Origin: a virus
Virus record (IMG/VR): IMGVR_UViG_3300028920_000029
Span: 109,363 to 173,362 of that record
Strand: one strand, 5' to 3'
DNA length: 64,000 nt
In this document: in pieces, positions 1 through 64,000 of the stretch
Numbering within the stretch: position 1 is the stretch's first letter
How the letters are laid out: each line of letters begins with the position of its first letter
The notes under the pieces: model-generated
Told to the model about the DNA's origin: nothing
The model's database searches: none
Seen by the model: the letters and a program-made list of their open reading frames with translations, nothing else
Position numbers and translations under genes: made by a program

Positions 1-342
1 AAACTGGTCCGCTGGATATCCTATTTCACCATTGACGTAAAAAGGATGTGGCGGCAGGTCTACTATGACATCCACCTCCTTCCCGTCTGCTAGAGGAACA
101 GCAATCAAGTGAGCCTCGATAGCAGTATGTTTCTTCATCAAGGCGTGAAAGGTTTTACCTAGTAAGTCAGATGGACTAAAGGTAACTGAGATTCCTACCC
201 CAGTGTTGGTTGTGATGCAGGACTCAACGTCTATGTCTAACTTACACGACTTAGGTATCCTTAGGATGTTATCTTTGATGTGCTCCCAGGTTTCCTCAAG
301 TATGTAAATCTCGTTTACGTTAAATCTACGAGCGTGGTTCAT
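1..342 (-). CDS. Unknown protein, 3' end beyond window
   Basis: Open reading frame starting at an ATG at 342 and running off the left edge, giving at least 114 residues. The start is set by an AGGAGG-type ribosome binding site about 9 bases upstream, inside the end of the upstream gene, so the two overlap by 17 bases and are probably translationally coupled. I do not recognise the family. The visible part has no transmembrane stretch. Confidence 0.75.
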   Translation of the reverse strand, partial: MNHARRFNVNEIYILEETWEHIKDNILRIPKSCKLDIDVESCITTNTGVGISVTFSPSDLLGKTFHALMKKHTAIEAHLIAVPLADGKEVDVIVDLPPHPFYVNGEIGYPADQF

Positions 343-1360
343 CAGATGTCACCTCCTCCTTTTTATTTCCTTTAAGTAACTCGTACAGCTCAGTAGAAGT
401 TAGCTCTTTTATCTCTATTTTATCCTGGAAAGCTCCTGCCAGTTTCTGAGTTACCTTAGCTTCCACTGCCTCCTTAATTCGTTCACCGAACACAGAGCGC
501 ACCTCACCCTTAGTGGTGCACTTGGTATAGGATTCGAAGTTAGTATTTGTTTTGTATCTCTTTGTTATTCTTCCTTCGTTAGTCAGGATAAACTCTACCA
601 TACAGTTTATAGTTTCTATCCTAGCTAGTTTCTTTTTTGTCTTGTATCCCTTTAGATGATAAGGAAAAAGATCTTTGATGTCTTCCATCTTAAGATTAAA
701 ACTCAGTCTCGGAAGCTCATACTCTTCAACATGAAAACCCTCCTCAACCAACAAACTCTTTATGGGCTGAAACATAAATGAATCTGAGATGTCATCAGTT
801 ACCTCTACCCTTTCACAGCTATAGCCACCTGTATCTGGCTCACCAAAAGGTTTAACTAACGATACAACACCGCCATTTGGGTACGTAAGGTATGAGTTTC
901 TTACCCTAGCATTAAACTGAAGTATTGAGTTGTCGTTCGTCTTAAGTAACTCTCTCATGCGGCCTATCAAACGGCTTGATATCAAATGTATCCCATCTCC
1001 GAGTGCTTCCTTAAGGTTAGGAGTAAGTTCTTCGATCCTTTCTTTGAACCTTTCGCAAACCTTTTTAGAAATGTAAGTGTCATCATCTTTGACCATTGAG
1101 TATAACTCAGACAGCTGAGTGATACTTGTGATCTTTTGAGTTAGCACTTCGAACATGTCTGACTGGTAAACAACCGAGTACTTTAGCATTGCTGAAACAA
1201 AGTGTGTGGCACCACTAGGTTTTGAGGTTCCAACCTCAGGATTAACTAGGTAGTCATACAGCATCTCTAAGTCTGTATCAGGTCCCAGTAGCAAGACAAA
1301 GTCGACAAGACTTAACGCCTTATCTGTCTCAAAGAACCTGACAATACTAGACGTCTTCAT
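326..1360 (-). CDS. Unknown 344-aa protein
   Basis: Complete gene with a GGAGGTG ribosome binding site that overlaps the stop codon of the small gene upstream. The product is a soluble, charged, Lys/Glu-rich protein with no motif I recognise. It sits at the end of a tightly packed run that includes a MoxR-type ATPase and a VWA protein, so a linked role is possible, but that is only context. Confidence 0.85.
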   Translation of the reverse strand: MKTSSIVRFFETDKALSLVDFVLLLGPDTDLEMLYDYLVNPEVGTSKPSGATHFVSAMLKYSVVYQSDMFEVLTQKITSITQLSELYSMVKDDDTYISKKVCERFKERIEELTPNLKEALGDGIHLISSRLIGRMRELLKTNDNSILQFNARVRNSYLTYPNGGVVSLVKPFGEPDTGGYSCERVEVTDDISDSFMFQPIKSLLVEEGFHVEEYELPRLSFNLKMEDIKDLFPYHLKGYKTKKKLARIETINCMVEFILTNEGRITKRYKTNTNFESYTKCTTKGEVRSVFGERIKEAVEAKVTQKLAGAFQDKIEIKELTSTELYELLKGNKKEEVTSDEPRS

Positions 1361-1366
1361 CTAACA

Positions 1367-1540
1367 TCACCTCCATGTCAGTATTTTGTATGTGGTTTTT
1401 GAATCCTTGATTGCATCACCTCTAAACTCACCTCGGGTATCGATGATGGCGAACTTGGTAGAGTTAAACAAGCTGCCCTGAATAAATAAACCCTGAGCTT
1501 TCAGCTGCTTAACGTTGTAGCTGTTACCTATGACTATCAT
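1367..1540 (-). CDS. Small unknown protein, 57 aa
   Basis: Starts MIVIGNSYNVKQLK and ends ILTWR. It has a strong AGGAGGTGCAG site upstream. Its start overlaps the stop of the upstream gene in an ATGA junction, and its last codons form the ribosome binding site of the next gene. This coupling on both sides supports it as a real gene. No family recognised. Confidence 0.75.
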   Translation of the reverse strand: MIVIGNSYNVKQLKAQGLFIQGSLFNSTKFAIIDTRGEFRGDAIKDSKTTYKILTWR

Positions 1541-1860
1541 ACTGCACCTCCTTCCTCAAACTTTACTGCCTCAACAGTTCCGTGCTTGTCGTGGATTACT
1601 GAGTAAAGACTGTCATAGTCGTAGAGATACTCAATGTATACACAATCCTCTTTCTTAAACATGTCAAGGATTTGTTCTGCCACTTTCTTAAGCAGCGTCC
1701 TGGAGTATGCTGTTGGAATGTGTATGGATACTGAGTAGTCTGCAGTGACTGTACAACTTTCAGTGCTGTAGTCAATAGCAATGTCGTCAGTTTTAACCTT
1801 AATGAGTGGAGCGATGGCGTCTTTCAACACCACCTGCTCCGAGTGAGAATGTCTAGTCAT
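1537..1860 (-). CDS. Unknown protein, 107 aa
   Basis: I place the start at the ATG at 1860 (MTRHSHSEQ) rather than the GTG three codons earlier, because the GGAGGAG site would be too close to the GTG. The product looks like a small mixed alpha/beta protein with no transmembrane segment. It lies directly after the VWA gene with an 8-base overlap. Family unknown. Confidence 0.75.
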   Translation of the reverse strand: MTRHSHSEQVVLKDAIAPLIKVKTDDIAIDYSTESCTVTADYSVSIHIPTAYSRTLLKKVAEQILDMFKKEDCVYIEYLYDYDSLYSVIHDKHGTVEAVKFEEGGAV

Positions 1861-3112
1861 TGTTACCACTCCTCCCTTCGATGTCGGAAGAGATGTTAAT
1901 GTTGATGTACGGATTGACTGCTCCTTTGTAGTGCACCTCTTCGTTGGTAGTCATGATAACCGTACGGCTTCTAACTGGTCCAACTTCCAATGGAGGTATC
2001 TCACCATCAGTTAAGACTACAAAGTTACATCTCGCTCCGATAGTTTCTTTCTCGTGCTCTGCGAACTTAGCCATTGCTGGGTTCAAATCTGTACCACCCC
2101 AGCCTGGGATAGTCTTTGGTATTGAGTCACCTTTAGACAGCGTATGTGTAATTCCTGTATCGAAGAAGTACACTTTCTCTATCTCAGGCAACGCCAGAAG
2201 ATACCCTGCAAAGTCCTCGATGTAATCAAAGCATGAACCAGATACATCAACAGCGGCCCACACTTTAATCTTCTCGCTTCTTTTCCTTGGGAATATACAA
2301 CCAGGAATATGTATCCTCCTGTGCCCTCGGGAAAAGTCTGGCTTATCTCTGTGGATAATCTTATCCAGTATCTGTTCGAACGGAAAGGACTTCTTAACTA
2401 CTTTCATTAAGTCCTGAACAAACCCTCCAGCCTTAGAACCGTACGCTCCATTCTTAGCAGCTCTTACGATGTCATTGATATGCTCCTTAACATCGTCATC
2501 CAGTTCATCAGCATTAAAGTGAGGGTCATGCTCGTCTATCCTGTCTCCGTCCAAAGCTACAATTAGAGACCCTTTATCTTTCTCTTCCTGTTCCTTAAGA
2601 AGTAATGAGTATACTTCCTCAGAAGTTATCTCGTTTTCCTGCATACCCATCTCGTTGAGGTCAATTAACTTCTCTTCCTCAAGCTTCTGTAAGGACAGTC
2701 CAATCTCGTGTCCGTCTTCAGCTTTAGGCATACTAACATAGCTCCCGTAACTTCTGTTGATAAGAGAATTGAGTACGGAATCTGTAGCAACATTCCATAC
2801 TTTGCGGTCCTCTATTCTCTTACACCTTATCAGATGTCCCAACAGAATGTGAGCTCCCTCATGCATCAGGATATACATCTGTTCCTTGATGGGAAACTCA
2901 TTGAGATACTTAATGTTAACATGAAGTAAGAGCTTCTTGTTCCTGTCAAGACTGACTGCTGCCAGTCCTGCCGTTCCAGATATGTCCCTTACTGGCATCA
3001 GTAAGAACATGTCCAGGAAGAACCTGAGCTCAGGCTGCGTAGCGAACTGCTCGAAAGGCAACTGCGATCTGAGTTTATCAGACCCAGTAACTACGTCTTT
3101 AAATCCTGCCAT
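1853..3112 (-). CDS. Metallopeptidase-like / VWA-like protein (DUF2201 type)
   Basis: The 419-aa protein has an HEGAH zinc-peptidase motif around residue 84 and a DVSGS MIDAS-like motif near residue 290, followed by a VWA-like C-terminal half. This matches the two-domain layout of the DUF2201/COG3864 family: putative metallopeptidase, then VWA. Such proteins are usually encoded beside a MoxR-type AAA ATPase, and one is found two genes upstream at 3681-4796. The known pattern is that the ATPase and VWA protein work together to remodel or activate a target; the target here cannot be read from the sequence. Ribosome binding site GAGG lies 7-8 bases before the ATG. Confidence 0.85.
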   Translation of the reverse strand: MAGFKDVVTGSDKLRSQLPFEQFATQPELRFFLDMFLLMPVRDISGTAGLAAVSLDRNKKLLLHVNIKYLNEFPIKEQMYILMHEGAHILLGHLIRCKRIEDRKVWNVATDSVLNSLINRSYGSYVSMPKAEDGHEIGLSLQKLEEEKLIDLNEMGMQENEITSEEVYSLLLKEQEEKDKGSLIVALDGDRIDEHDPHFNADELDDDVKEHINDIVRAAKNGAYGSKAGGFVQDLMKVVKKSFPFEQILDKIIHRDKPDFSRGHRRIHIPGCIFPRKRSEKIKVWAAVDVSGSCFDYIEDFAGYLLALPEIEKVYFFDTGITHTLSKGDSIPKTIPGWGGTDLNPAMAKFAEHEKETIGARCNFVVLTDGEIPPLEVGPVRSRTVIMTTNEEVHYKGAVNPYININISSDIEGRSGNND

Positions 3113-3126
3113 AAAACCTCACCTCC

Positions 3127-3678
3127 TCAGTAGTTTTTTAACTCTGGAAAAATTATGTCAAACCTGGTGTGAATGTATCTGTTCTTCGCGGCGCCTATCT
3201 TTAATGCTAAGTCATCTAAAGGGGCATACTCAAATCCTTTAGATTCATACTCCTCCGTAGTTGCATGCCACTCCCATAACTCTGATGCATTAGATACATC
3301 TCTGCTGCTTCTAGGTCTTGGGCAGTTAAAGTGTACTCCGCATTCCTCACCCATGATAGTTTGTTTACCACTCATGTCAAGCTCAACATTAGTGATTGAA
3401 TTATGCATTGATGCTAACTTACTGCAGTCAATCATGTACTGTCGAGCTTTCTTCATTGTAGCGATAACAAACGTTGTTGTAGCCTCATCAGGAATACTGA
3501 AACATGCAGATACATCTGGACTACGTTCTCCGTGGCAGTGTTCATTCCAGTAAGGTTTTTCAAGCATCACCAATCCTTTAAACTTCTTACTCAAAGCATT
3601 AAGGTACAGCCTTGAGTAGTGGTTGAAGATGCGGGAGTGCCAGTATTCCCTGGCACTCCCCGTTTTTCTGAGAAACAT
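3127..3678 (-). CDS. Unknown protein between the MoxR and VWA genes
   Basis: The longest frame gives 183 aa from 3678, but a second start at 3567 (MLEKPYWNEH, 146 aa) has a better AAAGGA ribosome binding site 6 bases away, while the upstream ATG has only a weak one. A perfect 11-bp inverted repeat at 3633-3660 lies between the two starts, which favours the shorter protein. The gene sits between a AAA ATPase and its VWA partner and may be a third component or substrate. Family unknown. Confidence 0.7.
   Translation of the reverse strand: MFLRKTGSAREYWHSRIFNHYSRLYLNALSKKFKGLVMLEKPYWNEHCHGERSPDVSACFSIPDEATTTFVIATMKKARQYMIDCSKLASMHNSITNVELDMSGKQTIMGEECGVHFNCPRPRSSRDVSNASELWEWHATTEEYESKGFEYAPLDDLALKIGAAKNRYIHTRFDIIFPELKNY
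3633..3660. other. Perfect inverted repeat, 11-bp stem
   Basis: GGGAGTGCCAG and CTGGCACTCCC flank a 6-base loop. On the plus strand the stem is followed by CGTTTTT, like a rho-independent terminator, but all genes here run on the minus strand, where the T run becomes an A run before the stem. It could stabilise or process the mRNA between the ATPase gene and the next gene, or insulate against plus-strand transcripts. Confidence 0.6.
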
Positions 3679-3680
3679 GA

Positions 3681-4796
3681 TTATTTATCTTTCTTCGGTG
3701 TCTTCCCAAGCCTCTGCTTGAGCAGGTCATCGAAGTAAGTTCCGATAGGCTTACCTTTAGCAGTCAGTGATTCATACAGGAATGGATCACCATCACCAAC
3801 TAAAGTAAGGAACTTAGTAATAGTATCTGCTTCAGTCTCGGCATCGACCAGCTTGTCGATAAACTTCTGCAGTACCTCTTTCCTTTTCTTCTCAACCTTG
3901 TATTCCTTTTCAGTAAACACTATACCCGCTACTTCTTCAAGAGCAAAGGACCTCTTGAGGGCTTTAGCTTTACCATACTTGGACCACGCGGCTGCAACAC
4001 AGTTCAGCAGTCCTCTGGCGTCTATAATGGAATCCTGTACGAACTCCATTAACTTAACGACAGTGCTGGCAGACAGGATACCTTTGGCAAGGTCAGCGAA
4101 TTCTTTCATGTCGACATCCTTGGTCAGGTCCAGCTTAAGCTGCTTGCATGTGTCATCTAACTGTGACCACGATCTTGGACATGTCCACGGTTCAAACGGG
4201 CTGTCCTTGGACGGTCCAGTAACAAGAGCTTTCATTCCTATAGCCTTAACAAAGGCACCTATCTCTTTGATAGGCTTCTGGAAGTCAAGCCACTTGTCAA
4301 CTCTTGGCGGCTGCATCATGTAGACATAACCTCTTCCGCCAGTAAGCGCTGATGTAATTATCTTGGCGAAAGTACCGTCTTCACCACCCATGTTACCTGA
4401 GATAACAAACTGTGTCTTCTCAGGCAGCTTGATGTTATCCAGGTTTTTACCCAGGACTATATCAAGCACAGCACCCTGAACGTCCTCTGTTGCCAGAGTA
4501 AACTCGTCAAAGTGAACTACGACATTACCTTTGGAGTCTATGACTTTCTTCCAAAAGCTTGGCGCTTTCCACTCAACATAGTCTCCCTCAGGCGAAGGAA
4601 TACCTTTGATGTCATAGGCTTCAAGCCTGCCCAGTGACAACGTAATGTACTCCCTGCCCGCTGCGATAGCTCCGTCGTGGATTGAAACGGTTTTTCCTAC
4701 TCCAGGATCACCTAAGATGATCAGGGTTTTCGGATTAGCCATCTCGCTAAACCTCTTGATAAGACTTACACACTCATTCGCAGCAATTGCACGCAT
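3681..4796 (-). CDS. MoxR-type AAA+ ATPase
   Basis: This 371-aa protein has a Walker A motif (GDPGVGKT) near the N terminus, a Walker B (VVHFDEFT) and a sensor-1-like ISGNMGG. The start is the ATG at 4796; the GTG three codons upstream lies too close to the AGGAGG site. Position upstream of a metallopeptidase/VWA gene is the classic MoxR-VWA arrangement, also known as CobS/CobT-like pairs in phages. It probably uses ATP to act on a protein complex together with the VWA partner. The biological target is unknown. Confidence 0.85.
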   Translation of the reverse strand: MRAIAANECVSLIKRFSEMANPKTLIILGDPGVGKTVSIHDGAIAAGREYITLSLGRLEAYDIKGIPSPEGDYVEWKAPSFWKKVIDSKGNVVVHFDEFTLATEDVQGAVLDIVLGKNLDNIKLPEKTQFVISGNMGGEDGTFAKIITSALTGGRGYVYMMQPPRVDKWLDFQKPIKEIGAFVKAIGMKALVTGPSKDSPFEPWTCPRSWSQLDDTCKQLKLDLTKDVDMKEFADLAKGILSASTVVKLMEFVQDSIIDARGLLNCVAAAWSKYGKAKALKRSFALEEVAGIVFTEKEYKVEKKRKEVLQKFIDKLVDAETEADTITKFLTLVGDGDPFLYESLTAKGKPIGTYFDDLLKQRLGKTPKKDK

Positions 4797-4819
4797 CAAA
4801 ACCACCTCCTAAAAGTTTT

Positions 4820-4975
4820 TTACTTCTGTTTTGCTAGGGGAACTTTTTTAATTCTGGCGTCAGGATAAGCTCCCCTGCATTCGTTCTTAATCCTAAGCGC
4901 TTCGACGTGCCCGTACTTAATGGCAATCGTCATGTTTTTCGATGGAGAATACACGATGTACATAAAGTTCTCCAT
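4820..4975 (-). CDS. Small unknown protein, 51 aa
   Basis: Start chosen at 4975 (MENFMYIVYSPSK) because TAGGAGGTG lies at ideal spacing; the longer frame has no such site. The product is a short basic protein. Family unknown. Confidence 0.7.
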   Translation of the reverse strand: MENFMYIVYSPSKNMTIAIKYGHVEALRIKNECRGAYPDARIKKVPLAKQK

Positions 4976-4986
4976 GGCAACACCTC

Positions 4987-5322
4987 CTAGGCAAACTCTA
5001 TTCGTACTGAAGTAACTCCCCATGTGTCCATGTCGTTCACTAAATCTTCTTCCTTAAGAGGTTCTTCAGACGAACAAAAGTACCGTGACATCACTGACCC
5101 ATCCTTAAGTAATTTAACCTTAAGGCTTTGTTCCTTGTCAGTCTCCTTAACCGACGCAAAGAACTTTCTGAACAGGGTTGTTAGAATGGTTGGTGATGGG
5201 TCACTGTGGAAGTCTACCTCTATCACCCTGTCTCCAGTCCTTTGCAGGTCACAATGCTGAGCACGGTTAAAAACTTTAATCGCTTCGTAATACTTTGAGA
5301 GGTCTGTGTAATCTTCACTCAA
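4987..5322 (-). CDS. Unknown protein, 111 aa, TTG start
   Basis: Begins with TTG at 5322 (reads (M)SEDYTDLSKYYEA), overlapping the TGA of the upstream gene. A GGAGGTG site lies 5-6 bases upstream, which supports the rare TTG start. Soluble, acidic protein with no recognised motif. Confidence 0.7.
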   Translation of the reverse strand: MSEDYTDLSKYYEAIKVFNRAQHCDLQRTGDRVIEVDFHSDPSPTILTTLFRKFFASVKETDKEQSLKVKLLKDGSVMSRYFCSSEEPLKEEDLVNDMDTWGVTSVRIEFA

Positions 5323-5582
5323 AATAGCACCTCCATTTTTTGCAGAAAAAGTTTGACAACTTCTTTGGTAGGCTTATCAAAGATATAGGTGTCTCTGTTT
5401 TCATCCATTAACTTATCCGCATACTCTCCCAAACGCCTACCGTTACACGTAACCTCTTCCCACACCAAAATGTCGTGGTTAGCATAACGTAACACCAGTT
5501 CCAGCCACGTATGGAATAACATATGTTTCTGTTTTTCCACTAATTTCCGTCGTAGCCTTTGTTTATACTGGCGGTTATTCAT
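5319..5582 (-). CDS. Unknown protein, 87 aa
   Basis: Starts MNNRQYKQRLRRKLVEK and is strongly basic at the N terminus, so nucleic-acid binding is possible but not shown. It overlaps its upstream neighbour by 8 bases and its downstream neighbour by 4, typical of an operon. Confidence 0.7.
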   Translation of the reverse strand: MNNRQYKQRLRRKLVEKQKHMLFHTWLELVLRYANHDILVWEEVTCNGRRLGEYADKLMDENRDTYIFDKPTKEVVKLFLQKMEVLF

Positions 5583-6000
5583 CTCCAGGCTCCTCTAACT
5601 TAACATAGATTTCGCCTGCTCTGCCGTGTAAGTAGACGCCTTTCTTTCCAGCCTGTGTAAGCTCTGGAATATCCAGCTCACCTGACTTAGCAACTTTAGG
5701 AATTGAAGCGACTTCACTTTCTATTTCTTTTAGGCGCTTAGCTTTAATTCCAGCTAACGCCTGGTCGAAATCAGAGGAAGGTATAACTCTTACCTTAGAC
5801 TCTGGTACATCTGCTTCTACTTCTTCGGGTGAGGCTTTAGCTAATACAGAGATAGCTGAGTCAATCTGATTAGCCTCCTCAACCAGGACTTTCTGTGCTT
5901 CCTTTTTACTTACCTGAGCAGCGCCAATGATATCGGCTTTGGTCTTACTCAGGGCAGTAATAACAGAAGAGTAACTTGGAACGTCCTTTTTCTTACCCAT
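5575..6000 (-). CDS. Unknown protein, 141 aa
   Basis: Starts MGKKKDVPSYSSV with an AGGAGGTGAAG site. The N-terminal half is Ala/Lys/Glu-rich and predicted helical; the C-terminal 30 residues look like a small beta domain (GKKGVYLHGRAGEIYVKL). No family recognised. Confidence 0.7.
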   Translation of the reverse strand: MGKKKDVPSYSSVITALSKTKADIIGAAQVSKKEAQKVLVEEANQIDSAISVLAKASPEEVEADVPESKVRVIPSSDFDQALAGIKAKRLKEIESEVASIPKVAKSGELDIPELTQAGKKGVYLHGRAGEIYVKLEEPGDE

Positions 6001-6016
6001 GTAACTTCACCTCCTT

Positions 6017-6223
6017 TTATTCACTCCAATAGATTTCAAATCCTAACAGTTCCAAATTAAACCATTTCCTTCCATCGCTTGAATCTGCATGTATTCCAAA
6101 CAGAGCTACTTCAAACAACTCGATACATATCGCAAGGTTGAAGCATCTGTTGAGAATGTTAACATACGCTTCAAATCCTCCACGTATATTAAAGTTCTTC
6201 CAAGTACTACTAATCGTAAACAT
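6017..6223 (-). CDS. Unknown protein, 68 aa
   Basis: Starts MFTISSTWKNFNIRGG with an AAGGAGGTGAT site 5 bases upstream. It is the first gene after the promoter at 6244-6271 and so probably opens the transcript that continues to the left. Family unknown. Confidence 0.75.
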   Translation of the reverse strand: MFTISSTWKNFNIRGGFEAYVNILNRCFNLAICIELFEVALFGIHADSSDGRKWFNLELLGFEIYWSE

Positions 6224-6243
6224 AGTATCACCTCCTTAATAAA

Positions 6244-6271
6244 AGTATACCCTAGATTGTCAAAAAGTCAA
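6244..6271 (-). promoter_or_regulatory. Promoter, sigma70-like
   Basis: Reading left, TTGACT is followed after 16 bases by TATACT. The -10 lies about 20 bases before the start codon of the gene at 6017-6223. It has the same -10 (TATACT) as the other promoters in this window. Confidence 0.75.
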
Positions 6272-6274
6272 GGG

Positions 6275-6445
6275 CTAGTTCAATACAAAATGCAGCTGAT
6301 GTTCTTTAATTACTAAGTAGTTATAGTATTTCCTGACGTCCTTTCCTTTCTCTATGGGGATATTGTTGAGCTTATCCACCAGCACCTGAGACCTGTCTAC
6401 ATCGGCAGGCTCAGCGTGTACTACATATATCGTATCGTTATCCAT
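6275..6445 (-). CDS. Small unknown protein, 56 aa
   Basis: Start set at 6445 (MDNDTIYVVHAEPADVDR) by a GGGGGTG site 6 bases upstream. The stop codon is next to the -35 of the promoter that drives the following gene. The sequence begins with a beta strand and ends with a helix. Family unknown. Confidence 0.65.
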   Translation of the reverse strand: MDNDTIYVVHAEPADVDRSQVLVDKLNNIPIEKGKDVRKYYNYLVIKEHQLHFVLN

Positions 6446-6513
6446 GATTGCACCCCCGAGGGGAAATAGGTGACGCATCCCTTTCGGTTAACATCGCCAC
6501 CTTTTCAAGAGGT

Positions 6514-6723
6514 TTATTTCCTCTTGGTGTACTGCGGTAAAGCGTTGAGTGAAGCCTTTGTAATGTAGTGGTTAGGTATCTTGGCGTAGTTACCTTTCTT
6601 ACCCACTATCATCACGTCCTTACGTGTACGTGATACATACGTAAGTGAGGTACCTTTCGGTATACGTATGTTGGTCGGCCTGGTCGTAAAGTCTTTGTCT
6701 AATACTATCTTGTAATGTCTCAT
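6514..6723 (-). CDS. Unknown protein, 69 aa
   Basis: Start at 6723 (MRHYKIVLDKDF); the GGAGAG site is too close to the GTG codon nine bases earlier. A basic, strand-rich small protein, possibly a nucleic-acid-binding barrel (sequence KGNYAKIPNHYI), but that is a guess from residue pattern only. A short hairpin (AAGAGG/CCTCTT) follows the stop codon. Confidence 0.7.
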   Translation of the reverse strand: MRHYKIVLDKDFTTRPTNIRIPKGTSLTYVSRTRKDVMIVGKKGNYAKIPNHYITKASLNALPQYTKRK

Positions 6724-6724
6724 G

Positions 6725-6928
6725 TTACTCACTCTCCTTGTGTTTAGATTTAATGACTAACAACAATATTTCATCTCTTAATGCTTGTTCACTACCAAAC
6801 ACATTATTTCTACATACTTCCTCTATATCCTGTATGATCTTGTTTGCTTTTAATAATTCTGTTCTACCTTTTTTGTTTTCTTCTATTACATTTAACACTT
6901 CTTTTGCACAAACTTTACATATATCCAT
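6725..6928 (-). CDS. Small CxxC protein, 67 aa
   Basis: Starts MDICKVCAKEVLNVIEENK at 6928, chosen for the GGAGGTG site at good spacing. One CxxC pair near the N terminus suggests half of a zinc site; the rest is helical. Adjacent to a 30-aa membrane peptide gene upstream. Function unknown. Confidence 0.7.
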   Translation of the reverse strand: MDICKVCAKEVLNVIEENKKGRTELLKANKIIQDIEEVCRNNVFGSEQALRDEILLLVIKSKHKESE

Positions 6929-6929
6929 A

Positions 6930-7022
6930 TCACTCACCTCCTTCACTCCCTATAAGATAACCCACTAAATAAGAAACTACAACTGATAATACAAAAACTA
7001 ATGAACCTAATATATCTTCCAT
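6930..7022 (-). CDS. Micro-protein, 30 aa, single membrane helix
   Basis: Starts MEDILGSLVFVLSVVV and ends GSEGGE. It has a perfect AAGGAGGTG site and its 3' end supplies the ribosome binding site of the next gene. About 20 consecutive hydrophobic residues predict one transmembrane helix. Its size and lack of other features make the function unreadable. Confidence 0.65.
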   Translation of the reverse strand: MEDILGSLVFVLSVVVSYLVGYLIGSEGGE

Positions 7023-7035
7023 ATTACTCACCTCC

Positions 7036-7377
7036 TTATTCGTTTGGCGTGACGTAAGGAACTACTCCGCCACCTGTGAAATAATATTCATACCAGAGAT
7101 CCCCATCGGTAAAGGATAGGTTGCCTACTGATACGTGTGGAGCAATGGCGGCGAACAGTCTGTCCTGCCTTGCGTCCCTGCCGCCCAGGAACTCAATGGT
7201 ACCTCTGGTAATGGTGAAACCAAAGAGCCTCAAAGCGTGGTCTAAGTTCCTGGCGCACAGTATGCGCTGCCCCTTATCCCATGCCTTGCCGTACTTGACG
7301 TTACCTTTCAACGCCTCAAACGCAGCTTTCTCGTTCTCAATCTTAAGCTTGGATTTAAAACACCCGTGTCTGCTCAT
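7036..7377 (-). CDS. Unknown protein, 113 aa
   Basis: Starts MSRHGCFKSKLKIENEK with an AAGGAGGTG site. Soluble protein with several aromatic residues near the C terminus (DLWYEYYFTGGG). No family recognised. Confidence 0.75.
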   Translation of the reverse strand: MSRHGCFKSKLKIENEKAAFEALKGNVKYGKAWDKGQRILCARNLDHALRLFGFTITRGTIEFLGGRDARQDRLFAAIAPHVSVGNLSFTDGDLWYEYYFTGGGVVPYVTPNE

Positions 7378-7378
7378 A

Positions 7379-7606
7379 CTAATTCACCTCCTTAGAAGAT
7401 TTAAGTTTTCCCACTAAAATTTGTAGTTCTTTTTCTTTTTTTGCATTGAGTTCACGAATTTTGTCGTAATATGCTTCTCTGCATTCTCTACACCAATGTT
7501 TTACGCCCTTTATGTTTTGTTCACAAAGCATAATCCCTTTTGTGCTTCCTTCTTCCGAGAAAAATACATCTTGAGTTTTGCATAAATCACATGTATAGTT
7601 TTTCAC
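7379..7606 (-). CDS. Small zinc-finger-like protein, 75 aa, GTG start
   Basis: Two CxxC pairs (CDLC near residue 6 and CREC near residue 39) suggest a four-cysteine zinc site; the C terminus is a charged helix. The GTG start at 7606 has AGGAGG six bases upstream and overlaps the stop of the upstream gene. Role unknown. Confidence 0.75.
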   Translation of the reverse strand: MKNYTCDLCKTQDVFFSEEGSTKGIMLCEQNIKGVKHWCRECREAYYDKIRELNAKKEKELQILVGKLKSSKEVN

Positions 7607-7607
7607 G

Positions 7608-7748
7608 TCATACCTCCTTAGAAGATTTAAATCCGTAGTCCTTTACCTCTACCTTTGGTTTCCTGGCTATCGCTACCACCTTAACCGTCAAACCAATTAA
7701 GGCGTTAGCTCCCATACCTGCCAGAAACCAAGCAAACCAGTTAGTCAT
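7608..7748 (-). CDS. Small membrane protein, 46 aa
   Basis: Starts MTNWFAWFLAGMGANALIGL with a GGAGGTGATG site. The first 28 residues form one membrane helix, followed by a basic cytoplasmic tail. Function unknown. Confidence 0.65.
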   Translation of the reverse strand: MTNWFAWFLAGMGANALIGLTVKVVAIARKPKVEVKDYGFKSSKEV

Positions 7749-7785
7749 TACATCACCTCCTTATTTTTTATTCCTATGAGTGCGA

Positions 7786-7801
7786 GGGGGCCGAAGCCCC
7801 C
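7786..7801 (-). other. UUCG-capped RNA hairpin
   Basis: On the minus strand GGGGGC-TTCG-GCCCCC forms a 6-bp GC stem closed by a very stable UUCG tetraloop, a few bases after the stop of the coiled-coil gene. There is no T run after it, so it is more likely an mRNA stabiliser or processing signal than a terminator. Confidence 0.6.
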
Positions 7802-7806
7802 AAGTA

Positions 7807-8517
7807 TTACTTACCGTCAGTTAACAGCTTAGATTTTTCGCTTACTTCTTTACTTGCCTGGTCAAGAATACCAAGAACTTTCTTACCCTGTTCAGACGCC
7901 ATAAGGGCTTTCTTGGTGAGATTAGTTTTCATCTTCTTGATCTGTGCAGGCAGCTCCTCAATCCTGTTACCGATATCCATAATCTTCTTGGATATCTCAT
8001 TCTGCTGTTTCTTGTATTTGTTGAGCTCTTTGAGCTGTTTCTTGATGAGCGCAGGAGAAACATCAAGGTCAACCTTAAGGTTATTCTCCCTGATGTTATC
8101 ATTCCCGTCGTATCTGGTAATCATTCTGGTTCTTTTGTTCTGTACGTTGAAGTAAACCTGAACCTCACCGACAACGTTTGTAAAGTCTGCGCCGACACCA
8201 TGACGGTCTACCTTACCGAGTGCGCAGTGTGCATCACAAAAGTAATACAAGGGAGTAGCCGCACCACCGAGGATTGCGCTGATGTTGGAGATAATAGGCT
8301 TGCATACTGTGTTAGCCCATTTCGTTACCTCTTCCTTGTGCTTTGCCTTAACAGCTTTAACCACCTCACGTAAGTCTGCGTTTTCCTTCTTGGCGGCCGC
8401 ATACTCAGCGGCAAGCTCTTCTCTGACTTGGTCTTCGTACACCTCAACCAGTTCGTGCTTACTGACTTTCATTTCTACAAGCTCAGTAAGGTCCGTGCCG
8501 AGAACTTTCTCACTCAT
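7807..8517 (-). CDS. Unknown coiled-coil protein, 236 aa
   Basis: Starts MSEKVLGTDLTELVEMK with a GGAGGTGAAG site. Helical heptad-like stretches occupy about residues 15-70 and 150-235, with a globular middle around residues 75-145 that contains two close cysteines (FCDAHCALG). It may be a structural or scaffolding protein; I see no enzyme motif. Confidence 0.75.
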   Translation of the reverse strand: MSEKVLGTDLTELVEMKVSKHELVEVYEDQVREELAAEYAAAKKENADLREVVKAVKAKHKEEVTKWANTVCKPIISNISAILGGAATPLYYFCDAHCALGKVDRHGVGADFTNVVGEVQVYFNVQNKRTRMITRYDGNDNIRENNLKVDLDVSPALIKKQLKELNKYKKQQNEISKKIMDIGNRIEELPAQIKKMKTNLTKKALMASEQGKKVLGILDQASKEVSEKSKLLTDGK

Positions 8518-8544
8518 AACTTCACCTCCATAATAAGATTGGTG

Positions 8545-8712
8545 TTAGTCTTCTTCCCATTCGTCCTTTGTTTCCTCCTCGCCGTTAACTCCTACCTCCG
8601 TAGCGATGTAGTTCCATAATGCTTTGCCTTCGTACTGGCTTTCGGGGAATGATCCGTATGCCTCGTCATACTCCCTGCATATCTGTTTAACTTTCTCTAT
8701 AGGCACTTCCAT
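8545..8712 (-). CDS. Small acidic protein, 55 aa
   Basis: Starts MEVPIEKVKQICREYDEAYG with a GGAGGTATTAAG site and ends with a highly acidic tail (EEETKDEWEED). Lies in a conserved-spacing string of small genes. Function unknown. Confidence 0.65.
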   Translation of the reverse strand: MEVPIEKVKQICREYDEAYGSFPESQYEGKALWNYIATEVGVNGEEETKDEWEED

Positions 8713-8713
8713 C

Positions 8714-8881
8714 TTAATACCTCCAGACGTCTATGATGCCCCGCACTGCTATATAGTAACAGGGCACACAGACCAGCAGTCGTATGAGTATCCCCATACC
8801 TATCTTCTTCATTGATACCCAAAGCCCCATGGTACAAGCGAACAGGGCTATCAGTAAGAACGTTACTACTAATGGATTCAT
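8714..8881 (-). CDS. Small membrane protein, 55 aa (paralogue of next gene)
   Basis: Start at 8881 (MNPLVVTFLLIALFAC) is set by a GGGGGTGAG site. Two hydrophobic helices are separated by a short basic loop. The start region and layout resemble the gene at 8887-9060 (MNPIVMTVLL), so the two probably arose by duplication. Confidence 0.65.
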   Translation of the reverse strand: MNPLVVTFLLIALFACTMGLWVSMKKIGMGILIRLLVCVPCYYIAVRGIIDVWRY

Positions 8882-8886
8882 AGTAC

Positions 8887-9060
8887 TCACCCCCAAAGTA
8901 GGATTATGCTCCTGCCTAAGATAAAGAAGGCAAGGTAACATGCAATTCTATACATAGTTCTTTCAAGTACATCATCAACTTTAGTTTCTGTTAACCACAT
9001 CAAGCACACAACCACTGCCAAAGCACAACCCAGTAACACTGTCATAACGATTGGATTCAT
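8887..9060 (-). CDS. Small membrane protein, 57 aa
   Basis: Start at 9060 (MNPIVMTVLLGCALAVV) with AGGAGGTGAG upstream. Two membrane helices joined by an acidic loop (TETKVDDVLERT). Probable duplicate of its downstream neighbour. Function unknown. Confidence 0.65.
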   Translation of the reverse strand: MNPIVMTVLLGCALAVVVCLMWLTETKVDDVLERTMYRIACYLAFFILGRSIILLWG

Positions 9061-9090
9061 AGTACTCACCTCCTATTAGTTTATAAGTCC

Positions 9091-9110
9091 GAGGGAGCCT
9101 AAGCTCCCTC
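9091..9110 (-). other. Intergenic hairpin, 8-bp stem
   Basis: GAGGGAGC and GCTCCCTC enclose a 4-base loop between the seven-codon leader ORF and the first membrane-protein gene. No T tract follows, so termination is unlikely; attenuation, RNA stability or processing is possible. Confidence 0.55.
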
Positions 9111-9113
9111 ATA

Positions 9114-9137
9114 CTACCAAAGGCTAGACATCTTCAT
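9114..9137 (-). CDS. Seven-residue leader ORF
   Basis: ATG AAG ATG ... TGG TAG encodes MKMSSLW. It has a full AAGGAGGTG ribosome binding site at ideal spacing, starts only about 14 bases after the predicted transcription start, and is followed by an 8-bp hairpin. This is what a leader peptide looks like, but a chance ORF behind a strong site cannot be excluded. Confidence 0.4.
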   Translation of the reverse strand: MKMSSLW

Positions 9138-9157
9138 AGTAACACCTCCTTAGTATT

Positions 9158-9186
9158 ATTTTATTTATTATTTATTTTATTGTCGA
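9158..9186 (-). promoter_or_regulatory. Promoter driving the left-hand gene block
   Basis: TCGACA, 17 bases, TAAAAT, each box one mismatch from consensus. It lies just before the leader ORF at 9114-9137 and at the left end of the repeat-bearing non-coding region. The predicted RNA would begin almost at the ribosome binding site. Confidence 0.6.
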
Positions 9187-9263
9187 GCACAAGAATATTG
9201 TAGAGTACTACAGTACTAGGGGGTATACCTATGCTCGGTGCCCCCAGGGTGAAAATCACCTTC
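9187..9263. other. Non-coding spacer with short inverted repeats
   Basis: No ORF of note. Contains AGTACTACAGTACT, a GGGGG/CCCCC inverted pair around 9219-9246, and a GGTGAAAATCACC hairpin near 9248. Sits between the promoter and the repeat array. Confidence 0.5.
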
Positions 9264-9600
9264 TCTCCCGATACCTAGGCTTCTAGGCTTCTAGGCTTCT
9301 AGGCTTCTAGACTTCTAATACTCCCGATACCTAGGCTTCTAGGCTTCTAGGCTTCTAGACTTCTAATACTCCCGATACCTAGGCTTCTAGGCTTCTAGGC
9401 TTCTAGACTTCTAGACTTCTAATACTCCCGATACCTAGGCTTCTAGTACTCTCGATACCTAGGCTTCTAGGCTTCTAGTACTCTCGATACCTAGGCTTCT
9501 AGGCTTCTAGTACTCTCGATACCTAGGCTTCTAGGCTTCTAGTACTCCCGATACCTAGGCTTCTAGGCTTCTAGTACTCCCGATACCTAGGCTTCTAGAC
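9264..9600. repeat. Nested CTAG-rich tandem repeat array
   Basis: Nine units start with CTCYCGATACCTAGGCTTCT, continue with a variable number of the octamer AGGCTTCT (20 copies in all) and sometimes AGACTTCT (4 copies), and most end in ARTA. Octamer number per unit runs 4,3,3,1,2,2,2,2,1. The array holds no ORF. Iteron-like origin, partition or packaging site, or a binding array for a phage protein are the plausible roles; none can be proved here. Confidence 0.9.
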
Positions 9601-9796
9601 TACCCGTTGGATACCCAACGCGCGGACTTAAGGTACCCCTCTTTCCCTATGGATATATCTTGGGTCCCCAGAAGGACTAAAAAATTTCCCTGGTATTTTT
9701 TGGGGATTGCTTGACAATATAAGGTATAATTTGGATAAATAAGGCTATCTGGGATGTTACCTCTATTTAGGAGGCGATCGTTGATTCTAGGGGGTG
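9601..9796. other. Non-coding region right of the repeat array
   Basis: Holds a perfect hairpin CGTTGG-ATAC-CCAACG at about 9605-9620, an AT-rich inverted repeat (AAAAAAT/ATTTTTT) near 9680-9705, and an AT-rich stretch with TTGACA at about 9712 on the plus strand. No gene. Together with the repeats it makes a gene-free block of about 650 bases, the largest in the window outside the RNA genes. Confidence 0.6.
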
Positions 9797-10237
9797 TTAC
9801 GGCTTAAATGGGGCTATTCTGAACAGCTTATGGACTATACTAAATATAGTACGTACTAGGTTACTAAGTAAGCGGTGTGATTTAAGTACTATACCATACC
9901 ACCATGGGAATAACAAAAGACCTTTGGCTACGGGGTAAACATAAGAATGATAGGTTTCTACTCTTGGTTTATATCTTTTATAAACCTTAACTAATCTATA
10001 TAACTCACTCTCTGGAATCCTACCATTTTGGAAGTCTGAGCACCCCCAATCTCTTATATTGGAGAATATATACTCAATACATGTAACTGTATACCTCTTG
10101 TATATTATCTTTATAGGAGTGGCCGTGTGATGCCTGTGTATTACGTTATTTTCTTCCAGCCACTTCTTTAGTACTGTCATTATAGTTACGTTGTGGCACT
10201 TCCTTATTTTCTTCCAATCCTTAACTAGGTCCATCAT
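9797..10237 (-). CDS. Family A paralogue, membrane-tail protein
   Basis: 146 aa from the ATG at 10237, which overlaps the TGA of the upstream family A gene. Begins MMDLVKDWKKIRKCHNVTI, the family signature, has the mid-protein YKRYKP motif near residue 95, and ends with a hydrophobic segment (about 105-130) and a basic tail. The first 41 bases, including the start codon, are identical to those of the neighbouring family A gene at 10234-10677. Function unknown. Confidence 0.75.
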   Translation of the reverse strand: MMDLVKDWKKIRKCHNVTIMTVLKKWLEENNVIHRHHTATPIKIIYKRYTVTCIEYIFSNIRDWGCSDFQNGRIPESELYRLVKVYKRYKPRVETYHSYVYPVAKGLLLFPWWYGIVLKSHRLLSNLVRTIFSIVHKLFRIAPFKP

Positions 10238-10677
10238 TTCTTGTTTTCCTGAAACCATATGAAAGCCGTGCTGGTAAACAATCTTATCAGTCCTACAAGC
10301 GCACGCGCATACCACGGTATAACCGATATCCAAATAACTGTTTCTGTAATAGCTGTGACTTTTGGTTTATACTTTTTATAAGCTGTGGCTACCTGCCACC
10401 AAACATCGTCCTCGACATCTCTCATGCTCATATCTATTCTATTTTGTCTGTTAAACAAATTATAGCGTGCTCGGTCGTAGTCTATGAATATATTGTTGTA
10501 ACTCGTGCGCCTTCGAAAAAGTGTTAGGATTTCACATCTCCAGGGGGTTAATTTGCTGCAATATTCCACCTGATGATACTGCCTAATCCCAATTCTAAGT
10601 ATACTCTTTCGTAATATTGTTATGATCGTTACTATATGGCACTTCCTTATTTTCTTCCAATCCTTAACTAGGTCCAT
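10234..10677 (-). CDS. Family A paralogue, membrane-tail protein
   Basis: 147 aa. N-terminal MDLVKDWKKIRKCHIVTIIT, central YKKYKP motif near residue 108, then a hydrophobic segment around 117-140 and a short basic end. It follows a family B gene (10704-11063), the recurring B-then-A order in this operon. A Trp/Tyr pair (PWYARA) in the membrane segment is shared with other members. Function unknown. Confidence 0.75.
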   Translation of the reverse strand: MDLVKDWKKIRKCHIVTIITILRKSILRIGIRQYHQVEYCSKLTPWRCEILTLFRRRTSYNNIFIDYDRARYNLFNRQNRIDMSMRDVEDDVWWQVATAYKKYKPKVTAITETVIWISVIPWYARALVGLIRLFTSTAFIWFQENKK

Positions 10678-10703
10678 AGGTTCCTTCCTTTCTTAGTATC
10701 GGC

Positions 10704-11063
10704 TTAAACTGGGATGCCGTGGAGGACTCTCCAAAAGGTATCGTCTTTATTGCTAGTAGTTACTGAGGTTAGGATAAAGGGCCTTCCATAGTTATTTAAT
10801 AACCACTCTCTTACCTCGTCTCTAGTTGTGCAGGCTATTTCAGCCCTATAGTTATTGCGTATATAATTAAGATGATAATGTAGATATTTTTCGTCTACAA
10901 CAGTAATGTATGTGGTATCATAGTCCACCAGATTGTGCAGCAAGACTTCTAAAGCGGTCACCGATACCCCTTTCTTTGGATATATACAGGCTGTCCAGGT
11001 CCCTAACGGAATCGCCTTAAATAGCCCAAAGTCTTTTTCCTTTATTGGGTTCTTGGTTTTCAT
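10704..11063 (-). CDS. Family B paralogue, soluble protein
   Basis: 119 aa from the ATG at 11063. Carries the family B core YPKKGVSVTALEVLL and the C-terminal WLLNNYGRPF motif. No membrane segment. It is directly followed by two family A genes. The upstream gene's stop lies inside its ribosome binding region. Function unknown; the constant pairing suggests that A and B products act together. Confidence 0.75.
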   Translation of the reverse strand: MKTKNPIKEKDFGLFKAIPLGTWTACIYPKKGVSVTALEVLLHNLVDYDTTYITVVDEKYLHYHLNYIRNNYRAEIACTTRDEVREWLLNNYGRPFILTSVTTSNKDDTFWRVLHGIPV

Positions 11064-11071
11064 GGGCCTAC

Positions 11072-11350
11072 TCACTCTCCCTGTGATTTGATAATATCTT
11101 TTATTTCAATTAATGCTTCCTGTTGAATTATCTCTACTGTTCCAGTATGTTGGTCTATTGTATCACACATAAACTGACACTTTCTTAATGCCTCTTTTAT
11201 ATCCTCAATAACCTTGCCTCGCTGAGATGCTAACTTTATTAAATATCTTAATGACATATCACTTCCACAATCCTCACACTCATATACAGGAATAGTAACC
11301 ACTGCGCCTTCATAATATTTCATTTTACCATTACATTTAGGACACTTCAT
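11072..11350 (-). CDS. Zinc-ribbon small protein, 92 aa
   Basis: CPKC near residue 3 and CEDC near residue 25 make a four-cysteine zinc ribbon, followed by a helical C-terminal half. Ribosome binding site AAAGGAGG. The 3' end contains a TCAAATCACAGGGAG sequence that recurs at two other gene borders. Possibly a nucleic-acid or transcription-related zinc protein, not proven. Confidence 0.75.
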   Translation of the reverse strand: MKCPKCNGKMKYYEGAVVTIPVYECEDCGSDMSLRYLIKLASQRGKVIEDIKEALRKCQFMCDTIDQHTGTVEIIQQEALIEIKDIIKSQGE

Positions 11351-11371
11351 TTTACTCCTCCTTTATTTTTT

Positions 11372-11443
11372 TTAATACGGCCACGACCCCGAACTCGACC
11401 ACGACCACGCCATTGACCTACCATAAATATTTAAATATATCAT
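11372..11443 (-). CDS. Micro-ORF, 23 aa, Trp/Ser-rich
   Basis: Starts MIYLNIYGRSMAWSWSSS behind a perfect AAGGAGGAGTGAA site. Composition is odd (three tryptophans, many serines from a CG/AC-repeat). A real leader or toxin-like peptide is possible, but the low-complexity DNA means it could be chance. Confidence 0.4.
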   Translation of the reverse strand: MIYLNIYGRSMAWSWSSSGSWPY

Positions 11444-11444
11444 T

Positions 11445-11735
11445 TCACTCCTCCTTATTCCTGATAGGACACGTGTCATAATTACACTTATGCCCGTCAT
11501 TATCTTTATGCTTACATATTACATTTTCAGGCATTCCACTTGTGTCTATTACATATTTTCTATGTTGACAATTCTTTTGCCAGTTCTCCCACATATCCTT
11601 ACTCCCCTGTTCGTATGCCTTATTCTTTTCTGCTTCCATTTCTTCTTCAATACTTTCTGCCTCATCAAAACTTCCTGCATACTTTAATCGCCTTTTACAA
11701 TTTTCTATTTCTTCTTTTATTTCTTTTTTATCCAT
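11445..11735 (-). CDS. Unknown protein, 96 aa, Cys/His C terminus
   Basis: Start at 11735 (MDKKEIKEEIENCKRR) with AAGGAGAGTGAGTG upstream. N-terminal half is a charged helix; C-terminal half has several Cys/His residues (CQHRKY, CKHKDN, CNYDTC) that could bind a metal. Function unknown. Confidence 0.7.
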   Translation of the reverse strand: MDKKEIKEEIENCKRRLKYAGSFDEAESIEEEMEAEKNKAYEQGSKDMWENWQKNCQHRKYVIDTSGMPENVICKHKDNDGHKCNYDTCPIRNKEE

Positions 11736-11740
11736 ATCAC

Positions 11741-11950
11741 TCACTCTCCTTTATTGTTAGGTTTAAATTGTCTGCAATACTTACCGCCCTCTAAAACTCT
11801 CCCCATTTGAGGTATTGGAGCCTTACACCCAAAAGTCTTTCTCGTGCCAGCCGCGATCCTTAATCCTGACGCCTTAAAAGCTTTGGACGCCTCGTTAGTA
11901 ATCGTATACCTCCCTCTATAAAAGTATCTGCACTTTGCGCACCTGCTCAT
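11741..11950 (-). CDS. Small Cys-rich protein, 69 aa
   Basis: Starts MSRCAKCRYFYRGRYT with CxxC, plus later cysteines (FGCKAP, KYCRQF), a pattern common in small phage zinc proteins. ATGA overlap with the upstream membrane-protein gene. Function unknown. Confidence 0.7.
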   Translation of the reverse strand: MSRCAKCRYFYRGRYTITNEASKAFKASGLRIAAGTRKTFGCKAPIPQMGRVLEGGKYCRQFKPNNKGE

Positions 11951-12225
11951 TTTTTAACTCCCTCATCTATTAAAGTCGCACCTAGGGCCGCTAAAACAAA
12001 AAACGGTCCGAAACCTATTACTACCATACCTACCAAACTTCCAAATACTTTTGTAATATACCAAAATTGGGCGAAAAAATTGCACGGGTTTTCTGGCTGC
12101 TCTATAGCCATAATCGGCGCTTGGTGGTTACTGTTATAACACTCCATGGCTGTCGCAAAACTTATTACGTATACTATACCCAGTATACAAACTAAAACTC
12201 CTAAAACAATCTTTGTTATATTCAT
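11947..12225 (-). CDS. Membrane protein, 92 aa
   Basis: Hydrophobic segments at about residues 5-25 and 58-85 flank a polar loop with two cysteines. The first segment could serve as an uncleaved signal anchor. Function unknown. Confidence 0.7.
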   Translation of the reverse strand: MNITKIVLGVLVCILGIVYVISFATAMECYNSNHQAPIMAIEQPENPCNFFAQFWYITKVFGSLVGMVVIGFGPFFVLAALGATLIDEGVKK

Positions 12226-12306
12226 ATCTTCTCCTTTAGTTTAAGTGACACGTCTCAACCTACAGCACGTGGAGCAGTCGAACGCGACCATGTTTAACGA
12301 GGTCAA

Positions 12307-13053
12307 TCACTCCCCGCCACGTTTACGGTGGGAAATCCCACACGTGGCACTTTTAGTTTTTTCTTCCCGCAAAGCCTTAGTACAATGATGCTGCAAGTTT
12401 GACGGAGACACGTTGTATATAACACTTAACTCCGCCCACGTTAATTTCTTTCGCAGCATCATTATATTTTTCGTGTCTTCCATCGATATTTTTGGTATAC
12501 GTTTTACTCCGTAATCGCGCAAAGCCTGTCTTACCCGCTGCTCCGACCTAGATAGCTTATCCGCCGTTTCTCTTATAGATAGCCCCGCATTGTGTGCTCT
12601 TAAAATCTCTTTATCTATTTCCTTTCCTTGCTCCACTTTTATGTTCTTTTGTACAGAATAGTGCGTTCTGTGTGTCCACGATACTACGGATTCTGGAAGC
12701 CTTAGCTTTTTGCCTATCTCCTTAAATGATATGTTATTCTTTCTATAGGTGTCTATTACCTCCGCTCTTTTACTAAGCGACGAGGTTTTCTCTATGGAAG
12801 ATTTGTACCATAAAGTAGCTGCGGCTTTGGGACCGTATTTGTTAAGTAATGTTTTGTATTTCGGTTTTTCTTTAGCGATGTATCTTAGCAACTCCTTAAG
12901 GTATTCTTTGTTTTTACTAGGCTTCGCTTTAACGAAGTGTACCTTCATTGTTGACCTACACGTTTTAGTTTTTTCTTCTGCAGCTCTATGGGTACTACCA
13001 TTAGCCAACAACGTCACCCATCTATCTAAAAGTCTTTCCCTGTGTTTAGTCAT
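12307..13053 (-). CDS. Multi-helix-turn-helix DNA-binding protein
   Basis: 248 aa, very basic. Several helix-turn-helix-like segments: about residues 105-130 (ISFKEIGKKLRLPESVV), 155-180 (LSIRETADKLSRSEQRV) and 205-225 (LTWAELSVIYNVSPSNL). No nuclease or recombinase catalytic motif is visible. It may be a transcription regulator or the DNA-binding part of a homing or mobile protein. It lies in the accessory operon and is the best local candidate regulator. Confidence 0.7.
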   Translation of the reverse strand: MTKHRERLLDRWVTLLANGSTHRAAEEKTKTCRSTMKVHFVKAKPSKNKEYLKELLRYIAKEKPKYKTLLNKYGPKAAATLWYKSSIEKTSSLSKRAEVIDTYRKNNISFKEIGKKLRLPESVVSWTHRTHYSVQKNIKVEQGKEIDKEILRAHNAGLSIRETADKLSRSEQRVRQALRDYGVKRIPKISMEDTKNIMMLRKKLTWAELSVIYNVSPSNLQHHCTKALREEKTKSATCGISHRKRGGE

Positions 13054-13058
13054 AACCC

Positions 13059-13391
13059 CTACCTCTGTTGAGGAGATATAGCAAACGTTGCCACGTCCCC
13101 TTGTATACTATTACTTACCCTTGTTTTTTCTCCGTGAGATATCTTTGCTTTTCTCTCTATACTCTCCACTATCTTTACCCACGTACTAATATGCTTTACG
13201 GAATCTTTCGGTTGTATGAGTATTTTAAACCCTAATGTGTACGCGTCTGCTTGGTACGCTAAAGACGTAATAAACTCTTTTAAAGGTATTAAAGTTATTA
13301 CGTCATGTATTACTCCTATGTTAATAAATACCTTACAATCTCCTTCCTCTAACCTGGATAAGTAATCATATAACCCTTCTTCCGTTAACAT
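13059..13391 (-). CDS. Unknown protein, 110 aa
   Basis: Starts MLTEEGLYDYLSRLEEGD with AGGAGAAGTGAA upstream. Predicted alpha/beta, no membrane segment. Downstream of a frameshifted gene whose end carries its ribosome binding site. Function unknown. Confidence 0.7.
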   Translation of the reverse strand: MLTEEGLYDYLSRLEEGDCKVFINIGVIHDVITLIPLKEFITSLAYQADAYTLGFKILIQPKDSVKHISTWVKIVESIERKAKISHGEKTRVSNSIQGDVATFAISPQQR

Positions 13392-13392
13392 T

Positions 13393-13559
13393 TCACTTCT
13401 CCTTTGGTAATATAAATGTTGGAAGGCCTTCCTTTTTTAAACGAATTTCTATTTGCTTCCATTGGTCTTTCACCTTTTGTATATCTTCTGGCCCATCACC
13501 ATCGTATATAGGTAATTTTCATCACACTCAGACCATTCATAAAACTTAAGTTCTCTCAT
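13393..13559 (-). pseudogene. Frameshifted small gene
   Basis: Starts MRELKFYEWSECDENY behind GGGAGAGTGAAC, then the frame hits an early stop (29 aa). Adding one C to the CC at about 13511-13512 joins it to a second open frame (PIYDGDGPEDIQKVKDQ ... ILPKEK) that ends exactly at the next gene's ribosome binding site, giving about 56 aa. This indicates a one-base deletion, or a sequencing error. Confidence 0.6.
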
Positions 13560-13562
13560 AGT

Positions 13563-13670
13563 TCACTCTCCCTTGTTTATTAAACATTCTATTAGTGCTA
13601 CTATTAATGCTACTATTAGTAAAGTTGCGAAAACTGCTAGTCCTGCTGCTATATGGCAATCACCTTCCAT
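13563..13670 (-). CDS. Micro-protein, 35 aa, single membrane helix
   Basis: Starts MEGDCHIAAGLAVFATLLIV with AAGGAGGAG upstream; a 22-residue Ala/Ile/Leu/Val helix follows. Its last codons (KGE) contain the ribosome binding site of the next gene. Function unknown. Confidence 0.6.
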   Translation of the reverse strand: MEGDCHIAAGLAVFATLLIVALIVALIECLINKGE

Positions 13671-13685
13671 TGTTATCACTCCTCC

Positions 13686-13898
13686 TTATCTGTACTTGGA
13701 TATAATCTTAAACACTGCTTTGTTAAACTCTTCTGATGTCATACTTAAATTGGGTTCTTGATATAGTTCCTCAATCTCTTTAATAACTTTAGATAGCCTT
13801 GCTTTGTATCTTTTCTTACACTTATCCCAACCCTCTTTATACCCATCTTTATAACTGTCACCTTCTTCAAATATTACTCCTGAAATTTCCTTAGTCAT
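13686..13898 (-). CDS. Unknown charged protein, 70 aa
   Basis: Starts MTKEISGVIFEEGDSYKDG. The segment YKDGYKEGWDKCKKR resembles FEYQNGFDNGVEEGKER in the 50-aa protein at 25559-25711, so the two may be distant paralogues. Helical, no membrane segment. Confidence 0.7.
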   Translation of the reverse strand: MTKEISGVIFEEGDSYKDGYKEGWDKCKKRYKARLSKVIKEIEELYQEPNLSMTSEEFNKAVFKIISKYR

Positions 13899-13926
13899 TA
13901 CTCCTCCTTTTCTACCCCACTGTATC

Positions 13927-14388
13927 CTATGTGTCGTCTTTTGGATCCTTTGGGTTTACTGGTCTCCAAGAAAAGAACCTATCCCATATTCTAATATACA
14001 TATCTATAAAGAAGTTTGTCGGTTGACCTACTAGGTCGAAGGTTTCTATGTACTTGGTAGGTGAATACCTGGTTATTGGTCTTTTCTTCTTATAGGTTTT
14101 TGCAACAGTATACCAAGCTAACTCAGGTATTTCTCCCGCTCTGGACGTAGGATACGACCAAATTTTATTAAATCTGTAATTTACTTGTAGCGCTATTCCT
14201 CGGTTTTTGTTGCTTAACGTTTCTAAAAACAGTATCTGTATAGTGGGTCCGAACTTTAGTGTACACGATATTTTTCTGTAGCCATTTGTGTCCTTAGCAT
14301 GTAGCCATCTCTTTAAAAGCGCCATAACAGTAATAGTGCTCATCTTCCTTATCCTCTTCCAATCTTTAACTAAGTCTATTCCTGCCAT
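13927..14388 (-). CDS. Family A paralogue
   Basis: 153 aa. N terminus AGIDLVKDWKRIRKMSTITV, mid-protein YKKKRP motif, then VGQPTNFFIDMYIRIWDRFF, a weaker hydrophobic tail than its relatives. It overlaps the family B gene at 14376-14723 by 13 bases, the second B-then-A pair. Function unknown. Confidence 0.75.
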   Translation of the reverse strand: MAGIDLVKDWKRIRKMSTITVMALLKRWLHAKDTNGYRKISCTLKFGPTIQILFLETLSNKNRGIALQVNYRFNKIWSYPTSRAGEIPELAWYTVAKTYKKKRPITRYSPTKYIETFDLVGQPTNFFIDMYIRIWDRFFSWRPVNPKDPKDDT

Positions 14389-14723
14389 GGAAACACTTCC
14401 TTTCTCTCACACAGGTCTAAGTATGACTTCAGTAAATCGATATTCCACACACACGCATGTATTTCTTTACCTGGGTTCTTAAGTATGTATGATGCTATGC
14501 TATCCCTAGTATTGTACTCGGTTAGGTTCCCATCCCCGTTTATATTATATAACTGTGCTCCTGAAAAAACTTTTAATATATTAGCCGCTATAGCAGTGGC
14601 TGATAAGCCTTTCTTAGGAATTATTACCATGCGCTCGTCTAATCCAGCCTCCAAATAAAAAAACTTGTGCTCATACTTGCAGCTAGTATGCCTATTAAAT
14701 ATGTCCCTCCAACTATTGTTCAT
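14376..14723 (-). CDS. Family B paralogue
   Basis: 115 aa with core IPKKGLSATAIAANILK and C-terminal YILKNPGKEI. Overlaps family A genes on both sides (14713-15231 upstream, 13927-14388 downstream), which implies coupled translation of alternating A and B products. Function unknown. Confidence 0.75.
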   Translation of the reverse strand: MNNSWRDIFNRHTSCKYEHKFFYLEAGLDERMVIIPKKGLSATAIAANILKVFSGAQLYNINGDGNLTEYNTRDSIASYILKNPGKEIHACVWNIDLLKSYLDLCERKEVFPWQE

Positions 14724-15231
14724 CGTTATTCCCCTTAGGCTCTCGCGGCCAAAGACCGAGTTTAGTTTTTATCACATACCATACCCGCATTATTGCTATC
14801 CGTATCTTAACGACTATCCCCATAAACATAAGTATTGGATACGTTTTAAATTGGGCTATAGTTAGTGTTATTATCCTGCCGCTGCCATCGTTATGCGTTA
14901 GAATATTATTCTTTTCGATACGCATCGTCGGCTTATACTTTTTATACCTTAAGGCCATAGTATATAAATCTTCCTCCGTCGATTCTTCTGACGGTACCGC
15001 CATGCGTCCTCCGCTAAAGTCATACCACGATGTTGTAACGTATACACTACCGTCATCCCGCAAACTAAAGAATAGGGTAGTTCTTTTTACTTTAAATGGC
15101 TTCTCAAGTTCTGCTACTGTTATTTGGTAATATATAATATTATCGGACTTCTTTACCCACCGAAGCATTAGCTTCATTATAGTTATAACGCTGTATTTTT
15201 TAATTATGTTGTAATCTTTTATTAAGTCCAT
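14713..15231 (-). CDS. Family A paralogue, membrane-tail protein
   Basis: 172 aa. Begins MDLIKDYNIIKKYSVITIM, has YKKYKP near residue 97, a hydrophobic segment around 120-145 (FKTYPILMFMGIVV) and a basic, then acidic tail. Starts one base after the stop of the family B gene at 15232. Function unknown. Confidence 0.75.
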   Translation of the reverse strand: MDLIKDYNIIKKYSVITIMKLMLRWVKKSDNIIYYQITVAELEKPFKVKRTTLFFSLRDDGSVYVTTSWYDFSGGRMAVPSEESTEEDLYTMALRYKKYKPTMRIEKNNILTHNDGSGRIITLTIAQFKTYPILMFMGIVVKIRIAIMRVWYVIKTKLGLWPREPKGNNDEQ

Positions 15232-15567
15232 TTATTCCTCACTAACAATTTTTGCGAAGAAAGGCTCCCCTGGATTATCTAGTAGCCACTCCTTAAACTC
15301 ATCTTCGCTAGTAAAATACTCTTCATCTTTCGCCCCTTTGATGGCGGCGCTCTTTATTATAAAAATTTGGTGTGGGTGCGACTTCTTTATATCGGCCACC
15401 GCAGCCGTTATGCTTACGCCTTCCTTTATAGTAAATTTTACTATGGAGGCAAATGTGCCATTACCATACTTAGCCGTCAGTATATTTGCCCTTCCTTCTC
15501 CCAGGTACTCCATAGTGTGATATCTATAGGCTAATATCTTCCTGGCAAACTTAAAGTTTAAGGCCAC
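15232..15567 (-). CDS. Family B paralogue, GTG start
   Basis: 111 aa with core FTIKEGVSITAAVADIKK and C-terminal EWLLDNPGEPF. GTG start with AAGGAGG upstream. It forms the third B-then-A pair with 14713-15231. Soluble; function unknown. Confidence 0.75.
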   Translation of the reverse strand: MALNFKFARKILAYRYHTMEYLGEGRANILTAKYGNGTFASIVKFTIKEGVSITAAVADIKKSHPHQIFIIKSAAIKGAKDEEYFTSEDEFKEWLLDNPGEPFFAKIVSEE

Positions 15568-15577
15568 CTTTACCTCC

Positions 15578-15871
15578 TTATTTTATATCCAAATAGTTTT
15601 CACTAAAACGGCTACTAACGGCTATTCTAAATGTTGGGGGCTTTTTGTTTCGATCTTTATAATGTATATACCACCTACAAAATACATCTGGTGTACGGAA
15701 TTGACTGGTATCTTTATAAGGCATCCAAAAATTATATCGCTTATCAAGATACTTAAGTAGCGCAGTTATACTAACCGTTGGCTTTGGGGTTACCTCATAT
15801 ATACTGTTGACTGTTGACGGTCCACCTCCCCTAAAATCAACTGTACAAATAATATTATCTTCTTCTATCAT
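15578..15871 (-). CDS. Family B paralogue, divergent
   Basis: 97 aa with core EVTPKPTVSITALLKYL; the C-terminal motif is degraded to WYIHYKDRNKKPPTF. Follows 15868-16068 with a 4-base overlap. No family A gene directly after it; another B gene follows. Function unknown. Confidence 0.7.
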   Translation of the reverse strand: MIEEDNIICTVDFRGGGPSTVNSIYEVTPKPTVSITALLKYLDKRYNFWMPYKDTSQFRTPDVFCRWYIHYKDRNKKPPTFRIAVSSRFSENYLDIK

Positions 15872-16068
15872 CTTTGAGCCTTATTCTTTGGCCATCGGTT
15901 AGGTTTTTCGTCTTGGTTAATTTCTACTGACGGACCTGGTATACCATCCTCAACTTTTACGTGAACGGGGCACCCAAAATGCCAATACACCTTAACGGGC
16001 CTTGTTGGATCCTGAACCCAATAGCCTCCAGGATACTCTTCTTCTATACTTTTAGGTAGCTTACTCAT
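15868..16068 (-). CDS. Unknown protein, 66 aa
   Basis: Starts MSKLPKSIEEEYPGGYWVQD behind AGGAGGAAACA. Proline- and tryptophan-rich, probably a small beta protein. Overlaps neighbours on both sides. Function unknown. Confidence 0.7.
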   Translation of the reverse strand: MSKLPKSIEEEYPGGYWVQDPTRPVKVYWHFGCPVHVKVEDGIPGPSVEINQDEKPNRWPKNKAQR

Positions 16069-16373
16069 TGTTTCCTCCTAGGTATTGCTTGATTAGGTTG
16101 AATAGTAAAGTTTCCTCCAGAAGCACAAAGATCTTTTACGGTAGTGACTCTAAATTCTTTACCAGGGTTATCCAGTAGCCAGCGCTTAAACGTATTTGGG
16201 TTGGGTTTTAACACTAACCTACCCTCAATCGACTCAGCAAACGTCTTGTTTAATTCCGCTAATACTGCGGTTGCCGACGGGGTTCCTAGTGGTGTTATTT
16301 TCCACCTACGCTCACCAAGCCAACTGCCCACACCGTCGTCTGTTATTTCCTCAGTCTTAAATATTTTACTCAC
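16065..16373 (-). CDS. Family B paralogue, GTG start
   Basis: 102 aa from a GTG at 16373, preferred over the upstream GTG because GGAAGG is then correctly spaced. Core ITPLGTPSATAVLAELNK and C-terminal RWLLDNPGKEF, the clearest copy of that motif. Function unknown. Confidence 0.75.
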   Translation of the reverse strand: MSKIFKTEEITDDGVGSWLGERRWKITPLGTPSATAVLAELNKTFAESIEGRLVLKPNPNTFKRWLLDNPGKEFRVTTVKDLCASGGNFTIQPNQAIPRRKQ

Positions 16374-16542
16374 TGAACACACCTTCCGACTCTATTGGTT
16401 CTATGATAGATAGCTGACTTATTTTGTTCTCCAGATTTTCTACCCTATCCTCAAGTCGCTTAAACTTATCAGTTGTAACTACCATAAACGCTATCATCAC
16501 TGCCATAAACAGCGTTATCACAACGGACTCAACCTTATCCAT
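16366..16542 (-). CDS. Small membrane-anchored coiled-coil protein, 58 aa
   Basis: Start at 16542 (MDKVESVVITLFMAVMIAF) with AAGGAGAGTGAGTA upstream. One N-terminal membrane helix, then a heptad-patterned helix (FKRLEDRVENLENKISQL). Layout is like a small spanin-less membrane coil; function unknown. Confidence 0.7.
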   Translation of the reverse strand: MDKVESVVITLFMAVMIAFMVVTTDKFKRLEDRVENLENKISQLSIIEPIESEGVFSE

Positions 16543-16543
16543 A

Positions 16544-17074
16544 TTACTCACTCTCCTTTAATATTTTAATACCATATTTTAATATCTTTAACCTCATTTT
16601 ATTTTTTGCATAAGCAGCATCATAAGCAGCATCATAAGCAGCATAAGCAGCATCATAAGCAGCATCATAAGCAGCATCATAAGCAGCAGCATAAGCAGCA
16701 TCATAAGCAACAGTATAAGCAGAATAAGCAGTAGTATAAGCAGTAGTATAAGCAGCATAAGCAGCCTTTTTATTTTTTTGTGTAGGATTTTTTATACATT
16801 TTTTTGCTGCCTCTATTGCTTTTCTCGGTCTATCGTCACTCGGATATTTCTTTTCAAAAATATCTATTACTTGTTCTGCTGCATATACAGCATAAGATAC
16901 ATATTGCTTATATTCCATTACCCTAACAATTAACCAATTAGCCCAGTCTAAATGCTTCTCTTTTATTAACTTCTTTACAACCTTTAATCCGTCTATCTCT
17001 TCCTGTTTGGTAAACCACTCAATACCCTCACTACAAGCATCCTTTTCTTCTAACCATTTAACTGTTATATCCAT
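16544..17074 (-). CDS. Imm5-like putative immunity protein
   Basis: 176 aa. N-terminal part (MDITVKWLEEKDACSEGIEW ... RVMEYKQYVSYAVYAAEQVI) followed by about 60 residues of AYDAAY/AYTTAY repeats, the pattern I know from phage proteins annotated as Imm5-like putative immunity protein. The repeats come from a 9-12 bp DNA tandem repeat (ATAAGCAGCATC type) at 16610-16765. The immunity role is a database label, not shown. A self-protection role in this accessory operon would fit. Confidence 0.7.
   Translation of the reverse strand: MDITVKWLEEKDACSEGIEWFTKQEEIDGLKVVKKLIKEKHLDWANWLIVRVMEYKQYVSYAVYAAEQVIDIFEKKYPSDDRPRKAIEAAKKCIKNPTQKNKKAAYAAYTTAYTTAYSAYTVAYDAAYAAAYDAAYDAAYDAAYAAYDAAYDAAYAKNKMRLKILKYGIKILKESE
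16610..16765. repeat. Short tandem repeats inside the Imm5-like gene
   Basis: About a dozen copies of 9- and 12-base units of the type CATAAGCAG(CAT), encoding Ala/Tyr/Asp repeats. All units are multiples of three, so copy-number change keeps the frame. Confidence 0.85.
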
Positions 17075-17085
17075 ATTACACCTCC

Positions 17086-17253
17086 TTAATGTGTTATTAT
17101 TACATCATCTTTGCATTTATGAAAAATTTTAAAAAGAATCCACATACCAACAGCTCCTAGACCAAGACCACAATAAAAAATAGAAACTGCAAAAATAATA
17201 ATGTCTACTTCTGTAAAAGTGCTTGGGACCATTATAACCTTATCCTCTAACAT
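17086..17253 (-). CDS. Small membrane protein, 55 aa
   Basis: Starts MLEDKVIMVPSTFTEVD behind AAAGGAGAGTGAGTA. One or two hydrophobic helices (about residues 18-45) and a short charged tail. Function unknown. Confidence 0.65.
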   Translation of the reverse strand: MLEDKVIMVPSTFTEVDIIIFAVSIFYCGLGLGAVGMWILFKIFHKCKDDVIITH

Positions 17254-17285
17254 ATTACTCACTCTCCTTTAATTATTTTAGGGCT

Positions 17286-17370
17286 GTGGTGTGTCCTAAA
17301 CCCCTACGAGTTTAGTCTGCCCTTTGCAATAGGGCTTTGGCTTTACACATATTTCAGATACCCACACCAC
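17286..17370 (-). ncRNA. Cloverleaf-like structured RNA candidate
   Basis: An 85-base element in a 158-base gene-free gap. Ends pair over 8 bp (GTGGTGTG/CACACCAC). Inside are a 5-bp stem with 7-base loop (GCCCT-ATTGCAA-AGGGC) and a 6-bp stem (CTAAAC/GTTTAG). The layout resembles a tRNA but there is no T-loop consensus and no CCA. It could be a tRNA relic, a regulatory leader, or a new RNA. Confidence 0.5.
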
Positions 17371-17411
17371 ATTTAAGCACCCTTACTCACTCTCCCTGTG
17401 ATTTGATAAAA

Positions 17412-17603
17412 CTAATTTTTAAGTTTTATTTCACTGTAATCAAAACTGTGTTTCCTTAATGCGTCAATAATATCGTTTTGAATACTATTTATATTCATTT
17501 CTATTTCATCCTTTGTGAGACCTGTCATTTTTACATCAACTTTCATACTTATTTCATCCGTCCAGTGTCCATTTGTTGCTACTACCTTAAATGTTCTTTT
17601 CAT
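17412..17603 (-). CDS. Unknown protein, 63 aa
   Basis: Starts MKRTFKVVATNGHWTDEIS behind AGGGAGGTAACT. Mixed strand/helix, no motif. Overlaps the upstream gene by 17 bases. Function unknown. Confidence 0.7.
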   Translation of the reverse strand: MKRTFKVVATNGHWTDEISMKVDVKMTGLTKDEIEMNINSIQNDIIDALRKHSFDYSEIKLKN

Positions 17604-17862
17604 TTCTAGTTACCTCCCTGTGATTTGACTTTTTAATTTCTATATTTAATCCCATAATTCCAAAGATAAAAGACCTTTCAACTATTTGAATTTGAACTCG
17701 GAATAAATGAATATCAAAAAAAGATATTCTTAAATACAATAAATCAGTAATACCATAATACATAAACTGAAAACACCTAAAATCTATTTGAATTCCCTCT
17801 TTTATTTGTATATCTATTTTTTTATCATATGTTAACCAGTCTTGCCAAAACTTTATATCCAT
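17587..17862 (-). CDS. Unknown protein, 91 aa
   Basis: Starts MDIKFWQDWLTYDKKIDIQ with AAGGAGGTGTAAT upstream. Alternating hydrophobic residues suggest a beta-rich fold. The 3' end carries TCAAATCACAGGGAG, shared with other gene borders. Function unknown. Confidence 0.7.
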   Translation of the reverse strand: MDIKFWQDWLTYDKKIDIQIKEGIQIDFRCFQFMYYGITDLLYLRISFFDIHLFRVQIQIVERSFIFGIMGLNIEIKKSNHREVTRNEKNI

Positions 17863-17881
17863 ATTACACCTCCTTATTTTT

Positions 17882-18163
17882 TCATCTATCGTGGGCGCTT
17901 ATCTGAATAACTATAGAGTTGTTAGGCTCTCGTATTAGTCTATCTGCTATAGCATCCTGCTCTATTGATTTAAAATCCCAACGATCTTTTACACGTAACT
18001 TTGCCGAGGGAAACCTTTTTCTTATAGCAGAAACTACGGCGGTTATGCTTACTCCTTTTTTAGGTGTAATATCGCACAGATACCATCCAAAACTTCCTGC
18101 GCCATAAAAGGTGCACTTAAACAACTTATCGTAGTTTTCCAAAGTTGATTCCTTATTTCTCAC
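17882..18163 (-). CDS. Family B paralogue
   Basis: 93 aa, GTG start at 18163 (a TTG start 21 bases later is possible). Core ITPKKGVSITAVVSAIRK matches the family exactly; the C-terminal motif is degraded. It overlaps the upstream membrane-protein gene. Function unknown. Confidence 0.75.
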   Translation of the reverse strand: MRNKESTLENYDKLFKCTFYGAGSFGWYLCDITPKKGVSITAVVSAIRKRFPSAKLRVKDRWDFKSIEQDAIADRLIREPNNSIVIQISAHDR

Positions 18164-18395
18164 AGAATGTTCCTACGGCGTAACTAACGCCCAATAATGC
18201 TACCACAATCATACCGCCATAAAAACTTATTTCGTTTGTTGTGTACCATTTATGGAGTGCCCAGAGTATTACTGCTAGTGCGTCCAGTATTACTACGGTT
18301 ATTCCTATGTGCAGTAATCCTATGCCTATTCTTCGTAGAATAACTTTCCATATAGGTTCTATTACGGGATCTGGATCGGACCATAATTCTGACAT
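18153..18395 (-). CDS. Membrane protein, 80 aa
   Basis: Starts MSELWSDPDPVIEPIWK; two membrane helices at about 25-45 and 55-75. First gene after the promoter at 18435-18462, so it probably opens the whole A/B accessory operon. Function unknown. Confidence 0.75.
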   Translation of the reverse strand: MSELWSDPDPVIEPIWKVILRRIGIGLLHIGITVVILDALAVILWALHKWYTTNEISFYGGMIVVALLGVSYAVGTFCEK

Positions 18396-18434
18396 ACCGT
18401 GCCTCCTTCAATGTAGTATATCGCTTACAGTATA

Positions 18435-18462
18435 AGTATACTGATAGAATTGGATTTGTCAA
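18435..18462 (-). promoter_or_regulatory. Promoter of the A/B accessory operon
   Basis: TTGACA, 16 bases, TATACT, reading left; a second TATACT lies 6 bases further on. It sits downstream of the tRNA array and upstream of the long run of small genes ending near 9.8 kb, in which I found no other promoter. Confidence 0.8.
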
Positions 18463-18483
18463 GAAAAAATTTAAGAAATTTTA

Positions 18484-18520
18484 TGGTGCCAGCAGATGGA
18501 CTCGAACCACCGTAGCTATA
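18484..18520 (-). pseudogene. 3' half of a split tRNA
   Basis: Contains a good T arm (GGTGG-TTCGAGT-CCATC), the 3' acceptor strand TGCTGGC, discriminator A and CCA, but the 5' half is missing here. The matching 5' half lies at 19141-19178: its GCCAGTA pairs with all 7 acceptor bases. Between them lie tRNA-Tyr and an HNH gene. Confidence 0.75.
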
Positions 18521-18604
18521 TGGTGGGCAGGGATGGATTCGAACCATCGTACCCGAGGGAACGGATTTACAGTCCGCCGCCTTTAACCGCTCAGCCACCT
18601 ACCC
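18521..18604 (-). tRNA. tRNA-Tyr(GTA)
   Basis: Class II tRNA: acceptor GGGTAGG/CCTGCCC, anticodon loop CTGTAAA, long variable arm, encoded CCA. Its 5' end overlaps the stop codon of the HNH gene and its CCA abuts the 3' half of the split tRNA. Confidence 0.95.
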
Positions 18605-19081
18605 ACGTTTTTTACTACCATATGTATCTGTTTGAGTATGACAATTTGGACAAAGAATTCTTAGGTTCTCTAATCTATTGTCAGTATGATCACCGTTTAT
18701 ATGGTCTAAGTGCATACTTAGTTTTTTATTATTCCATACGTTACCTTGACTACATTTCTCACATATTTCCTGCTTTAATCCAAACTCATATAATTTTTGT
18801 TTTAATGCATGACTTGTCCACTTAGCACCATCTAAACAAAGAACATTTTTTGTGAAGGACGTTATGGAGTGTTTCCTGCTATTGGCCCCAGTAGATGACC
18901 ACCCACGATTTTTAAAATGGGACGTATCTAGCCCATAATCCTTAATACGTTTAGCCACTAAATTGTGACTTCCTCCACCTACTCGTAAACCTAACTCTCT
19001 AATAATGTCCGCGACATTATAATGTCTTTTGACTAACTCGTTTAACAGTTCCTTACTATATTTTGTAGTATTTGCTTTCAT
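18599..19081 (-). CDS. HNH homing endonuclease
   Basis: 160 aa from the ATG at 19081 (MKANTTKYSKELL), chosen for its AGGAGG site. The C-terminal HNH motif is clear: CEKC ... LDHINGDHTDNRLENLRILCPNCH. An N-terminal helix-turn-helix-like segment (NVADIIRELGL) may guide DNA binding. The stop codon lies inside the tRNA-Tyr acceptor stem. Flanked by two halves of one tRNA, so it probably invaded that gene together with tRNA-Tyr. Free-standing HNH nucleases are common mobile genes in phages. Confidence 0.9.
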   Translation of the reverse strand: MKANTTKYSKELLNELVKRHYNVADIIRELGLRVGGGSHNLVAKRIKDYGLDTSHFKNRGWSSTGANSRKHSITSFTKNVLCLDGAKWTSHALKQKLYEFGLKQEICEKCSQGNVWNNKKLSMHLDHINGDHTDNRLENLRILCPNCHTQTDTYGSKKRG

Positions 19082-19108
19082 AGTAAACCTCCTATCTAGA
19101 ATACTACT

Positions 19109-19137
19109 AGTATAGCATATTATAGTGACAAAAGCAA
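19109..19137 (-). promoter_or_regulatory. Promoter for the HNH gene
   Basis: TTGCTT, 17 bases, TATACT, about 28 bases before the HNH start codon. The -35 is weak, the -10 fits the window consensus. It begins right after the 5' half of the split tRNA. Confidence 0.55.
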
Positions 19138-19140
19138 ATA

Positions 19141-19178
19141 CCAACAGCCAGATGTCATTGCCGCTAGACTATACTGGC
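19141..19178 (-). pseudogene. 5' half of a split tRNA
   Basis: Exactly tRNA positions 1-38: acceptor GCCAGTA, D arm GTCTAGCGGCAATGAC, anticodon 5' stem TCTGG and loop CTGTTGG (anticodon would be GTT, Asn-like). The sequence then diverges into the HNH leader. The partner 3' half is at 18484-18520. Confidence 0.75.
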
Positions 19179-19186
19179 ACTATATT

Positions 19187-19273
19187 TGGCGGAAAGCTCA
19201 GGACTTGAACCTGAACGGGATTGCTCCCCAGAGTTTAGCAAACTCTTGCCTTACCAATTAGGTCTAGCTTTCC
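19187..19273 (-). tRNA. tRNA-Ser(GCT)
   Basis: Class II tRNA with acceptor GGAAAGC/GCTTTCC, anticodon loop TTGCTAA, long variable arm and encoded CCA. Reads AGC/AGU. Confidence 0.93.
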
Positions 19274-19281
19274 TTTATTTC

Positions 19282-19377
19282 TGGAGGAGAGGGAGCGATT
19301 CGAACGCTCGAGCGTCATCTCTGACGCCACCTATTTTCAAGATAGGTAGAATAAACCTGACTCTCTTACACCTCTCC
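19282..19377 (-). tRNA. tRNA-Ser(TGA)
   Basis: Class II tRNA with acceptor GGAGAGG/CCTCTCC, anticodon stem CCTAT/ATAGG, loop CTTGAAA, long variable arm and CCA. Reads UCN serine codons. Confidence 0.93.
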
Positions 19378-19383
19378 TCTATA

Positions 19384-19462
19384 TGGTTGCGGAGGTCAGA
19401 TTTGCACTGACGTTGTTTCAGGGTATGAGCCTGCTGCTGGAACTACTCCAGCCCACTCCGCT
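19384..19462 (-). tRNA. tRNA-fMet(CAT), initiator type
   Basis: Anticodon loop CTCATAC. Position 1 is A opposite A72, an unpaired first pair as in bacterial initiators, and the 3' end CCGCAACCA matches initiator tRNAs. T loop is TGCAAAT (G at 55). Elongator Met is the alternative. Confidence 0.85.
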
Positions 19463-19469
19463 TATTTTT

Positions 19470-19546
19470 TGGTCCCCAAGCCTGGAGTTGAACCAAGAAA
19501 AAGCAGGTTTTGAATCTGCCGCCTATGCCAATTCGGCTACTTGGGG
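19470..19546 (-). tRNA. tRNA-Leu(CAA), short variable loop
   Basis: Acceptor CCCCAAG/CTTGGGG, anticodon loop TTCAAAA, CCA encoded. The variable loop is only TTTTT, whereas bacterial tRNA-Leu has a long arm, so charging identity is uncertain. One A-C mismatch closes the anticodon stem. Confidence 0.8.
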
Positions 19547-19547
19547 T

Positions 19548-19633
19548 TGGTGCGCCAGGTAGGACTTGCACCTACACGACCGAAGCCGACGGATCTTAAG
19601 TCCGTTGCGTCTGCTAAATTCCGCCACTAGCGC
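19548..19633 (-). tRNA. tRNA-Leu(TAA)
   Basis: Class II tRNA with acceptor GCGCTAG/CTGGCGC, anticodon loop CTTAAGA, long variable arm and CCA. T loop TGCAAGT has G55. Confidence 0.93.
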
Positions 19634-19634
19634 T

Positions 19635-19710
19635 TGGTGGGTCCACAGGGAATTGCACCCCAATCTTCCGATTAAAAGTCGGAAGCTCTAACTAATTGAG
19701 CTATAGACCC
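19635..19710 (-). tRNA. tRNA-Lys(TTT)
   Basis: Acceptor GGGTCTA/TGGACCC, anticodon loop CTTTTAA, CCA encoded. T loop TGCAATT has G55. Confidence 0.93.
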
Positions 19711-19711
19711 T

Positions 19712-19788
19712 TGGTGCCCCTAGAAGGATTTGAACCTTCAGAATTCTGATTCTAAGTCAGATAGCTATACCGATTCGCCTATAGGGGC
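19712..19788 (-). tRNA. tRNA-Leu(TAG), short variable loop
   Basis: Acceptor GCCCCTA/TAGGGGC, anticodon stem TCTGA/TCAGA with loop CTTAGAA. The variable loop is short, as in the CAA tRNA, so the leucine identity rests on the anticodon only. Confidence 0.8.
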
Positions 19789-19790
19789 AT

Positions 19791-19865
19791 TGGTGCGTCG
19801 AGGTGGGAACGATCCACCGACCTTCTCCTTAAGAAGGAGCAGCTCTACCACTGAGCTACCGACGC
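19791..19865 (-). tRNA. tRNA-Lys(CTT)
   Basis: Acceptor GCGTCGG/TCGACGC, anticodon loop TTCTTAA, CCA encoded. Adds a dedicated AAG reader to the TTT tRNA. Confidence 0.92.
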
Positions 19866-19871
19866 ATTAAA

Positions 19872-19940
19872 GGTTGGGCTGCGTACACGCTGTATCGTTT
19901 CTCCAAGGATTACGCCTCCTAGGCGACCAACTACCCAACC
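19872..19940 (-). ncRNA. tRNA-like structured RNA without T loop
   Basis: Lies in the tRNA array between RNase P RNA and tRNA-Lys(CTT). A perfect 7-bp closing stem GGTTGGG/CCCAACC encloses three small stems: CGCC-TAGGA-GGCG, GTA(A)TC/GATAC with loop CTTGGAGAAAC, and GCG-TGTA-CGC. It has no TTCRA T loop and no CCA. Candidate degenerate tRNA or tRNA mimic. Confidence 0.5.
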
Positions 19941-19952
19941 TTATTTTTAAAA

Positions 19953-20239
19953 GTAATTCATAACCCAGGTTCTGTTTTTGCAGTCATTAATCTTAGCGTC
20001 CTTACCCGCGTGCTCCGTGAGGTCTCATCATCACACGCCTATTTGGACTTGCTCACAGTAAAGGTTGGTCGTCTCACTTGTTTTTAGTTTATATAATTTT
20101 CAGAATCTGAGTTTTTATAAAACTAAAAACAACTCGTCTCTGTCCCCTATTTGTCGCTCACGCGCCCAGCTTTTAAGACTGGTACTGCGCCTCAATTGAG
20201 CCTGGAGTTTCCTCGGTTTCCCGCGACTGCTTGAATCAC
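19953..20239 (-). ncRNA. rnpB: RNase P RNA (M1 RNA homologue)
   Basis: A 287-base RNA with the diagnostic conserved blocks in the right order: GAGGAAACTCCAGGC near the 5' end (cf. GAGGAAAGTCCGGGC), GAGCAAGTCCAAATAGG in the 3' half (cf. GAGCAAGGCCAAATAGG), and ACAGAACCTGGGTTA near the 3' end (cf. ACAGAACCCGGCTTA). The two ends pair as an 8-bp P1 helix (GTGATTCA/TGAATTAC). A long AT-rich hairpin (GTTTTTAGTTT/AAACTAAAAAC) sits where P12 is expected. It is shorter than the 377-base E. coli RNA. RNase P cuts tRNA 5' leaders; its place inside a 29-tRNA array fits. It presumably uses the host protein subunit. Confidence 0.92.
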
Positions 20240-20241
20240 TC

Positions 20242-20454
20242 TTATTTTTTCAACAATGCAATTAATTCTCTTCTAGCTTTTGCTTCCTCTGGGGTATCGT
20301 GAACACTATGATCTACCCATTTAACATCCACTTCTGAATACTCAACAAATCTACCATCAACTAAAATCCATCCTCGTTTTGTGTTTTTGTTTCCAAATAA
20401 TACTGGTCCAGCAATTTGTACTTTTTCTCCTGTAGCTTTAATTATTGCTTCCAT
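20242..20454 (-). CDS. Unknown protein, 70 aa
   Basis: Starts MEAIIKATGEKVQIAGPVLF at 20454 behind AAGGAGG; the longer frame would run through tRNA-Asp and is rejected. Small beta-type domain and a helical C terminus. It lies between tRNA-Asp and RNase P RNA, so its mRNA may be released by tRNA processing. Function unknown; an RNA-related role would be guesswork. Confidence 0.75.
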   Translation of the reverse strand: MEAIIKATGEKVQIAGPVLFGNKNTKRGWILVDGRFVEYSEVDVKWVDHSVHDTPEEAKARRELIALLKK

Positions 20455-20479
20455 TTGTTTACCTCCTTCCCGTAAATTT

Positions 20480-20554
20480 TGGCGCCCCACGACAGAGTTG
20501 AACTGTCCTATTCGGCGCGACAAGCCGACGTAATAGCCGATATACGAGTGGGGC
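20480..20554 (-). tRNA. tRNA-Asp(GTC)
   Basis: Acceptor GCCCCAC/GTGGGGC with discriminator G, anticodon stem TCGGC/GCCGA, loop TTGTCGC, T loop TTCAACT, CCA encoded. Confidence 0.93.
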
Positions 20555-20566
20555 ACTATTTCTTTT

Positions 20567-20595
20567 AGTATACTTAAAATACCAACAAGCGTCAA
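20567..20595 (-). promoter_or_regulatory. Promoter for tRNA-Asp / RNase P RNA segment
   Basis: TTGACG, 17 bases, TATACT, reading left. The -10 is about 13 bases before the mature tRNA-Asp 5' end, so the transcript should include tRNA-Asp, the 70-aa gene, RNase P RNA and further tRNAs. Confidence 0.75.
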
Positions 20596-20837
20596 TTAGC
20601 TTTTTTATTTTTTACTATACTTCTTAATTTATTATGCAGCCCAGCAAAAATTGGCAAATAAACATTCTTAAACGTTTCTTTCCATTTTTCACAGTATGGA
20701 CAACCGTCTATGTGATCGTCCTCATTTATGTGTTTCTTACACATATGTACGCCGTCTTCAGCAATATAATAGTGTTCCGTCTCAGTTACCAAAATCGGTT
20801 CCGTTACACCTTTTCGATACAATAATTTTTTACCCAT
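20592..20837 (-). CDS. Unknown Cys/His protein, 81 aa
   Basis: Starts MGKKLLYRKGVTEPILV with AAAGGAGGTG upstream. CKKH and CPYC pairs near residues 33-50 could bind zinc. It has its own promoter (20858-20886) within the tRNA array. Function unknown. Confidence 0.75.
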   Translation of the reverse strand: MGKKLLYRKGVTEPILVTETEHYYIAEDGVHMCKKHINEDDHIDGCPYCEKWKETFKNVYLPIFAGLHNKLRSIVKNKKAN

Positions 20838-20857
20838 AGTTCACCTCCTTTCTTTTA

Positions 20858-20886
20858 AGTATACTTAAGGTTTTGACATATGTCAA
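20858..20886 (-). promoter_or_regulatory. Promoter, near-consensus
   Basis: TTGACA, 17 bases, TATACT. Lies about 21 bases before the start of the 81-aa gene. The -35 overlaps a TTGACATATGTCAA palindrome, a possible operator. Confidence 0.8.
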
Positions 20887-20899
20887 GCCTTTTATTTCC

Positions 20900-20974
20900 T
20901 GGCACCCCCTGTAGGCTTCGCACCCACGCACCGCGGTCCGTAGCCGCGAGCTCTGTCTCCTGAGCTAAGGGGGT
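20900..20974 (-). tRNA. tRNA-Arg(ACG)
   Basis: Acceptor ACCCCCT/AGGGGGT with discriminator G, anticodon stem CGCGG/CCGCG, loop CTACGGA. T loop TGCGAAG has G55. CCA encoded. Confidence 0.92.
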
Positions 20975-20975
20975 A

Positions 20976-21050
20976 TGGTGTCCCTTGATGGAATCAAACC
21001 ACCGTCTCAGCTTTAGGAAAGCCGTGTTCTATTCACTGTACTAAAGGGAC
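20976..21050 (-). tRNA. tRNA-Arg(CCT)
   Basis: Acceptor GTCCCTT/AAGGGAC, anticodon loop TTCCTAA, T loop TTTGATT, CCA encoded. Reads AGG. Confidence 0.9.
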
Positions 21051-21051
21051 A

Positions 21052-21127
21052 TGGTGCCCTGAGAAGGACTCGCACCCTCGACCTACGGAGTAGAAATCCG
21101 CTGCTCTGTCTCCTGAGCTACCAGGGC
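21052..21127 (-). tRNA. tRNA-Arg(TCT)
   Basis: Acceptor GCCCTGG/TCAGGGC, anticodon stem GCGGA/TCCGT, loop TTTCTAC, T loop TGCGAGT (G55), CCA encoded. Confidence 0.92.
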
Positions 21128-21132
21128 CTTAC

Positions 21133-21208
21133 TGGTTGCGGGACCACGGATCGAACGTGGACTATTCTGAGTCAGGGTCAGATGTTTTGCCTATTAAACT
21201 ATCCCGCA
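21133..21208 (-). tRNA. tRNA-Gln(CTG) with C33
   Basis: Acceptor TGCGGGA/TCCCGCA, anticodon stem TCTGA/TCAGA, loop CCCTGAC: the normally invariant U33 is C. T loop TTCGATC. CCA encoded. Confidence 0.88.
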
Positions 21209-21209
21209 A

Positions 21210-21755
21210 CTATATCTTCCATTTTTTACGTCTTTTAATAACAGCTTGACCACTACAATTTTTAATAGTAGCAATCTCTTCGTTAGTTTTTCCGTCTTTT
21301 ACTAAGGCCTCAAGTTCTCTTTTGTTCCATTCTATTTTTCCAGCTAATTTTCCTGCACACATTAAAGAACAAGTTTTTCTATATGCCATCTTTTCCTTGC
21401 CACATACTGGGCAAAAATCCTTTAATTCGTTTTTAGTAGAATCTGTTATAAGTTTATCATTAAATCTCAATGCTGTTTTTGGAATTATACTTATTAATCC
21501 ATGCACTTCGCTATGACAATTGCTACAAACCATAACACATTTTTCTACTTCTTTTTTAATTTTTATCCACTTCGTAGGATCTCTAAGCATAAAAGCAATT
21601 CCGCTTTCTTTATCTTTACTATTTAAATGATGGAACTCTAAAGCGTCTATATGTTTATTATACCCACAAATGCAACATTTTCCACCAAAACCTTCTACTA
21701 GTTTCTTTTTTGTATTCCGTCTCCAACGTTTTACAGCCTCAGATTTAGCACTCAT
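21210..21755 (-). CDS. HNH endonuclease
   Basis: 181 aa. The HNH core is CCICG ... LEFHHLNSKDKESGIAF ... CVMVCSNCHSEVH in the first 100 residues. A second zinc-like group (CPVCG ... CSLMCAG) and a C-terminal helix-turn-helix (TNEEIATIKNCSGQAV) probably bind DNA. It sits between tRNA-Asn and tRNA-Gln without breaking either. Likely a free-standing homing endonuclease using tRNA genes as its niche. Confidence 0.9.
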   Translation of the reverse strand: MSAKSEAVKRWRRNTKKKLVEGFGGKCCICGYNKHIDALEFHHLNSKDKESGIAFMLRDPTKWIKIKKEVEKCVMVCSNCHSEVHGLISIIPKTALRFNDKLITDSTKNELKDFCPVCGKEKMAYRKTCSLMCAGKLAGKIEWNKRELEALVKDGKTNEEIATIKNCSGQAVIKRRKKWKI

Positions 21756-21785
21756 AGTAAAACCTCCTTATAGTTTATTACTACA

Positions 21786-21815
21786 AGTATAACATAACAC
21801 GGTGTGTTAATGCAA
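21786..21815 (-). promoter_or_regulatory. Promoter for the second HNH gene
   Basis: TTGCAT, 18 bases, TATACT, about 30 bases before the HNH start. Lies just after tRNA-Asn. Confidence 0.6.
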
Positions 21816-21830
21816 CTTGTTACGTTATAT

Positions 21831-21905
21831 TGGCTCCAGCGGGTGGAGTCGAACCACCATTTTACTCCTTAACAGGGAGGCGCATTACCATTATGCTACA
21901 CTGGA
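21831..21905 (-). tRNA. tRNA-Asn(GTT)
   Basis: Acceptor TCCAGTG/CGCTGGA, discriminator G, anticodon loop CTGTTAA, T loop TTCGACT, CCA encoded. An intact Asn tRNA would make loss of the split Asn-like tRNA harmless. Confidence 0.92.
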
Positions 21906-21907
21906 AC

Positions 21908-21984
21908 TGGTGCCTCCGAAAGGATTTGAACCTTTGGCCAAAGCGTTATCAACACTCTGCTCTACCAAGCTGAGCTACAGAGGC
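21908..21984 (-). tRNA. tRNA-Ile(GAT)
   Basis: Acceptor GCCTCTG/CGGAGGC, anticodon loop TTGATAA, T loop TTCAAAT, CCA encoded. Confidence 0.93.
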
Positions 21985-21985
21985 A

Positions 21986-22061
21986 TGGTGGAGACGATCG
22001 GGAACGATCCGACAACCCCCTGATTGCAAATCAGGCGCTCTCCCAATTGAGCTACGTCCCC
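21986..22061 (-). tRNA. tRNA-Ala(TGC)
   Basis: Acceptor GGGGACG/CGTCTCC, anticodon stem CCTGA/TCAGG, loop TTTGCAA, CCA encoded. The first pair region lacks the typical G3-U70 at that exact place but has G3-T70 in GGGGACG/CGTCTCC, the alanine identity element. Confidence 0.92.
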
Positions 22062-22062
22062 A

Positions 22063-22138
22063 TGGTGGATACTTTTGGAGTCGAACCAAATTCTCTTGTT
22101 CTTCAGACAAGCGTGATGACCGCATTCACCAAATATCC
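22063..22138 (-). tRNA. tRNA-Phe(GAA)
   Basis: Acceptor GGATATT/AGTATCC, anticodon stem CTTGT/ACAAG, loop CTGAAGA, T loop TTCGACT, CCA encoded. Confidence 0.94.
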
Positions 22139-22139
22139 A

Positions 22140-22216
22140 TGGTGCTCTCCGAAGGACTCGAACCTCCGACCCTCTCATTATGAGTGAGACGCTCTAACCG
22201 ACTGAGCTAGAAGAGC
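22140..22216 (-). tRNA. tRNA-Met(CAT), elongator type
   Basis: Acceptor GCTCTTC/GGAGAGC fully paired, anticodon stem TCTCA/TGAGA, loop CTCATAA, T loop TTCGAGT, CCA. Resembles bacterial elongator Met; Ile(CAU) after lysidine modification is possible. Confidence 0.85.
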
Positions 22217-22223
22217 AATATTC

Positions 22224-22297
22224 TGGAGAGGCGAGTAAGATTTTAACTTACCTTATCTGGGTTGCAACCAGACGCCTAGACACTTGGCTATCGCCTC
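22224..22297 (-). tRNA. tRNA-Cys(GCA)
   Basis: Acceptor GAGGCGA/TCGCCTC, discriminator T, anticodon stem TCTGG/CCAGA, loop TTGCAAC, T loop TTAAAAT, CCA encoded. The U73 discriminator is typical of tRNA-Cys. Confidence 0.93.
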
Positions 22298-22308
22298 TCT
22301 TAATTCTC

Positions 22309-22383
22309 TGGTAGTCGGAGTGGGTACTGCCCCCACCTGGTCCTCTTTGTAAGAGAGGTGCATGACTAATCTGCCATCCGACT
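22309..22383 (-). tRNA. tRNA-Val(TAC), odd T loop
   Basis: Acceptor AGTCGGA/TCCGACT, anticodon stem CCTCT/AGAGG, loop CTTACAA. The T loop reads GGCAGTA instead of TTCRANY, so T54 and U55 are both missing. Confidence 0.85.
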
Positions 22384-22404
22384 TCTATTAAGATCTATAA
22401 ATCC

Positions 22405-22478
22405 TGGTTGCCTCAGAACGGGTCGAACGTTCGCTACCTGTGTCAAAAACAGGCGTGCTACCACTACACTACAAGGCA
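22405..22478 (-). tRNA. tRNA-Gln(TTG)
   Basis: Acceptor TGCCTTG/TGAGGCA, anticodon stem CCTGT/ACAGG, loop TTTTGAC, T loop TTCGACC, CCA encoded. Confidence 0.92.
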
Positions 22479-22482
22479 TTTT

Positions 22483-22556
22483 TGGAGAGGGCTAAGGGAC
22501 TCGAACCCTTTTTTTCAGTTTGGAAGACTGGAGTTAAACCTATTAACTAAGCCCTC
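22483..22556 (-). tRNA. tRNA-Gly(TCC)
   Basis: Acceptor GAGGGCT/AGCCCTC, discriminator T, anticodon stem CCAGT/ACTGA, loop CTTCCAA, T loop TTCGAGT, CCA encoded. Confidence 0.93.
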
Positions 22557-22558
22557 TC

Positions 22559-22629
22559 TGGTACCACGAACTGGAATTGCACCAATCCTCTGGGCGTATG
22601 AAACCCTGAGTCCATCTAATGGTCGTGGC
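22559..22629 (-). tRNA. tRNA with CAT anticodon, possibly Ile2
   Basis: Third CAT tRNA. Acceptor GCCACGA/TCGTGGT, anticodon loop TTCATAC, T loop TGCAATT (G55), unusually short D arm (about 71 bases in all). With an initiator and elongator Met already present, an AUA-reading Ile tRNA with lysidine is the likeliest role, but this is inference. Confidence 0.8.
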
Positions 22630-22637
22630 CTATATTT

Positions 22638-22713
22638 TGGAGCCCACGGAGGGACTTGCACCCCCAACCGTCGGTTTACAGGACCGCTGCTCTTCTATTA
22701 AAGCTACGCGGGC
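22638..22713 (-). tRNA. tRNA-Thr(TGT) with C33
   Basis: Acceptor GCCCGCG/CGTGGGC, discriminator T, anticodon loop CCTGTAA: position 33 is C instead of U. T loop TGCAAGT has G55. CCA encoded. Confidence 0.88.
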
Positions 22714-22723
22714 TCTTAATTTT

Positions 22724-22797
22724 TGGTGTGAGGCGGGGATTTGAACCCCTCTGGGAGAGCCACAATCTCCCGTGCTAACCATTACACTAGCCCCACC
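22724..22797 (-). tRNA. tRNA-His(GTG)
   Basis: Acceptor GTGGGGC/GCCTCAC with an extra 5' G at 22797 that could be the G-1 of tRNA-His. Anticodon stem GGAGA/TCTCC, loop TTGTGGC, T loop TTCAAAT. Position 73 is A, not the usual C. Confidence 0.88.
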
Positions 22798-22800
22798 ACT

Positions 22801-22875
22801 TGGCACCGCCGTAAGGAATCGAACCCTATCTTTCTGTTCTGGAGACAGATGTGCTAACCATTACACTACTGCGGC
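22801..22875 (-). tRNA. tRNA-Trp(CCA)
   Basis: Acceptor GCCGCAG/CGGCGGT with one mismatch, discriminator G, anticodon stem TCTGT/ACAGA, loop CTCCAGA, T loop TTCGATT, CCA encoded. Confidence 0.9.
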
Positions 22876-22878
22876 ATT

Positions 22879-22955
22879 TGGTGACGCATGTGGGACTCGA
22901 ACCCACAATCCTCAGACTGAAAATCTGATGGCTTAAACCATTTGCCTAATGCGCC
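22879..22955 (-). tRNA. tRNA-Glu(TTC)
   Basis: Acceptor GGCGCAT/ATGCGTC, anticodon stem TCAGA/TCTGA, loop TTTTCAG, T loop TTCGAGT, CCA encoded. Confidence 0.93.
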
Positions 22956-22987
22956 ACATCTCTTTAACTGTTAAGAACTATAAGTGC

Positions 22988-23064
22988 TGGTCTAGGTGGA
23001 AGGATTTGAACCTTCGACATCTTGCTTCCAAGGCAAGCAGGCTACCAGACTGCCCCACACCTAG
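22988..23064 (-). tRNA. tRNA-Pro(TGG)
   Basis: Acceptor CTAGGTG/CACCTAG, anticodon stem CTTGC/GCAAG, loop CTTGGAA, T loop TTCAAAT, CCA encoded. First tRNA of the array in transcription order, right after the terminator at 23070-23109. Confidence 0.94.
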
Positions 23065-23069
23065 TCGTT

Positions 23070-23109
23070 AAAATAAAAAAGGCCCGACGGATTTCTCCGC
23101 CAGGCCTTT
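23070..23109 (-). terminator. Strong intrinsic terminator
   Basis: On the minus strand AAAGGCCTGGCGGA pairs over 14 positions with TCCGTCGGGCCTTT around a GAAA tetraloop, followed by TTTATTTT. It ends the upstream structured-RNA unit before the tRNA array. Confidence 0.85.
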
Positions 23110-23349
23110 GTCTAGTACTACTCTAATTCGTCACATAGAGCTGCCTGGCAGACCTGGCGGTTTTTGTGTATCTATACATACCGCCGCCAACAGAATATAG
23201 GCATGCATAAATAACTGGCTATCGCCAAGCCATTCTGCTCTTCGCCTATTCTCTGTGGTCTGTGACAAACTCTTAAGCAACATGATTTATTTCTCCTAAT
23301 TTTGGTGCTATGTTGGACTAGCACCTTATGCTAACACAATCTTTATGAC
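23110..23349 (-). ncRNA. Structured RNA with own promoter and terminator
   Basis: About 240 bases between a TTGACA-N17-TATACT promoter and a strong terminator. Nested pairing: GTCACA/TGTGAC and GGTCTG/CAGACC close it; inside, a 12-bp helix (CAGAGAATAGGC/GCCTATATTCTG, one mismatch) carries the hairpin TGGCT-N7-AGCCA; a GGCGG/CCGCC hairpin follows; a GGTGCTA/TAGCACC hairpin is near the 5' end. It does not match tmRNA, 6S, 4.5S or 5S RNA by eye. An overlapping 50-codon ORF (23131-23283, MLLKSLSQTTENRR...) has an AGGAG site, so a small protein is the alternative or an addition. Confidence 0.65.
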
Positions 23350-23355
23350 AATACA

Positions 23356-23384
23356 AGTATACTCATGGTTTCGGTAAATGTCAA
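23356..23384 (-). promoter_or_regulatory. Promoter of the structured RNA
   Basis: TTGACA, 17 bases, TATACT, the best match to consensus in the window, reading left into the structured RNA and ending at the terminator at 23070-23109. Confidence 0.85.
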
Positions 23385-23397
23385 GTAAATTTGTAAA

Positions 23398-23745
23398 CTA
23401 AGTAATAAAAAATGTACAGTATAAAACGCCCACAAGAAGTATAATTCCCATAGCAGTAACAAACAAAATTTCTGAAATAATACTGCGCTTCTTAAACCTG
23501 GTACACCTCCCATTCTTATTAAGCTGTGCTTGGCCTGCTATCCTAACTTTTTTACATTGTGTACCATATGTTGGATCCCACACATCTTGCGGGTCAAAAC
23601 AATCGTCATGAGTACACACAATAGTATAGCCACTAATAACTATGCTAGAATTGGGTTCATTGGGATCAATAAACCTCTCTTCTACACTGGTGTACCCATT
23701 ATTTAGATATGTACAATCTTCACACTTTACCGTGCCTTTTTTCAT
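23398..23745 (-). CDS. Cys-rich protein with C-terminal membrane anchor
   Basis: 115 aa. Several cysteines in the first 85 residues (CEDC, CTHDDC, CKK, CTRF) suggest metal or disulfide bonding; residues about 90-112 form one membrane helix at the C terminus, a tail-anchor layout. Function unknown. Confidence 0.75.
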   Translation of the reverse strand: MKKGTVKCEDCTYLNNGYTSVEERFIDPNEPNSSIVISGYTIVCTHDDCFDPQDVWDPTYGTQCKKVRIAGQAQLNKNGRCTRFKKRSIISEILFVTAMGIILLVGVLYCTFFIT

Positions 23746-24208
23746 CTTTCCACCTCCTTTGAAATAGTTTCTTAATTTTTCTTATTCCGTATTTGATACC
23801 CCACCTAATACGTCTCAATAGCCCTATAACGCTAATCATTATATGACCATACCAAGGTACCAAACTTATAAAGTCGGCATCTGGTTGTCCAACAAGTACG
23901 TTTTTACGTTTAGGTTTATGAACTCTATACTTACTAACAAGCTCTAATAAATCTTCTTCCTCGATAACGCCGCTATTGTCACCTATAATATATACAACGC
24001 TATGTGTACTCGATGATTTACCAACGCCAGAAAGTGAGGTTGACGTAACTCTAAAAAAGTTGTGTACATTCAAATACGTGCAACTTTTATACTGGCGGGA
24101 GCTGCGAACAAACCAACGCCTAAATAACCCAACCAAAGTTACGGTGCAGTAACCTTTAGAGGCTTTCCAATCTAATACTGGATCCCACGCCAGCTTCTCG
24201 CTACTCAT
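23720..24208 (-). CDS. Family A paralogue outside the main operon
   Basis: 162 aa. N-terminal WDPVLDWKASKGYCTVTLVG aligns with the D-L-V-K-D-W-K start of family A; YRVHKPKRKNVLVGQPDADF matches the mid-motif and the VGQP of the 13927 member; a hydrophobic segment (FISLVPWYGHIMISVIGLL) and a very basic tail end the protein. It lies upstream of the tRNA array, apart from the other four copies and without a B partner. Function unknown. Confidence 0.7.
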   Translation of the reverse strand: MSSEKLAWDPVLDWKASKGYCTVTLVGLFRRWFVRSSRQYKSCTYLNVHNFFRVTSTSLSGVGKSSSTHSVVYIIGDNSGVIEEEDLLELVSKYRVHKPKRKNVLVGQPDADFISLVPWYGHIMISVIGLLRRIRWGIKYGIRKIKKLFQRRWKDEKRHGKV

Positions 24209-24630
24209 TTAGTATCTCCTTTAGTAGGGTAAGTTCTTTTTTCGGTATCTGGTTCTACAGATATATCGCCAACTCCTATATAAGCTTCCAAGTTCCTCTT
24301 GGGTTTAACTTTTGAATTAATGGTATCTATGTACGCATGCACTTTATCAGACATAGTTTTTGTAGTTATATCTTCTGGAAGCTCATCCTCAACAATCTTT
24401 TTGTCGTTTAGAATAACGGTGAATCCTCCAAGCATTCCAGGGGCCTTTGGGTTCGATGTAGGCATTACCGCAACAGGTTTATAAAACTTAAAATCCTTTT
24501 GTAACTGAATACCTAATGATCGAGCCAGTTCCATAGTAGTCGCTGCACGAGATAATACGTCCGATAAATCCTTCTTAGATAACTTCATGAACTCTTTCCA
24601 CTGTCTTGGTTCTATTCTATTCATCTTCAT
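24205..24630 (-). CDS. Unknown protein, 141 aa
   Basis: Starts MKMNRIEPRQWKEFMKLSK; the N terminus is helical and the middle looks strand-rich (GGFTVILNDKKIVE). Overlaps the phosphatase gene upstream by 14 bases. Function unknown. Confidence 0.7.
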   Translation of the reverse strand: MKMNRIEPRQWKEFMKLSKKDLSDVLSRAATTMELARSLGIQLQKDFKFYKPVAVMPTSNPKAPGMLGGFTVILNDKKIVEDELPEDITTKTMSDKVHAYIDTINSKVKPKRNLEAYIGVGDISVEPDTEKRTYPTKGDTK

Positions 24631-25054
24631 AGCTATCCTCCATACTAAGTCTTTTAAGTGTTGAATATACGTGTCTGTTATCTAACTGATACTCGTGCGG
24701 GAAATAACACTCATATTTTTCGGCTATGAACCTTGCTACCGCCGCAGACCTGCTAACTCCTCCTTCACAGTGTACCACTATATGCTCAATGTCCTTTGGA
24801 AGCATATCTATAAACTCTAGTATCTTACGTGCGTCATCCTCCGTAAAGTTTATATACTCATTCTCTTCTGCGCCGTCAAAGACCCAGGCACCTCTGACGC
24901 CATCCACGTCATGAAAAGCAAGCCTTAAAACATACTTCCATAACTTGTGTAGTGTTGGGGCGTCTCTTTTGGGGTCCCTAATGGAAATTAAAGCTACATG
25001 TTCATTAGGTACCACCTGTTCTATAACTGCCCTGGATACGAAGTCGACTTTCAT
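24617..25054 (-). CDS. Dual-specificity-type protein phosphatase
   Basis: 145 aa with the HCX5R signature VHCEGGVSRSAAVA near residue 97 and an upstream acidic stretch that could supply the general acid. Size fits a minimal dual-specificity or tyrosine phosphatase domain. It should remove phosphate from protein Ser/Thr/Tyr or another phospho-substrate. No kinase gene is visible nearby. Ribosome binding site AGGAGG. Confidence 0.85.
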   Translation of the reverse strand: MKVDFVSRAVIEQVVPNEHVALISIRDPKRDAPTLHKLWKYVLRLAFHDVDGVRGAWVFDGAEENEYINFTEDDARKILEFIDMLPKDIEHIVVHCEGGVSRSAAVARFIAEKYECYFPHEYQLDNRHVYSTLKRLSMEDSYEDE

Positions 25055-25070
25055 GTTTCCTCCTAATTAT

Positions 25071-25562
25071 CTATCTTCTCTTACCTAATATTCTGTATTT
25101 CCAAGATTTTAAATTACTAGCATTCACAAACACTTTAAAATCTTCTTCAAAGATCCAACCACCTGTAGTGGTTTCCCATCTAAAATTTGTGACTTGATAT
25201 GCTCTACATTCTTTATTATGTCCTACAATAAGAACTGAGTGAAATCCTGTTTTTGGGTGCCAAACACTTACTTCGCACGGAAGAAGTATTTTATACTTAC
25301 ACAGCATTTTACCATCTTTGTCCTGTGCATCAGGAAGATAATCTCCTTCCCAAATTGACTCAATACCTAACCTCTTGTGAGCCTTCTTAATACTTATCGC
25401 CGCTCCATTCCTGGCACATACAAGATCTACCATTTTTTCATAGCGCTTAGATTCAAGAGGTATAACCTTTCCCGTCAAATAGTAATAAGCATTTACCGCG
25501 CTTATTAACTGACAGTCAGAGTAATTTTGTTTGTTATGATACTTATACCAATCTCTAATCAC
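25071..25562 (-). CDS. Papain-like cysteine peptidase
   Basis: 163 aa, GTG start. Pattern NYSDCQLISAVNAYYYLTG holds a likely catalytic Cys near residue 18 preceded by a polar residue, GFHSVLIVGH holds the His near 108, and VTNFRW a possible third residue; the C terminus GGWIFEEDF is typical of C39-like or papain-like folds. Targets are unknown; it could act on a host protein or mature a small peptide. The next gene downstream encodes a phosphatase. Confidence 0.7.
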   Translation of the reverse strand: MIRDWYKYHNKQNYSDCQLISAVNAYYYLTGKVIPLESKRYEKMVDLVCARNGAAISIKKAHKRLGIESIWEGDYLPDAQDKDGKMLCKYKILLPCEVSVWHPKTGFHSVLIVGHNKECRAYQVTNFRWETTTGGWIFEEDFKVFVNASNLKSWKYRILGKRR

Positions 25563-25711
25563 ATGCCCTCCAGATATGCGCGTATATTAGCCAGCTTTTG
25601 TTGTTCGCTAACATCGCTGTTTAGTATGTTCTTTATTACTTCCTTAAGCCTTTCCTTACCTTCCTCTACTCCATTATCAAAACCATTTTGGTACTCAAAA
25701 CTACTATTCAT
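25559..25711 (-). CDS. Small unknown protein, 50 aa
   Basis: Starts MNSSFEYQNGFDNGVEEGKE behind GGAGGTAATAT. Helical, charged. Its stop overlaps the GTG start of the peptidase gene. Resembles the 70-aa protein at 13686-13898 in the YxxGxxxG segment. Confidence 0.65.
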   Translation of the reverse strand: MNSSFEYQNGFDNGVEEGKERLKEVIKNILNSDVSEQQKLANIRAYLEGM

Positions 25712-25714
25712 ATA

Positions 25715-25882
25715 TTACCTCCTCTTTATAACCTTTATTTCAAATTCCCCAGTAAAATCTTTACCGCAATTATTACACACCTCTTTAATTCTAAATTTAT
25801 TTTTTGTTCTTTTAAAGTCGTCTAAGTACAAATACTGATCTCTCTTACAAAATGGACATTTAACTAGAATTGTACTAGTCAT
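25715..25882 (-). CDS. Zinc-ribbon micro-protein, 55 aa
   Basis: Starts MTSTILVKCPFCKRDQYLY; CPFC and CNNC about 30 residues apart form a zinc ribbon. GTAGGAGGTAATAT upstream. Function unknown. Confidence 0.7.
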   Translation of the reverse strand: MTSTILVKCPFCKRDQYLYLDDFKRTKNKFRIKEVCNNCGKDFTGEFEIKVIKRR

Positions 25883-25892
25883 ATATTACCTC

Positions 25893-26381
25893 CTACTCTT
25901 TAAGTAGCTCATCCCCAGTCTTATTAAGACTTGGGTCATCTATATTGTACCAAGTCTTACCTCCGTCCTTAGAGAAGAAACTTGGGTCTCTTTTGTTTTG
26001 CCACAGGGTTTTGGCGTTTTTACCACACATATCTGTGATGTCCATCCACTCATCTGGATTAGAAGAAATAGGTGTTAAAGTTTTATACTTAAGCAGTTTG
26101 TTTAGTATATCTATGGTAAGACTTGCCGAGAAACCGCTATGACCTTGCGTAGAAAAAACCTTAACCATGTCTAATATACTTTTACCAAGTGCTCCGTTAT
26201 AATCTGAGCCTTTGTCAAACATGCCAGCTCTCCGAAGTTCTTTTTCCGCATGACTAACTAAGTTGCTTTTTCTAAACCGTTCCTTAAAGTTAAAAAAATT
26301 TACTATCCTTGTCCACCAAGATATATACCAAAACAGTTTAGGTGTTGCTACGGGCTCAAGATCTTTCTCATCACTCGACAT
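25893..26381 (-). CDS. Conserved phage protein of unknown function
   Basis: 162 aa. The central segment AEKELRRAGMFDKGSDYNGALGKSILDMVKVFSTQGHSGFSAS is a pattern I know from many phage genomes, always without a function. A basic, hydrophobic N-terminal stretch (LFWYISWWTRIVNFF) is unusual for the family and may attach it to membrane. Confidence 0.75.
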   Translation of the reverse strand: MSSDEKDLEPVATPKLFWYISWWTRIVNFFNFKERFRKSNLVSHAEKELRRAGMFDKGSDYNGALGKSILDMVKVFSTQGHSGFSASLTIDILNKLLKYKTLTPISSNPDEWMDITDMCGKNAKTLWQNKRDPSFFSKDGGKTWYNIDDPSLNKTGDELLKE

Positions 26382-26526
26382 TTTGTCTTCCTTTCCCTAA
26401 CGGATATGGACTCTTGTACATCTCCTGCCGTTTACGAGCCTGATCCTTCTTTTTTTCTTCTCTGTGTTTTGGGCACAGCGCCTTTCTGTATCCTGCATCC
26501 ACCCCACAAACATAACATTTACCCAT
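26371..26526 (-). CDS. Small zinc-finger protein, 51 aa
   Basis: Starts MGKCYVCGVDAGYRKALCPK; CYVC and CPKH form a CxxC...CxxH site, followed by a basic helix. AAGGAGATACTA upstream. Possibly nucleic-acid binding. Confidence 0.65.
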   Translation of the reverse strand: MGKCYVCGVDAGYRKALCPKHREEKKKDQARKRQEMYKSPYPLGKGRQNVE

Positions 26527-26542
26527 TAGTATCTCCTTTCTA

Positions 26543-26749
26543 CTACATTTCTCTATAAAACAATATAATGAGTTTTATGTTTTTGTTTGGGAACACCTTT
26601 TTATACTCGGCAATAATAGCGTCCGATACCTTTATTAACTTATCGTACGAGTCTAGTTTGTCCTCCGAATCAAAAACGCTGTTCCCAAACATTTGTCCTT
26701 TTCCTTCAACATCATAAGCGTAACTTACAAAATACTTAGTAGGTTCCAT
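26543..26749 (-). CDS. Unknown protein, 68 aa
   Basis: Start at 26749 (MEPTKYFVSYAYDVEGKGQM), because AGTAGG would be too close to the earlier GTG. Strand at the start, helix after, resembling small phage proteins of unknown function. Confidence 0.7.
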   Translation of the reverse strand: MEPTKYFVSYAYDVEGKGQMFGNSVFDSEDKLDSYDKLIKVSDAIIAEYKKVFPNKNIKLIILFYREM

Positions 26750-26758
26750 GGTTACCAC

Positions 26759-27112
26759 CTACTTACCCTTTTCTTCTTCACACAGAAGTAGCTGTAACTG
26801 AGCTTCAAGCTTGGCTATCTTTTCTCTGTCAATGTTTCTCTGGTGAATAAGGTAGTTTATGTTTTTAGTATTCTTATCTATTACCGTAAGCAACTCAAGA
26901 TACTTTGTGGTTAACACTTCTCCCATTTCAACAACAGATTCTTTGGATGACATAAATATTTCGCCAACTTCATCCAACGACTCTATAATGGTTCCTTTGT
27001 CTCTTGCGTAAGATATACCACATAACACCGCTGTACTAAAACATACAATTATCGCTATTAGCAACAGTGCCTGTGCTAAATCTAGTGAGTCCTTAACTGA
27101 AAGTTTACTCAT
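26759..27112 (-). CDS. Membrane-anchored coiled-coil protein, 117 aa
   Basis: One membrane helix at residues about 13-35 after a short cytoplasmic N terminus, then a long helix with coiled-coil character (DKNTKNINYLIHQRNIDREKI). Bitopic layout as in an i-spanin or a membrane-tethered scaffold; no lysis genes are adjacent, so this stays open. Confidence 0.7.
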   Translation of the reverse strand: MSKLSVKDSLDLAQALLLIAIIVCFSTAVLCGISYARDKGTIIESLDEVGEIFMSSKESVVEMGEVLTTKYLELLTVIDKNTKNINYLIHQRNIDREKIAKLEAQLQLLLCEEEKGK

Positions 27113-27114
27113 AG

Positions 27115-27657
27115 TTATACCTCCTTTCCGTCAATAGTATTATCGGTACTCAAAACTCCAATAGGCTCAGATGCGGAAGTAGTCAGAGTACATGTATCAT
27201 CGGTGTACACCATATTGTACGAGTCGTCTTTGCTAGGAAAGTAGTGTGTAAACTCAAAAGATATTGTGCTAATGGTTGGATCTAGCAGCGCCGTCTCTAG
27301 CGACTTACTTAACTGATCCTTCAGCGGAACGTTAGAATGATCTCCGCGTTGAATCGTGATAGATGTTTCCCCTATCAGTATTATTGATCTAAAAGTATTT
27401 ATATCTATGGAGTTAAACATCCCTAAAACTTTTTTACACATTTCTAGCTTTGTTGTTGTACAAAAATCTTTTACTAGGAAAAAAGACATCCTAACATTAA
27501 TACTGTGTTTTTCTGAAATTACTGCTAAACTAGGTACTGCCCCGTTAGATCCACTTTGTACAAATATGTCCTTAAATTGGTTACATAGTTGCCTTTCTAG
27601 CCGTTCCGCGTCAGAACTTTTGTAACTTATTCCGTATACCTCAGTCATAGTTGCCAT
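27115..27657 (-). CDS. Unknown protein, 180 aa
   Basis: Starts MATMTEVYGISYKSSDAERL with GGAGGTGTAGAT upstream. Alternating strands and helices; no membrane segment. Function unknown. Confidence 0.7.
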   Translation of the reverse strand: MATMTEVYGISYKSSDAERLERQLCNQFKDIFVQSGSNGAVPSLAVISEKHSINVRMSFFLVKDFCTTTKLEMCKKVLGMFNSIDINTFRSIILIGETSITIQRGDHSNVPLKDQLSKSLETALLDPTISTISFEFTHYFPSKDDSYNMVYTDDTCTLTTSASEPIGVLSTDNTIDGKEV

Positions 27658-27659
27658 AT

Positions 27660-28307
27660 CTACACCTCCAAAGATGTTAGTTGTTTAATGGTTTTGTATA
27701 GCTCCATCGCGTCTGATTCCTGGTACAAGTATAAATCCCCTACCTTTTTATTGTCCTCAAACTTCAGTGGAAATTCTATACTTGTAATATCTAAGGCTTC
27801 GTGCCTATTCTTTTTCTTTTCTCTACCGATCTTCGCCCTAGAAGTATCCGTGTATAAGTTTACGGCAAAATCCTTTGTCTTGTATGTTACTACCAAATCT
27901 ATACCCTGTTGACTGTCTATTAAAGGATTGTGCCATACTGAATCAAATACGTGAGTTTCCTGCAAAAGCTTGCCAAAATGAAAATCTCTTACTAAAGATG
28001 GGTACGCCCTAAACGCTCTAGCCTTTATTCCCTCTAACTGTTCTTCCGACAGAGCGGACTTATCAAACCACTCAGAGTTATGAAGTAAGTATCCCCTATA
28101 AAATTCTTCTTGTGTAGGAACTACCTGGCTTGATATTAATATAGAATAAAAAGAATCTATGAACGACGGTAGTCTCATTTCCCACTCTACGTCATTACGT
28201 CTTATAGGAGAAAACGTAAGCGCCATAGATTTAAGCCTGTCTTCTACAGCTTTAGATGACAACGCTACCGAAGTTAACGTATTTGGATACTCCTCGAACC
28301 TAGTCAT
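27660..28307 (-). CDS. Unknown protein, 215 aa
   Basis: Starts MTRFEEYPNTLTSVALSSK. The segment DSQQGIDLVVTYKTKDFAVNL resembles the core strands of PD-(D/E)XK-type enzymes, but a lysine is not at the expected place, so I do not call a nuclease. A very basic stretch (AKIGREKKKNRHE) follows. Second gene after the promoter at 28561-28588. Confidence 0.7.
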   Translation of the reverse strand: MTRFEEYPNTLTSVALSSKAVEDRLKSMALTFSPIRRNDVEWEMRLPSFIDSFYSILISSQVVPTQEEFYRGYLLHNSEWFDKSALSEEQLEGIKARAFRAYPSLVRDFHFGKLLQETHVFDSVWHNPLIDSQQGIDLVVTYKTKDFAVNLYTDTSRAKIGREKKKNRHEALDITSIEFPLKFEDNKKVGDLYLYQESDAMELYKTIKQLTSLEV

Positions 28308-28318
28308 AACTCTCCTAA

Positions 28319-28540
28319 CTATACCTTTTTAGGGTATATCTTTTCTCTAGTTCGGCTTAGTTTTCTTAGTAGTTGGATATTGTAGTCGTATAGTAATTCC
28401 CAACACTCCTCATCTGTGTGGTCCTTTCTTAGCTCTCTAATAAACGTACGTATACCCTTAACGCGTTGTAGGTCTTCTTTAGGTATTTTTTTAAGCAGCA
28501 ATTGCATCAGTCGTTGCTCAGTTATTTTCTTTCTTCCCAT
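28319..28540 (-). CDS. Small basic helical protein, 73 aa
   Basis: Starts MGRKKITEQRLMQLLLKKI with AAAGGAGAAACC upstream. Highly basic at both ends, likely nucleic-acid binding. First gene after the promoter at 28561-28588, a position often used by regulators. Function unknown. Confidence 0.7.
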   Translation of the reverse strand: MGRKKITEQRLMQLLLKKIPKEDLQRVKGIRTFIRELRKDHTDEECWELLYDYNIQLLRKLSRTREKIYPKKV

Positions 28541-28560
28541 GGTTTCTCCTTTCTATACTA

Positions 28561-28588
28561 AGTATACTGATAAATTGCTATTTGTCAA
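28561..28588 (-). promoter_or_regulatory. Promoter after the glycan locus
   Basis: TTGACA, 16 bases, TATACT, about 21 bases before the start at 28540. It overlaps the end of the neuB gene and begins a new transcript toward 23.4 kb. Confidence 0.8.
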
Positions 28589-29417
28589 GGTCTTTTCTAA
28601 GTTTTTTTCTAATAGGTATTTCGCTTTCTAGGCACCCAACACTTCCAGATCCCATACCATTTTGTAAGGTTTCTACATACTTACCTATTTTTAAACATCC
28701 TGGGGGCTCTATAGAGGACGCCTGGTCTGTGCCGTACATCGATCTATCAAGTGTTATATGATACTCTAACATTTCCGCCCCCAATAAGTACGCCGCCACA
28801 ATAAAGATTATTCCTGCATAATGATTTGAGTAGCCTATTTTATACTTATCTCCATACATATCCTTAAGTGTTGATAAACGTTTTAGATTTACATCTTTCA
28901 CTGGGGTGGGGTAGCTTGAAGTACACGACAGTATATACTCAACAGTATCTCCAAAGATTTCTAAAGCTGCGTTTAGTTCATCAATACTACTCATACCAGT
29001 GGATAGTATAACCTTTTTACCCGTACCCTTTATTTTCTTAAGTAGAACTTTGTCCGTCAACGACGCCGACGCAACCTTTATATATGGTATATCAAATTGG
29101 GATAAAAATTCTACTGAGTTAACATCCCAAGGTGTGGCAAACCAAGCGATACCCTTATACTTACAATACTTATCTATTTCTTTATATTCTCGTAATCCGA
29201 ATTCTCGAGCCCTTTTGTAATCCCCTACCGTAGCACCCCATGGAGACTCCAGATACTTATCAAGCTCCTCTTGTGTATATAAAAAATCTATATCTCTTTT
29301 CTGAAACTTAACTCCGTAACAACCACTAATAGCGGCGATATCTATAAGTTCTTTAGCCATATCCACGTCGCCATTAGCGTTTATACCTATTTCAGCTATA
29401 AGTTTTGTATTAGACAC
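28578..29417 (-). CDS. neuB: N-acetylneuraminate synthase-like (NeuB)
   Basis: 279 aa. Starts (M)SNTKLIAEIGINANGDVDMA and carries the NeuB TIM-barrel motifs VKFQKRD, WFATPWD, KVASAS, ILSTGMSS, CTSSYPTP and YSNHYAG. The usual C-terminal antifreeze (SAF) domain is absent, so it is shorter than the roughly 340-aa family standard. It should condense phosphoenolpyruvate with an N-acyl hexosamine to give a nonulosonic acid. Overlaps neuA, whose product activates that sugar. No UDP-GlcNAc epimerase is visible, so the precursor may come from the host. Confidence 0.88.
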   Translation of the reverse strand: MSNTKLIAEIGINANGDVDMAKELIDIAAISGCYGVKFQKRDIDFLYTQEELDKYLESPWGATVGDYKRAREFGLREYKEIDKYCKYKGIAWFATPWDVNSVEFLSQFDIPYIKVASASLTDKVLLKKIKGTGKKVILSTGMSSIDELNAALEIFGDTVEYILSCTSSYPTPVKDVNLKRLSTLKDMYGDKYKIGYSNHYAGIIFIVAAYLLGAEMLEYHITLDRSMYGTDQASSIEPPGCLKIGKYVETLQNGMGSGSVGCLESEIPIRKKLRKDLDK

Positions 29418-30102
29418 CGTGCTCACCCCAATACTGTTTTAAATTTTCTTCACAGATAATCAAATCTGTAACGTCGTCTATCTCTTGAAGTTGCGGTTTA
29501 TCCATCAGATATACGGAAATCTTTCCTCCCAGCCTGTTACGGTGCTTTTTTATAAAGTCTGGAGTGAATATGTATATGGACCCGTTTTCTACTATCAAAG
29601 TTTTTCTATTGTCGTCTTGGCGCATACCCCTATTCTTGTAATCATACGTTACGCTATTTGGTGTATCGTCCCAAACACACGCAGAGGTTAGCGGTACACC
29701 AGAAAATAGCGTATCTGCCTCCTCCAATACATACTGATCTAAAGCCTTATCGATATCGCCGACATATCGTAAAGGTGACGTAGCCTGAAGAAATACTACC
29801 AAGTCAATATCTTTTATACCTGAGTAATCCAATACGTGAATAATTGCGTCTTCCGATGGAGACGTATCTGTGGCCATACTTTCTGGTCTATCTACTACGC
29901 AAACCTCGGGATATCTTTCTTGTACAAACTCCATTATATCTTTGCTATCGGTAGTAACAAATACTTTACTAACTTTAGTACTATCTAACGCGGATTCTAT
30001 TGTCCAAGATACCAGCGGCTTTCCATTTATTGGTATTAAGTTTTTTCCTATAATACCCTTAGATCCACCACGAACAGGTATTATTGCAACTACGTTATTC
30101 AT
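29410..30102 (-). CDS. neuA: CMP-nonulosonate cytidylyltransferase (NeuA)
   Basis: 230 aa. Starts MNNVVAIIPVRGGSKGIIGK, the nucleotide-binding motif of acylneuraminate cytidylyltransferases, and continues with VFVTTDSKDI and VFLQATSPLR. It should couple CTP to a sialic, legionaminic or related nonulosonic acid. ATGA-type junction with a tiny upstream ORF and overlap with neuB. Confidence 0.92.
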   Translation of the reverse strand: MNNVVAIIPVRGGSKGIIGKNLIPINGKPLVSWTIESALDSTKVSKVFVTTDSKDIMEFVQERYPEVCVVDRPESMATDTSPSEDAIIHVLDYSGIKDIDLVVFLQATSPLRYVGDIDKALDQYVLEEADTLFSGVPLTSACVWDDTPNSVTYDYKNRGMRQDDNRKTLIVENGSIYIFTPDFIKKHRNRLGGKISVYLMDKPQLQEIDDVTDLIICEENLKQYWGEHGV

Positions 30103-30203
30103 ACTTTTCTAAACCCCCTAAAAGACGCATCCTTATTTTTGTATAGTCTGTCTATAGAAGCCAAAGTTGACGCGCAGTTTTTTGTGTAGTAATCCATTAT
30201 CAT
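30099..30203 (-). CDS. Tiny ORF before neuA, uncertain
   Basis: 34 codons (MIMDYYTKNCASTLASIDR) whose TGA overlaps the neuA start. No ribosome binding site is visible. Another 30-codon frame (30128-30227, MRTLVIVYDNGLL) starts at the ATGA overlap with the epimerase stop. One or both may be decay products of a lost gene in this 119-base gap. Confidence 0.3.
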   Translation of the reverse strand: MIMDYYTKNCASTLASIDRLYKNKDASFRGFRKV

Positions 30204-30221
30204 ATACTATTACTAGTGTTC

Positions 30222-31172
30222 TCATTGTATGCTCGCTTTAAAATATTCTATGGTTCTTTTTAGTCCTTCATCTATTGAAGTTTTAGCTTCGAACCCCAAC
30301 AACTCCCTAGCCAATCTCGTATCGCTTTGTCTAGTTCTATACCCTACCCGTTCAATACTTTTATCAAATACAACATTAGCGTTACTTCCACTAATGTATA
30401 CTATTTTTTCTACTAAATCTTTTATAGTTATTTGGTCATCACATGCTAAATTTATTGGAGTAGCATCCTTAGACTTTTCTGACGCCAAAAGTATTCCTTG
30501 TACTATATCCTTTACATATATAAACGATCTTGTTTGTAAACCATTACCCCACACCACTATTTCGTCTTTAGTTACGGCCTTGTTAACTAACGCAGCCACT
30601 ACGTGCGCCACCTTAGGGTCAAACTTATCTTTAGGGCCGTATGCGTTGGACGGCCTAACTATAGTAACTGGTTTTCCAGAATATTTATACATAGTTTGCC
30701 CAAGCTGTTCCATAGTTCTCTTAGCTAATCCGTAGCCTAAATTTGTTTCTTCTGGAAGGTCTAAAAACCCTGCGGATTCTGGAGTGGGTACCTCAGCGTC
30801 TCTAGCGTATACGCAGGCCGAACTCACTAACGTAACTGCTTGGATATTATTGTCCTGTATGGCTTGAAGTACATTACTTGACATAATAACATTATTATTA
30901 AATATGCTAAAGTTACTATTCATATTGTACTCTATACCTCCAACATCTGCTGCCAAATGCATTACATGATCGAAGTCTTTGATAGCTTCAACACACTGTG
31001 GTAGATTTTTAAGATTTGCAGTTACGACTTTACATCCCATAAACATATCTTGAGGAATTCTAGATAGTATACTAACATCAGCCATCTCTGATTTTAACGC
31101 CTCACATAGATGTGAACCTATGAACCCAGAGCCTCCAGTAACTAAGACTTTTTTGTTTTTCCAAAAACTCAC
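30222..31172 (-). CDS. NAD(P)-dependent sugar epimerase/reductase (GDP-fucose synthase-like)
   Basis: 316 aa, GTG start. Rossmann motif VTGGSGFIGSHL, active-site YGLAK (YxxxK) and HLAADVGGI, which resembles the HLAAKVGGI of GDP-L-fucose synthases. With Gmd and the PLP dehydratase encoded just upstream it fits the last step to GDP-fucose or, after 3-deoxygenation, GDP-colitose. Substrate not provable from sequence. Confidence 0.82.
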   Translation of the reverse strand: MSFWKNKKVLVTGGSGFIGSHLCEALKSEMADVSILSRIPQDMFMGCKVVTANLKNLPQCVEAIKDFDHVMHLAADVGGIEYNMNSNFSIFNNNVIMSSNVLQAIQDNNIQAVTLVSSACVYARDAEVPTPESAGFLDLPEETNLGYGLAKRTMEQLGQTMYKYSGKPVTIVRPSNAYGPKDKFDPKVAHVVAALVNKAVTKDEIVVWGNGLQTRSFIYVKDIVQGILLASEKSKDATPINLACDDQITIKDLVEKIVYISGSNANVVFDKSIERVGYRTRQSDTRLARELLGFEAKTSIDEGLKRTIEYFKASIQ

Positions 31173-32332
31173 TTTAGTATCTCCTCAAATGTTTTTCCTA
31201 TGTAGTCTATATCGCTATCCGTTATATACTGATGACATCCAATGTAAAATGCTTGTGACCCTAGAAATTCCGCATTCTTTAATTTACCCTTATACTCAAA
31301 TTTAAAGTTTGAATATGCTGGCTGTTGTGTAGGTATACACCCAAACAGCGGCCTCGACTCAATTCCTTTAGCTGTTAGTTTACTCATAAGCTCTTCTCTA
31401 TTTAGGTTGGTAATTATTGGATATGCTAAATAGCTTACGTTCTCGTCATACTTAGGGAGTATCAAAGCGTTCGAAATTCCTTTTAGCCTATTGTTTAGTT
31501 TCTTAACATTTTCTGATCTTACTTTAACTATTTCATCCATTTTAGCTATCTGCCCTATCCCTAACGCTGCTTGAAATTCCATAGTCTTAAAATTATATCC
31601 TACATGGGTATGCGTAAACCTTGGGTTGTTTCCTTCTTTTGGACACGTACCTTGAGCCTTCGTGCACACCAAACAATCACATGCCCTACCATTAGCTTTT
31701 AATCTCCTTATTAACTTCGCGACTTCTGCATCATCGGTAACTATAGCTCCCATCTCGCCAACCTGAATGTTGTGCGCTATATAAAAGGAATAGTCCGCAA
31801 GTAACGACATAGTGCCCACATTCTTTCCGTTTATCTTGGTTCCGTGAGCTTGTGCAGCGTCCTCAAATACAGTTAGGTTATACTTTTTGGCTAGATAGTT
31901 TATTGCGTCCATGTCGCATGGATAACCCATTAAATGTACTGGGAGTATCGCGGCGTATCCTTTCGGGTCAACCTGTAGTAACGACTCCACCTCAACAATA
32001 GACATATCAAACGTTATGGGGTTCACGTCAACATATACTGGTTTAAGTCCTGCAAGTATTAAGGCGTTTGATGTTGCTACATAAGTCAGCGGAGTAGTAA
32101 TAACTTTGCTGCCTTTAGGAACCTTATTAAGGTACTTAAGCGCTAGCAAGCCTACAAGCAGTGCAGACGTACCAGAGTTAACCGTTACACAGTATTTTGT
32201 ACCTATCTTCTTGGCAAACTCTTTTTCAAACTCCTTAACATACTTGCCTTCGGATATCTGCCCAGAGTCTAATACGGCGTTAATGGCGTCTCTTTCTTCC
32301 TTACCTATTCTAAAATCTCCTACCCTAATCAT
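31169..32332 (-). CDS. PLP-dependent sugar 3-dehydratase (ColD / RfbH type)
   Basis: 387 aa of the DegT/DnrJ/EryC1 fold. Motifs: NSGTSALL, FEDAAQAHG, and SFYIAHNIQVGEMGAI, in which His takes the place of the usual PLP lysine, the mark of 3-dehydratases. A Cys cluster (ACDCLVCTKAQGTC) before HVGYNFK resembles the iron-sulfur site of RfbH-type E1 enzymes, whereas ColD enzymes that use GDP sugars lack it. Next to gmd, the natural substrate would be GDP-4-keto-6-deoxymannose, giving a 3,6-dideoxy sugar. Confidence 0.82.
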   Translation of the reverse strand: MIRVGDFRIGKEERDAINAVLDSGQISEGKYVKEFEKEFAKKIGTKYCVTVNSGTSALLVGLLALKYLNKVPKGSKVITTPLTYVATSNALILAGLKPVYVDVNPITFDMSIVEVESLLQVDPKGYAAILPVHLMGYPCDMDAINYLAKKYNLTVFEDAAQAHGTKINGKNVGTMSLLADYSFYIAHNIQVGEMGAIVTDDAEVAKLIRRLKANGRACDCLVCTKAQGTCPKEGNNPRFTHTHVGYNFKTMEFQAALGIGQIAKMDEIVKVRSENVKKLNNRLKGISNALILPKYDENVSYLAYPIITNLNREELMSKLTAKGIESRPLFGCIPTQQPAYSNFKFEYKGKLKNAEFLGSQAFYIGCHQYITDSDIDYIGKTFEEILK

Positions 32333-32333
32333 A

Positions 32334-33299
32334 CTAGCCCTCCTTTAGCAACTTTATATCTTCGTGGACCATCATGTCTATTAATTCTTCAAAACTAACC
32401 TTAGGCTTCCACCCAAGTTCTGCCTCAATTTTTGTAGCGTTACCTACCAAAAGATCAACCTCGGCTGGCCTATACAATTCCTTATCAATCTTTACATAGT
32501 TTTCGTAGTTTAGCCCTACTCCGCCGAACGCCACCTCTAACAACTTTTTAACAGTATGTGTCTTTCCAGTTGCAATCACATAATCTTTCGGCTCGTTGTT
32601 TTGTAGCATCAAATACATAGCCTCAACATAGTCACCAGCAAATCCCCAATCTCTTTTGGAATCTAAATTACCCATACTTAAACTTTTTGACAGTCCCAAC
32701 TTTATCTTTGCAACTTCATGAGTTACCTTTCTAGTAACAAACTCCATTCCCCTACGCGGGCTTTCGTGATTGAAGCACATTCCAGAACACGCAAAAAGAT
32801 CATAACTTTCTCTATAATTTACAGTAGCCCAATGACCGAAAACTTTCGATACTCCATAAGGACTTCTAGGATAGAAAGGTGTTGTTTCAGTTTGTGGAGT
32901 TTCAACTACCTTACCGAACATCTCACTACTAGATGCTTGATAAAATTTCGTTTTAGGACTAATCAATCTTATAGCCTCAAGCACATTTACAACGCCAACA
33001 CCCGTAACGCTAGTCGTTGTAAGCGGTGCTTTCCACGAATGAGGCACAAATGACTGCGCACCAAGATTGTACACTTCATCTGGCTTAACATCTCTCAGTA
33101 TTGAAATTAAAGAAGACAGATCTGTTAAATCTCCAGATACAAATGTGATACTATCGAGCAGGTGGTCGATTCGATGTGTAGTTGTGGTACTTGAGCGTCG
33201 CTTCAACCCAAAAACATTGTATCCTTTATCTAGCAACAACTCTGCCATGTAAGATCCATCTTGCCCAGTAATACCTGTAATAAGTGCCGTTTTACGCAT
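32334..33299 (-). CDS. gmd: GDP-mannose 4,6-dehydratase
   Basis: 321 aa from 33299 ([20 protein letters not shown]), chosen over a longer frame because GGAGG lies six bases upstream. The [17 protein letters not shown] start, [17 protein letters not shown] and [10 protein letters not shown] (YxxxK) motifs are those of Gmd. Converts GDP-D-mannose to GDP-4-keto-6-deoxymannose, feeding the dehydratase and epimerase genes downstream and, if fucose is made, the GT10 enzymes. Confidence 0.93.
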
Positions 33300-33300
33300 G

Positions 33301-34425
33301 CTAATCCTCCAGTGCCTTTTTCGCCAAAATAAACCTGCGAAGTATTTTGTTGTCATCTTTTATTTCTCCAGCCACCTTAAGTGAGAAACCACTGTAGAGT
33401 AAGTACTTAATTTTTTTATCAAAGTTTTTATCTACTGTAGTTACATCTCCACTTTCCAATAAAAAATATCCTCCAGGATTTAGTAACCCTTTAACTTTAT
33501 CACAAAACTCAATAAAAGTATACCTTGTATAAAAATCTACTACTAACGAAAGTATGATATCATATTTAGCCGTAACGTTAAAATCTTCGAAGCTTATATT
33601 ATATAGGGTACAGTTCGGTATATCTAGTATTCTTTTAGCCTCATTACCTACGCTTACAAGATCGGCGTTTATATCGATAGCGTCTACATGTTTTACATAC
33701 CTACTTAACACTAGCGATATAAATCCCGTATTACACCCTATATCCAGTAGTTGCGAGTTAGCATTTATAACTGATTCTATACTGTACTTTTCCAACCTAT
33801 GTAACGTAGAACGTTGACCAGTTAGTTTTAATAGCGGACAGCTTTGATAAAAATCTCCACGACCTAATAATTGCTTTGAGGCTGTGTATGCCTCTTTTAA
33901 ACTAATTATATCGGCCACTTTTTTCTTAGCAAAATCCTCGGATATACGATAGTTAAACTTAATCAGGTCCCACGTTTTGTTAACAAGATTAAGTTCTTTT
34001 GGTGAAAAGTTACGATTTTCAAACCAATCTATACCATATCTCGGATCACCGTCTTCCCGAATAAGTATCTCAAACTTTGATACGTTAGCAAACAAAAGAA
34101 TGCACGCAAGCCTGTGAGCGCCATCGATTACACGTAAATGCTTGTTCACAATTATAGGAGACGCATAGTTATACCCGTTGGCTTGAATAGACCTAATGAG
34201 GAGTTTAAATTTTTTTACGTACATATCCGCATCATGATCGGACATACCCAATCTTTCCTGCTGCATTTTTTTATATAAGGCTATTCCAGGACCTTGCGTT
34301 TTGCTTACTAGTTCTTCTGCTGCAAGGTATCGTACCGCAATATCATATCTGTTAAACGTGTATGCCCCTCCATCTTCAACAAATTGATCCAATAACAGCT
34401 GTCTCGGTGTTGTTAGTGCGTGCAC
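33301..34425 (-). CDS. ParB-like / SAM methyltransferase fusion
   Basis: 374 aa, GTG start. Residues about 70-130 contain [19 protein letters not shown], the ParB/sulfiredoxin-like DGxHR motif; residues about 230-330 form a Rossmann methyltransferase with [15 protein letters not shown] and [11 protein letters not shown]. The N-terminal domain may bind or hydrolyse nucleotide or sense substrate; the C-terminal one should methylate a sugar or lipid intermediate, given its place in the glycan locus. Confidence 0.8.
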
Positions 34426-35354
34426 TAGTTTTCTCCTTGTTTAAGTATATTGTCATAAATTTTTTCATATTCTGCAACTATGTCTTTTGGGTTCCAATAT
34501 TTTCGCATCCACTCTTTATTTTTCTTTCCCCTATGTATAAGATTTTTTCTTCCTAAACCAACCAAACCATTTAAGTGACCCTCTAAATCATCAAGCCAAA
34601 CGTTATCTACGGGTAACATGTCACTTCCAGAAACTTTCTTAAATATTGATTCTACCTCGTCATCCATGGAGCAAATAGTTACGGCTCCCTGCGCTAAACC
34701 TTCAAGCGTACATCTATGATAGCTTTTTGTTACACACTCATCTATGTGGATTACACATACGGATTTTCGACGCATACACATCTCAAAACTAGTATTACTT
34801 ATAATATCTATTTCAACATTATTAAACTTACGTACCATATTATCAAGAATTTGTTTTGTCTCTGGAACCGCTTTACTTGAGTAGGTTCTATTTCCTCTTG
34901 GTAATAGTGTGGACGGAGAAAACGCTATTCTTATGTTTGTAGATTTATCAACATACTTGTACAATTCGTCATCCAAGTCTATAATATTTCTGACCCACAA
35001 ACAATTCTTATACTCTGGTAGTGTCGCGTGGAATTGTGCTATTACTAATTTTGTGTAGGGAAACTCTAATTGTGTAACCTGCCCAACGCTATGATACTGA
35101 ATGACCTGAGGTTTTGTCGTTTTTAAAAACTTGTTGTGGAAATGTACTATACTATACTTGTTAAAATTAGTATCCTTTAGTATTGGTATGTCTTTTCTTG
35201 GTATAGAATTTGACCTATCGCCGCCATAGAATTCATTTTCGTTTGGGCTAATCAACACTGCGCGGTATCTGTCGCTATACTTATTTATACACTGTACTAA
35301 GGCATCTGGTGCCCACGCTATAGGCGTCTCTTTGTAGTGTGCAACGGTTAACAC
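34425..35354 (-). CDS. Glycosyltransferase, GT-B fold (GT4-like)
   Basis: 309 aa, GTG start. C-terminal half has ...CTLEGLAQGAVTICS, the acidic E plus Gly-rich nucleotide-sugar region of GT4 enzymes, and a late HRGKKNKEWMRKYWNPKDIVAEYEKIY helix typical of family ends. No signal peptide, so cytoplasmic. Donor and acceptor unknown. Confidence 0.75.
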   Translation of the reverse strand: MLTVAHYKETPIAWAPDALVQCINKYSDRYRAVLISPNENEFYGGDRSNSIPRKDIPILKDTNFNKYSIVHFHNKFLKTTKPQVIQYHSVGQVTQLEFPYTKLVIAQFHATLPEYKNCLWVRNIIDLDDELYKYVDKSTNIRIAFSPSTLLPRGNRTYSSKAVPETKQILDNMVRKFNNVEIDIISNTSFEMCMRRKSVCVIHIDECVTKSYHRCTLEGLAQGAVTICSMDDEVESIFKKVSGSDMLPVDNVWLDDLEGHLNGLVGLGRKNLIHRGKKNKEWMRKYWNPKDIVAEYEKIYDNILKQGEN

Positions 35355-35366
35355 TTTGTATCTCCT

Positions 35367-36023
35367 TTAATTTTTTCGTTGCCCATCATTAAGCTCCTCC
35401 TTTAGTCCGTTAATTTGTTCCAGTATTGTATATTTTCTATACCCATCTCGTATATAACTATATCCGTATCTTTGACCAACTAAGGGAGGATTTATTACGT
35501 ATGACTTTCCTCTGGGATGTACATGATCCCCTAAAATTGTATCAATTGCCACATTATAACTACTACACGCATTCATGGCAATATCATAACATGAGTTGTG
35601 AATTAAGTATGCGTGAGTACACAAGGTTCTTGATGTCTTAAATACCTGATTATTATCTGTTTCTTGTAGCGTATTCCACCACGATGTACCTCCTAGATAA
35701 AACATCTCCCATTGGTGAGTACTTATAAAGTTGCGTACAACATCTAAGTGGTTATTGAAGTGATCAAATATTTTTAGGTCGTCTTCAAACACGCAGATAT
35801 ACTCTAAGTTTCGCTCCTTTGCTAAGCTAACTATTTTATGGTGTCCCATTCTACACCCAGCGTCTCTATCCTCTGTGGTTTTACCGCCGTTAATTATTAC
35901 TCCCTGTATTTCCTCAAACTTTATGTCGGGAATTTTTCCTATTTCTTTTTCAAAATCATTCCATCTTTCTTCTTTGAGGGTATCTAGTGTCAGTACAAAC
36001 GTGTTCTCAAATAAATTTTCCAT
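35367..36023 (-). CDS. Glycosyltransferase family 25-like
   Basis: 218 aa from 36023 (MENLFENTFVLTLDTLKEER), chosen for AGGAG right after the upstream stop. VLTLDTLKEERW, GCRMGHHKIVSLAKERNLEYICVFEDDLKI match GT25 enzymes of LPS and glycan synthesis; EDD is the metal/donor motif. Substrates unknown. Confidence 0.8.
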   Translation of the reverse strand: MENLFENTFVLTLDTLKEERWNDFEKEIGKIPDIKFEEIQGVIINGGKTTEDRDAGCRMGHHKIVSLAKERNLEYICVFEDDLKIFDHFNNHLDVVRNFISTHQWEMFYLGGTSWWNTLQETDNNQVFKTSRTLCTHAYLIHNSCYDIAMNACSSYNVAIDTILGDHVHPRGKSYVINPPLVGQRYGYSYIRDGYRKYTILEQINGLKEELNDGQRKN

Positions 36024-36033
36024 ACAATTACTC

Positions 36034-36774
36034 CTATAATGTTCCATATTCAAACGCGTCAAACGTAGGATTCTTACTTATATTAAGTATTTTTAAACCC
36101 TTACGTTTGGCGTGCTCGTTTAATATTTTAAAATTTTCTACTATTATATGTCTGTGAGGAACAAACCCCTTCCATCCAGGAACATTTGGTATTTCCAATA
36201 TATTATTACCAGCATACCCATACGCGTAGTCCAACTCAACGCCAACCACATATATTGGATTGCACAGCATAAGAATTGCAAAAGAAATGCAGTGTTCTAT
36301 AACAGTGTATACCGCGGTATTTCTTTCACTATACCCAGTAAATTTTTGGACCTCCTCTTGTATTGTAAGTCTACCAGGTATTCTTCGGGCGCAACAATCG
36401 TACACCTTACATAAGTCTTTGTGTAAAGGTCTATCTGTGAAATGTCTTTCATCAAATTGAAGATAGTCCACCTTTAGAAGTTTTTCAGCTTCTTCTCTCG
36501 GAGTTTGGTCAACTGATTCAGCGTAAAAAACTGGTACCCCTCTAGAGTTTATTACTTCATGTAGGTTTTTTATGGTATTGACGTTGTTAGATAACATCCA
36601 ATAGTGCATATTTACGTCGGTAAGTTTGTACCACTGGTTACAGGACATCATAATATACTTACTTCTGTACTCCTTTAGCTTATCTAAATGTGGGTTTAAG
36701 CTAGGCCCTAACCCCATAATAAAGCAAGGCTTATTTTTATGCTTACCCAGTATATCTTTAATTTGAAGTTTCAT
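36034..36774 (-). CDS. DUF115 / MAF-like protein
   Basis: 246 aa. PCFIMGLGPSLNPHLDKL is the nucleotide-type binding motif of the DUF115 family, found in flagellin-glycosylation MAF proteins and in MptE-like enzymes. A second conserved part is IYVVGVELDYAYG. In this locus it may transfer a nonulosonate to a protein or help decorate virion proteins, an inference from MAF proteins and from neuA/neuB in the same operon. Confidence 0.78.
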   Translation of the reverse strand: MKLQIKDILGKHKNKPCFIMGLGPSLNPHLDKLKEYRSKYIMMSCNQWYKLTDVNMHYWMLSNNVNTIKNLHEVINSRGVPVFYAESVDQTPREEAEKLLKVDYLQFDERHFTDRPLHKDLCKVYDCCARRIPGRLTIQEEVQKFTGYSERNTAVYTVIEHCISFAILMLCNPIYVVGVELDYAYGYAGNNILEIPNVPGWKGFVPHRHIIVENFKILNEHAKRKGLKILNISKNPTFDAFEYGTL

Positions 36775-37673
36775 TTAAGTATATCCTCCAACGTATGTAT
36801 TACGTCGTACTTTTGTAGTAATAAGCGCTTTGCAGCTCGAATATGCTCTATTCTATGTTCCCACTCCTTGTCTTTTATGGCCTTTTCTATGGTACCCATT
36901 ATGTCCTGCGGAGTACTATTTTCTTTTAGGCGAATAAAGGATTTTTCTGGTATAAACTTTTCAAGGTTTGGCGCTCCCCAATATATGGGGAGGCACTCAC
37001 TAATTATGGCATCCCAAAATTTTTCGGAAAACCAATTACCTTCAAAAGTATTTTCTATAACCAGTGTATATTTATACGTATTAAGGACGTCATGCTTATT
37101 TGGTATGTCTTTATCCTTCCATTGCTTGTACGCCGATATATTTTTATGTACACATGAATACCTTTTTCCGCCGTATAGGTCATAATCAAAGTTTGAATCG
37201 TGCATCGCGTCAAGTAACCTTAGTCTTAGAGCATGGCCTGAATAGGTATTCCATAATGAGGTTATAAAACATAGTCGATCCTGTCTTTCCTCTTTATTTG
37301 GAATCGTCGCACAAGGTTTAAAACACTCTCCTTTTACATCATAGTATGGAAATACTATCGGTCTGTTTCTCTCCATATCAAAAAACTTATATATAGTATT
37401 ATCTAGATAAGCTTTATCTGCCCACTTACCCCACATTTTATGTCGTTCTGGGGGCTCGTATTGGTGAAGAATAACTTTTTTTAAATTTAAATCCTTTTCT
37501 TTTACACTTCCCCTATTGCCCACACAGTTTGTAACGACAACAAAATCGGCGTTTTTGTGGAACGGAACCGCAGTAATCTTATTGCTATTATACAGCGAAT
37601 ATATCTTCTCTATATACTTCGTGTAGAAAATATCTGTTGATGTCCAATCTGGTACATGACAAATTTTTATCAC
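36771..37673 (-). CDS. GT10 fucosyltransferase-like
   Basis: 300 aa, GTG start. The C-terminal YTLVIENTFEGNWFSEKFWD and CLPIYWGAPNLEKFIPEKSF segments are the donor-binding signature of GT10 alpha-1,3/4-fucosyltransferases. The donor would be GDP-fucose or a related 6-deoxy sugar, which the Gmd and epimerase genes downstream could supply. Confidence 0.85.
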   Translation of the reverse strand: MIKICHVPDWTSTDIFYTKYIEKIYSLYNSNKITAVPFHKNADFVVVTNCVGNRGSVKEKDLNLKKVILHQYEPPERHKMWGKWADKAYLDNTIYKFFDMERNRPIVFPYYDVKGECFKPCATIPNKEERQDRLCFITSLWNTYSGHALRLRLLDAMHDSNFDYDLYGGKRYSCVHKNISAYKQWKDKDIPNKHDVLNTYKYTLVIENTFEGNWFSEKFWDAIISECLPIYWGAPNLEKFIPEKSFIRLKENSTPQDIMGTIEKAIKDKEWEHRIEHIRAAKRLLLQKYDVIHTLEDILK

Positions 37674-38500
37674 TGCTTATCCTCCAATATAAGGCTGTAG
37701 TCTCTTTCTTCGTGCACCGAAGTTGGTGTGTGGCCATAAAAGTTTTTGGTATCTATTTTGTACCCCTTTAAATACTTATCATTTAATGTAGTTAGAGAAA
37801 ACTCCTCATTAGTTCCGTGAGGTGTATACCCCCGTTGCGTAAGGTTGTTTGGAACTGTCATCAAACACGTATGTAAATCAGAAACCATCATAGGTTTTTC
37901 TGAGGTACGTTTACCATTCATCTGTCCTTCCAACGCATTTGGATGTTCAAAGTTTAATGTATTAACTATTTTAGTAAAATACTCCCTCTTATATATGTGG
38001 GAATCTACAGCGTGTGGATAACCCCACTCACCTCGCGGGTCCGACGATCTCCAGTCCCACTTTAAAAAGTCTTTTTCTTCGCAAAAACTTGGCGTAGTTA
38101 CCTTTATTCCTGCAGAATGACTGTACGTAAGCTGCTTACTCATGCGAAGTGACACACACGTTACGTCATCGGTATAGGCTTGTAACAGCAAACTAATATT
38201 GGGTTGTCGAATTACTACGCAATCGTCAACAAACCCAATAATATATTCCCCAGAAAACGACTTCAACATAGCCAAAACCTGAGGTTTAAACTCGCTTTCT
38301 TTTATCCACGTAACTGTTAGATTTTTATTGCTAGCGTATGTATTTATGAGCTTATCATACCCAAGTTTAAATTGGTCATTAGAATACGTATATATAATAC
38401 TAACTTCGGATATTTCTTTAAAGTTATCCTGTATACTTTGTAATAGTAAACTTAACTGCATGGCTCTATCTTTTGAAAATACAAACGCGTCTATACTCAT
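37670..38500 (-). CDS. GT-A type glycosyltransferase
   Basis: 276 aa. MSIDAFVFSKDRAMQLSLLL is a GT2-like start, YIIGFVDDCVV contains a DxD-like metal motif near residue 95. Acts in the same transferase set. Substrates unknown. Confidence 0.75.
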   Translation of the reverse strand: MSIDAFVFSKDRAMQLSLLLQSIQDNFKEISEVSIIYTYSNDQFKLGYDKLINTYASNKNLTVTWIKESEFKPQVLAMLKSFSGEYIIGFVDDCVVIRQPNISLLLQAYTDDVTCVSLRMSKQLTYSHSAGIKVTTPSFCEEKDFLKWDWRSSDPRGEWGYPHAVDSHIYKREYFTKIVNTLNFEHPNALEGQMNGKRTSEKPMMVSDLHTCLMTVPNNLTQRGYTPHGTNEEFSLTTLNDKYLKGYKIDTKNFYGHTPTSVHEERDYSLILEDKQ

Positions 38501-39321
38501 TTTAGCTCCTTTAACGTTACATCCAATTTATCTATATCTCCACAATCGGTGTGTAATGCAAAATCGAACGCGCGGGTTACCATACTCTCATACTTATCTC
38601 TAGGAAAACTTATAAGATACTCAGATAGTTTGTCGACGCTATCGAATTTTCTATAGTCTATAAACAACTCTGATGGAACATACTCTTCTATATTATAGCA
38701 TCCATAGTAAATGGGTACGACCTTAGCCCGAAAGGCATCAAATATTTTTTCTGTGATATACCCATTTGAGTGTTCGGAATGGTAACAATTTTCAAAGCTT
38801 AGGTTATACATATATTTATCTAGCGTTTGTAACTTTGACACAGAGCCTGGAAATGTCTCCTCTTTAGTCTCTCCAACAACCCCCTTATATAATTGTTCTC
38901 CATAAGGAATTTTTCCGTAGCAATCAGCAACTAATTTCTTACTTAGCTTTTTCATGGTATCAAGTCGAAGGTGCGTTATGTCTCCGTTACTATGAGTTGA
39001 TTTTCTATGCCTACACAGTAATATTACCCCTAAAATTTTTTTGTCATACGGAGTATAATTATCCAATGTGTTGGTATATGGAATTGGAAATCCGTGAATT
39101 TTTACCACATTAAAGTTACGCTTGTACTTAATATACAATACGTTATTCCAAGTTATGATACCCTTATACCGCTGCCAAATACTCGTATCGTAGAGCTGAG
39201 GCGATACTGCCATACACTCAACCAAAAACAAATACTTGTTCTTACTTCTGCATTGTGGGGTATCCCCAAAACAAACGTGAGGATTCTCCTCTATTAACTG
39301 TTTCCATCTATCGACTATCAT
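38497..39321 (-). CDS. GT10 fucosyltransferase-like, second copy
   Basis: 274 aa. YMYNLSFENCYHSEHSNGYI then TEKIFDAFRAKVVPIYYGC and EEYVPSELFI is a clear GT10 signature. Distinct in sequence from the copy at 36771-37673, so the two may add fucose-type residues at different places. Confidence 0.87.
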   Translation of the reverse strand: MIVDRWKQLIEENPHVCFGDTPQCRSKNKYLFLVECMAVSPQLYDTSIWQRYKGIITWNNVLYIKYKRNFNVVKIHGFPIPYTNTLDNYTPYDKKILGVILLCRHRKSTHSNGDITHLRLDTMKKLSKKLVADCYGKIPYGEQLYKGVVGETKEETFPGSVSKLQTLDKYMYNLSFENCYHSEHSNGYITEKIFDAFRAKVVPIYYGCYNIEEYVPSELFIDYRKFDSVDKLSEYLISFPRDKYESMVTRAFDFALHTDCGDIDKLDVTLKELK

Positions 39322-39971
39322 TAGTTTTCCTTAGTTAACGATACTAATGTACCGTGATTACTATGCTTGGACGTTTTTTGTACGGAGCACTGCACTCCCA
39401 TCCGCTTACATACGTCATGTATTATAGATTCGTATTCGTGGTCTCTGGGATTTTCTAGTACTAATATGTAGCGGTTAGATAATTGTACCATATTCTCTAC
39501 GAAAGTTACAACCTTTTTTGTACTTAGGTGCATCAACACCGCCTGCGTATATACGAAGTCAAATTTCTTTTTAAAATGTTTGTGCGCCCCAACGACAGAC
39601 ATATCTAACACAGTTATATTCTTCAATACACTTTCCGATATACCGAGTTTTGTTCTGCCAAAATCTATTTGGGACTGCAAAAGTTCACACCCGCATAAAT
39701 CCAACTTATTATTTATTGTATATAGATTTTGAAGATGTTGACCAGACCCACACCCACACTCAAGAACACTAGATACTCCAGTTCTTACAACTTGGTAATA
39801 TAGCTCCTTCCAGTTTGCGCACAAGTTATCATAAAACTTAATATCGTTATCTGCTACAGAAAAGTCCTTAAGTAGCAGCTCCCTAACGGGCTTTATTTCT
39901 TCAAGAATTTGTTTTGAGTACTGATTTGTGTACTCTTCCCATTTATAATCGTCACTTAACTTTTCTTTCAT
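39321..39971 (-). CDS. SAM-dependent methyltransferase
   Basis: 216 aa, class I Rossmann fold: VLECGCGSGQHLQNL (motif I) near residue 67, LCGCELLQSQI (motif II), FDFVYTQAVLMHL (motif IV). Likely methylates a glycan residue or a precursor in this locus. Substrate unknown. Confidence 0.82.
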   Translation of the reverse strand: MKEKLSDDYKWEEYTNQYSKQILEEIKPVRELLLKDFSVADNDIKFYDNLCANWKELYYQVVRTGVSSVLECGCGSGQHLQNLYTINNKLDLCGCELLQSQIDFGRTKLGISESVLKNITVLDMSVVGAHKHFKKKFDFVYTQAVLMHLSTKKVVTFVENMVQLSNRYILVLENPRDHEYESIIHDVCKRMGVQCSVQKTSKHSNHGTLVSLTKEN

Positions 39972-39975
39972 TTAC

Positions 39976-40650
39976 TTACCTCCAACTCCACGAGTTTACA
40001 TAACTAACTAAATCATCTTTGGGCAATTTTTGAATTTTTAGTCTCTCTGCCCTATTACTATGATAGTACTTATTGCCGAACATACCTTCATATTTTCTTG
40101 GGTGGTATAAATGAAATAGCTTTCCAGGTAATTTTTCTACCTTACCGCCTAATTTTACGACTCTATCTATGCGCTCTAAATCTTCTTCTCCCCACTGTAC
40201 CATATTTTCATTTTCACCGCCCATACTAAGATATTGTTTTCTATTAACAAAAACGCACCCTCCAACAGAATCATTGTGCAATGATAAACTTTCTAGTTTT
40301 AACTTATCCAGTGATGATAGCGGTTCTCTTTTCTTATCCCTCGGCACATCTAAAAATTCTCCGCCGTACGGAACCACAATAGTTGTGCCCTTTAAACACA
40401 TATCAATTGCCTCGCGCATACTTTCTAACGCAATAAGCGCGTCAGTATCCATTAGGCATGCCACTGGAGTGGTGGCTTTGTTAAGCATACTGTTTAAATA
40501 TCTCGTTCGGTGAAACGGGCGTTCTGTAACCTCATGTACCATAACCTCTTCGTGTAGTTTAGCCAGGTGAGCCTTAACTATTTCTAAATTTTCTTTTCTG
40601 TCCTCGCTATCTTGTTTGTATGGTATACAAAACGTACACGTTTTACTCAC
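39976..40650 (-). CDS. GT-A glycosyltransferase with galactosyltransferase-like C terminus
   Basis: 224 aa, GTG start. CTFCIPYKQDSEDRKENLEI start, CLMDTDALI (DxD) near residue 68 and CVFVNRKQYLSMGGENENMV QWGEEDLE-type acceptor region as in GT7/chondroitin-type transferases. Substrates unknown. Confidence 0.8.
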   Translation of the reverse strand: MSKTCTFCIPYKQDSEDRKENLEIVKAHLAKLHEEVMVHEVTERPFHRTRYLNSMLNKATTPVACLMDTDALIALESMREAIDMCLKGTTIVVPYGGEFLDVPRDKKREPLSSLDKLKLESLSLHNDSVGGCVFVNRKQYLSMGGENENMVQWGEEDLERIDRVVKLGGKVEKLPGKLFHLYHPRKYEGMFGNKYYHSNRAERLKIQKLPKDDLVSYVNSWSWR

Positions 40651-40651
40651 C

Positions 40652-42523
40652 TTACACTCCCAAGTACCAATCTTTGTGCTTATCTTTTATATAAGACTTT
40701 ATGGCATCTAAGTTTTTGTCGGCAACCGTTGTCCTGCTTGAACCCTTAACTCTCCAAAACAAGGAGGATTCTAAACACTTACCAATTCTCTTAGTTCGCT
40801 TAGCTATCCTTAACCAAAACTCGTAGTCTTCCCAGCCTAATGACATACCTTCATCAAAGCCTCCAACCTTTTCCCACAGTGATTTCCTAAACATAGCCGA
40901 ACAGTTAATAAACGGCCCTTTCCGTATCTTCTCCTCTGAGTATTCTGGCCAATCATAAATCTTATCCGACGAATCAAAACATGTGGAGCTAGTATAAGAT
41001 ACGTCCAGGTTATTGCTTGTAATGTTGTTATAGTTAGCTTTTAGATAGTTAGTCGGCAATATGTCATCCCCATCCACGCACACTATAAACTTATATTTAG
41101 CCTCACTAATACCTCGGTTTCTTGCAGCAGATACTCCCATATTCTTATCTTGTTTTAACAGTCTTATATCCATATCTTTTTCTTTGTCTATGTAGTTTTG
41201 TATAACCTCCACAGACTTATCGGTAGACGCGTCGTCAACCACTATAACTTCGAACTCCATTGTTTTAGAGTTAGCTTTTATAGACTGCAAAGTTTCCTCT
41301 ATGTATTTCTCCTGATTAAAACACGGAACAACAACGGATATTTTATCAACTTGGGGCTTGGATATTACCATAGAAGATATACCTTTCTTTAGCTTTTCAT
41401 CTACTATCTTCTTATACCAATTAGCTGTTTGCTTGGCCATTATCCTTTGATCAAACTTTCTCTTTACCAACTCTTTCCCAGCCATACCTATGCGTTTTCG
41501 AAGGGCTTTATCCTGTATAAGTTTTTCCAAAGCCTTAACCCATCTCAGATGGCACTTTCCTTTTGGAGAAACTAACAGTCCATCCTGGCCATCTGTTATT
41601 GTCCTATTATACGCAGGAACGTCTGACGCGATAACTGGTATACCTAATCCAGCCATCTCTATATATTTAAGATTGGATTTGTTAGAGTTAAACTCGGAAT
41701 CCTTTAACGGACACAGCCCTATGTCTATGTTATATAACCTACTGTAGTGTTCGTATAAGTTCTTCGTCCAGTCAAATCTTTGAAACCTGTCTGGCGGTAA
41801 GTCGTTAAACCCTTCAAAGGTTCCAAACCCACCAAATAGAAACTTAACTTTTGGGTACTTATTAAGTATCTCCTTTATTGCAGATATTATTTGTTGTAGG
41901 TCCTCGCCGTGGCTATGCCCTCCAGTCCATCCTATAACTACATCATCTGTCTCGTAGTTTCTTGGTAGATCATTAAGGTTTCCATATATGCTAAGGTCTA
42001 TTCCATTTGGAATAACTCTAACATTTTTATTCTTGTTTTGTAAAGTTGTCTTAAGTACATCCGTACTTACTGTGACATAGTCTGCGGCCTTAGTCATATT
42101 ATTAAGAACACGTTGAGCATCTGCATTCATAAAAGCATCATAAGCGGGGTTGTCTGGAGCCAGATTCGACAAGTCATCGTCCAGTTCAAACGTATATACG
42201 ATATTAGGATTCTGTTCTTGCATCACCTGGTAAATGTGAGGCTCATAAACTCTCTGAGTACCTATTATTTTAAAGTGGGGATTTTGGTATAGCTGTGCTG
42301 AACACCAGTTAGTTATGGTTATGTTAATATCATCGTAGTGTTCGGTATTTATTGCCCAGGCTAACTGAAGTAATCTATACCATCCGCACGCATTTATACT
42401 ACTTAGTATATATAAAACCTGCATAGCTTTTGGATTACTCTTTAGTATTCCTGGTGCTATGGTTGCTGTTCTACTCTTATCAAACAACACTGTCCAATCT
42501 CTTAAGAATTGAAAGTCCATCAT
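40652..42523 (-). CDS. Two-domain glycosyltransferase, GT4 + GT2
   Basis: 623 aa. Residues about 30-380 are a GT-B enzyme (VIGWTGGHSHGEDL, EMAGLGIPVIAS, NGIDLSIYG). Residues about 395-620 are a GT2 GT-A enzyme (ISVVVPCFNQEKYIEETLQS, VVDDASTDKS, VDGDD). The fusion suggests it adds two sugars in sequence to one growing glycan. First transferase of the locus in transcription order. Confidence 0.9.
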   Translation of the reverse strand: MMDFQFLRDWTVLFDKSRTATIAPGILKSNPKAMQVLYILSSINACGWYRLLQLAWAINTEHYDDINITITNWCSAQLYQNPHFKIIGTQRVYEPHIYQVMQEQNPNIVYTFELDDDLSNLAPDNPAYDAFMNADAQRVLNNMTKAADYVTVSTDVLKTTLQNKNKNVRVIPNGIDLSIYGNLNDLPRNYETDDVVIGWTGGHSHGEDLQQIISAIKEILNKYPKVKFLFGGFGTFEGFNDLPPDRFQRFDWTKNLYEHYSRLYNIDIGLCPLKDSEFNSNKSNLKYIEMAGLGIPVIASDVPAYNRTITDGQDGLLVSPKGKCHLRWVKALEKLIQDKALRKRIGMAGKELVKRKFDQRIMAKQTANWYKKIVDEKLKKGISSMVISKPQVDKISVVVPCFNQEKYIEETLQSIKANSKTMEFEVIVVDDASTDKSVEVIQNYIDKEKDMDIRLLKQDKNMGVSAARNRGISEAKYKFIVCVDGDDILPTNYLKANYNNITSNNLDVSYTSSTCFDSSDKIYDWPEYSEEKIRKGPFINCSAMFRKSLWEKVGGFDEGMSLGWEDYEFWLRIAKRTKRIGKCLESSLFWRVKGSSRTTVADKNLDAIKSYIKDKHKDWYLGV

Positions 42524-42837
42524 TTTTTATTCTTAGCCCCTTTTGACTCATAAAACGTGAGTATCCTATACACCGAGTTCATAGTCTTTGTGAGCATATC
42601 TGGAGATACTTCAAAGTTTCTGGCCCAAACTGGCTTTAATGCCTTCGGGTGTACCCCAGCAAAACTTACGTCATACTTAGTTGTTTCTGGTGAGTATGTT
42701 ATGTAGTGCTGTACCTGTAATCCATTATCTACCGAAAATGCTAATAGGCACTTCATAGCATACATATTATAAAACAACGTTTGAGGTTCAGATTTTTCTT
42801 CTACCGCCTCTTCTTTGCCTATTTTTTCTTTTTCCAC
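42520..42837 (-). CDS. Unknown protein, 105 aa, GTG start
   Basis: Reads (M)EKEKIGKEEAVEEKSEPQT from a GTG with AAAGGAGGG upstream, which overlaps the upstream gene by about 50 bases. Acidic N terminus, then mixed strands and helices. Function unknown. Confidence 0.65.
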   Translation of the reverse strand: MEKEKIGKEEAVEEKSEPQTLFYNMYAMKCLLAFSVDNGLQVQHYITYSPETTKYDVSFAGVHPKALKPVWARNFEVSPDMLTKTMNSVYRILTFYESKGAKNKK

Positions 42838-43117
42838 AACACCCTCCTTTTAAGGCTGAAACTAATTTATTAACTTCTTTTTCATCTAAGCAAACCGCAT
42901 CTGTATACGGATGCCCAGTTGTGATTGTGTTCCATATACACCTAAGAACAAACTTAATATCATAACCTCTACTACGCTTATGTCCGTAACCATAAAAACT
43001 CATATAAGCTTCTTTAGTTTCTGGATCCTTTTCAATCGCTATAATGTGACACCCACAAGAGCACCTTATAAATTTTGACTGTAGTTGTTTTACGGAATAC
43101 ATATTGTTTTTACTCAC
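42788..43117 (-). CDS. Unknown phage-type protein, 109 aa
   Basis: GTG start. SKFIRCSCGCHIIAIEKDPE contains a CxCxC cluster, and CCGKRKNRQRRGGRRKI ends the protein with a strongly basic tail. The CSCGCHI motif is one I associate with small conserved phage proteins of unknown role. Confidence 0.7.
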   Translation of the reverse strand: MSKNNMYSVKQLQSKFIRCSCGCHIIAIEKDPETKEAYMSFYGYGHKRSRGYDIKFVLRCIWNTITTGHPYTDAVCLDEKEVNKLVSALKGGCCGKRKNRQRRGGRRKI

Positions 43118-43439
43118 TTTTCTCTCCCATGATCTTAATATTTTCTATCCCGTACTCCTTCATAACTCGTTTGCAGTCATCACAACAATACCAATGACCA
43201 AATAAATACAAAGTACCTCCTCTTGCCCCATCTCCAGCAGCCTTACAAGCCATTACCTCGGCGTGCCCTTCTTGCTCACATACCGTTTTACATAACTCGT
43301 ATCCCTCACCAGTTTTGCATCCTTGAATATCCCTAGGACAGACCGCAACGTAGTTCTTACAATTATTTCTGCCTACCCAAAACTTACCGTCGTTCTCTAT
43401 TATGGCTAGGGTTTGCTGCTTTTTACAGGTATAGCTCAT
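43110..43439 (-). CDS. Deoxycytidylate deaminase-like protein
   Basis: 109 aa. EGHAEVMAC supplies the zinc His and catalytic Glu, and YCCDDCKRVM the CxxC zinc ligands, with PxC replaced by CxxC as in several deaminases. Short for a dCMP deaminase (usually 150-190 aa) but the catalytic core is complete. Would make dUMP from dCMP for DNA synthesis; a different nucleotide substrate is possible. Confidence 0.78.
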   Translation of the reverse strand: MSYTCKKQQTLAIIENDGKFWVGRNNCKNYVAVCPRDIQGCKTGEGYELCKTVCEQEGHAEVMACKAAGDGARGGTLYLFGHWYCCDDCKRVMKEYGIENIKIMGEKSE

Positions 43440-43741
43440 TTCTTTTTACCTTTTAGTTCGAACCATAGTAGAAATAATATGCAACATCCACAGTGGGCTA
43501 AGTGACTAATGGATGTCTCAGGATCCGTTTTTTCTCCCATCTTCCATGCAGTCAGGTGTCTAAAGAGGGCATTAAAGTACCTCTCTTTTGCGTCAGGTAC
43601 ATATTGCCAATTATCTTTACTATATTTTTTTGCCCCAAAAGTAAGCACTTTTACTATTTCCTGTAAAGGCTCAAACGGTAGTAAGCCCCACATCGGCTTA
43701 CTCTTATCAAGCTTCCTTCCCCGCGATTTTTTCTTTTTCAT
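43436..43741 (-). CDS. dATP/dGTP pyrophosphohydrolase-like (DUF5664)
   Basis: 101 aa. KPMWGLLPFEPLQEIVKVLT then FGAKKYSKDNW, YFNALFRHLTAWKMGE and PETSISHLAHCGCC are the family signature. Members belong to the all-alpha NTP pyrophosphatase group found in phages, some of which help make modified purine DNA. No other base-modification gene is visible here, so the role is open. Confidence 0.82.
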   Translation of the reverse strand: MKKKKSRGRKLDKSKPMWGLLPFEPLQEIVKVLTFGAKKYSKDNWQYVPDAKERYFNALFRHLTAWKMGEKTDPETSISHLAHCGCCILFLLWFELKGKKK

Positions 43742-43745
43742 AACG

Positions 43746-44000
43746 TTAGCCCTCCTTCACTTTTATTAAGCCAGCCTGGTCAAACTCATATATTACATTT
43801 CTTGGTGCGGGCGGATCTTTTCGCATCACAAGTCCCATGTAAGTAATCCCAGGATTCTCGTCAATAAACTTCTTTATTTTTGGATACCACTCCATAAAAC
43901 ATTCTTTGCATATTCTCTTCTCTTTAGTTACTTTACCACAAATGGTACAGTTTCTCATATCAATTTGTAAGTCTTTTGAATCTATCTTACTATCGTCCAC
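43746..44000 (-). CDS. Zinc-finger protein, YvyF-like
   Basis: 84 aa, GTG start. NCTICGKVTKEKRICKECF gives two CxxC pairs, followed by a helical stretch (KIKKFIDENPGITYMGLVMR) as in flagellar-operon YvyF-type proteins. Acts probably as a small DNA- or protein-binding factor; function in a phage is unknown. Confidence 0.65.
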   Translation of the reverse strand: MDDSKIDSKDLQIDMRNCTICGKVTKEKRICKECFMEWYPKIKKFIDENPGITYMGLVMRKDPPAPRNVIYEFDQAGLIKVKEG

Positions 44001-44262
44001 GTTTCTTACCCCACAATATAAAAGCGGTAACTAATAGCATACACGCAAATATGTTAACTATAAGATTAAAAATTATAGGTTTCTTGGGAGCTGCTGTAGC
44101 CACGTATACTAGCATAAGAAACTCCCCTAACCACCACCATAATACAAACACCAGAGATAACCCGTCAACATTCTTAACTTTATATGTATGAATAACTTGT
44201 GGGAGGCCACACGTAGCCAACAAAACTCCCCCAATCCATCCTATAAGTTCAACGAGATCCAT
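43990..44262 (-). CDS. PQ-loop / SemiSWEET-like membrane protein
   Basis: 90 aa with three membrane helices. CGLPQVIHTYKVKNVDGLSL is the PQ-loop motif of SemiSWEET half-transporters, and the length equals a single three-helix unit. SemiSWEETs dimerise to move sugars across membranes. ATG overlaps the upstream stop (TAATG). Its place next to the glycan locus may be meaningful. Confidence 0.8.
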   Translation of the reverse strand: MDLVELIGWIGGVLLATCGLPQVIHTYKVKNVDGLSLVFVLWWWLGEFLMLVYVATAAPKKPIIFNLIVNIFACMLLVTAFILWGKKRGR

Positions 44263-44864
44263 TAGTTCCACCAGGAATCCATATATTTAGCTATGATATT
44301 GAATGCTTTTTTGTAATACTTTTGTCTGTTATACCAATATCTTCGACTTATCCTAATGGCAACTTTAGCGGCGTGACGTTCTTCTTCCTCCGTTTTACAC
44401 TTACTTCTGGTAAACTTACAAGTAACTTCTTTTCCATCTTCAGACGGTATAGTTTTCATATCCAATTCACCGTACTTTTCTTGGTGTAGTTTATAAAGTG
44501 GGGTATCCAGTTCGTCTTCTTCGTGAACCTTTTTGAGGTATGTGGCAGCTAAACGCATAAGTCTTGCGTAAGACTTATTATGAATATGATAACCGTACTT
44601 CGCGTGATGCTTGGCTAACTCTTCCAGACGTTTTTGTATCATTGGAATAAAATATACTGAGGTATCCCAGTCCTCGTTGTTATACATAAAACGAAACCAC
44701 CGAAATGCTCTGGAAAACTTTTCTGGAAATCTGGTAATCTCACACCAAACATCTTTAAAAAATCTTACGACGGCCCACCAACCTCCACCAAAACACCTTT
44801 CTACGCTTTTGGCGAACGTATCTGTTAGAACGACTTTGTATTGCTTATCTTTCTCTTTATGCAA
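44262..44864 (-). CDS. Conserved phage protein of unknown function, TTG start
   Basis: 200 aa, TTG start behind GGAGGAGTAAA. Aromatic-rich N terminus (GGGWWAVVRFFKDVWCEITRF) then a helical body (LEELAKHHAKYGYHIHNKSY). I associate this layout with a phage family without known role. Confidence 0.7.
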   Translation of the reverse strand: MHKEKDKQYKVVLTDTFAKSVERCFGGGWWAVVRFFKDVWCEITRFPEKFSRAFRWFRFMYNNEDWDTSVYFIPMIQKRLEELAKHHAKYGYHIHNKSYARLMRLAATYLKKVHEEDELDTPLYKLHQEKYGELDMKTIPSEDGKEVTCKFTRSKCKTEEEERHAAKVAIRISRRYWYNRQKYYKKAFNIIAKYMDSWWN

Positions 44865-44865
44865 T

Positions 44866-45057
44866 TTACTCCTCCATCAATACATCACAATTAGATTTGG
44901 GTATAGGACAAAACTTAAGTGCCTCTTTACCGTATAAAGTTACTAGATGTTCAAAATACTCCCACTTCGTCAGGTCTTCGTACATCGCACAAATATCGAA
45001 GTTTAAACTTCCTCCATATACCATGTCATCTATTATCCATCTACTACCATCTACCAT
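44866..45057 (-). CDS. Small unknown protein, 63 aa
   Basis: Start at 45057 (MVDGSRWIIDDMVYGGSLNF) with GGAGG eight bases upstream; the GTG nine bases earlier is too close. First gene after the promoter at 45080-45108. Confidence 0.7.
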   Translation of the reverse strand: MVDGSRWIIDDMVYGGSLNFDICAMYEDLTKWEYFEHLVTLYGKEALKFCPIPKSNCDVLMEE

Positions 45058-45079
45058 ATTGACCACCTCCAGTTTATTA

Positions 45080-45108
45080 AGTATACACTAAAACTCCTCT
45101 GATTTCAA
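45080..45108 (-). promoter_or_regulatory. Promoter ahead of the 42-45 kb genes and glycan locus
   Basis: TTGAAA, 17 bases, TATACT; begins about 23 bases before the start of 44866-45057 and overlaps the end of the 49-aa gene. No other clear promoter was found between here and 28.6 kb. Confidence 0.7.
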
Positions 45109-45237
45109 GTTATTTTTTAACATTTTTCGTACGCGTTTTCGGCCCTTTTTCTTAAAATATCGCTTTGACTTTGTGTGCGCTTCCTCTGGGTGGGACGGTC
45201 GTTTAGCTGTATATAATTTATTTATGCTTTTTGCCAC
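45088..45237 (-). CDS. Small, very basic protein, 49 aa
   Basis: GTG start at 45237 ((M)AKSINKLYTAKRPSHPEEA) with AAAGGAG upstream, overlapping the nuclease gene's end in another frame. Lys/Arg-rich C terminus (RYFKKKGRKRVRKMLKNN) suggests nucleic-acid binding. Confidence 0.6.
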   Translation of the reverse strand: MAKSINKLYTAKRPSHPEEAHTKSKRYFKKKGRKRVRKMLKNNLKSEEF

Positions 45238-46039
45238 CAGTTTTTCTCCTTTTAGTATACCTATCACACGAACTTCTAAAATAGCAGGTTGCACAAGACG
45301 CCTCTTTTTTGTGGTAAACCTTTGTTGTTTCAATGGCGTGTATAACATCAATAAGCTTGTTAAACTTATCTACCCTACTTTCCTTTGCTGAAGCTAACTC
45401 TTTCTTATTTATTTTCTTATTTAAAAACATATACATAAAACTCATGTCTCGGTCAAAGATTAAAGTATACAACATTACCTGAAAATTGTTTGTCCAACTC
45501 TTTTTGAACGACGTAATATTTTGAGTTTTAAAATCTATTACCAATCCTGGAGCTATGTATAGGTCTATCTTTCCGTTTACCAATATATGACTATATCTCT
45601 CCCACTCTTTGTGTAGTCTATTTTTTGGGAGGGTTGTGGCCAAGTCTCCTATACTAATAGAAAATTGTTTCTCTGGCTCTATCTTTGCGGAGTATAGTTT
45701 GTTATCTACTACCCAAGATACATACGGTCTAACGTAGTTGTTCACTATCATATAGTATGGCATAAGTCCTTTTGTATTTTTAGAGTACTGACCGTGTCTT
45801 TGTATGGCAATACTCTGTCCCTTAGTTAATATTTTCTTAAATAGGTCATCCGTATTATCTGCGAAGTTTTGGGTTAACAACCACCTATTAAGATCCTCTA
45901 AGACCTTATGTACTAATCCGCCAAATACCATACCCTTACTCGGAGCACTTTGCTGACGCTTTAAGTACTTTAAACTGTATCCGTATGGGCAGTTTAACCA
46001 TTGCTCTATCTTAGTTGCAGATATCTTAGTTATAGCCAT
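45218..46039 (-). CDS. PD-(D/E)XK nuclease, Cas4/RecB-like
   Basis: 273 aa. GKIDLYIAPGLVIDFKTQ gives the D...DxK active site near residue 165; CPYGYSLKYL near the N terminus and CATCYFRSSC near the C terminus are the four cysteines expected for an iron-sulfur cluster of Cas4/AddB-type exonucleases. Located just after SbcC/SbcD, so a role in phage DNA end processing or recombination is likely. Confidence 0.85.
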   Translation of the reverse strand: MAITKISATKIEQWLNCPYGYSLKYLKRQQSAPSKGMVFGGLVHKVLEDLNRWLLTQNFADNTDDLFKKILTKGQSIAIQRHGQYSKNTKGLMPYYMIVNNYVRPYVSWVVDNKLYSAKIEPEKQFSISIGDLATTLPKNRLHKEWERYSHILVNGKIDLYIAPGLVIDFKTQNITSFKKSWTNNFQVMLYTLIFDRDMSFMYMFLNKKINKKELASAKESRVDKFNKLIDVIHAIETTKVYHKKEASCATCYFRSSCDRYTKRRKTGGKKHK

Positions 46040-46059
46040 ATAGTCTCCTATAAGTTATT

Positions 46060-46141
46060 CGCGGCGGCCTGGAGGCACCGTATTTGGGTGAAAATACGAG
46101 TGGGTAGTAGGAGGGGAGACCTAATACTGGTGGCCGCCGCG
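46060..46141 (-). ncRNA. GC-clamped structured RNA element
   Basis: 82 bases between the SbcC stop and the nuclease gene. A perfect 10-bp stem CGCGGCGGCC/GGCCGCCGCG closes it; inside is a 7-bp hairpin CGTATTT/AAATACG. GC content is far above the surroundings. No T run follows, so it is not a plain terminator. mRNA stabiliser, processing site or small RNA are possible. Confidence 0.6.
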
Positions 46142-48166
46142 TTATTTATTAAGTACTTTTGATATTCCATCTCTCTTCTCCACAATAATTAAATTTTCAA
46201 ACATATCTTCAAGATCGGGAAAGTGCGTAACAACAAAAATCTGAAATTTGTTTGCCAATAATTTTATCATATCTCCTATAATCTCCCTAGCTTTATCATC
46301 GAGGTCAGTGAACCCTTCATCTATAATCATAAATCTAAACCCGTATTTTGTAGCCATAATAGTTGAGAATGCCAACCTAATAGCAAAGTTAACTGTTGAC
46401 CTTTCTCCACCAGACAAAAGTTCCAACCCGTATATTCTATCCTCGGAAATCTTTTTTACCATAATATCAAACGTGGGCTTGAACCCTTCCCCAGATTTCT
46501 TCTGCCGCTCCATTTGAAATATAACAGAGTAGTTCATAACCCGTAATAGAGAATTAGCTAACGTAGCTATCTCTCCTAACGCAGTAGTAAAAAGCCACCG
46601 CTGTATACCATTAGGAGACAGTATCTCTCCCACACTTCTAAGTATCTTTTCAGCTCTTGCGTGACCTTGTATATCGTTTTCTAATACACCGATTTCACTG
46701 GCGTATGAATCTACGCGCCGTGTATCGTTTAGGTGGTCAGACAGCCTACCAGTAAGCCTGGTTAACTTTGACTTAAACTCATCTAACTCGCCACGTATAT
46801 CATTTATTTTTCTTTCCGCAGCTACATTCTCTGCACTTTCTACGGCCTTCCATTGCTCCTTTAAGCTTGCTAAAGACTTCTCAAACGCCTGTACCTGTGT
46901 CTCTAATGTACGTACCTGCCCAGATAGCATGGCTATCTTACTCTCAACATCTTCTTTACTTCTGATATGTTCTGCGTATACCACAGCTTGTTGTGTTATA
47001 GTTGCTAACTCCTCACTATCTTTTACCCTCTTAGCTTTAGCAGCGTCGGTTTTTTTAGTCAGCTCGGTTAGTTCGTTTGATTGTTTTTGTATTTCTATGT
47101 TTACGTGGTCCGCTATAGCTGTTTGTTCCTCACCTGTTAAAGCTCTATCACACATCGGACACCTATTAGCGCTTAGCATATCCTGCATGGAGGCCCTATA
47201 TTTCTGCAGTACATCAGTCTTTATTTTTACCTCATGCTCAAGAGACGCTATATACTTCTCCATATTTAAAGAGCTGGCTACAAGCGCCTGCCTGTAGTTG
47301 TCGTCTATGGCAGTTATCTTTTTAGACTTTAGGTTATCTAATATAGTCTTCTGCTGCGTTAAGGCTGTAGTCGATTGATCTAGGGAATTCTTAGCTAACT
47401 TATAGTTTCCCTCCGCAGTATCAAGTTGAGATTTTAGCTCAACCTTTCTATTCATATTGTTTATAGTTGCTGCGTGCGCCGTAAGGACTTCTTCTTTTTG
47501 TTTTATCGCATCATTAGTACTTGCTATGTCGCTCTTTAGTTTCTCCGTATCAACTCCAGCAACAATTTCCTTTAGCTCGTCCATACTCTTAGTAAGCATC
47601 TCCATCTTTACTTTAAACTTACTTGTCGACTTAGATAGTTGAGTACTTAAACTTTTTGCGACGTCGTAATACTTTCTCCACCTATCTATGTCAAGAAGCT
47701 CCATTATGAATTCTGACTTCATTTTAGGAGATAGCAACCCAAAGAACTGGTTAAACCCCTGGGCCTGGAATATCGTTTGGTCGAATAGCCTTTTACTTAT
47801 CTTAAGAGTTTGGCGTATAAACTTTTCTACCTCGACCTTAGATTGCGACGTTTTCACTCCATCCTTATATAAATCTATGGAGTAACTATCCGTAGTCATT
47901 ATCTTTTGTATTTTAAACGTTGTGGAGTCGACTATAAACTCTAGCTCTACCGAACCAGTGGACTTACCGTGCTGTAAATATTGTGAGGTTTTACCATATA
48001 GGGCGTATTCGATACCATCAAATATAGATGATTTACCCGCACCATTCGACCCGCTCCTATCAATGTTTATACCTTTTATTAGCACTGGCGAAGCCATAGT
48101 TGAAAAGTTTATATACGTATCTCTGTGTGATTTAAAGTTTTTAAGTCTTAGGCTTTTCAGTATCAT
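46142..48166 (-). CDS. SbcC / gp46-like SMC-type nuclease subunit
   Basis: 674 aa. Walker A GSNGAGKSSIFDGI near residue 43, long coiled coil about 170-530 interrupted by the zinc hook CPMC near residue 345, signature LELLSGGERSTVNFAI near 580 and Walker B FMIIDEGFTDLDD near 615. Pairs with the SbcD-like nuclease encoded directly upstream (26-base overlap). Together they process DNA ends in recombination-dependent replication, as T4 gp46/gp47 do. Confidence 0.93.
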   Translation of the reverse strand: MILKSLRLKNFKSHRDTYINFSTMASPVLIKGINIDRSGSNGAGKSSIFDGIEYALYGKTSQYLQHGKSTGSVELEFIVDSTTFKIQKIMTTDSYSIDLYKDGVKTSQSKVEVEKFIRQTLKISKRLFDQTIFQAQGFNQFFGLLSPKMKSEFIMELLDIDRWRKYYDVAKSLSTQLSKSTSKFKVKMEMLTKSMDELKEIVAGVDTEKLKSDIASTNDAIKQKEEVLTAHAATINNMNRKVELKSQLDTAEGNYKLAKNSLDQSTTALTQQKTILDNLKSKKITAIDDNYRQALVASSLNMEKYIASLEHEVKIKTDVLQKYRASMQDMLSANRCPMCDRALTGEEQTAIADHVNIEIQKQSNELTELTKKTDAAKAKRVKDSEELATITQQAVVYAEHIRSKEDVESKIAMLSGQVRTLETQVQAFEKSLASLKEQWKAVESAENVAAERKINDIRGELDEFKSKLTRLTGRLSDHLNDTRRVDSYASEIGVLENDIQGHARAEKILRSVGEILSPNGIQRWLFTTALGEIATLANSLLRVMNYSVIFQMERQKKSGEGFKPTFDIMVKKISEDRIYGLELLSGGERSTVNFAIRLAFSTIMATKYGFRFMIIDEGFTDLDDKAREIIGDMIKLLANKFQIFVVTHFPDLEDMFENLIIVEKRDGISKVLNK

Positions 48167-49244
48167 CTATTCCTAATTCCTCCAAGTCAAACGGTGAATC
48201 ATTTTTTGTCAGAGTCTCGTTTTGGATTTTATCACATATACCTAATATGATATCCTTCTCTGCAACTAAATCATTTTTCTTTATCCAGTCATCCATAAAC
48301 GCCCGCGAGTTTGTTAAGGTTGTGTCTGTTGCCGTTTCAAATGTAACATCCTGTAGATTTAAGTCTATGTACGCAAAGTTATTTGTTTTACTTAATTGAG
48401 AATATAGTTTATCAACCTTAGGTAACGCTTCCACAGTTACCCCCTTGGCTACTATTTTTACTATAGCTGAGTCCAATGCGTAAACCTCCTGCGGAACGTT
48501 TCGTATATCTACCTCATAGATGGGCATAGCTGGGGTAACTATTGTTTCCACGTTACCTTCATCCCACATATATATGGATTTATTAGGTTCTTTCTCCCCT
48601 AAATTCCACCTAAATGGAGAACCACCGTAAGCCCAATTACCGTATACAAACCCCGCTTTGTGTATATGTCCTAAAGCGCCGTACTTAACCTTTGTCATAT
48701 CCTGTAATAACTCAACAGGAACTACATATTCGTTAGATGGCGGGGTAATACCAGGAACACTTCCAGTAACCCAAAAATGTCCTATAGCAAATAGGTTATC
48801 CCCAGTATACTCATCATGCAATTCTTGTATCTTAGCTAGCTCATCCTCCTGATTTAAGTATACGTATGGCATCGCCAAAACATCTATGTCTCCAACCGTA
48901 TATATACCAGTTTCGGATAATACGTGTAAGTTTGGTAGAGCTAGTGATTCTATTGGACTTAAAGTATGGTGCGATCCTTCCTTAGCTGGGATGTCGTGAT
49001 TACCAGGAACGATAACTAAATGAGTATTTAAATCTAATATTCTACGTATAAAAGCGTTGGCTAGAGAACGCTCACCAGATGTTGGAAGTTTTGTATTAAA
49101 TAAATCTCCAGCTATGAATACATAGTTGGGTTTTCTTTCTTCTATAGTATCCAAAATAAACCGTATAGAAGTAATTAAATCTTTTCTATACCGCTTATCC
49201 CGTTTTAGTTCTATGTGAATATCTGATAAATGTAGTATTTCCAT
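48141..49244 (-). CDS. SbcD / gp47 (Mre11)-like nuclease
   Basis: 367 aa. HLSDIHIE, FIAGDLFNT, VPGNHDIP, IGHFWVTG and LGHIHKAG are the five metallophosphoesterase motifs of Mre11/SbcD. Start is the ATG at 49244, inside the 3' end of the primase-domain gene. Nuclease partner of the SbcC-like protein. Confidence 0.92.
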   Translation of the reverse strand: MEILHLSDIHIELKRDKRYRKDLITSIRFILDTIEERKPNYVFIAGDLFNTKLPTSGERSLANAFIRRILDLNTHLVIVPGNHDIPAKEGSHHTLSPIESLALPNLHVLSETGIYTVGDIDVLAMPYVYLNQEDELAKIQELHDEYTGDNLFAIGHFWVTGSVPGITPPSNEYVVPVELLQDMTKVKYGALGHIHKAGFVYGNWAYGGSPFRWNLGEKEPNKSIYMWDEGNVETIVTPAMPIYEVDIRNVPQEVYALDSAIVKIVAKGVTVEALPKVDKLYSQLSKTNNFAYIDLNLQDVTFETATDTTLTNSRAFMDDWIKKNDLVAEKDIILGICDKIQNETLTKNDSPFDLEELGIDDTEKPKT

Positions 49245-49614
49245 ACTCGATCACCCTAAAAAGCCTATCGTTAAGTCTTCTACTATTACTGTACCACCTA
49301 CGCATACGCCTAATTCTAGTAACTATAGAGTTAATTCTTTTAGTTACCGAGCGCTCCGCCTTAGCCGTAAGCATTGTAGAAGTCGAAGGCTTATCAATAT
49401 TTTCCTTCGGTATGGGATCTCCTAACAGTTTCATTAACCTATTCAGGTCTCCCCCAGTTTTACAGCCGAAACAATAAAAACTGTTTGTTGCTGGGTAAAT
49501 TGTAAAGGACGCTACTTTCTCGTTGTGCCACGGAAATGGACAAGGTATTCGTAGTGTGTCACCCACACCCTTAGGGACGTATCCTTTTGATCTTAAGTAA
49601 TCCTCAATCTCCAC
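49195..49614 (-). CDS. Stand-alone primase zinc-finger (CHC2) domain
   Basis: 139 aa, GTG start. RIPCPFPWHNEKVASFTIYP then SFYCFGCKTGGDLNRLMKLL is the CHC2 zinc finger of DnaG-type primases. No Toprim domain follows; the C-terminal 70 residues are very basic. Either the catalytic part is encoded elsewhere in the genome or this is a separate DNA-recognition subunit. Overlaps the sbcD-like gene. Confidence 0.85.
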   Translation of the reverse strand: MEIEDYLRSKGYVPKGVGDTLRIPCPFPWHNEKVASFTIYPATNSFYCFGCKTGGDLNRLMKLLGDPIPKENIDKPSTSTMLTAKAERSVTKRINSIVTRIRRMRRWYSNSRRLNDRLFRVIEYGNTTFIRYSHRTKTG

Positions 49615-50059
49615 GCTTTTTACGTCCTTTCTTTTTTGGGACTTTCTTAGCTATTCTTTTTCTTATATCTTCCCTAGACGTTTTAACTCGATTAACTGTG
49701 TAAAGTTTCTTTAGTGCCTTATCCAGCTTACATGACGGAATAACCATACGTTTTAGCGCGGACATCGATATATCCAATAGCTGCTCGTGTACTTCTACTA
49801 CTCCATCAATAGATTGAAGATACACTAAATGGTCTGACTCGTCAACCTTAAATGCTACCATATCTAAGTCGTAATAATCGCAAACGTCTCGTAACCACGA
49901 CATAATATGCGTACACTTAAATGTGCCTAAAAATGTTATCCACAATACTTTTGTGCCATTCTTGGTAAAAATCTTATAGTCATCGCACCGTACGTTAGGA
50001 TTGTGTTCCTCTATGTTGGCTCTAATGTTATAGTATAGTAGGTCTTCATCTTTTGGCAT
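49604..50059 (-). CDS. Unknown protein, 151 aa
   Basis: Starts MPKDEDLLYYNIRANIEEHN; ends with a strongly basic tail (KKVPKKKGRKKRGD). The body looks alpha/beta. Placed between small gene 50046-50207 and the primase zinc domain, it may be a replication or DNA-binding accessory. Function unknown. Confidence 0.7.
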   Translation of the reverse strand: MPKDEDLLYYNIRANIEEHNPNVRCDDYKIFTKNGTKVLWITFLGTFKCTHIMSWLRDVCDYYDLDMVAFKVDESDHLVYLQSIDGVVEVHEQLLDISMSALKRMVIPSCKLDKALKKLYTVNRVKTSREDIRKRIAKKVPKKKGRKKRGD

Positions 50060-50207
50060 TCGCTTTCTTCTTCGGCGGAGGCTCTATCGCGACGTTTCGG
50101 ACGCAGTCTTTTTCACGAATAGATAGTAATTTACCGCCCGTATAGATGTTTGTATACAGCGTAACCCTACCGCCGTCAAAGAATTTTATACTCATATCAT
50201 CTTTCAT
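50046..50207 (-). CDS. Small unknown protein, 53 aa
   Basis: Starts MKDDMSIKFFDGGRVTLYTN behind AAAAGGTGTAAATA. Small beta-type domain, then a basic tail (PPPKKKANAKR). Overlaps the next gene by 14 bases. Confidence 0.65.
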   Translation of the reverse strand: MKDDMSIKFFDGGRVTLYTNIYTGGKLLSIREKDCVRNVAIEPPPKKKANAKR

Positions 50208-50210
50208 TAT

Positions 50211-51365
50211 TTACACCTTTTTTAAGAAATCTATAACGTCTACCTCGTTGTCGCTCTTGTAGGAATATCCCTTACCGTTAATTCCGTAGTTATACCCTTC
50301 CTGCAAAAGTTTTGTCTTTGTAAAGTCTAAAGCGTCGCAAGGTCTATCTTTAGGATAAAGAGCAAGTACATCCCATCCCGCAGTCTTAACCTTATCCTTT
50401 ATTATCTCTTCAGCAACCTGCTCCTGCGCGTTCATAGATGCTGGAACGGTCTGAAGTATGGCATCTCTGTATGCTTCATAACTCTTAGTATTGTCTGGAG
50501 CCACAATTCCCGTACCTATATCAACATACTCATCTGGATAACAGAAAACAACTATTACCTTCTTAACCTGTTTGTTAGGAAAGGCTGTGTTGTATTTGTT
50601 AAGAGCTATAAATGGATTATTCGCCCCAGCTCCTCCATCTACATGCCAATGAGTATGCTTCTTACCGTCTTTGTCTATATCGACACCCTTTACTGACGGA
50701 AAGATAGCGGGTATAGCAGATGTTCTTTTAAGCGCATCAGCTACCTTCATGCCTTTGTTCGGACCAAAGCTACAATAGAATTCTTCCCTTTGCGCATTTA
50801 AATCCAGCGAAGAAACTATCATGTGTATTCCAATGAGGCTGTGTAAATCCTCAAGCGTTGAATCCTTAAACAACTTATCCAACTTAGCGTACAAAGGTTT
50901 TGGATCCAGTATAGACCGCTTACCAAATATAAACCCAAAACCAGCCGCGACCTTATCAAACAAGCTATTTATGGCTCCGTTATACACATCCTTGTTGTCC
51001 TTAATACTTTCCCACACCGCCGTAGCGTTCATAAATGTTGGTGGTGGTTCCTCAGAAGGAATGTCATCCTCGTTAATATCTGGCTCACTACCTGGAGGTG
51101 GAGGAGGCATCTCCTCTATTGGAGAAGAAGGTACTTCTCCTTCAGGAAAATCAACAGCACCATAAGCCGTGAATAGCCCAGTATTTAATCCACCAACCGA
51201 CGTACCAGCCATAACGCTAGTTTGTTCCAGCACGCCTTTCTGTGCAAGAGCCGCAAGTACTCCTGCCTGCCACCTACCAGCGGCTCCTCCACCACACAAA
51301 ACTACAGCAAAATCGTCAAGTTCTGGTAAAATCTTTGGAGGTTCTATCTTTAATTCTAATCCCAT
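50211..51365 (-). CDS. Patatin-like phospholipase
   Basis: 384 aa from 51365 (MGLELKIEPPKILPELD), with GAGGTG just upstream; the longer frame would need TTG. CGGGAAGRWQAGVL (oxyanion Gly-rich), GTSVGGLNTG (catalytic Ser) and HVDGGAGANNPF (catalytic Asp) complete the Ser-Asp dyad. A Pro-rich, acidic insert (about 80-110) separates them. It should cleave membrane phospholipids or other acyl esters; in a phage this could help lysis, host take-over or defence. Last gene of the chaperonin operon. Confidence 0.9.
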   Translation of the reverse strand: MGLELKIEPPKILPELDDFAVVLCGGGAAGRWQAGVLAALAQKGVLEQTSVMAGTSVGGLNTGLFTAYGAVDFPEGEVPSSPIEEMPPPPPGSEPDINEDDIPSEEPPPTFMNATAVWESIKDNKDVYNGAINSLFDKVAAGFGFIFGKRSILDPKPLYAKLDKLFKDSTLEDLHSLIGIHMIVSSLDLNAQREEFYCSFGPNKGMKVADALKRTSAIPAIFPSVKGVDIDKDGKKHTHWHVDGGAGANNPFIALNKYNTAFPNKQVKKVIVVFCYPDEYVDIGTGIVAPDNTKSYEAYRDAILQTVPASMNAQEQVAEEIIKDKVKTAGWDVLALYPKDRPCDALDFTKTKLLQEGYNYGINGKGYSYKSDNEVDVIDFLKKV

Positions 51366-51377
51366 ACTACACCTCAA

Positions 51378-53313
<1,936 letters not shown>

Positions 53314-53322
53314 GACGCCTCC

Positions 53323-54048
53323 TTATTTCTTAATAAAGTTTTGTACCCAATCTATCCAAGATAAGTTACTTTCTATCCTTTTTCCGCGTAATGCATATGT
53401 ACTATCTTTCTTTTCCATAGAATTATGTAACTGTGAAGCTTTGACCATATTTTTTGCTGCTAAAGAAATTTCCTTTTCATACTTTCTAAGTTCGTTTTTA
53501 GTTTCCTCTATCAGATCTTTCTTTTCTTTGTACTTTTTTTCTTTGTTCAAATCAGCTATAGCATCCATTCTTTCCTGGTAGTTCGTTAAAGTCTTTATCT
53601 CCTTAATATATACATATCCTAAATTCTGAAACTGCCACGCAAGAATTCCTTCTACCTCCGTTTTCTTTGCTGACTCACCAAATGCAACCAACTTCTTAGC
53701 CGCATCAATTTTCTTTATTTGAGCCTTAACTCTTTTCTTAAGGTTTGACCCTGCTTTGTCTGCAAGTTTATCTACCAGGGCATCAGCACTTTCGTAGCCA
53801 TTCCAAACATCAGTTTTTGCGCTAAGCCACTCTTTAGACCCCTCTACCAAATCCTTGTAAGGCTTTGCTAGTTCTTTTACCTCTGAATCAAATGCGCTGA
53901 GTTCTTCCTCTACGGCTTCCTTAGCTCCCTCAACGGCCGCATCTTTCACTTTATTTGCTACATCTTCAGACTTCTTAAAAAAACTACCCGCAAATGCGGT
54001 AGACGCCAAAAATATAAGCGCCAATACTGCAACTAAAAATTTTCTCAT
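53323..54048 (-). CDS. Secreted helical protein, 241 aa
   Basis: MRKFLVAVLALIFLASTAFA is a classical cleavable signal peptide (AFA-GS site). The mature part is almost all charged helix, including long coiled-coil stretches. It should be exported to the periplasm or cell surface. In an operon with GroES/GroEL it may be a periplasmic factor or structural protein; function unknown. Confidence 0.8.
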   Translation of the reverse strand: MRKFLVAVLALIFLASTAFAGSFFKKSEDVANKVKDAAVEGAKEAVEEELSAFDSEVKELAKPYKDLVEGSKEWLSAKTDVWNGYESADALVDKLADKAGSNLKKRVKAQIKKIDAAKKLVAFGESAKKTEVEGILAWQFQNLGYVYIKEIKTLTNYQERMDAIADLNKEKKYKEKKDLIEETKNELRKYEKEISLAAKNMVKASQLHNSMEKKDSTYALRGKRIESNLSWIDWVQNFIKK

Positions 54049-54293
54049 TTCTTTCCTCCTTTACGTTTTTCTTTAATTTTTTCTATAGCCTTCGCCACAA
54101 ACAAATCCATAGCCTCAATAGCTCGCGTATCTGACGTAAGCACGTCTATGTTTATGTTAGCATTATTAACCGTTTTAAAGTAGTACTTTTTCCAATTAAC
54201 CCCCTCTCTGCGAATTTCTTCCTTAATTAAAAGTTCTACCTGAACAACGCTTATTTCGTTTATACTTATAGGAACAAGTGATTCTTCGTCCAT
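54045..54293 (-). CDS. Unknown protein, 82 aa
   Basis: Starts MDEESLVPISINEISVVQVE with GGAGGAGTC upstream; helical, ends KEKRKGGKK. First gene after a 308-base non-coding region, overlapping the secreted protein gene by 4 bases. Function unknown. Confidence 0.7.
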   Translation of the reverse strand: MDEESLVPISINEISVVQVELLIKEEIRREGVNWKKYYFKTVNNANINIDVLTSDTRAIEAMDLFVAKAIEKIKEKRKGGKK

Positions 54294-54601
54294 GACTCCT
54301 CCTTTTATAAGACAGGAATAAAAGATTCATAAGCTCGTTGACAAATAACAACAAAATAGGTAGTTCACTTCCAGTTGCGCCTACCTCACTTACAAGTAAC
54401 ATTTAACCACCTACGACAACCTCTACCGCTCGAGAACAACAAACAAGGGTGCGGTACCATTAGTTGATAGTGGATTCTGTATTTACAGTATATGTAATGT
54501 TGTGTTCAGCACTTACCCCAATCCAAGGGTAAACACCTAGCCTATCCTTCTCTTCTATTCCTGTCAAAGAACTGTGGGTGCAAGTCCCGTCTGCCACAGT
54601 G
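54294..54601. other. Non-coding region with several inverted repeats
   Basis: No ORF with a ribosome binding site. Read on the minus strand: ACTGTGG/CCACAGT right after the upstream stop, TTACCC/GGGTAA, CTGT-AAAT-ACAG, CCGC/GCGG and AGGTAG/CTACCT stems. Weak TTGACA at about 54562 lacks a good -10. Could be a long 5' leader controlling the chaperonin operon or a small RNA. Confidence 0.5.
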
Positions 54602-54922
54602 TTATTTCTTTTCTATGTCAAAATCTTCCAGTTCTCCAAGATCAAAGTCTTCCTGACTTTTGCTCTCGTATCCAGAAACCACTGCCGTAGCATTGGTCTT
54701 TTTGATAGCAGAGCTAAGAATTCTAAGGTCCTTCGATAACCTCTGTATAAGTTTGTCAACCTTCTTTACGTCATACATAGGTTCTTTAACTTCTACTACG
54801 TCTTTACCGCTTTTCCACGACTCACGTACAGTATTCTCCTTTCGTAGTTCGTTCAAATCAGAAATCCTTTCCTTGAGTAGTGCTACCATTTCCAAACCTT
54901 CGTTCAGTGTTAGTCCTTCCAT
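54602..54922 (-). CDS. Helical protein, 106 aa
   Basis: Starts MEGLTLNEGLEMVALLKERI; the pattern LKERISDLNELR ... YDVKKVDKLIQRLSKDLR ... AIKKTNATAVVSGYE resembles small two-helix proteins of the DIP1984 kind. Acidic C terminus. Likely a coiled-coil dimer; function unknown. Confidence 0.65.
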   Translation of the reverse strand: MEGLTLNEGLEMVALLKERISDLNELRKENTVRESWKSGKDVVEVKEPMYDVKKVDKLIQRLSKDLRILSSAIKKTNATAVVSGYESKSQEDFDLGELEDFDIEKK

Positions 54923-54936
54923 CTTACGTCTCCTTT

Positions 54937-55353
54937 CTACGCCGAAGCAACTTCGTCTAAGGCGTACTCAGTTTTTATTTTATGGTCCCATATATCCATT
55001 AGTTGTTTTTCAAAATTCAACGATACCAACCAATCGTTAGACGCTGGTCCACCCTCAAAATCTTCGGCGGACATGTCCAATTTAAATAATAGGTTACCCA
55101 ATACTAACGTTTCGCCACCGACATACTGTATATAATCCTTATGAACCTCAACAGTATAACGCCCAGCCAACCCTATATAAAACGACCCCGCTAACGGAAC
55201 TCTCATCAATCCTAGTATGGGCTTAACCTCTTTACCAGTATACTCTTTTAGTGTTTCTTCTTTTAAGACCGAAAGTATCTTATGTCTCTTTACCTTGAAT
55301 ATTACATCAAAAGTCTTATTACTGTCAACCACTTTCAGATGTGTCTTTTTCAC
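54937..55353 (-). CDS. Unknown protein, 138 aa
   Basis: Starts MKKTHLKVVDSNKTFDVIFK; strand-rich with a Gly-rich middle (LAGSFYIGLAGRYTVEV). Overlaps the ClpP gene by 4 bases. Function unknown. Confidence 0.7.
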   Translation of the reverse strand: MKKTHLKVVDSNKTFDVIFKVKRHKILSVLKEETLKEYTGKEVKPILGLMRVPLAGSFYIGLAGRYTVEVHKDYIQYVGGETLVLGNLLFKLDMSAEDFEGGPASNDWLVSLNFEKQLMDIWDHKIKTEYALDEVASA

Positions 55354-55901
55354 CTTACACCTCTCTTTACCACCTTTCCGCCACTCTTGGGCTGTTGTTT
55401 AGGTAATCCTATTCTATCGATTACTCCCCAGCACAAAGCTTTGGAGCTATCAAAGTAAAAATCCTTGGTTTCGCGCTTATCGGCTTGCTCTGCCCACCAC
55501 TTAGCTGACTTATTAGTTTTCTTAGCAAAACTTTTTAAAAATTTCTTCGCAGATTTCTCGGTAAGTTCGAGTTCTTCCTTCATCTGCTTTGTCTTTCCAG
55601 TAACCTCGCTGCTTATATCGTGAAACATATATTCAGCCCTAGTTGTTCCGTACCTAGTATGGCCTATTACGAGTAAGTCTAAGCCACAGCTCATAGCGTC
55701 CCCAATAGCGCAGGTATGAAATTTAATTTTACTATTCTCAATCAAGGACGCAATACTATTAAATGTATGCACTTCTCCGCCAGTACTATCTATATATATT
55801 ATTACCTCTTTGTCACAAGAATCGTTTAGGGAGTTATAAAACTTCATAAAACTCTTTAGCATCCTGTCATCAAATTCTCCTATACACAACCACTGCTTCA
55901 T
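55350..55901 (-). CDS. ClpP-like serine protease
   Basis: 183 aa. IYIDSTGGEVHTFNSIASLI, GDAMSCGLDLLVIG (catalytic Ser in the MSCG place) and AEYMFHDISS (catalytic His) follow the ClpP order; the Asp lies further on. No signal for an ATPase partner is seen, so it would depend on a host Clp ATPase or act alone, for example on phage capsid maturation. First gene after the promoter at 55942-55971. Confidence 0.88.
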   Translation of the reverse strand: MKQWLCIGEFDDRMLKSFMKFYNSLNDSCDKEVIIYIDSTGGEVHTFNSIASLIENSKIKFHTCAIGDAMSCGLDLLVIGHTRYGTTRAEYMFHDISSEVTGKTKQMKEELELTEKSAKKFLKSFAKKTNKSAKWWAEQADKRETKDFYFDSSKALCWGVIDRIGLPKQQPKSGGKVVKRGVR

Positions 55902-55941
55902 GTATAACCTCCTACTAATATTATACCGAAAAACATGTATA

Positions 55942-55971
55942 ATTATACATTTTTTATTACTACATTGTCAA
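55942..55971 (-). promoter_or_regulatory. Promoter of the ClpP-GroESL operon
   Basis: TTGACA, 18 bases, TATAAT, inside the end of nrdG. A second TATAAT follows at about 55918-55923. It probably drives the ClpP, helical protein, secreted protein, GroES, GroEL and patatin genes. Confidence 0.75.
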
Positions 55972-56635
55972 CATATTCTTCCGCAACACCCCTAAACTCT
56001 TGTAGTTTGTGTTCATCATATGGCTGTATATCTAAAAATGCTTCCGATAATGTGCTAACGTTCCTATATTGTTGCAATATCCAGGCCTTTGCACCTTTTA
56101 AGTACCGCCCCATCTTCCGTATATCTTCTTTGTTTTGTATGCACGTCGGTACTATAGTAGTTACAAACTCGTAGTCTATACCCGAGGTCATTATAAGGTC
56201 TATAGACTTTTCAATATTTTGCTTCTTAACATTGGTACTCGTAGCAACCTTATACCTATCTAACGGAGCTTTAACGTCCATACTAATATAGTCAACCAAC
56301 TTTTTATCTATTATGTTACTTAATGAATCATATATGTATCCGTTAGTATTCAGCTTAATAGGTAGTCCTATATCCTTAAGCTTCACCAAAAACTCCTCTA
56401 AGTCTGGGTGTATTGTGGGCTCTCCACCAGTTACTACGATACCGTCTATAAAAGATTTTCTATAATCCAAATCCTTAAGTGTGTCTTCTACAGAAACCAA
56501 ACTTTCATTTGACTTAACTATATCTGAGTTATGACAATAACCACATCTGAAGTTGCACCCACTCAAAAATAGTACAGTGCATATCTTATCATTAAAGTCT
56601 ATTATGGATGTTGGTGAAACTCCAAATATCTTCAT
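55943..56635 (-). CDS. nrdG: Anaerobic NTP reductase activating protein (NrdG)
   Basis: 230 aa. Radical-SAM motif CNFRCGYC near residue 28, VTGGEPTIHPDLEEF near 70. Overlaps nrdD by 4 bases. It uses SAM and a 4Fe-4S cluster to make the glycyl radical on NrdD. Longer than the roughly 155-aa E. coli NrdG and closer to the pyruvate-formate-lyase-activase size class. Confidence 0.92.
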   Translation of the reverse strand: MKIFGVSPTSIIDFNDKICTVLFLSGCNFRCGYCHNSDIVKSNESLVSVEDTLKDLDYRKSFIDGIVVTGGEPTIHPDLEEFLVKLKDIGLPIKLNTNGYIYDSLSNIIDKKLVDYISMDVKAPLDRYKVATSTNVKKQNIEKSIDLIMTSGIDYEFVTTIVPTCIQNKEDIRKMGRYLKGAKAWILQQYRNVSTLSEAFLDIQPYDEHKLQEFRGVAEEYVDNVVIKNV

Positions 56636-58650
56636 CCTATCTCCTCAGTTAGTTTCTTAACTTTCTTTTCCAACCGTTCCTTATCCTTCAAGCACTTAGG
56701 GCAAACCTTGTGTTCACCAGAAATATACCCGTGCTCTGGACAAATACTAAATGTCGGAGTTAAACTTACATATGGTATCTTATAGTTGTGCATAACTTTT
56801 TTAACCAGGGCCTTTGCCTGATCGCCCGAAAGCTGTTGACCAGTGTACACGTGTAAGACCGTACCCCCTGTGTATAACGCTTGGATTTCATTCTGATGTT
56901 CCAAAACCTTAAACACATCGTCACTATAGGTTACTGGCAACATGGTGGAGTTAGTAAAGTATGGCTCCTCCGTTCCAGACGTCAATATCTTATTGTGCAT
57001 ATCCTTAGCCTTTCTTGCTAGTTTGTACGACGCACCCTCAGCTGGTGTAGCTTCTAGGTTATAGAAGTTACCCGTATCTTTTTGGAACTTAAGAAGCATC
57101 TCATTAAGATACTTAAGGGTCCTCTCTGCCAACTCTTTTCCCTCATCCGAGTCGTAGGGTATACCTAACATTTCTGAGGCTTCACTCATACCTATAACTC
57201 CTATCGTTGAAAAGTGATTGGCCCAGTAAGATCCATCTCTCTTTTTTATGTTAGCTAAGTAATGTTTTGAGTAGGGGTACAGTCCTTTCTCGGTTAGATT
57301 TTCTAATAGTTTACGTTTAGCTTCTAGAGTAACCTTACCCAACTCGGCATACTTTTTTATTAAAGTAAAGAATTGGTCTACTGTTCCGCTAGCCTCGTAA
57401 GCCATCATAGGTAAATTTAATGTGACTACACCAACACTGCCCGTAAGAGAACTGGAACCAAACAATCCCCCACCTCTCTTATGAAGCTCCTTAAGGTCTA
57501 ATCTAAGCCTACAACACATGCTTCTAGAATCTTCTGGACTCATATCTCCTGTACAGTAGTTGGCAAAATAACATAAACCATATTTAGCTGTACCTTCCCA
57601 CAAAATCTCAAGGTTTTTGTTATCCCAATCAAAATCACTCGTGATGTTTACTGTAGGTATTGGAAAAGTAAATATTCTGTTTTGCGCGTCTCCTTCTATC
57701 ATAACCTCAAACAACGCCTTATTAAACAGATTTACTTCCTTTTGGAACTCACCATACGTTTCTTTCTGATACTCACCACCTATTATAACTGGCTGACCCT
57801 TTAGGTGATTAGGTATAGTTAAATCTAAAGTTATATTTGAAAAAGGTGTTTGGAAGCCGACGCGTGTTGGTACATTCATATTAAACACAAAAGTCTGTAA
57901 CGCCTGCTTTAGTTGTTTGTAAGTCAAGCCATCATAAAATATAAATGGGGCTAGGTAGGTATCAAAATTACTAAATGCTACTGCACCACTTGATTCGCCT
58001 TGTAAGCTGTATAAAAAGTTTACTGCCTGTCCTAACGCCACATCAAAATGTTTTGCGGGAGAGGAGTGGAGCTTTCCTTCCACCCCTCCAAATCCTCGTA
58101 ACAGTAAGTCTTGTATGTCCCACCCGTTACAATAAACTCCCAGTAATCCTAAATCGTGAATGTGTATATACCCAGAACTATAAGCATCCGCGGCCTCTTT
58201 AGGGACTACCGCGTCAAGCCAAAACTGCTGTGTGAGTTCATTGACTATCGCATTATTCATACCCTGTAGAGAGTATCCCATGTTAGCATTTTCGTTAATC
58301 TTCCAATCCAGTTGATCGATGTATTTATTAAATAAGTTGTTTCGTTTCTTCTTAGATAGTGATAGATCTTTTTGTAGGATATGCTGGTACCTGTAGCGCA
58401 TAAAAGCCCTGGCGACCTTGTAATACCTCTTTGCCATAAGCGCATCTTCTATACAATCCAACGCGTCTACTTTTTCCACAACACCATTTAGGTCGGCGTG
58501 AACAATCAAATCCATCTTAACTTTCTCTATTAAGTCATTAAGTATCGCATCGTTAACTTCCATATCAGACGCACTAAATGCTCTCTTTATATCTGTTTTC
58601 ATCTTATCGTCATTAAACTCCGAAATTCCAGAATTAGTTTTTATCTTCAT
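56632..58650 (-). CDS. nrdD: Anaerobic ribonucleoside-triphosphate reductase (NrdD), C-terminally truncated
   Basis: 672 aa. N-terminal ATP-cone-like part, then core motifs (YIHDLG, FSNFDTYLAPF, CRLRLDLKELHKRGGG, LNLPMMAYEA) and the zinc site CPEHGYISGEHKVCPKC. In full-length NrdD the zinc site is followed by the glycyl-radical segment (R-V-x-G-Y); here the protein ends 20 residues later in a Lys-rich helix (KERLEKKVKKLTEEIG) without that motif. No frameshift restores it. The radical domain may be supplied by a separate peptide or host protein. Confidence 0.9.
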   Translation of the reverse strand: MKIKTNSGISEFNDDKMKTDIKRAFSASDMEVNDAILNDLIEKVKMDLIVHADLNGVVEKVDALDCIEDALMAKRYYKVARAFMRYRYQHILQKDLSLSKKKRNNLFNKYIDQLDWKINENANMGYSLQGMNNAIVNELTQQFWLDAVVPKEAADAYSSGYIHIHDLGLLGVYCNGWDIQDLLLRGFGGVEGKLHSSPAKHFDVALGQAVNFLYSLQGESSGAVAFSNFDTYLAPFIFYDGLTYKQLKQALQTFVFNMNVPTRVGFQTPFSNITLDLTIPNHLKGQPVIIGGEYQKETYGEFQKEVNLFNKALFEVMIEGDAQNRIFTFPIPTVNITSDFDWDNKNLEILWEGTAKYGLCYFANYCTGDMSPEDSRSMCCRLRLDLKELHKRGGGLFGSSSLTGSVGVVTLNLPMMAYEASGTVDQFFTLIKKYAELGKVTLEAKRKLLENLTEKGLYPYSKHYLANIKKRDGSYWANHFSTIGVIGMSEASEMLGIPYDSDEGKELAERTLKYLNEMLLKFQKDTGNFYNLEATPAEGASYKLARKAKDMHNKILTSGTEEPYFTNSTMLPVTYSDDVFKVLEHQNEIQALYTGGTVLHVYTGQQLSGDQAKALVKKVMHNYKIPYVSLTPTFSICPEHGYISGEHKVCPKCLKDKERLEKKVKKLTEEIG

Positions 58651-61039
58651 CAGCGTCTCCTCTCGGCGAATTTGGGTTCCAGAATGATGTTACGCCATTC
58701 TTAAACTTATTGTCGTCTAGTGAATATATGGATGTTATAGAAAAATCTTTTATCAACTCAACTGTTGCGGACATAGCGTGACGGTTGATAACCCTAAATT
58801 TTATTGTTGACAAATCGGATACGCCATCATCTTCTTCGTCCTTTATAATCGATAATAGAATATCTAACGTTTGAAACCAGGTATCGGACCTAGCAAGGTC
58901 ATCACCAGGGTTCATATCGTTTTTCTTCTTAGCCTTGTTACTGTGTATTCCACTACGCTTTAACTGGACCGCAGTTAACATAACCTTACCCATTTCTCTA
59001 CCTATTCCTCGTAGGTCTTCGGCTATACTTCCTTGGTCTATCCAATCGGAACCAGCAAATTGATTTGGTCGCATCATAGTAGCGTGGTCTATAGCTATAA
59101 CATCGTATGTTATTCCAGTCTGTGCCTCTATCTCCTGTATCTTATGTTTTATATAGTCTGGATTAACGCTGCTTAATGTGTCCACTATAGTTAGCTTACC
59201 CATATCTTCTTTTAAGCGCTTTTGAAACTTATTTACTGCTAGCATCTCTATATCATTTAGCGTTCTGTCCTCAAACTTATAGTATTGGATACCAGTCATA
59301 CAGCTAAAAAATAAATTTACGTACTGATCCTTCGGCATTTCCAACGTAAAGGCAAGCACGTTAACCTTATCCTTAACCATATTTGAGACTAAGTTAACCA
59401 TAGAACGAGTATTGTGCACTACTGTAAAGTCTGCAAGTAGGAACAAGCTATTTTTATCTACAGCAAACCCATAATATTCTCCAGTTCCTACCTCCTCAAT
59501 TTTAAATCCAGTCTTTAGTGCGTCACGACAACGTACAGATTTGGCCTCCGCCTTTTTTCGGGATATTATAGTAGGTATCCTACTGACTTCCCCACCTATA
59601 CGTATTCTCCAATACTTGCCACTAAACCCGATAGATTTTATAGTTTTAGTTACTTTTTTAGCAGTAACACCAAATCCCAAAGACCTTCCAAGAAATACTA
59701 TATCATCCTTTAACGCGCGATACTTTGTAACAATCTCGTAAGTTTTACTGTCATAGTATCCGTCAGAGTCGAGTAACCCAGCCAAAACTTCAAGCCTAAC
59801 TTTTTCGTCATTAATTTTGTACGTATGCGGTATATGTTTATTATGTAATAAGTTAAATTTTCTTAACTCATCTAGTATATAGTTGTTCCCCCTGGAATAT
59901 GTATCATGAAAAGCTAAGTAATAGCACGGACATTTTCCACTCTTCGACTTTTGCTCGGTAAGTTTTCCATTAAATTTACTCATTAGTTTCGTTAAGTACG
60001 TGACTATCTCAGAATCCTTAGTAGTTATTTCCGCAGCCTTACTAGACCCATCTCCCAACCATAACCCCAGTAAATACGGAGGTAAGTACTTAGGCACCCT
60101 AGAAGATTTAAACTGCACACCAGATCTATATAGTTTGTACTTACGTAAATTTTCCTTTTTGGCGCGGTGTAGATACTCCCTTACAGATATGTTTAGAATT
60201 TTAGGAAGACCCCTATCTAACCTTTGACCGCTTTTCTTAAGAGACAATATGTGAGATTCATTCACAACAAACGGTTCTCCTTTATTCGGTATTATCTTGT
60301 ACATTTTCTCCTTACCACTTGTTGTTCCTTCCACACGTCTTGGAGTACTGTCGTCTCCCATAACTAGTTCCCCGTTTTTTATATCTTCAACTTTCTTTAC
60401 TAAACCATCATACATCAAAACCTCAGTTCCTTTCGCAAAGCATTTTCCTGTTTTGGGCCTAGCAGCTACCACAACCAAATATCCTGGTTTGAACCCGTGA
60501 ATAACAGTGTCAAACTCTTTATACCCAGTACGTATCTTCCTCTCGTTTTTAGGTTGATTTAATGTAGATGTTATGTCCGATGCGTCGTCATTAAGATTAA
60601 CTACCAATCCTCTGTTATCCCCAAGTTGCGATACCTGCTTGTTAACTTTATTTAACTCTTTCTCCGCTGCAGCTATGTTTCCATCGTTTAAGGTCATCAC
60701 TATATTCTGAACCGACTTGCTCATAACAAATTTCTTTTTATGACTAGTTAATGTACTTATTACCCATTCACAGGAAATGTCAACTATCTCATCTGATGTC
60801 ATACTGATATAGTCTTCATATATATCCTTATTAAGTCCAATATCCTCTAAAGACTTTCTCAATTCTATAGGACTTATTGCCTGTCTATAGCTCTTATAGT
60901 GATTAAGTATTTCTCTGACTATACTTTTACTAATTGAATTATTAAAATACGAACTATCAATACCTTCGGTTATAAACTCCAGCGTAGCCTCAGGATTGAG
61001 TAGTAGGTAATTTATTGCTAGTTTTTCTATGTCTACCAT
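58634..61039 (-). CDS. dnaB: DnaB-like replicative helicase with an intein
   Basis: 801 aa including a 344-aa intein. N-terminal DnaB domain, then the RecA-like core: ARPKTGK before the intein and T-R-S-M after it form the Walker A motif, followed by FTLEMPKDQY, IAIDHATMM (Walker B) and AVQLKRSG. Start is the ATG at 61039; the GTG three codons earlier would sit on the ribosome binding site. The helicase unwinds DNA at the replication fork with the DnaC-like loader encoded directly upstream. It only works after the intein splices out. Confidence 0.93.
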   Translation of the reverse strand: MVDIEKLAINYLLLNPEATLEFITEGIDSSYFNNSISKSIVREILNHYKSYRQAISPIELRKSLEDIGLNKDIYEDYISMTSDEIVDISCEWVISTLTSHKKKFVMSKSVQNIVMTLNDGNIAAAEKELNKVNKQVSQLGDNRGLVVNLNDDASDITSTLNQPKNERKIRTGYKEFDTVIHGFKPGYLVVVAARPKTGKCFAKGTEVLMYDGLVKKVEDIKNGELVMGDDSTPRRVEGTTSGKEKMYKIIPNKGEPFVVNESHILSLKKSGQRLDRGLPKILNISVREYLHRAKKENLRKYKLYRSGVQFKSSRVPKYLPPYLLGLWLGDGSSKAAEITTKDSEIVTYLTKLMSKFNGKLTEQKSKSGKCPCYYLAFHDTYSRGNNYILDELRKFNLLHNKHIPHTYKINDEKVRLEVLAGLLDSDGYYDSKTYEIVTKYRALKDDIVFLGRSLGFGVTAKKVTKTIKSIGFSGKYWRIRIGGEVSRIPTIISRKKAEAKSVRCRDALKTGFKIEEVGTGEYYGFAVDKNSLFLLADFTVVHNTRSMVNLVSNMVKDKVNVLAFTLEMPKDQYVNLFFSCMTGIQYYKFEDRTLNDIEMLAVNKFQKRLKEDMGKLTIVDTLSSVNPDYIKHKIQEIEAQTGITYDVIAIDHATMMRPNQFAGSDWIDQGSIAEDLRGIGREMGKVMLTAVQLKRSGIHSNKAKKKNDMNPGDDLARSDTWFQTLDILLSIIKDEEDDGVSDLSTIKFRVINRHAMSATVELIKDFSITSIYSLDDNKFKNGVTSFWNPNSPRGDADEDKN
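59411..60442 (-). mobile_element. Intein with LAGLIDADG endonuclease in DnaB
   Basis: Codes for 344 residues, from Cys1 (CFAKGTEVLM) to the terminal HN before Thr+1. Two LAGLIDADG-type motifs, LLGLWLGDGS near intein residue 125 and VLAGLLDSDG near 220, mark an active-looking homing endonuclease. It splits the Walker A lysine from the following Thr, a classic DnaB insertion site. Confidence 0.95.
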
Positions 61040-61044
61040 TTGCG

Positions 61045-61713
61045 TCACCTTAACCTATAGTTTAAACCTCTTACTTCCGTAATTGAATCTGTTCCAAATA
61101 AATCCCTACAAACTGGTAGCCTATTAGCTACCACGTCATACTCATCTGAAAATATTAAGATACTAGGTTTTTGATTGCTATACCTGTTTTTTATTATTCG
61201 TTCCAGCGTTTCGTTAGGATACTTTGAATCCGTTCTCATCGAGTCCTTCCCGATATCATCGATAACTAGTAAATCTACCTTACGTAGTGCGTCAATGATA
61301 TTTGGCTCTTCTGGTGATGGATTTAGCCGCTTATCTAAAAGTGTTGTCCACATAATGTATTTGCACGATTTACCTTTTCGTAGCATTTCTTTTAATATTA
61401 GTATTGCGCCCAATGACTTTCCTGTCCCGCTATCTCCATAAATGGCCCATAATGAACTGGAGTTAATAACTAAGTCGATATTTTCTACGGCTCGACTAAC
61501 GCGCTCAACAAACTGTTTATGTTTAACAGATACTTGGGGATATAAATGTTCTAACTCTTTTTCGAAGTATTCTTTTGGAACTCCTACGGAGGCTAGGGTC
61601 TTTTCCCACATAGACTTTTTTAGGTTAACGCCTTTATCGCAGTCACAGAACCCAGCCCACTCTCGTCCATCTGTTAATATATATCCTCGGTCAGAGCATT
61701 TATCACACGACAT
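61045..61713 (-). CDS. DnaC-like AAA+ helicase loader
   Basis: 222 aa. N-terminal zinc-type cluster (CDKCSDRG ... CDCD), Walker A IYGDSGTGKSLGA near residue 92, Walker B LLVIDDIGKD near 145 and an Arg-rich sensor part. Directly upstream of dnaB, so it likely loads the helicase. Confidence 0.9.
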   Translation of the reverse strand: MSCDKCSDRGYILTDGREWAGFCDCDKGVNLKKSMWEKTLASVGVPKEYFEKELEHLYPQVSVKHKQFVERVSRAVENIDLVINSSSLWAIYGDSGTGKSLGAILILKEMLRKGKSCKYIMWTTLLDKRLNPSPEEPNIIDALRKVDLLVIDDIGKDSMRTDSKYPNETLERIIKNRYSNQKPSILIFSDEYDVVANRLPVCRDLFGTDSITEVRGLNYRLR

Positions 61714-62278
61714 TATTCTCTCCTATAAGTTTTGCTTGTTTACGCTTAAGCGGTATTATACGTAACAGGGCATCCTTAATAGATATATCAGTCTTAATTT
61801 TTCTTGCCTTATTAAATAATACCGAAAGGTCTGAAGGGTTAAACTTTGATGCGCATGCTATAATTAATGCCTTACCGTCTGCTTTTAGATTCGCATACGG
61901 CCTAGCCTTTATATCTAAAGGACTTTTCCATAATAAATATCTTTGTATGAGCGATAATTGTGGGTAAGATAACCCGTTTGAGTATACTCCATTACCAGGA
62001 TGTAACGACACTATTATTACAATATGCCCAGAATGCTCCAACAATTTGAATTCATAAGTTCTGGTAGGAAGTATAACAATACTAACATCGTTTTCTAGCG
62101 GTTTAATATCTTCTATGGATAGGTATCTAAAATTTTTACATGTAAGTGTGTACCGTTTACTATCCTCGCTAAGGTCACTAAGAAAGGTAGCAAGCATTTT
62201 CTTTACCCAGTACCGAGTATAAACCCTGTCATCTTGGTTAACAATATATACTCCTATGGATGGGTTTATTGAATGCAT
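61703..62278 (-). CDS. Unknown protein, 191 aa
   Basis: Starts MHSINPSIGVYIVNQDDRVY. The alternating strands and helices (DVSIVILPTRTYEF, HIVIIVSLHPGNGV) look like an inactive or divergent RecA/AAA-type fold; no Walker A Lys-Thr is seen. In the replication operon. Function unknown. Confidence 0.7.
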   Translation of the reverse strand: MHSINPSIGVYIVNQDDRVYTRYWVKKMLATFLSDLSEDSKRYTLTCKNFRYLSIEDIKPLENDVSIVILPTRTYEFKLLEHSGHIVIIVSLHPGNGVYSNGLSYPQLSLIQRYLLWKSPLDIKARPYANLKADGKALIIACASKFNPSDLSVLFNKARKIKTDISIKDALLRIIPLKRKQAKLIGENNVV

Positions 62279-62871
62279 ATCTTCACCTTATTATCCTCCA
62301 CCTCTATCGTCTTAAAATACTCTCGAAGGAGATCTTTTAGTGCTTCTGCGTACGCCGTAATAATAGTAATTTCTATTCTCCCAAGGTTTATTAAGTCGCA
62401 CTTTTCTGTAAAAAACGATGAATGCTTATCGTATATTATTCCGAAAAGTTCCCACATAGTTGAGTAGTTCTTATTAAGGTCTAGTACGTTTCTGTTTCCC
62501 TTACGAGTTGTTTGAATATAAAACCCATCATAAAACTTATATGTATAGTTAAACTTCTCAAACGCTTTAAGGAACCCATTTGGGTAATACTCCTTCTCTA
62601 CTCCTTTTTGTATTGTGGCTCGACGATAAAGAAGTTTGTTCTCCTTACACCCAATATTTATGTTACCAGTATAGGCAAGCTTCTTTGCAATGTCAAGTTT
62701 TAATTTCCTACTTTTTTCGTATCCTATAATGTGGTTATATATGCGTAAGTCTAGAAAGAAGGCGGACCTATCAAACTCAGACAGTTTAGGTACAAACTGC
62801 TCCACAATACCTTTTATTAGTAAGGGCTTTTTACTGCCCACAAATGCCGCTAAAATCTCTGAGTAATTCAC
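62266..62871 (-). CDS. Unknown protein, 201 aa, GTG start
   Basis: Reads (M)NYSEILAAFVGSKKPLLIKG from a GTG overlapping the stop of the SNF2 gene, behind AAGGTGG. Basic protein of mixed fold in the replication operon. Function unknown. Confidence 0.7.
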   Translation of the reverse strand: MNYSEILAAFVGSKKPLLIKGIVEQFVPKLSEFDRSAFFLDLRIYNHIIGYEKSRKLKLDIAKKLAYTGNINIGCKENKLLYRRATIQKGVEKEYYPNGFLKAFEKFNYTYKFYDGFYIQTTRKGNRNVLDLNKNYSTMWELFGIIYDKHSSFFTEKCDLINLGRIEITIITAYAEALKDLLREYFKTIEVEDNKVKICIQ

Positions 62872-64000
62872 TATACCACCTTAATTGTTTTTCCTAACTT
62901 AGCAAGGCTGACGTTATACTTTGGTAAGACCTTACCCTGCTCCTTTTCTTTTCTTTCAATCTTCTTAATAATCTTTTCCTCGATAGTTCCTAGTGTCACA
63001 ATATTATATACAAAGTATTCTGAAGCTGGGTTCTTTTTACCTCTATCAATCCTACCTATGCGCTGCTTCATATCGGAGGCGTTCCACGGAAGATCAAAGT
63101 TGATTACGGTGTCAGAACTCCACAAATCGTGAGCTCTAGATAAACTGTCGGTACCTAATAGAATCTCTACGTCTCCTTCAGTAAACTCAAACACATGCTT
63201 CTTAACACTACCACACCGCTTATAATCTTTACAGGTATAACAATCCTGTATATCGGCGTACTTACATGTCTTTTTAGTTTCTCCAGTAACCACCTTAACA
63301 TTATACTCTTTTCCAAGCTCAGCTTCAAGTAATTTGACCACCTGCTTAAAATAACTAAAGACCACTACTTTCTTTCCGCCCTCCTTTACAAACTTATGTA
63401 GTAGTTCTTTTAATTTACCTACCTTAAATGTTGTTTGTGCCAGTTCGTAATCATCGTATTCTTCTAACACTTTAACGGTGTTACATATCTGCCGCAGTAT
63501 TGTTTGGCACTCGAACGGACTTTTATCGCCGTTCTTTATTGCCAACATAATCTCGTCCAGCTTTTCTTTTTGTGCCGCAGTTAATGGTACGGGATACGTA
63601 GAGATGTGTATAGGCTTAGCCATATCGTATTCTTCTTTAATTAACTGCACCATCCACGGGTACACTTTCTTATTCATAGTTTCTTCCATACCCTTCTTTA
63701 ATCCTTTAGGCTTATCAAAGAAATCTAACTCAAGAAAGTGTTCAGTAAAGTTTTTCTTAGTACTAAACACGTGCGGATTTATTATTTTAAATACCCCATA
63801 CAAGTCGTAGTAAGTATTTGTTATCGGGGTGGCGCTTAAACCTATAGTATAATCCGATGATAGTTGTTGTATTGCATCTGACGCCTTAGATGAAACGTTC
63901 TTTATCTTTGTTATCTCATCCATAATAATAACGTCCCATGTTTTTGGTAGGTTTTCTATTTCTATCCTAACAGTATCGTACGACATTATCCACAACCAAT
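62871..64000 (-). CDS. SNF2-family helicase, 5' end beyond window
   Basis: At least 376 residues, open to the right edge, so the N terminus with Walker A is missing. IIMDEITKIKN (DEAx box), GLSATPITNTYYDLYGVF, KVVVFSYF, and the C-terminal RIGRIDRGKKNPASEYFVYN (motif VI) identify an SNF2 superfamily 2 ATPase. A Cys-rich insert (CKYADIQDCYTCKDYKRCG) lies between motifs IV and V, which is unusual. Probably remodels DNA or protein-DNA complexes during replication or recombination. Confidence 0.9.
   Translation of the reverse strand, partial: WLWIMSYDTVRIEIENLPKTWDVIIMDEITKIKNVSSKASDAIQQLSSDYTIGLSATPITNTYYDLYGVFKIINPHVFSTKKNFTEHFLELDFFDKPKGLKKGMEETMNKKVYPWMVQLIKEEYDMAKPIHISTYPVPLTAAQKEKLDEIMLAIKNGDKSPFECQTILRQICNTVKVLEEYDDYELAQTTFKVGKLKELLHKFVKEGGKKVVVFSYFKQVVKLLEAELGKEYNVKVVTGETKKTCKYADIQDCYTCKDYKRCGSVKKHVFEFTEGDVEILLGTDSLSRAHDLWSSDTVINFDLPWNASDMKQRIGRIDRGKKNPASEYFVYNIVTLGTIEEKIIKKIERKEKEQGKVLPKYNVSLAKLGKTIKVV

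What the first reader, a model, noticed from the sequence alone, without database searches (positions are those of the whole stretch)
18484..19178. One tRNA split in two by an HNH gene plus tRNA-Tyr
The 5' half (positions 1-38, ending exactly at the anticodon loop) and the 3' half (T arm, acceptor, CCA) lie about 620 bases apart, and all 7 acceptor bases pair. Between them are an HNH nuclease and an intact tRNA-Tyr whose own CCA abuts the 3' half. This looks like a nuclease-driven insertion that carried a tRNA with it, or a very unusual split tRNA.
Basis: partly seen in the sequence, partly recalled or inferred. Interest (0 to 1): 0.75.

Follow-up and report, generated by a model that had tools for sequence, protein, structure and literature searches.

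The report
Nuclease-tRNA cassette inside another tRNA
A phage tRNA gene has been cut open at its anticodon loop by a selfish nuclease gene that brought its own intact tRNA, and cultured phages with and without relatives of this nuclease show such insertions replacing the cut tRNA with another of the same kind.

Summary
On the minus strand of a 173-kb IMG/VR phage record lie, in order: a tRNA 5' half (19178-19143), a promoter/RBS stretch, an HNH gene (19081-18599), an intact tRNA-Tyr (18604-18521) and a tRNA 3' half (18520-18484). All seven acceptor pairs form; random acceptor pairs do so in 0.45% of cases. This is an insertion scar, most likely not a working split tRNA. The HNH belongs to PHROG 10822, whose members sit in phage tRNA arrays; 40 of 84 viral members end at the 5' end of a same-strand tRNA, against 65 of 818 other ORFs. 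Other contigs show tRNAs split by such genes (L035, L054; L131 has HNH plus intact tRNA between halves). Alleles with and without the gene, in three cultured-phage groups (Michonne/KMM2, phiPsa347/phiPsa374, EFDG1/TJE1), show HNH plus a different tRNA-Leu(UAG) replacing the resident tRNA-Leu(UAG); in EFDG1 the resident is cut in the anticodon loop, as here. I infer a natural 'cleave-and-rescue' cassette: the nuclease breaks a tRNA gene and carries a recoded substitute. In the window the broken tRNA is probably tRNA-Tyr; its 3' half survived because the right junction fell at an internal CCA. No enzyme activity was tested.

The parts
19143..19178 (-). 5' half of the broken resident tRNA (positions 1-36; Tyr- or Asn-type), cut inside the anticodon loop
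   Evidence: Sequence; acceptor pairs 7/7 with the 3' half; best 5' match in 799 tRNAs is a phage tRNA-Tyr
19082..19142 (-). Left end of the insert: promoter-like TTGCTT-17 nt-TATACT (19137-19109) and RBS GGAGG (about 19092-19088) of the HNH gene
   Evidence: Read from sequence; the -35 box is weak and the consensus scan did not list it; inference
18599..19081 (-). HNH endonuclease gene, 160 aa, PHROG 10822 family; invariant Cys/His/Asn residues intact
   Evidence: phrog_10822, E 1.7e-45; 30-member alignment; model, mean pLDDT 88
18521..18604 (-). Intact tRNA-Tyr(GUA) with CCA: the carried tRNA; its first 6 nt hold the HNH stop codon
   Evidence: ARAGORN, Rfam RF00005 58.9 bits
18484..18520 (-). 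3' half of the broken resident tRNA: variable region, T arm, acceptor strand, A73, CCA
   Evidence: Sequence; pairs with the 5' half; automatic half-pair search
21831..21905 (-). Intact tRNA-Asn(GUU) elsewhere in the array, so the phage still has Asn as well as Tyr
   Evidence: ARAGORN
21210..21755 (-). Second HNH-like gene of the array, ending 1 nt before tRNA-Gln (21208)
   Evidence: no Pfam hit

Best explanation
A free-standing homing cassette made of an HNH endonuclease gene and an intact, sequence-diverged tRNA fused to its 3' end landed in a resident tRNA gene of the phage array. The likely steps: the HNH protein nicks or cuts the resident tRNA gene in its anticodon loop; repair copies in HNH plus the carried tRNA; the resident tRNA is reduced to remnants while the carried tRNA takes over its job and escapes further cutting because its sequence differs. 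In the window the resident was probably tRNA-Tyr, cut after G34-U35 and replaced by the carried tRNA-Tyr. The right-hand junction fell at an internal CCA (positions 39-41 of the resident) instead of the terminal CCA, so the 3' half was left behind and the gene looks split. Shown: the anatomy, the family link, and replacement of the resident by a same-anticodon tRNA in three other phage groups. Inferred: cutting by HNH, immunity of the carried tRNA, and Tyr identity of the resident.
For: Family and position: PHROG 10822; 40/84 viral members end within -40..+20 nt of a same-strand tRNA start versus 65/818 other ORFs, Fisher p about 1e-18. Other split tRNAs: L035 (HNH alone inside a tRNA), L054 (tRNA-Ala(GGC) split by a gene with the same DNA-binding part and another nuclease part, GACCTT at both borders), L131 (5' half - HNH - intact tRNA-Ile - ORF - 3' half); reversed-sequence control 0. 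L182: remnant AGGAC.. - HNH - tRNA-Val - ..GTCCTACCA. Alleles with and without HNH: Michonne keeps about 10-11 nt of the resident tRNA-Leu(UAG) of KMM2/Sf13, then HNH, then a different tRNA-Leu(UAG), rejoining at TACCA; phiPsa347 versus phiPsa374 swaps tRNA-Leu(UAG) with HNH; EFDG1 keeps the resident tRNA-Leu(UAG) of TJE1 exactly up to U33, then HNH, then another tRNA-Leu(UAG). Tyr identity: best 5' match is tRNA-Tyr; A73, where phage Tyr has A 8/8 and Asn has G 8/8; the carried tRNA is Tyr.
Against: No allele without the insert for this very locus and no close relative. The anticodon as read is GUU (Asn). L049 has a Ser-type 5' remnant but a Leu tRNA after the HNH, and EPA3 lost a Trp-like tRNA without a substitute, so the same-isotype rule is not universal. 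The three replacement alleles all concern tRNA-Leu(UAG). Some members only sit between tRNAs. A looser motif test for 5' remnants upstream of HNH genes was not significant (21/89 vs 96/588, p 0.10). No activity or cut site is known.
Confidence: 0.72

Rival explanations
1. Plain hitch-hiking: HNH entered the tRNA gene by homing or chance recombination and dragged along whatever tRNA lay next to it in the donor array. The tRNA has no rescue role and the resident could be tRNA-Asn.
For: The anticodon reads GUU; an intact tRNA-Asn remains elsewhere; mixed isotypes in L049; EPA3 without a substitute; free-standing homing is known to co-convert flanks (PMC2988022, PMC13096335).
Against: In all three allele comparisons the carried tRNA has the same anticodon as the one it replaces; A73 and the D arm favour Tyr; in six actinobacterial chromosomes the gene lies just upstream of tRNA-Leu(UAG).
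Confidence: 0.2
2. A functional split tRNA: both halves are transcribed and joined, or the middle is spliced out.
For: Both halves keep all conserved positions, 7/7 acceptor pairs and an encoded CCA; ARAGORN accepts several joins as tRNA-Asn.
Against: No Rfam intron at the locus even at E 1; junction duplex no better than 18% of shuffles; anticodon stem incomplete; an intact tRNA-Tyr sits in the middle; relatives keep only truncated remnants.
Confidence: 0.05
3. The two halves come from different tRNAs and match by chance or by array rearrangement.
For: Arrays are rearranged often; L149's two halves may belong to different tRNAs.
Against: Random acceptor pairs match in 0.45% of cases; no other window tRNA fits the 3' half; the pair encloses exactly one HNH-tRNA unit.
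Confidence: 0.03

Closest known systems
SegB of T-even phages (GIY-YIG free-standing homing endonuclease of tRNA regions; PMC13096335, PMC2988022)
   Same: Free-standing nuclease gene among phage tRNA genes, target in tRNA sequences, moves or amplifies a unit that includes tRNA-Tyr, junctions at short homology between the nuclease 3' end and the tRNA 5' end.
   Different: Nuclease fold is HNH, not GIY-YIG; the gene lands inside a tRNA gene at the anticodon loop and carries a diverged same-anticodon tRNA that replaces the resident; SegB is listed between tRNA genes with an intergenic target.
Group I introns in tRNA anticodon loops with homing endonucleases (PMC3984707; e.g. I-Ssp6803I in tRNA-fMet, from memory)
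   Same: Insertion in the tRNA anticodon loop, homing endonuclease gene.
   Different: No intron RNA here (Rfam); nothing to restore the interrupted tRNA, which is instead replaced by an intact one.
Synthetic home-and-rescue / cleave-and-rescue gene drives (PMC7968924)
   Same: Logic: nuclease breaks a gene and the element carries a recoded, cut-resistant copy.
   Different: Engineered CRISPR in insects; here a natural phage HNH and a tRNA. Cut-resistance is inferred, not shown.
PHROG 10822 HNH endonucleases (e.g. Citrobacter phage Michonne AKU44037.1)
   Same: Same protein family (E 1.7e-45 for the window protein), same HNH-tRNA fusion.
   Different: In cultured phages the partner is often tRNA-Leu(UAG) and the resident 3' half is lost; in the window the partner is tRNA-Tyr and the 3' half is kept.

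Membership tests
Free-standing HNH homing endonuclease (PHROG 10822) | HNH family match with intact catalytic and zinc-binding residues | tested here: met
   phrog_10822 E 1.7e-45; invariant C108 C111 H128 N140 C145 H149 in 30 members
Free-standing HNH homing endonuclease (PHROG 10822) | Gene not inside an intron or intein | tested here: met
   No Rfam intron at the locus; own start and stop
Free-standing HNH homing endonuclease (PHROG 10822) | Present/absent alleles at one site in close relatives | tested here: met
   Met for family members in Michonne/KMM2, phiPsa347/phiPsa374, EFDG1/TJE1, EPA3/JG004; not testable for the window locus itself
Free-standing HNH homing endonuclease (PHROG 10822) | Site-specific DNA cutting and super-Mendelian inheritance | not testable with these tools
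   Needs biochemistry and mixed infections
SegB family | GIY-YIG nuclease domain | tested here: not met
   Pfam/PHROG/structure give HNH
Group I (or other known) intron in a tRNA | Catalytic intron RNA between the exons | tested here: not met
   No intron match up to E 1 at the locus; positive control: L161 tRNA intron found at 53 bits
Functional split/trans-spliced tRNA | Complete cloverleaf after joining | tested here: inconclusive
   ARAGORN accepts some joins but only 4 of 5 anticodon-stem pairs, with CCA borrowed from tRNA-Tyr and a 7-nt variable region
Functional split/trans-spliced tRNA | Pairing between the half-gene transcripts near the junction | tested here: not met
   -12.1 kcal/mol; 18% of shuffles as good
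Functional split/trans-spliced tRNA | Joined RNA and a joining enzyme | not testable with these tools
   No RNA data
Cleave-and-rescue type element | Element carries a substitute of the gene it breaks | tested here: met
   Met in three relatives by with/without alleles (same anticodon); probable but not proven in the window
Cleave-and-rescue type element | Substitute is resistant to the nuclease | not testable with these tools
   Sequences around the anticodon differ; cutting not tested

The most novel reading that the evidence does not exclude
A natural cleave-and-rescue system for tRNA genes: HNH enzymes of this family recognise the anticodon-loop DNA of one tRNA isotype, break it, and spread with a recoded tRNA of the same isotype, so that phages swap tRNA genes by nuclease-driven replacement and cannot easily lose the element. 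The window would be a Tyr version caught with both halves of its victim still in place.
Probability: 0.5. Interest if true: 0.8.

Novelty: new variant of a known kind. Interest (0 to 1): 0.64.

Why it matters
Phage tRNA arrays are now seen as weapons against tRNA-cutting defences, but how the arrays gain, lose and diversify tRNAs is poorly understood. A nuclease that breaks a resident tRNA gene and installs a diverged substitute with the same anticodon would be a driver of tRNA turnover, would explain orphan tRNA halves and unusual phage tRNA sequences, and would be a natural counterpart of engineered rescue drives. It makes clear predictions about the cut site and about resistance of the carried tRNA, testable in cultured phages such as Michonne, phiPsa347 and EFDG1.

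Tried and rejected
Group I or other intron: no Rfam match at the locus. Trans-splicing helix between the halves: not above shuffles. A relative with this exact tRNA uninterrupted: two DNA-pattern scans gave only unrelated tRNAs (L081 tRNA-Tyr, L082 tRNA-Thr), and a scan with another protein of the window found no relative. BLAST of the joined halves in phage genomes: only short T-arm matches. Orphan D-arm motif enrichment upstream of HNH genes: not significant. HMMs of half tRNAs were too weak. Isotype of remnants by nearest neighbour: weak except Ser for L049 and Tyr as best hit for the window. L149 as a fourth full split tRNA: kept as doubtful, because its 3' half lies in a tRNA-Phe-like gene. 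L072 and L161 are split tRNAs without a nuclease gene; L161 is a group I intron. FelixO1's other HNH (phrog_2255) sits between intact tRNAs, replacing nothing. Structure search of the HNH model in the PDB: only weak HNH matches, best E 0.03.

Full report
What is there. The window is part of a 173,362-base virus record. Its minus strand carries a tRNA array from about 23064 to 18484, with 26 ARAGORN tRNAs and a class A RNase P RNA. At the downstream end, in order: the 5' part of a tRNA from 19178 (GCCAGTA TA GTC TAGCGGCAAT GAC A TCTGG CTGTT), 61 nt with a promoter-like stretch and a ribosome-binding site, an HNH gene from ATG 19081 to stop 18599, an intact tRNA-Tyr at 18604-18521, and at once the 3' part of a tRNA, TATAGCTAC GGTGG TTCGAGT CCATC TGCTGGC A CCA, 18520-18484. 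The HNH stop codon lies inside the tRNA-Tyr acceptor stem. The two parts form all seven acceptor pairs. Only 10 of 719 distinct tRNA acceptors would pair with this 3' strand, none of them another window tRNA, and random acceptor pairs match fully in 0.45% of draws.

What the split tRNA was. The 5' half ends in the anticodon loop. Read to the T after CTGT it is Asn (GUU); if the cut is one base earlier it is compatible with Tyr (GUA). The discriminator is A. In the tRNA set used here, phage tRNA-Asn has G 8 of 8 times and tRNA-Tyr has A 8 of 8 times. The best 5' match among 799 tRNAs is a phage tRNA-Tyr with an identical D arm. Tyr is therefore favoured, not proven. If the CCA of the carried tRNA-Tyr is counted as shared, the resident's anticodon stem would be TCTGG/CCATA (4 of 5 pairs) and ARAGORN accepts the join, which suggests that the right-hand junction used an (A)CCA shared by the end of the carried tRNA and positions 38-41 of the resident. 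This is inference.

Not an intron, not obviously a split tRNA. No Rfam intron family matches the locus at E up to 1, while the same method finds a group I intron in a tRNA of L161 (53 bits). The sequences flanking the cut pair no better than 18% of shuffles. An intact tRNA with its own CCA lies in the middle.

The nuclease family. The protein matches PHROG 10822 (E 1.7e-45). Its invariant residues are intact in a 30-member alignment and its model is confident (mean pLDDT 88), although only weak HNH folds match it in the PDB. Relatives in 84 distinct viral loci lie mostly in tRNA arrays: 77 have a tRNA within the fetched stretch, and 40 have the stop codon within -40 to +20 nt of a same-strand tRNA start, against 65 of 818 other ORFs in the same loci (p about 1e-18). 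In six actinobacterial chromosomes a relative lies just upstream of tRNA-Leu(UAG), stop -9 to +70 nt from it.

Other split tRNAs. A search for 5'/3' halves with full acceptor pairing, D-arm, T-arm and an ARAGORN-accepted join, in 100 sequences (574 kb, both strands), found seven pairs and none in reversed sequence. All pairs with a gap over 300 nt enclose a nuclease gene: the window; L035 (HNH alone, start and stop at the tRNA halves); L054 (tRNA-Ala(GGC) split after U33 by a gene whose N-terminal part is PHROG 10822 and whose C-terminal part is another family, with GACCTT at both borders); L131 (5' half - HNH - intact tRNA-Ile(GAU) - small ORF - 3' half); and L149 (5' part - HNH - intact tRNA-Val - doubtful 3' half). 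L131 has the same anatomy as the window. Close relatives of the L149 nuclease (L179, L181, L182, L183) share DNA only from a truncated tRNA 5' end to the start of an intact tRNA-Val; L182 also keeps GTCCTACCA after tRNA-Val, matching its AGGAC 5' remnant.

Alleles with and without the gene. Cultured phages give natural before/after pairs. (i) Michonne (HNH+) versus KMM2 and Sf13 (HNH-), flanks about 97% identical: the resident tRNA-Leu(UAG) GGGAGATTGACGG... is cut back to its first 10-11 nt and followed by HNH and a different tRNA-Leu(UAG) GCACCTATAGCCC..., rejoining at TACCA. (ii) phiPsa347 versus phiPsa374: HNH comes with a different tRNA-Leu(UAG), rejoining in the T arm or CCA. (iii) EFDG1 versus TJE1 and Bop: EFDG1 is identical to the TJE1 resident tRNA-Leu(UAG) up to U33 in the anticodon loop (35 nt), then HNH, then another tRNA-Leu(UAG). 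(iv) EPA3 versus JG004: HNH took the place of a tRNA-Trp-like gene, leaving only its 3' end and bringing no substitute. In all three cases with a carried tRNA, it has the same anticodon as the one replaced.

How it most likely works. Shown by comparison: members of this family enter tRNA genes, often at the anticodon loop, and frequently come with a diverged tRNA of the same anticodon that replaces the resident. Inferred: the HNH protein makes the break, the carried tRNA escapes cutting because its sequence differs around the anticodon, and it rescues the lost tRNA. In the window the same event, with tRNA-Tyr, stopped at an internal CCA and left the resident's 3' half in place. The rule is not strict: L049 pairs a Ser-type remnant with tRNA-Leu.

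What is known. SegB is the closest described system: a free-standing GIY-YIG homing endonuclease of T-even tRNA regions (insertion site tRNA-Arg/tRNA-Ile, PMC2988022) that in T6 amplifies a unit with tRNA-Tyr, with microhomology between the tRNA 5' end and the segB 3' end (PMC13096335). Group I introns occupy anticodon loops of bacterial tRNAs; a 2014 review states that phage introns known then lay only in protein genes (PMC3984707). My paper searches found no report of HNH genes splitting phage tRNA genes or replacing them with a same-isotype tRNA, but the library covers open-licence papers only.

Limits. No close relative of this phage and no HNH-less allele of this locus were found; enzyme activity, cut site and RNA products are untested; the three clean replacements all concern tRNA-Leu(UAG); and the Tyr identity of the broken tRNA rests on A73, the D arm and analogy.

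Noticed in passing
window 19946-20242 (-): Class A bacterial RNase P RNA (RF00010, 112 bits, gathering 100) encoded inside the phage tRNA array; one paper search for phage-encoded RNase P RNA found nothing relevant.
   Followed up: partly
L161 1182-1459: A phage tRNA interrupted in its anticodon loop by a group I intron (RF00028, 53 bits at 1204-1415); a 2014 review (PMC3984707) says phage introns known then were only in protein genes.
   Followed up: partly
L036 5841-5974 and L034 4673-4796: Two tRNAs of different large-phage contigs score 50 and 47 bits as tRNA but carry 57-64 nt in the anticodon loop, with shared letters (GTCG, TTGCGCAA, GTTATCCAAGCAG); possible unknown small intron. L034 4133-4237 has a 21-nt expanded loop.
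   Followed up: partly
L043 reverse strand about 5301-5436 (also L044, L045, L047): tRNA-His(GUG)-type gene with matching acceptor and anticodon stems and a second, degenerate tRNA-like sequence nested in its anticodon loop.
   Followed up: partly
L176, about 215 nt upstream of the HNH match at 2501: Cyanobacterial tRNA-Phe-like gene with about 21 extra nt in the anticodon loop, absent from the near-identical gene in L175.
   Followed up: no
L164-L168, L172 (actinobacterial chromosomes): In six actinobacterial genomes a relative of this HNH sits directly upstream of the chromosomal tRNA-Leu(UAG) gene.
   Followed up: partly
L072 3517-3716: tRNA with matching halves 176 nt apart and no nuclease gene between them; no Rfam intron match.
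   Followed up: no
window 58634-61048 (-): DnaB-like helicase reading frame with an apparent intein/homing-endonuclease insertion.
   Followed up: no
window 22310-22383, 22560-22631 and 22641-22713 (-): tRNAs missed by ARAGORN: Val(UAC), a Met(CAU)-like one, and Thr(UGU) (the last found by Rfam at 46 bits).
   Followed up: no
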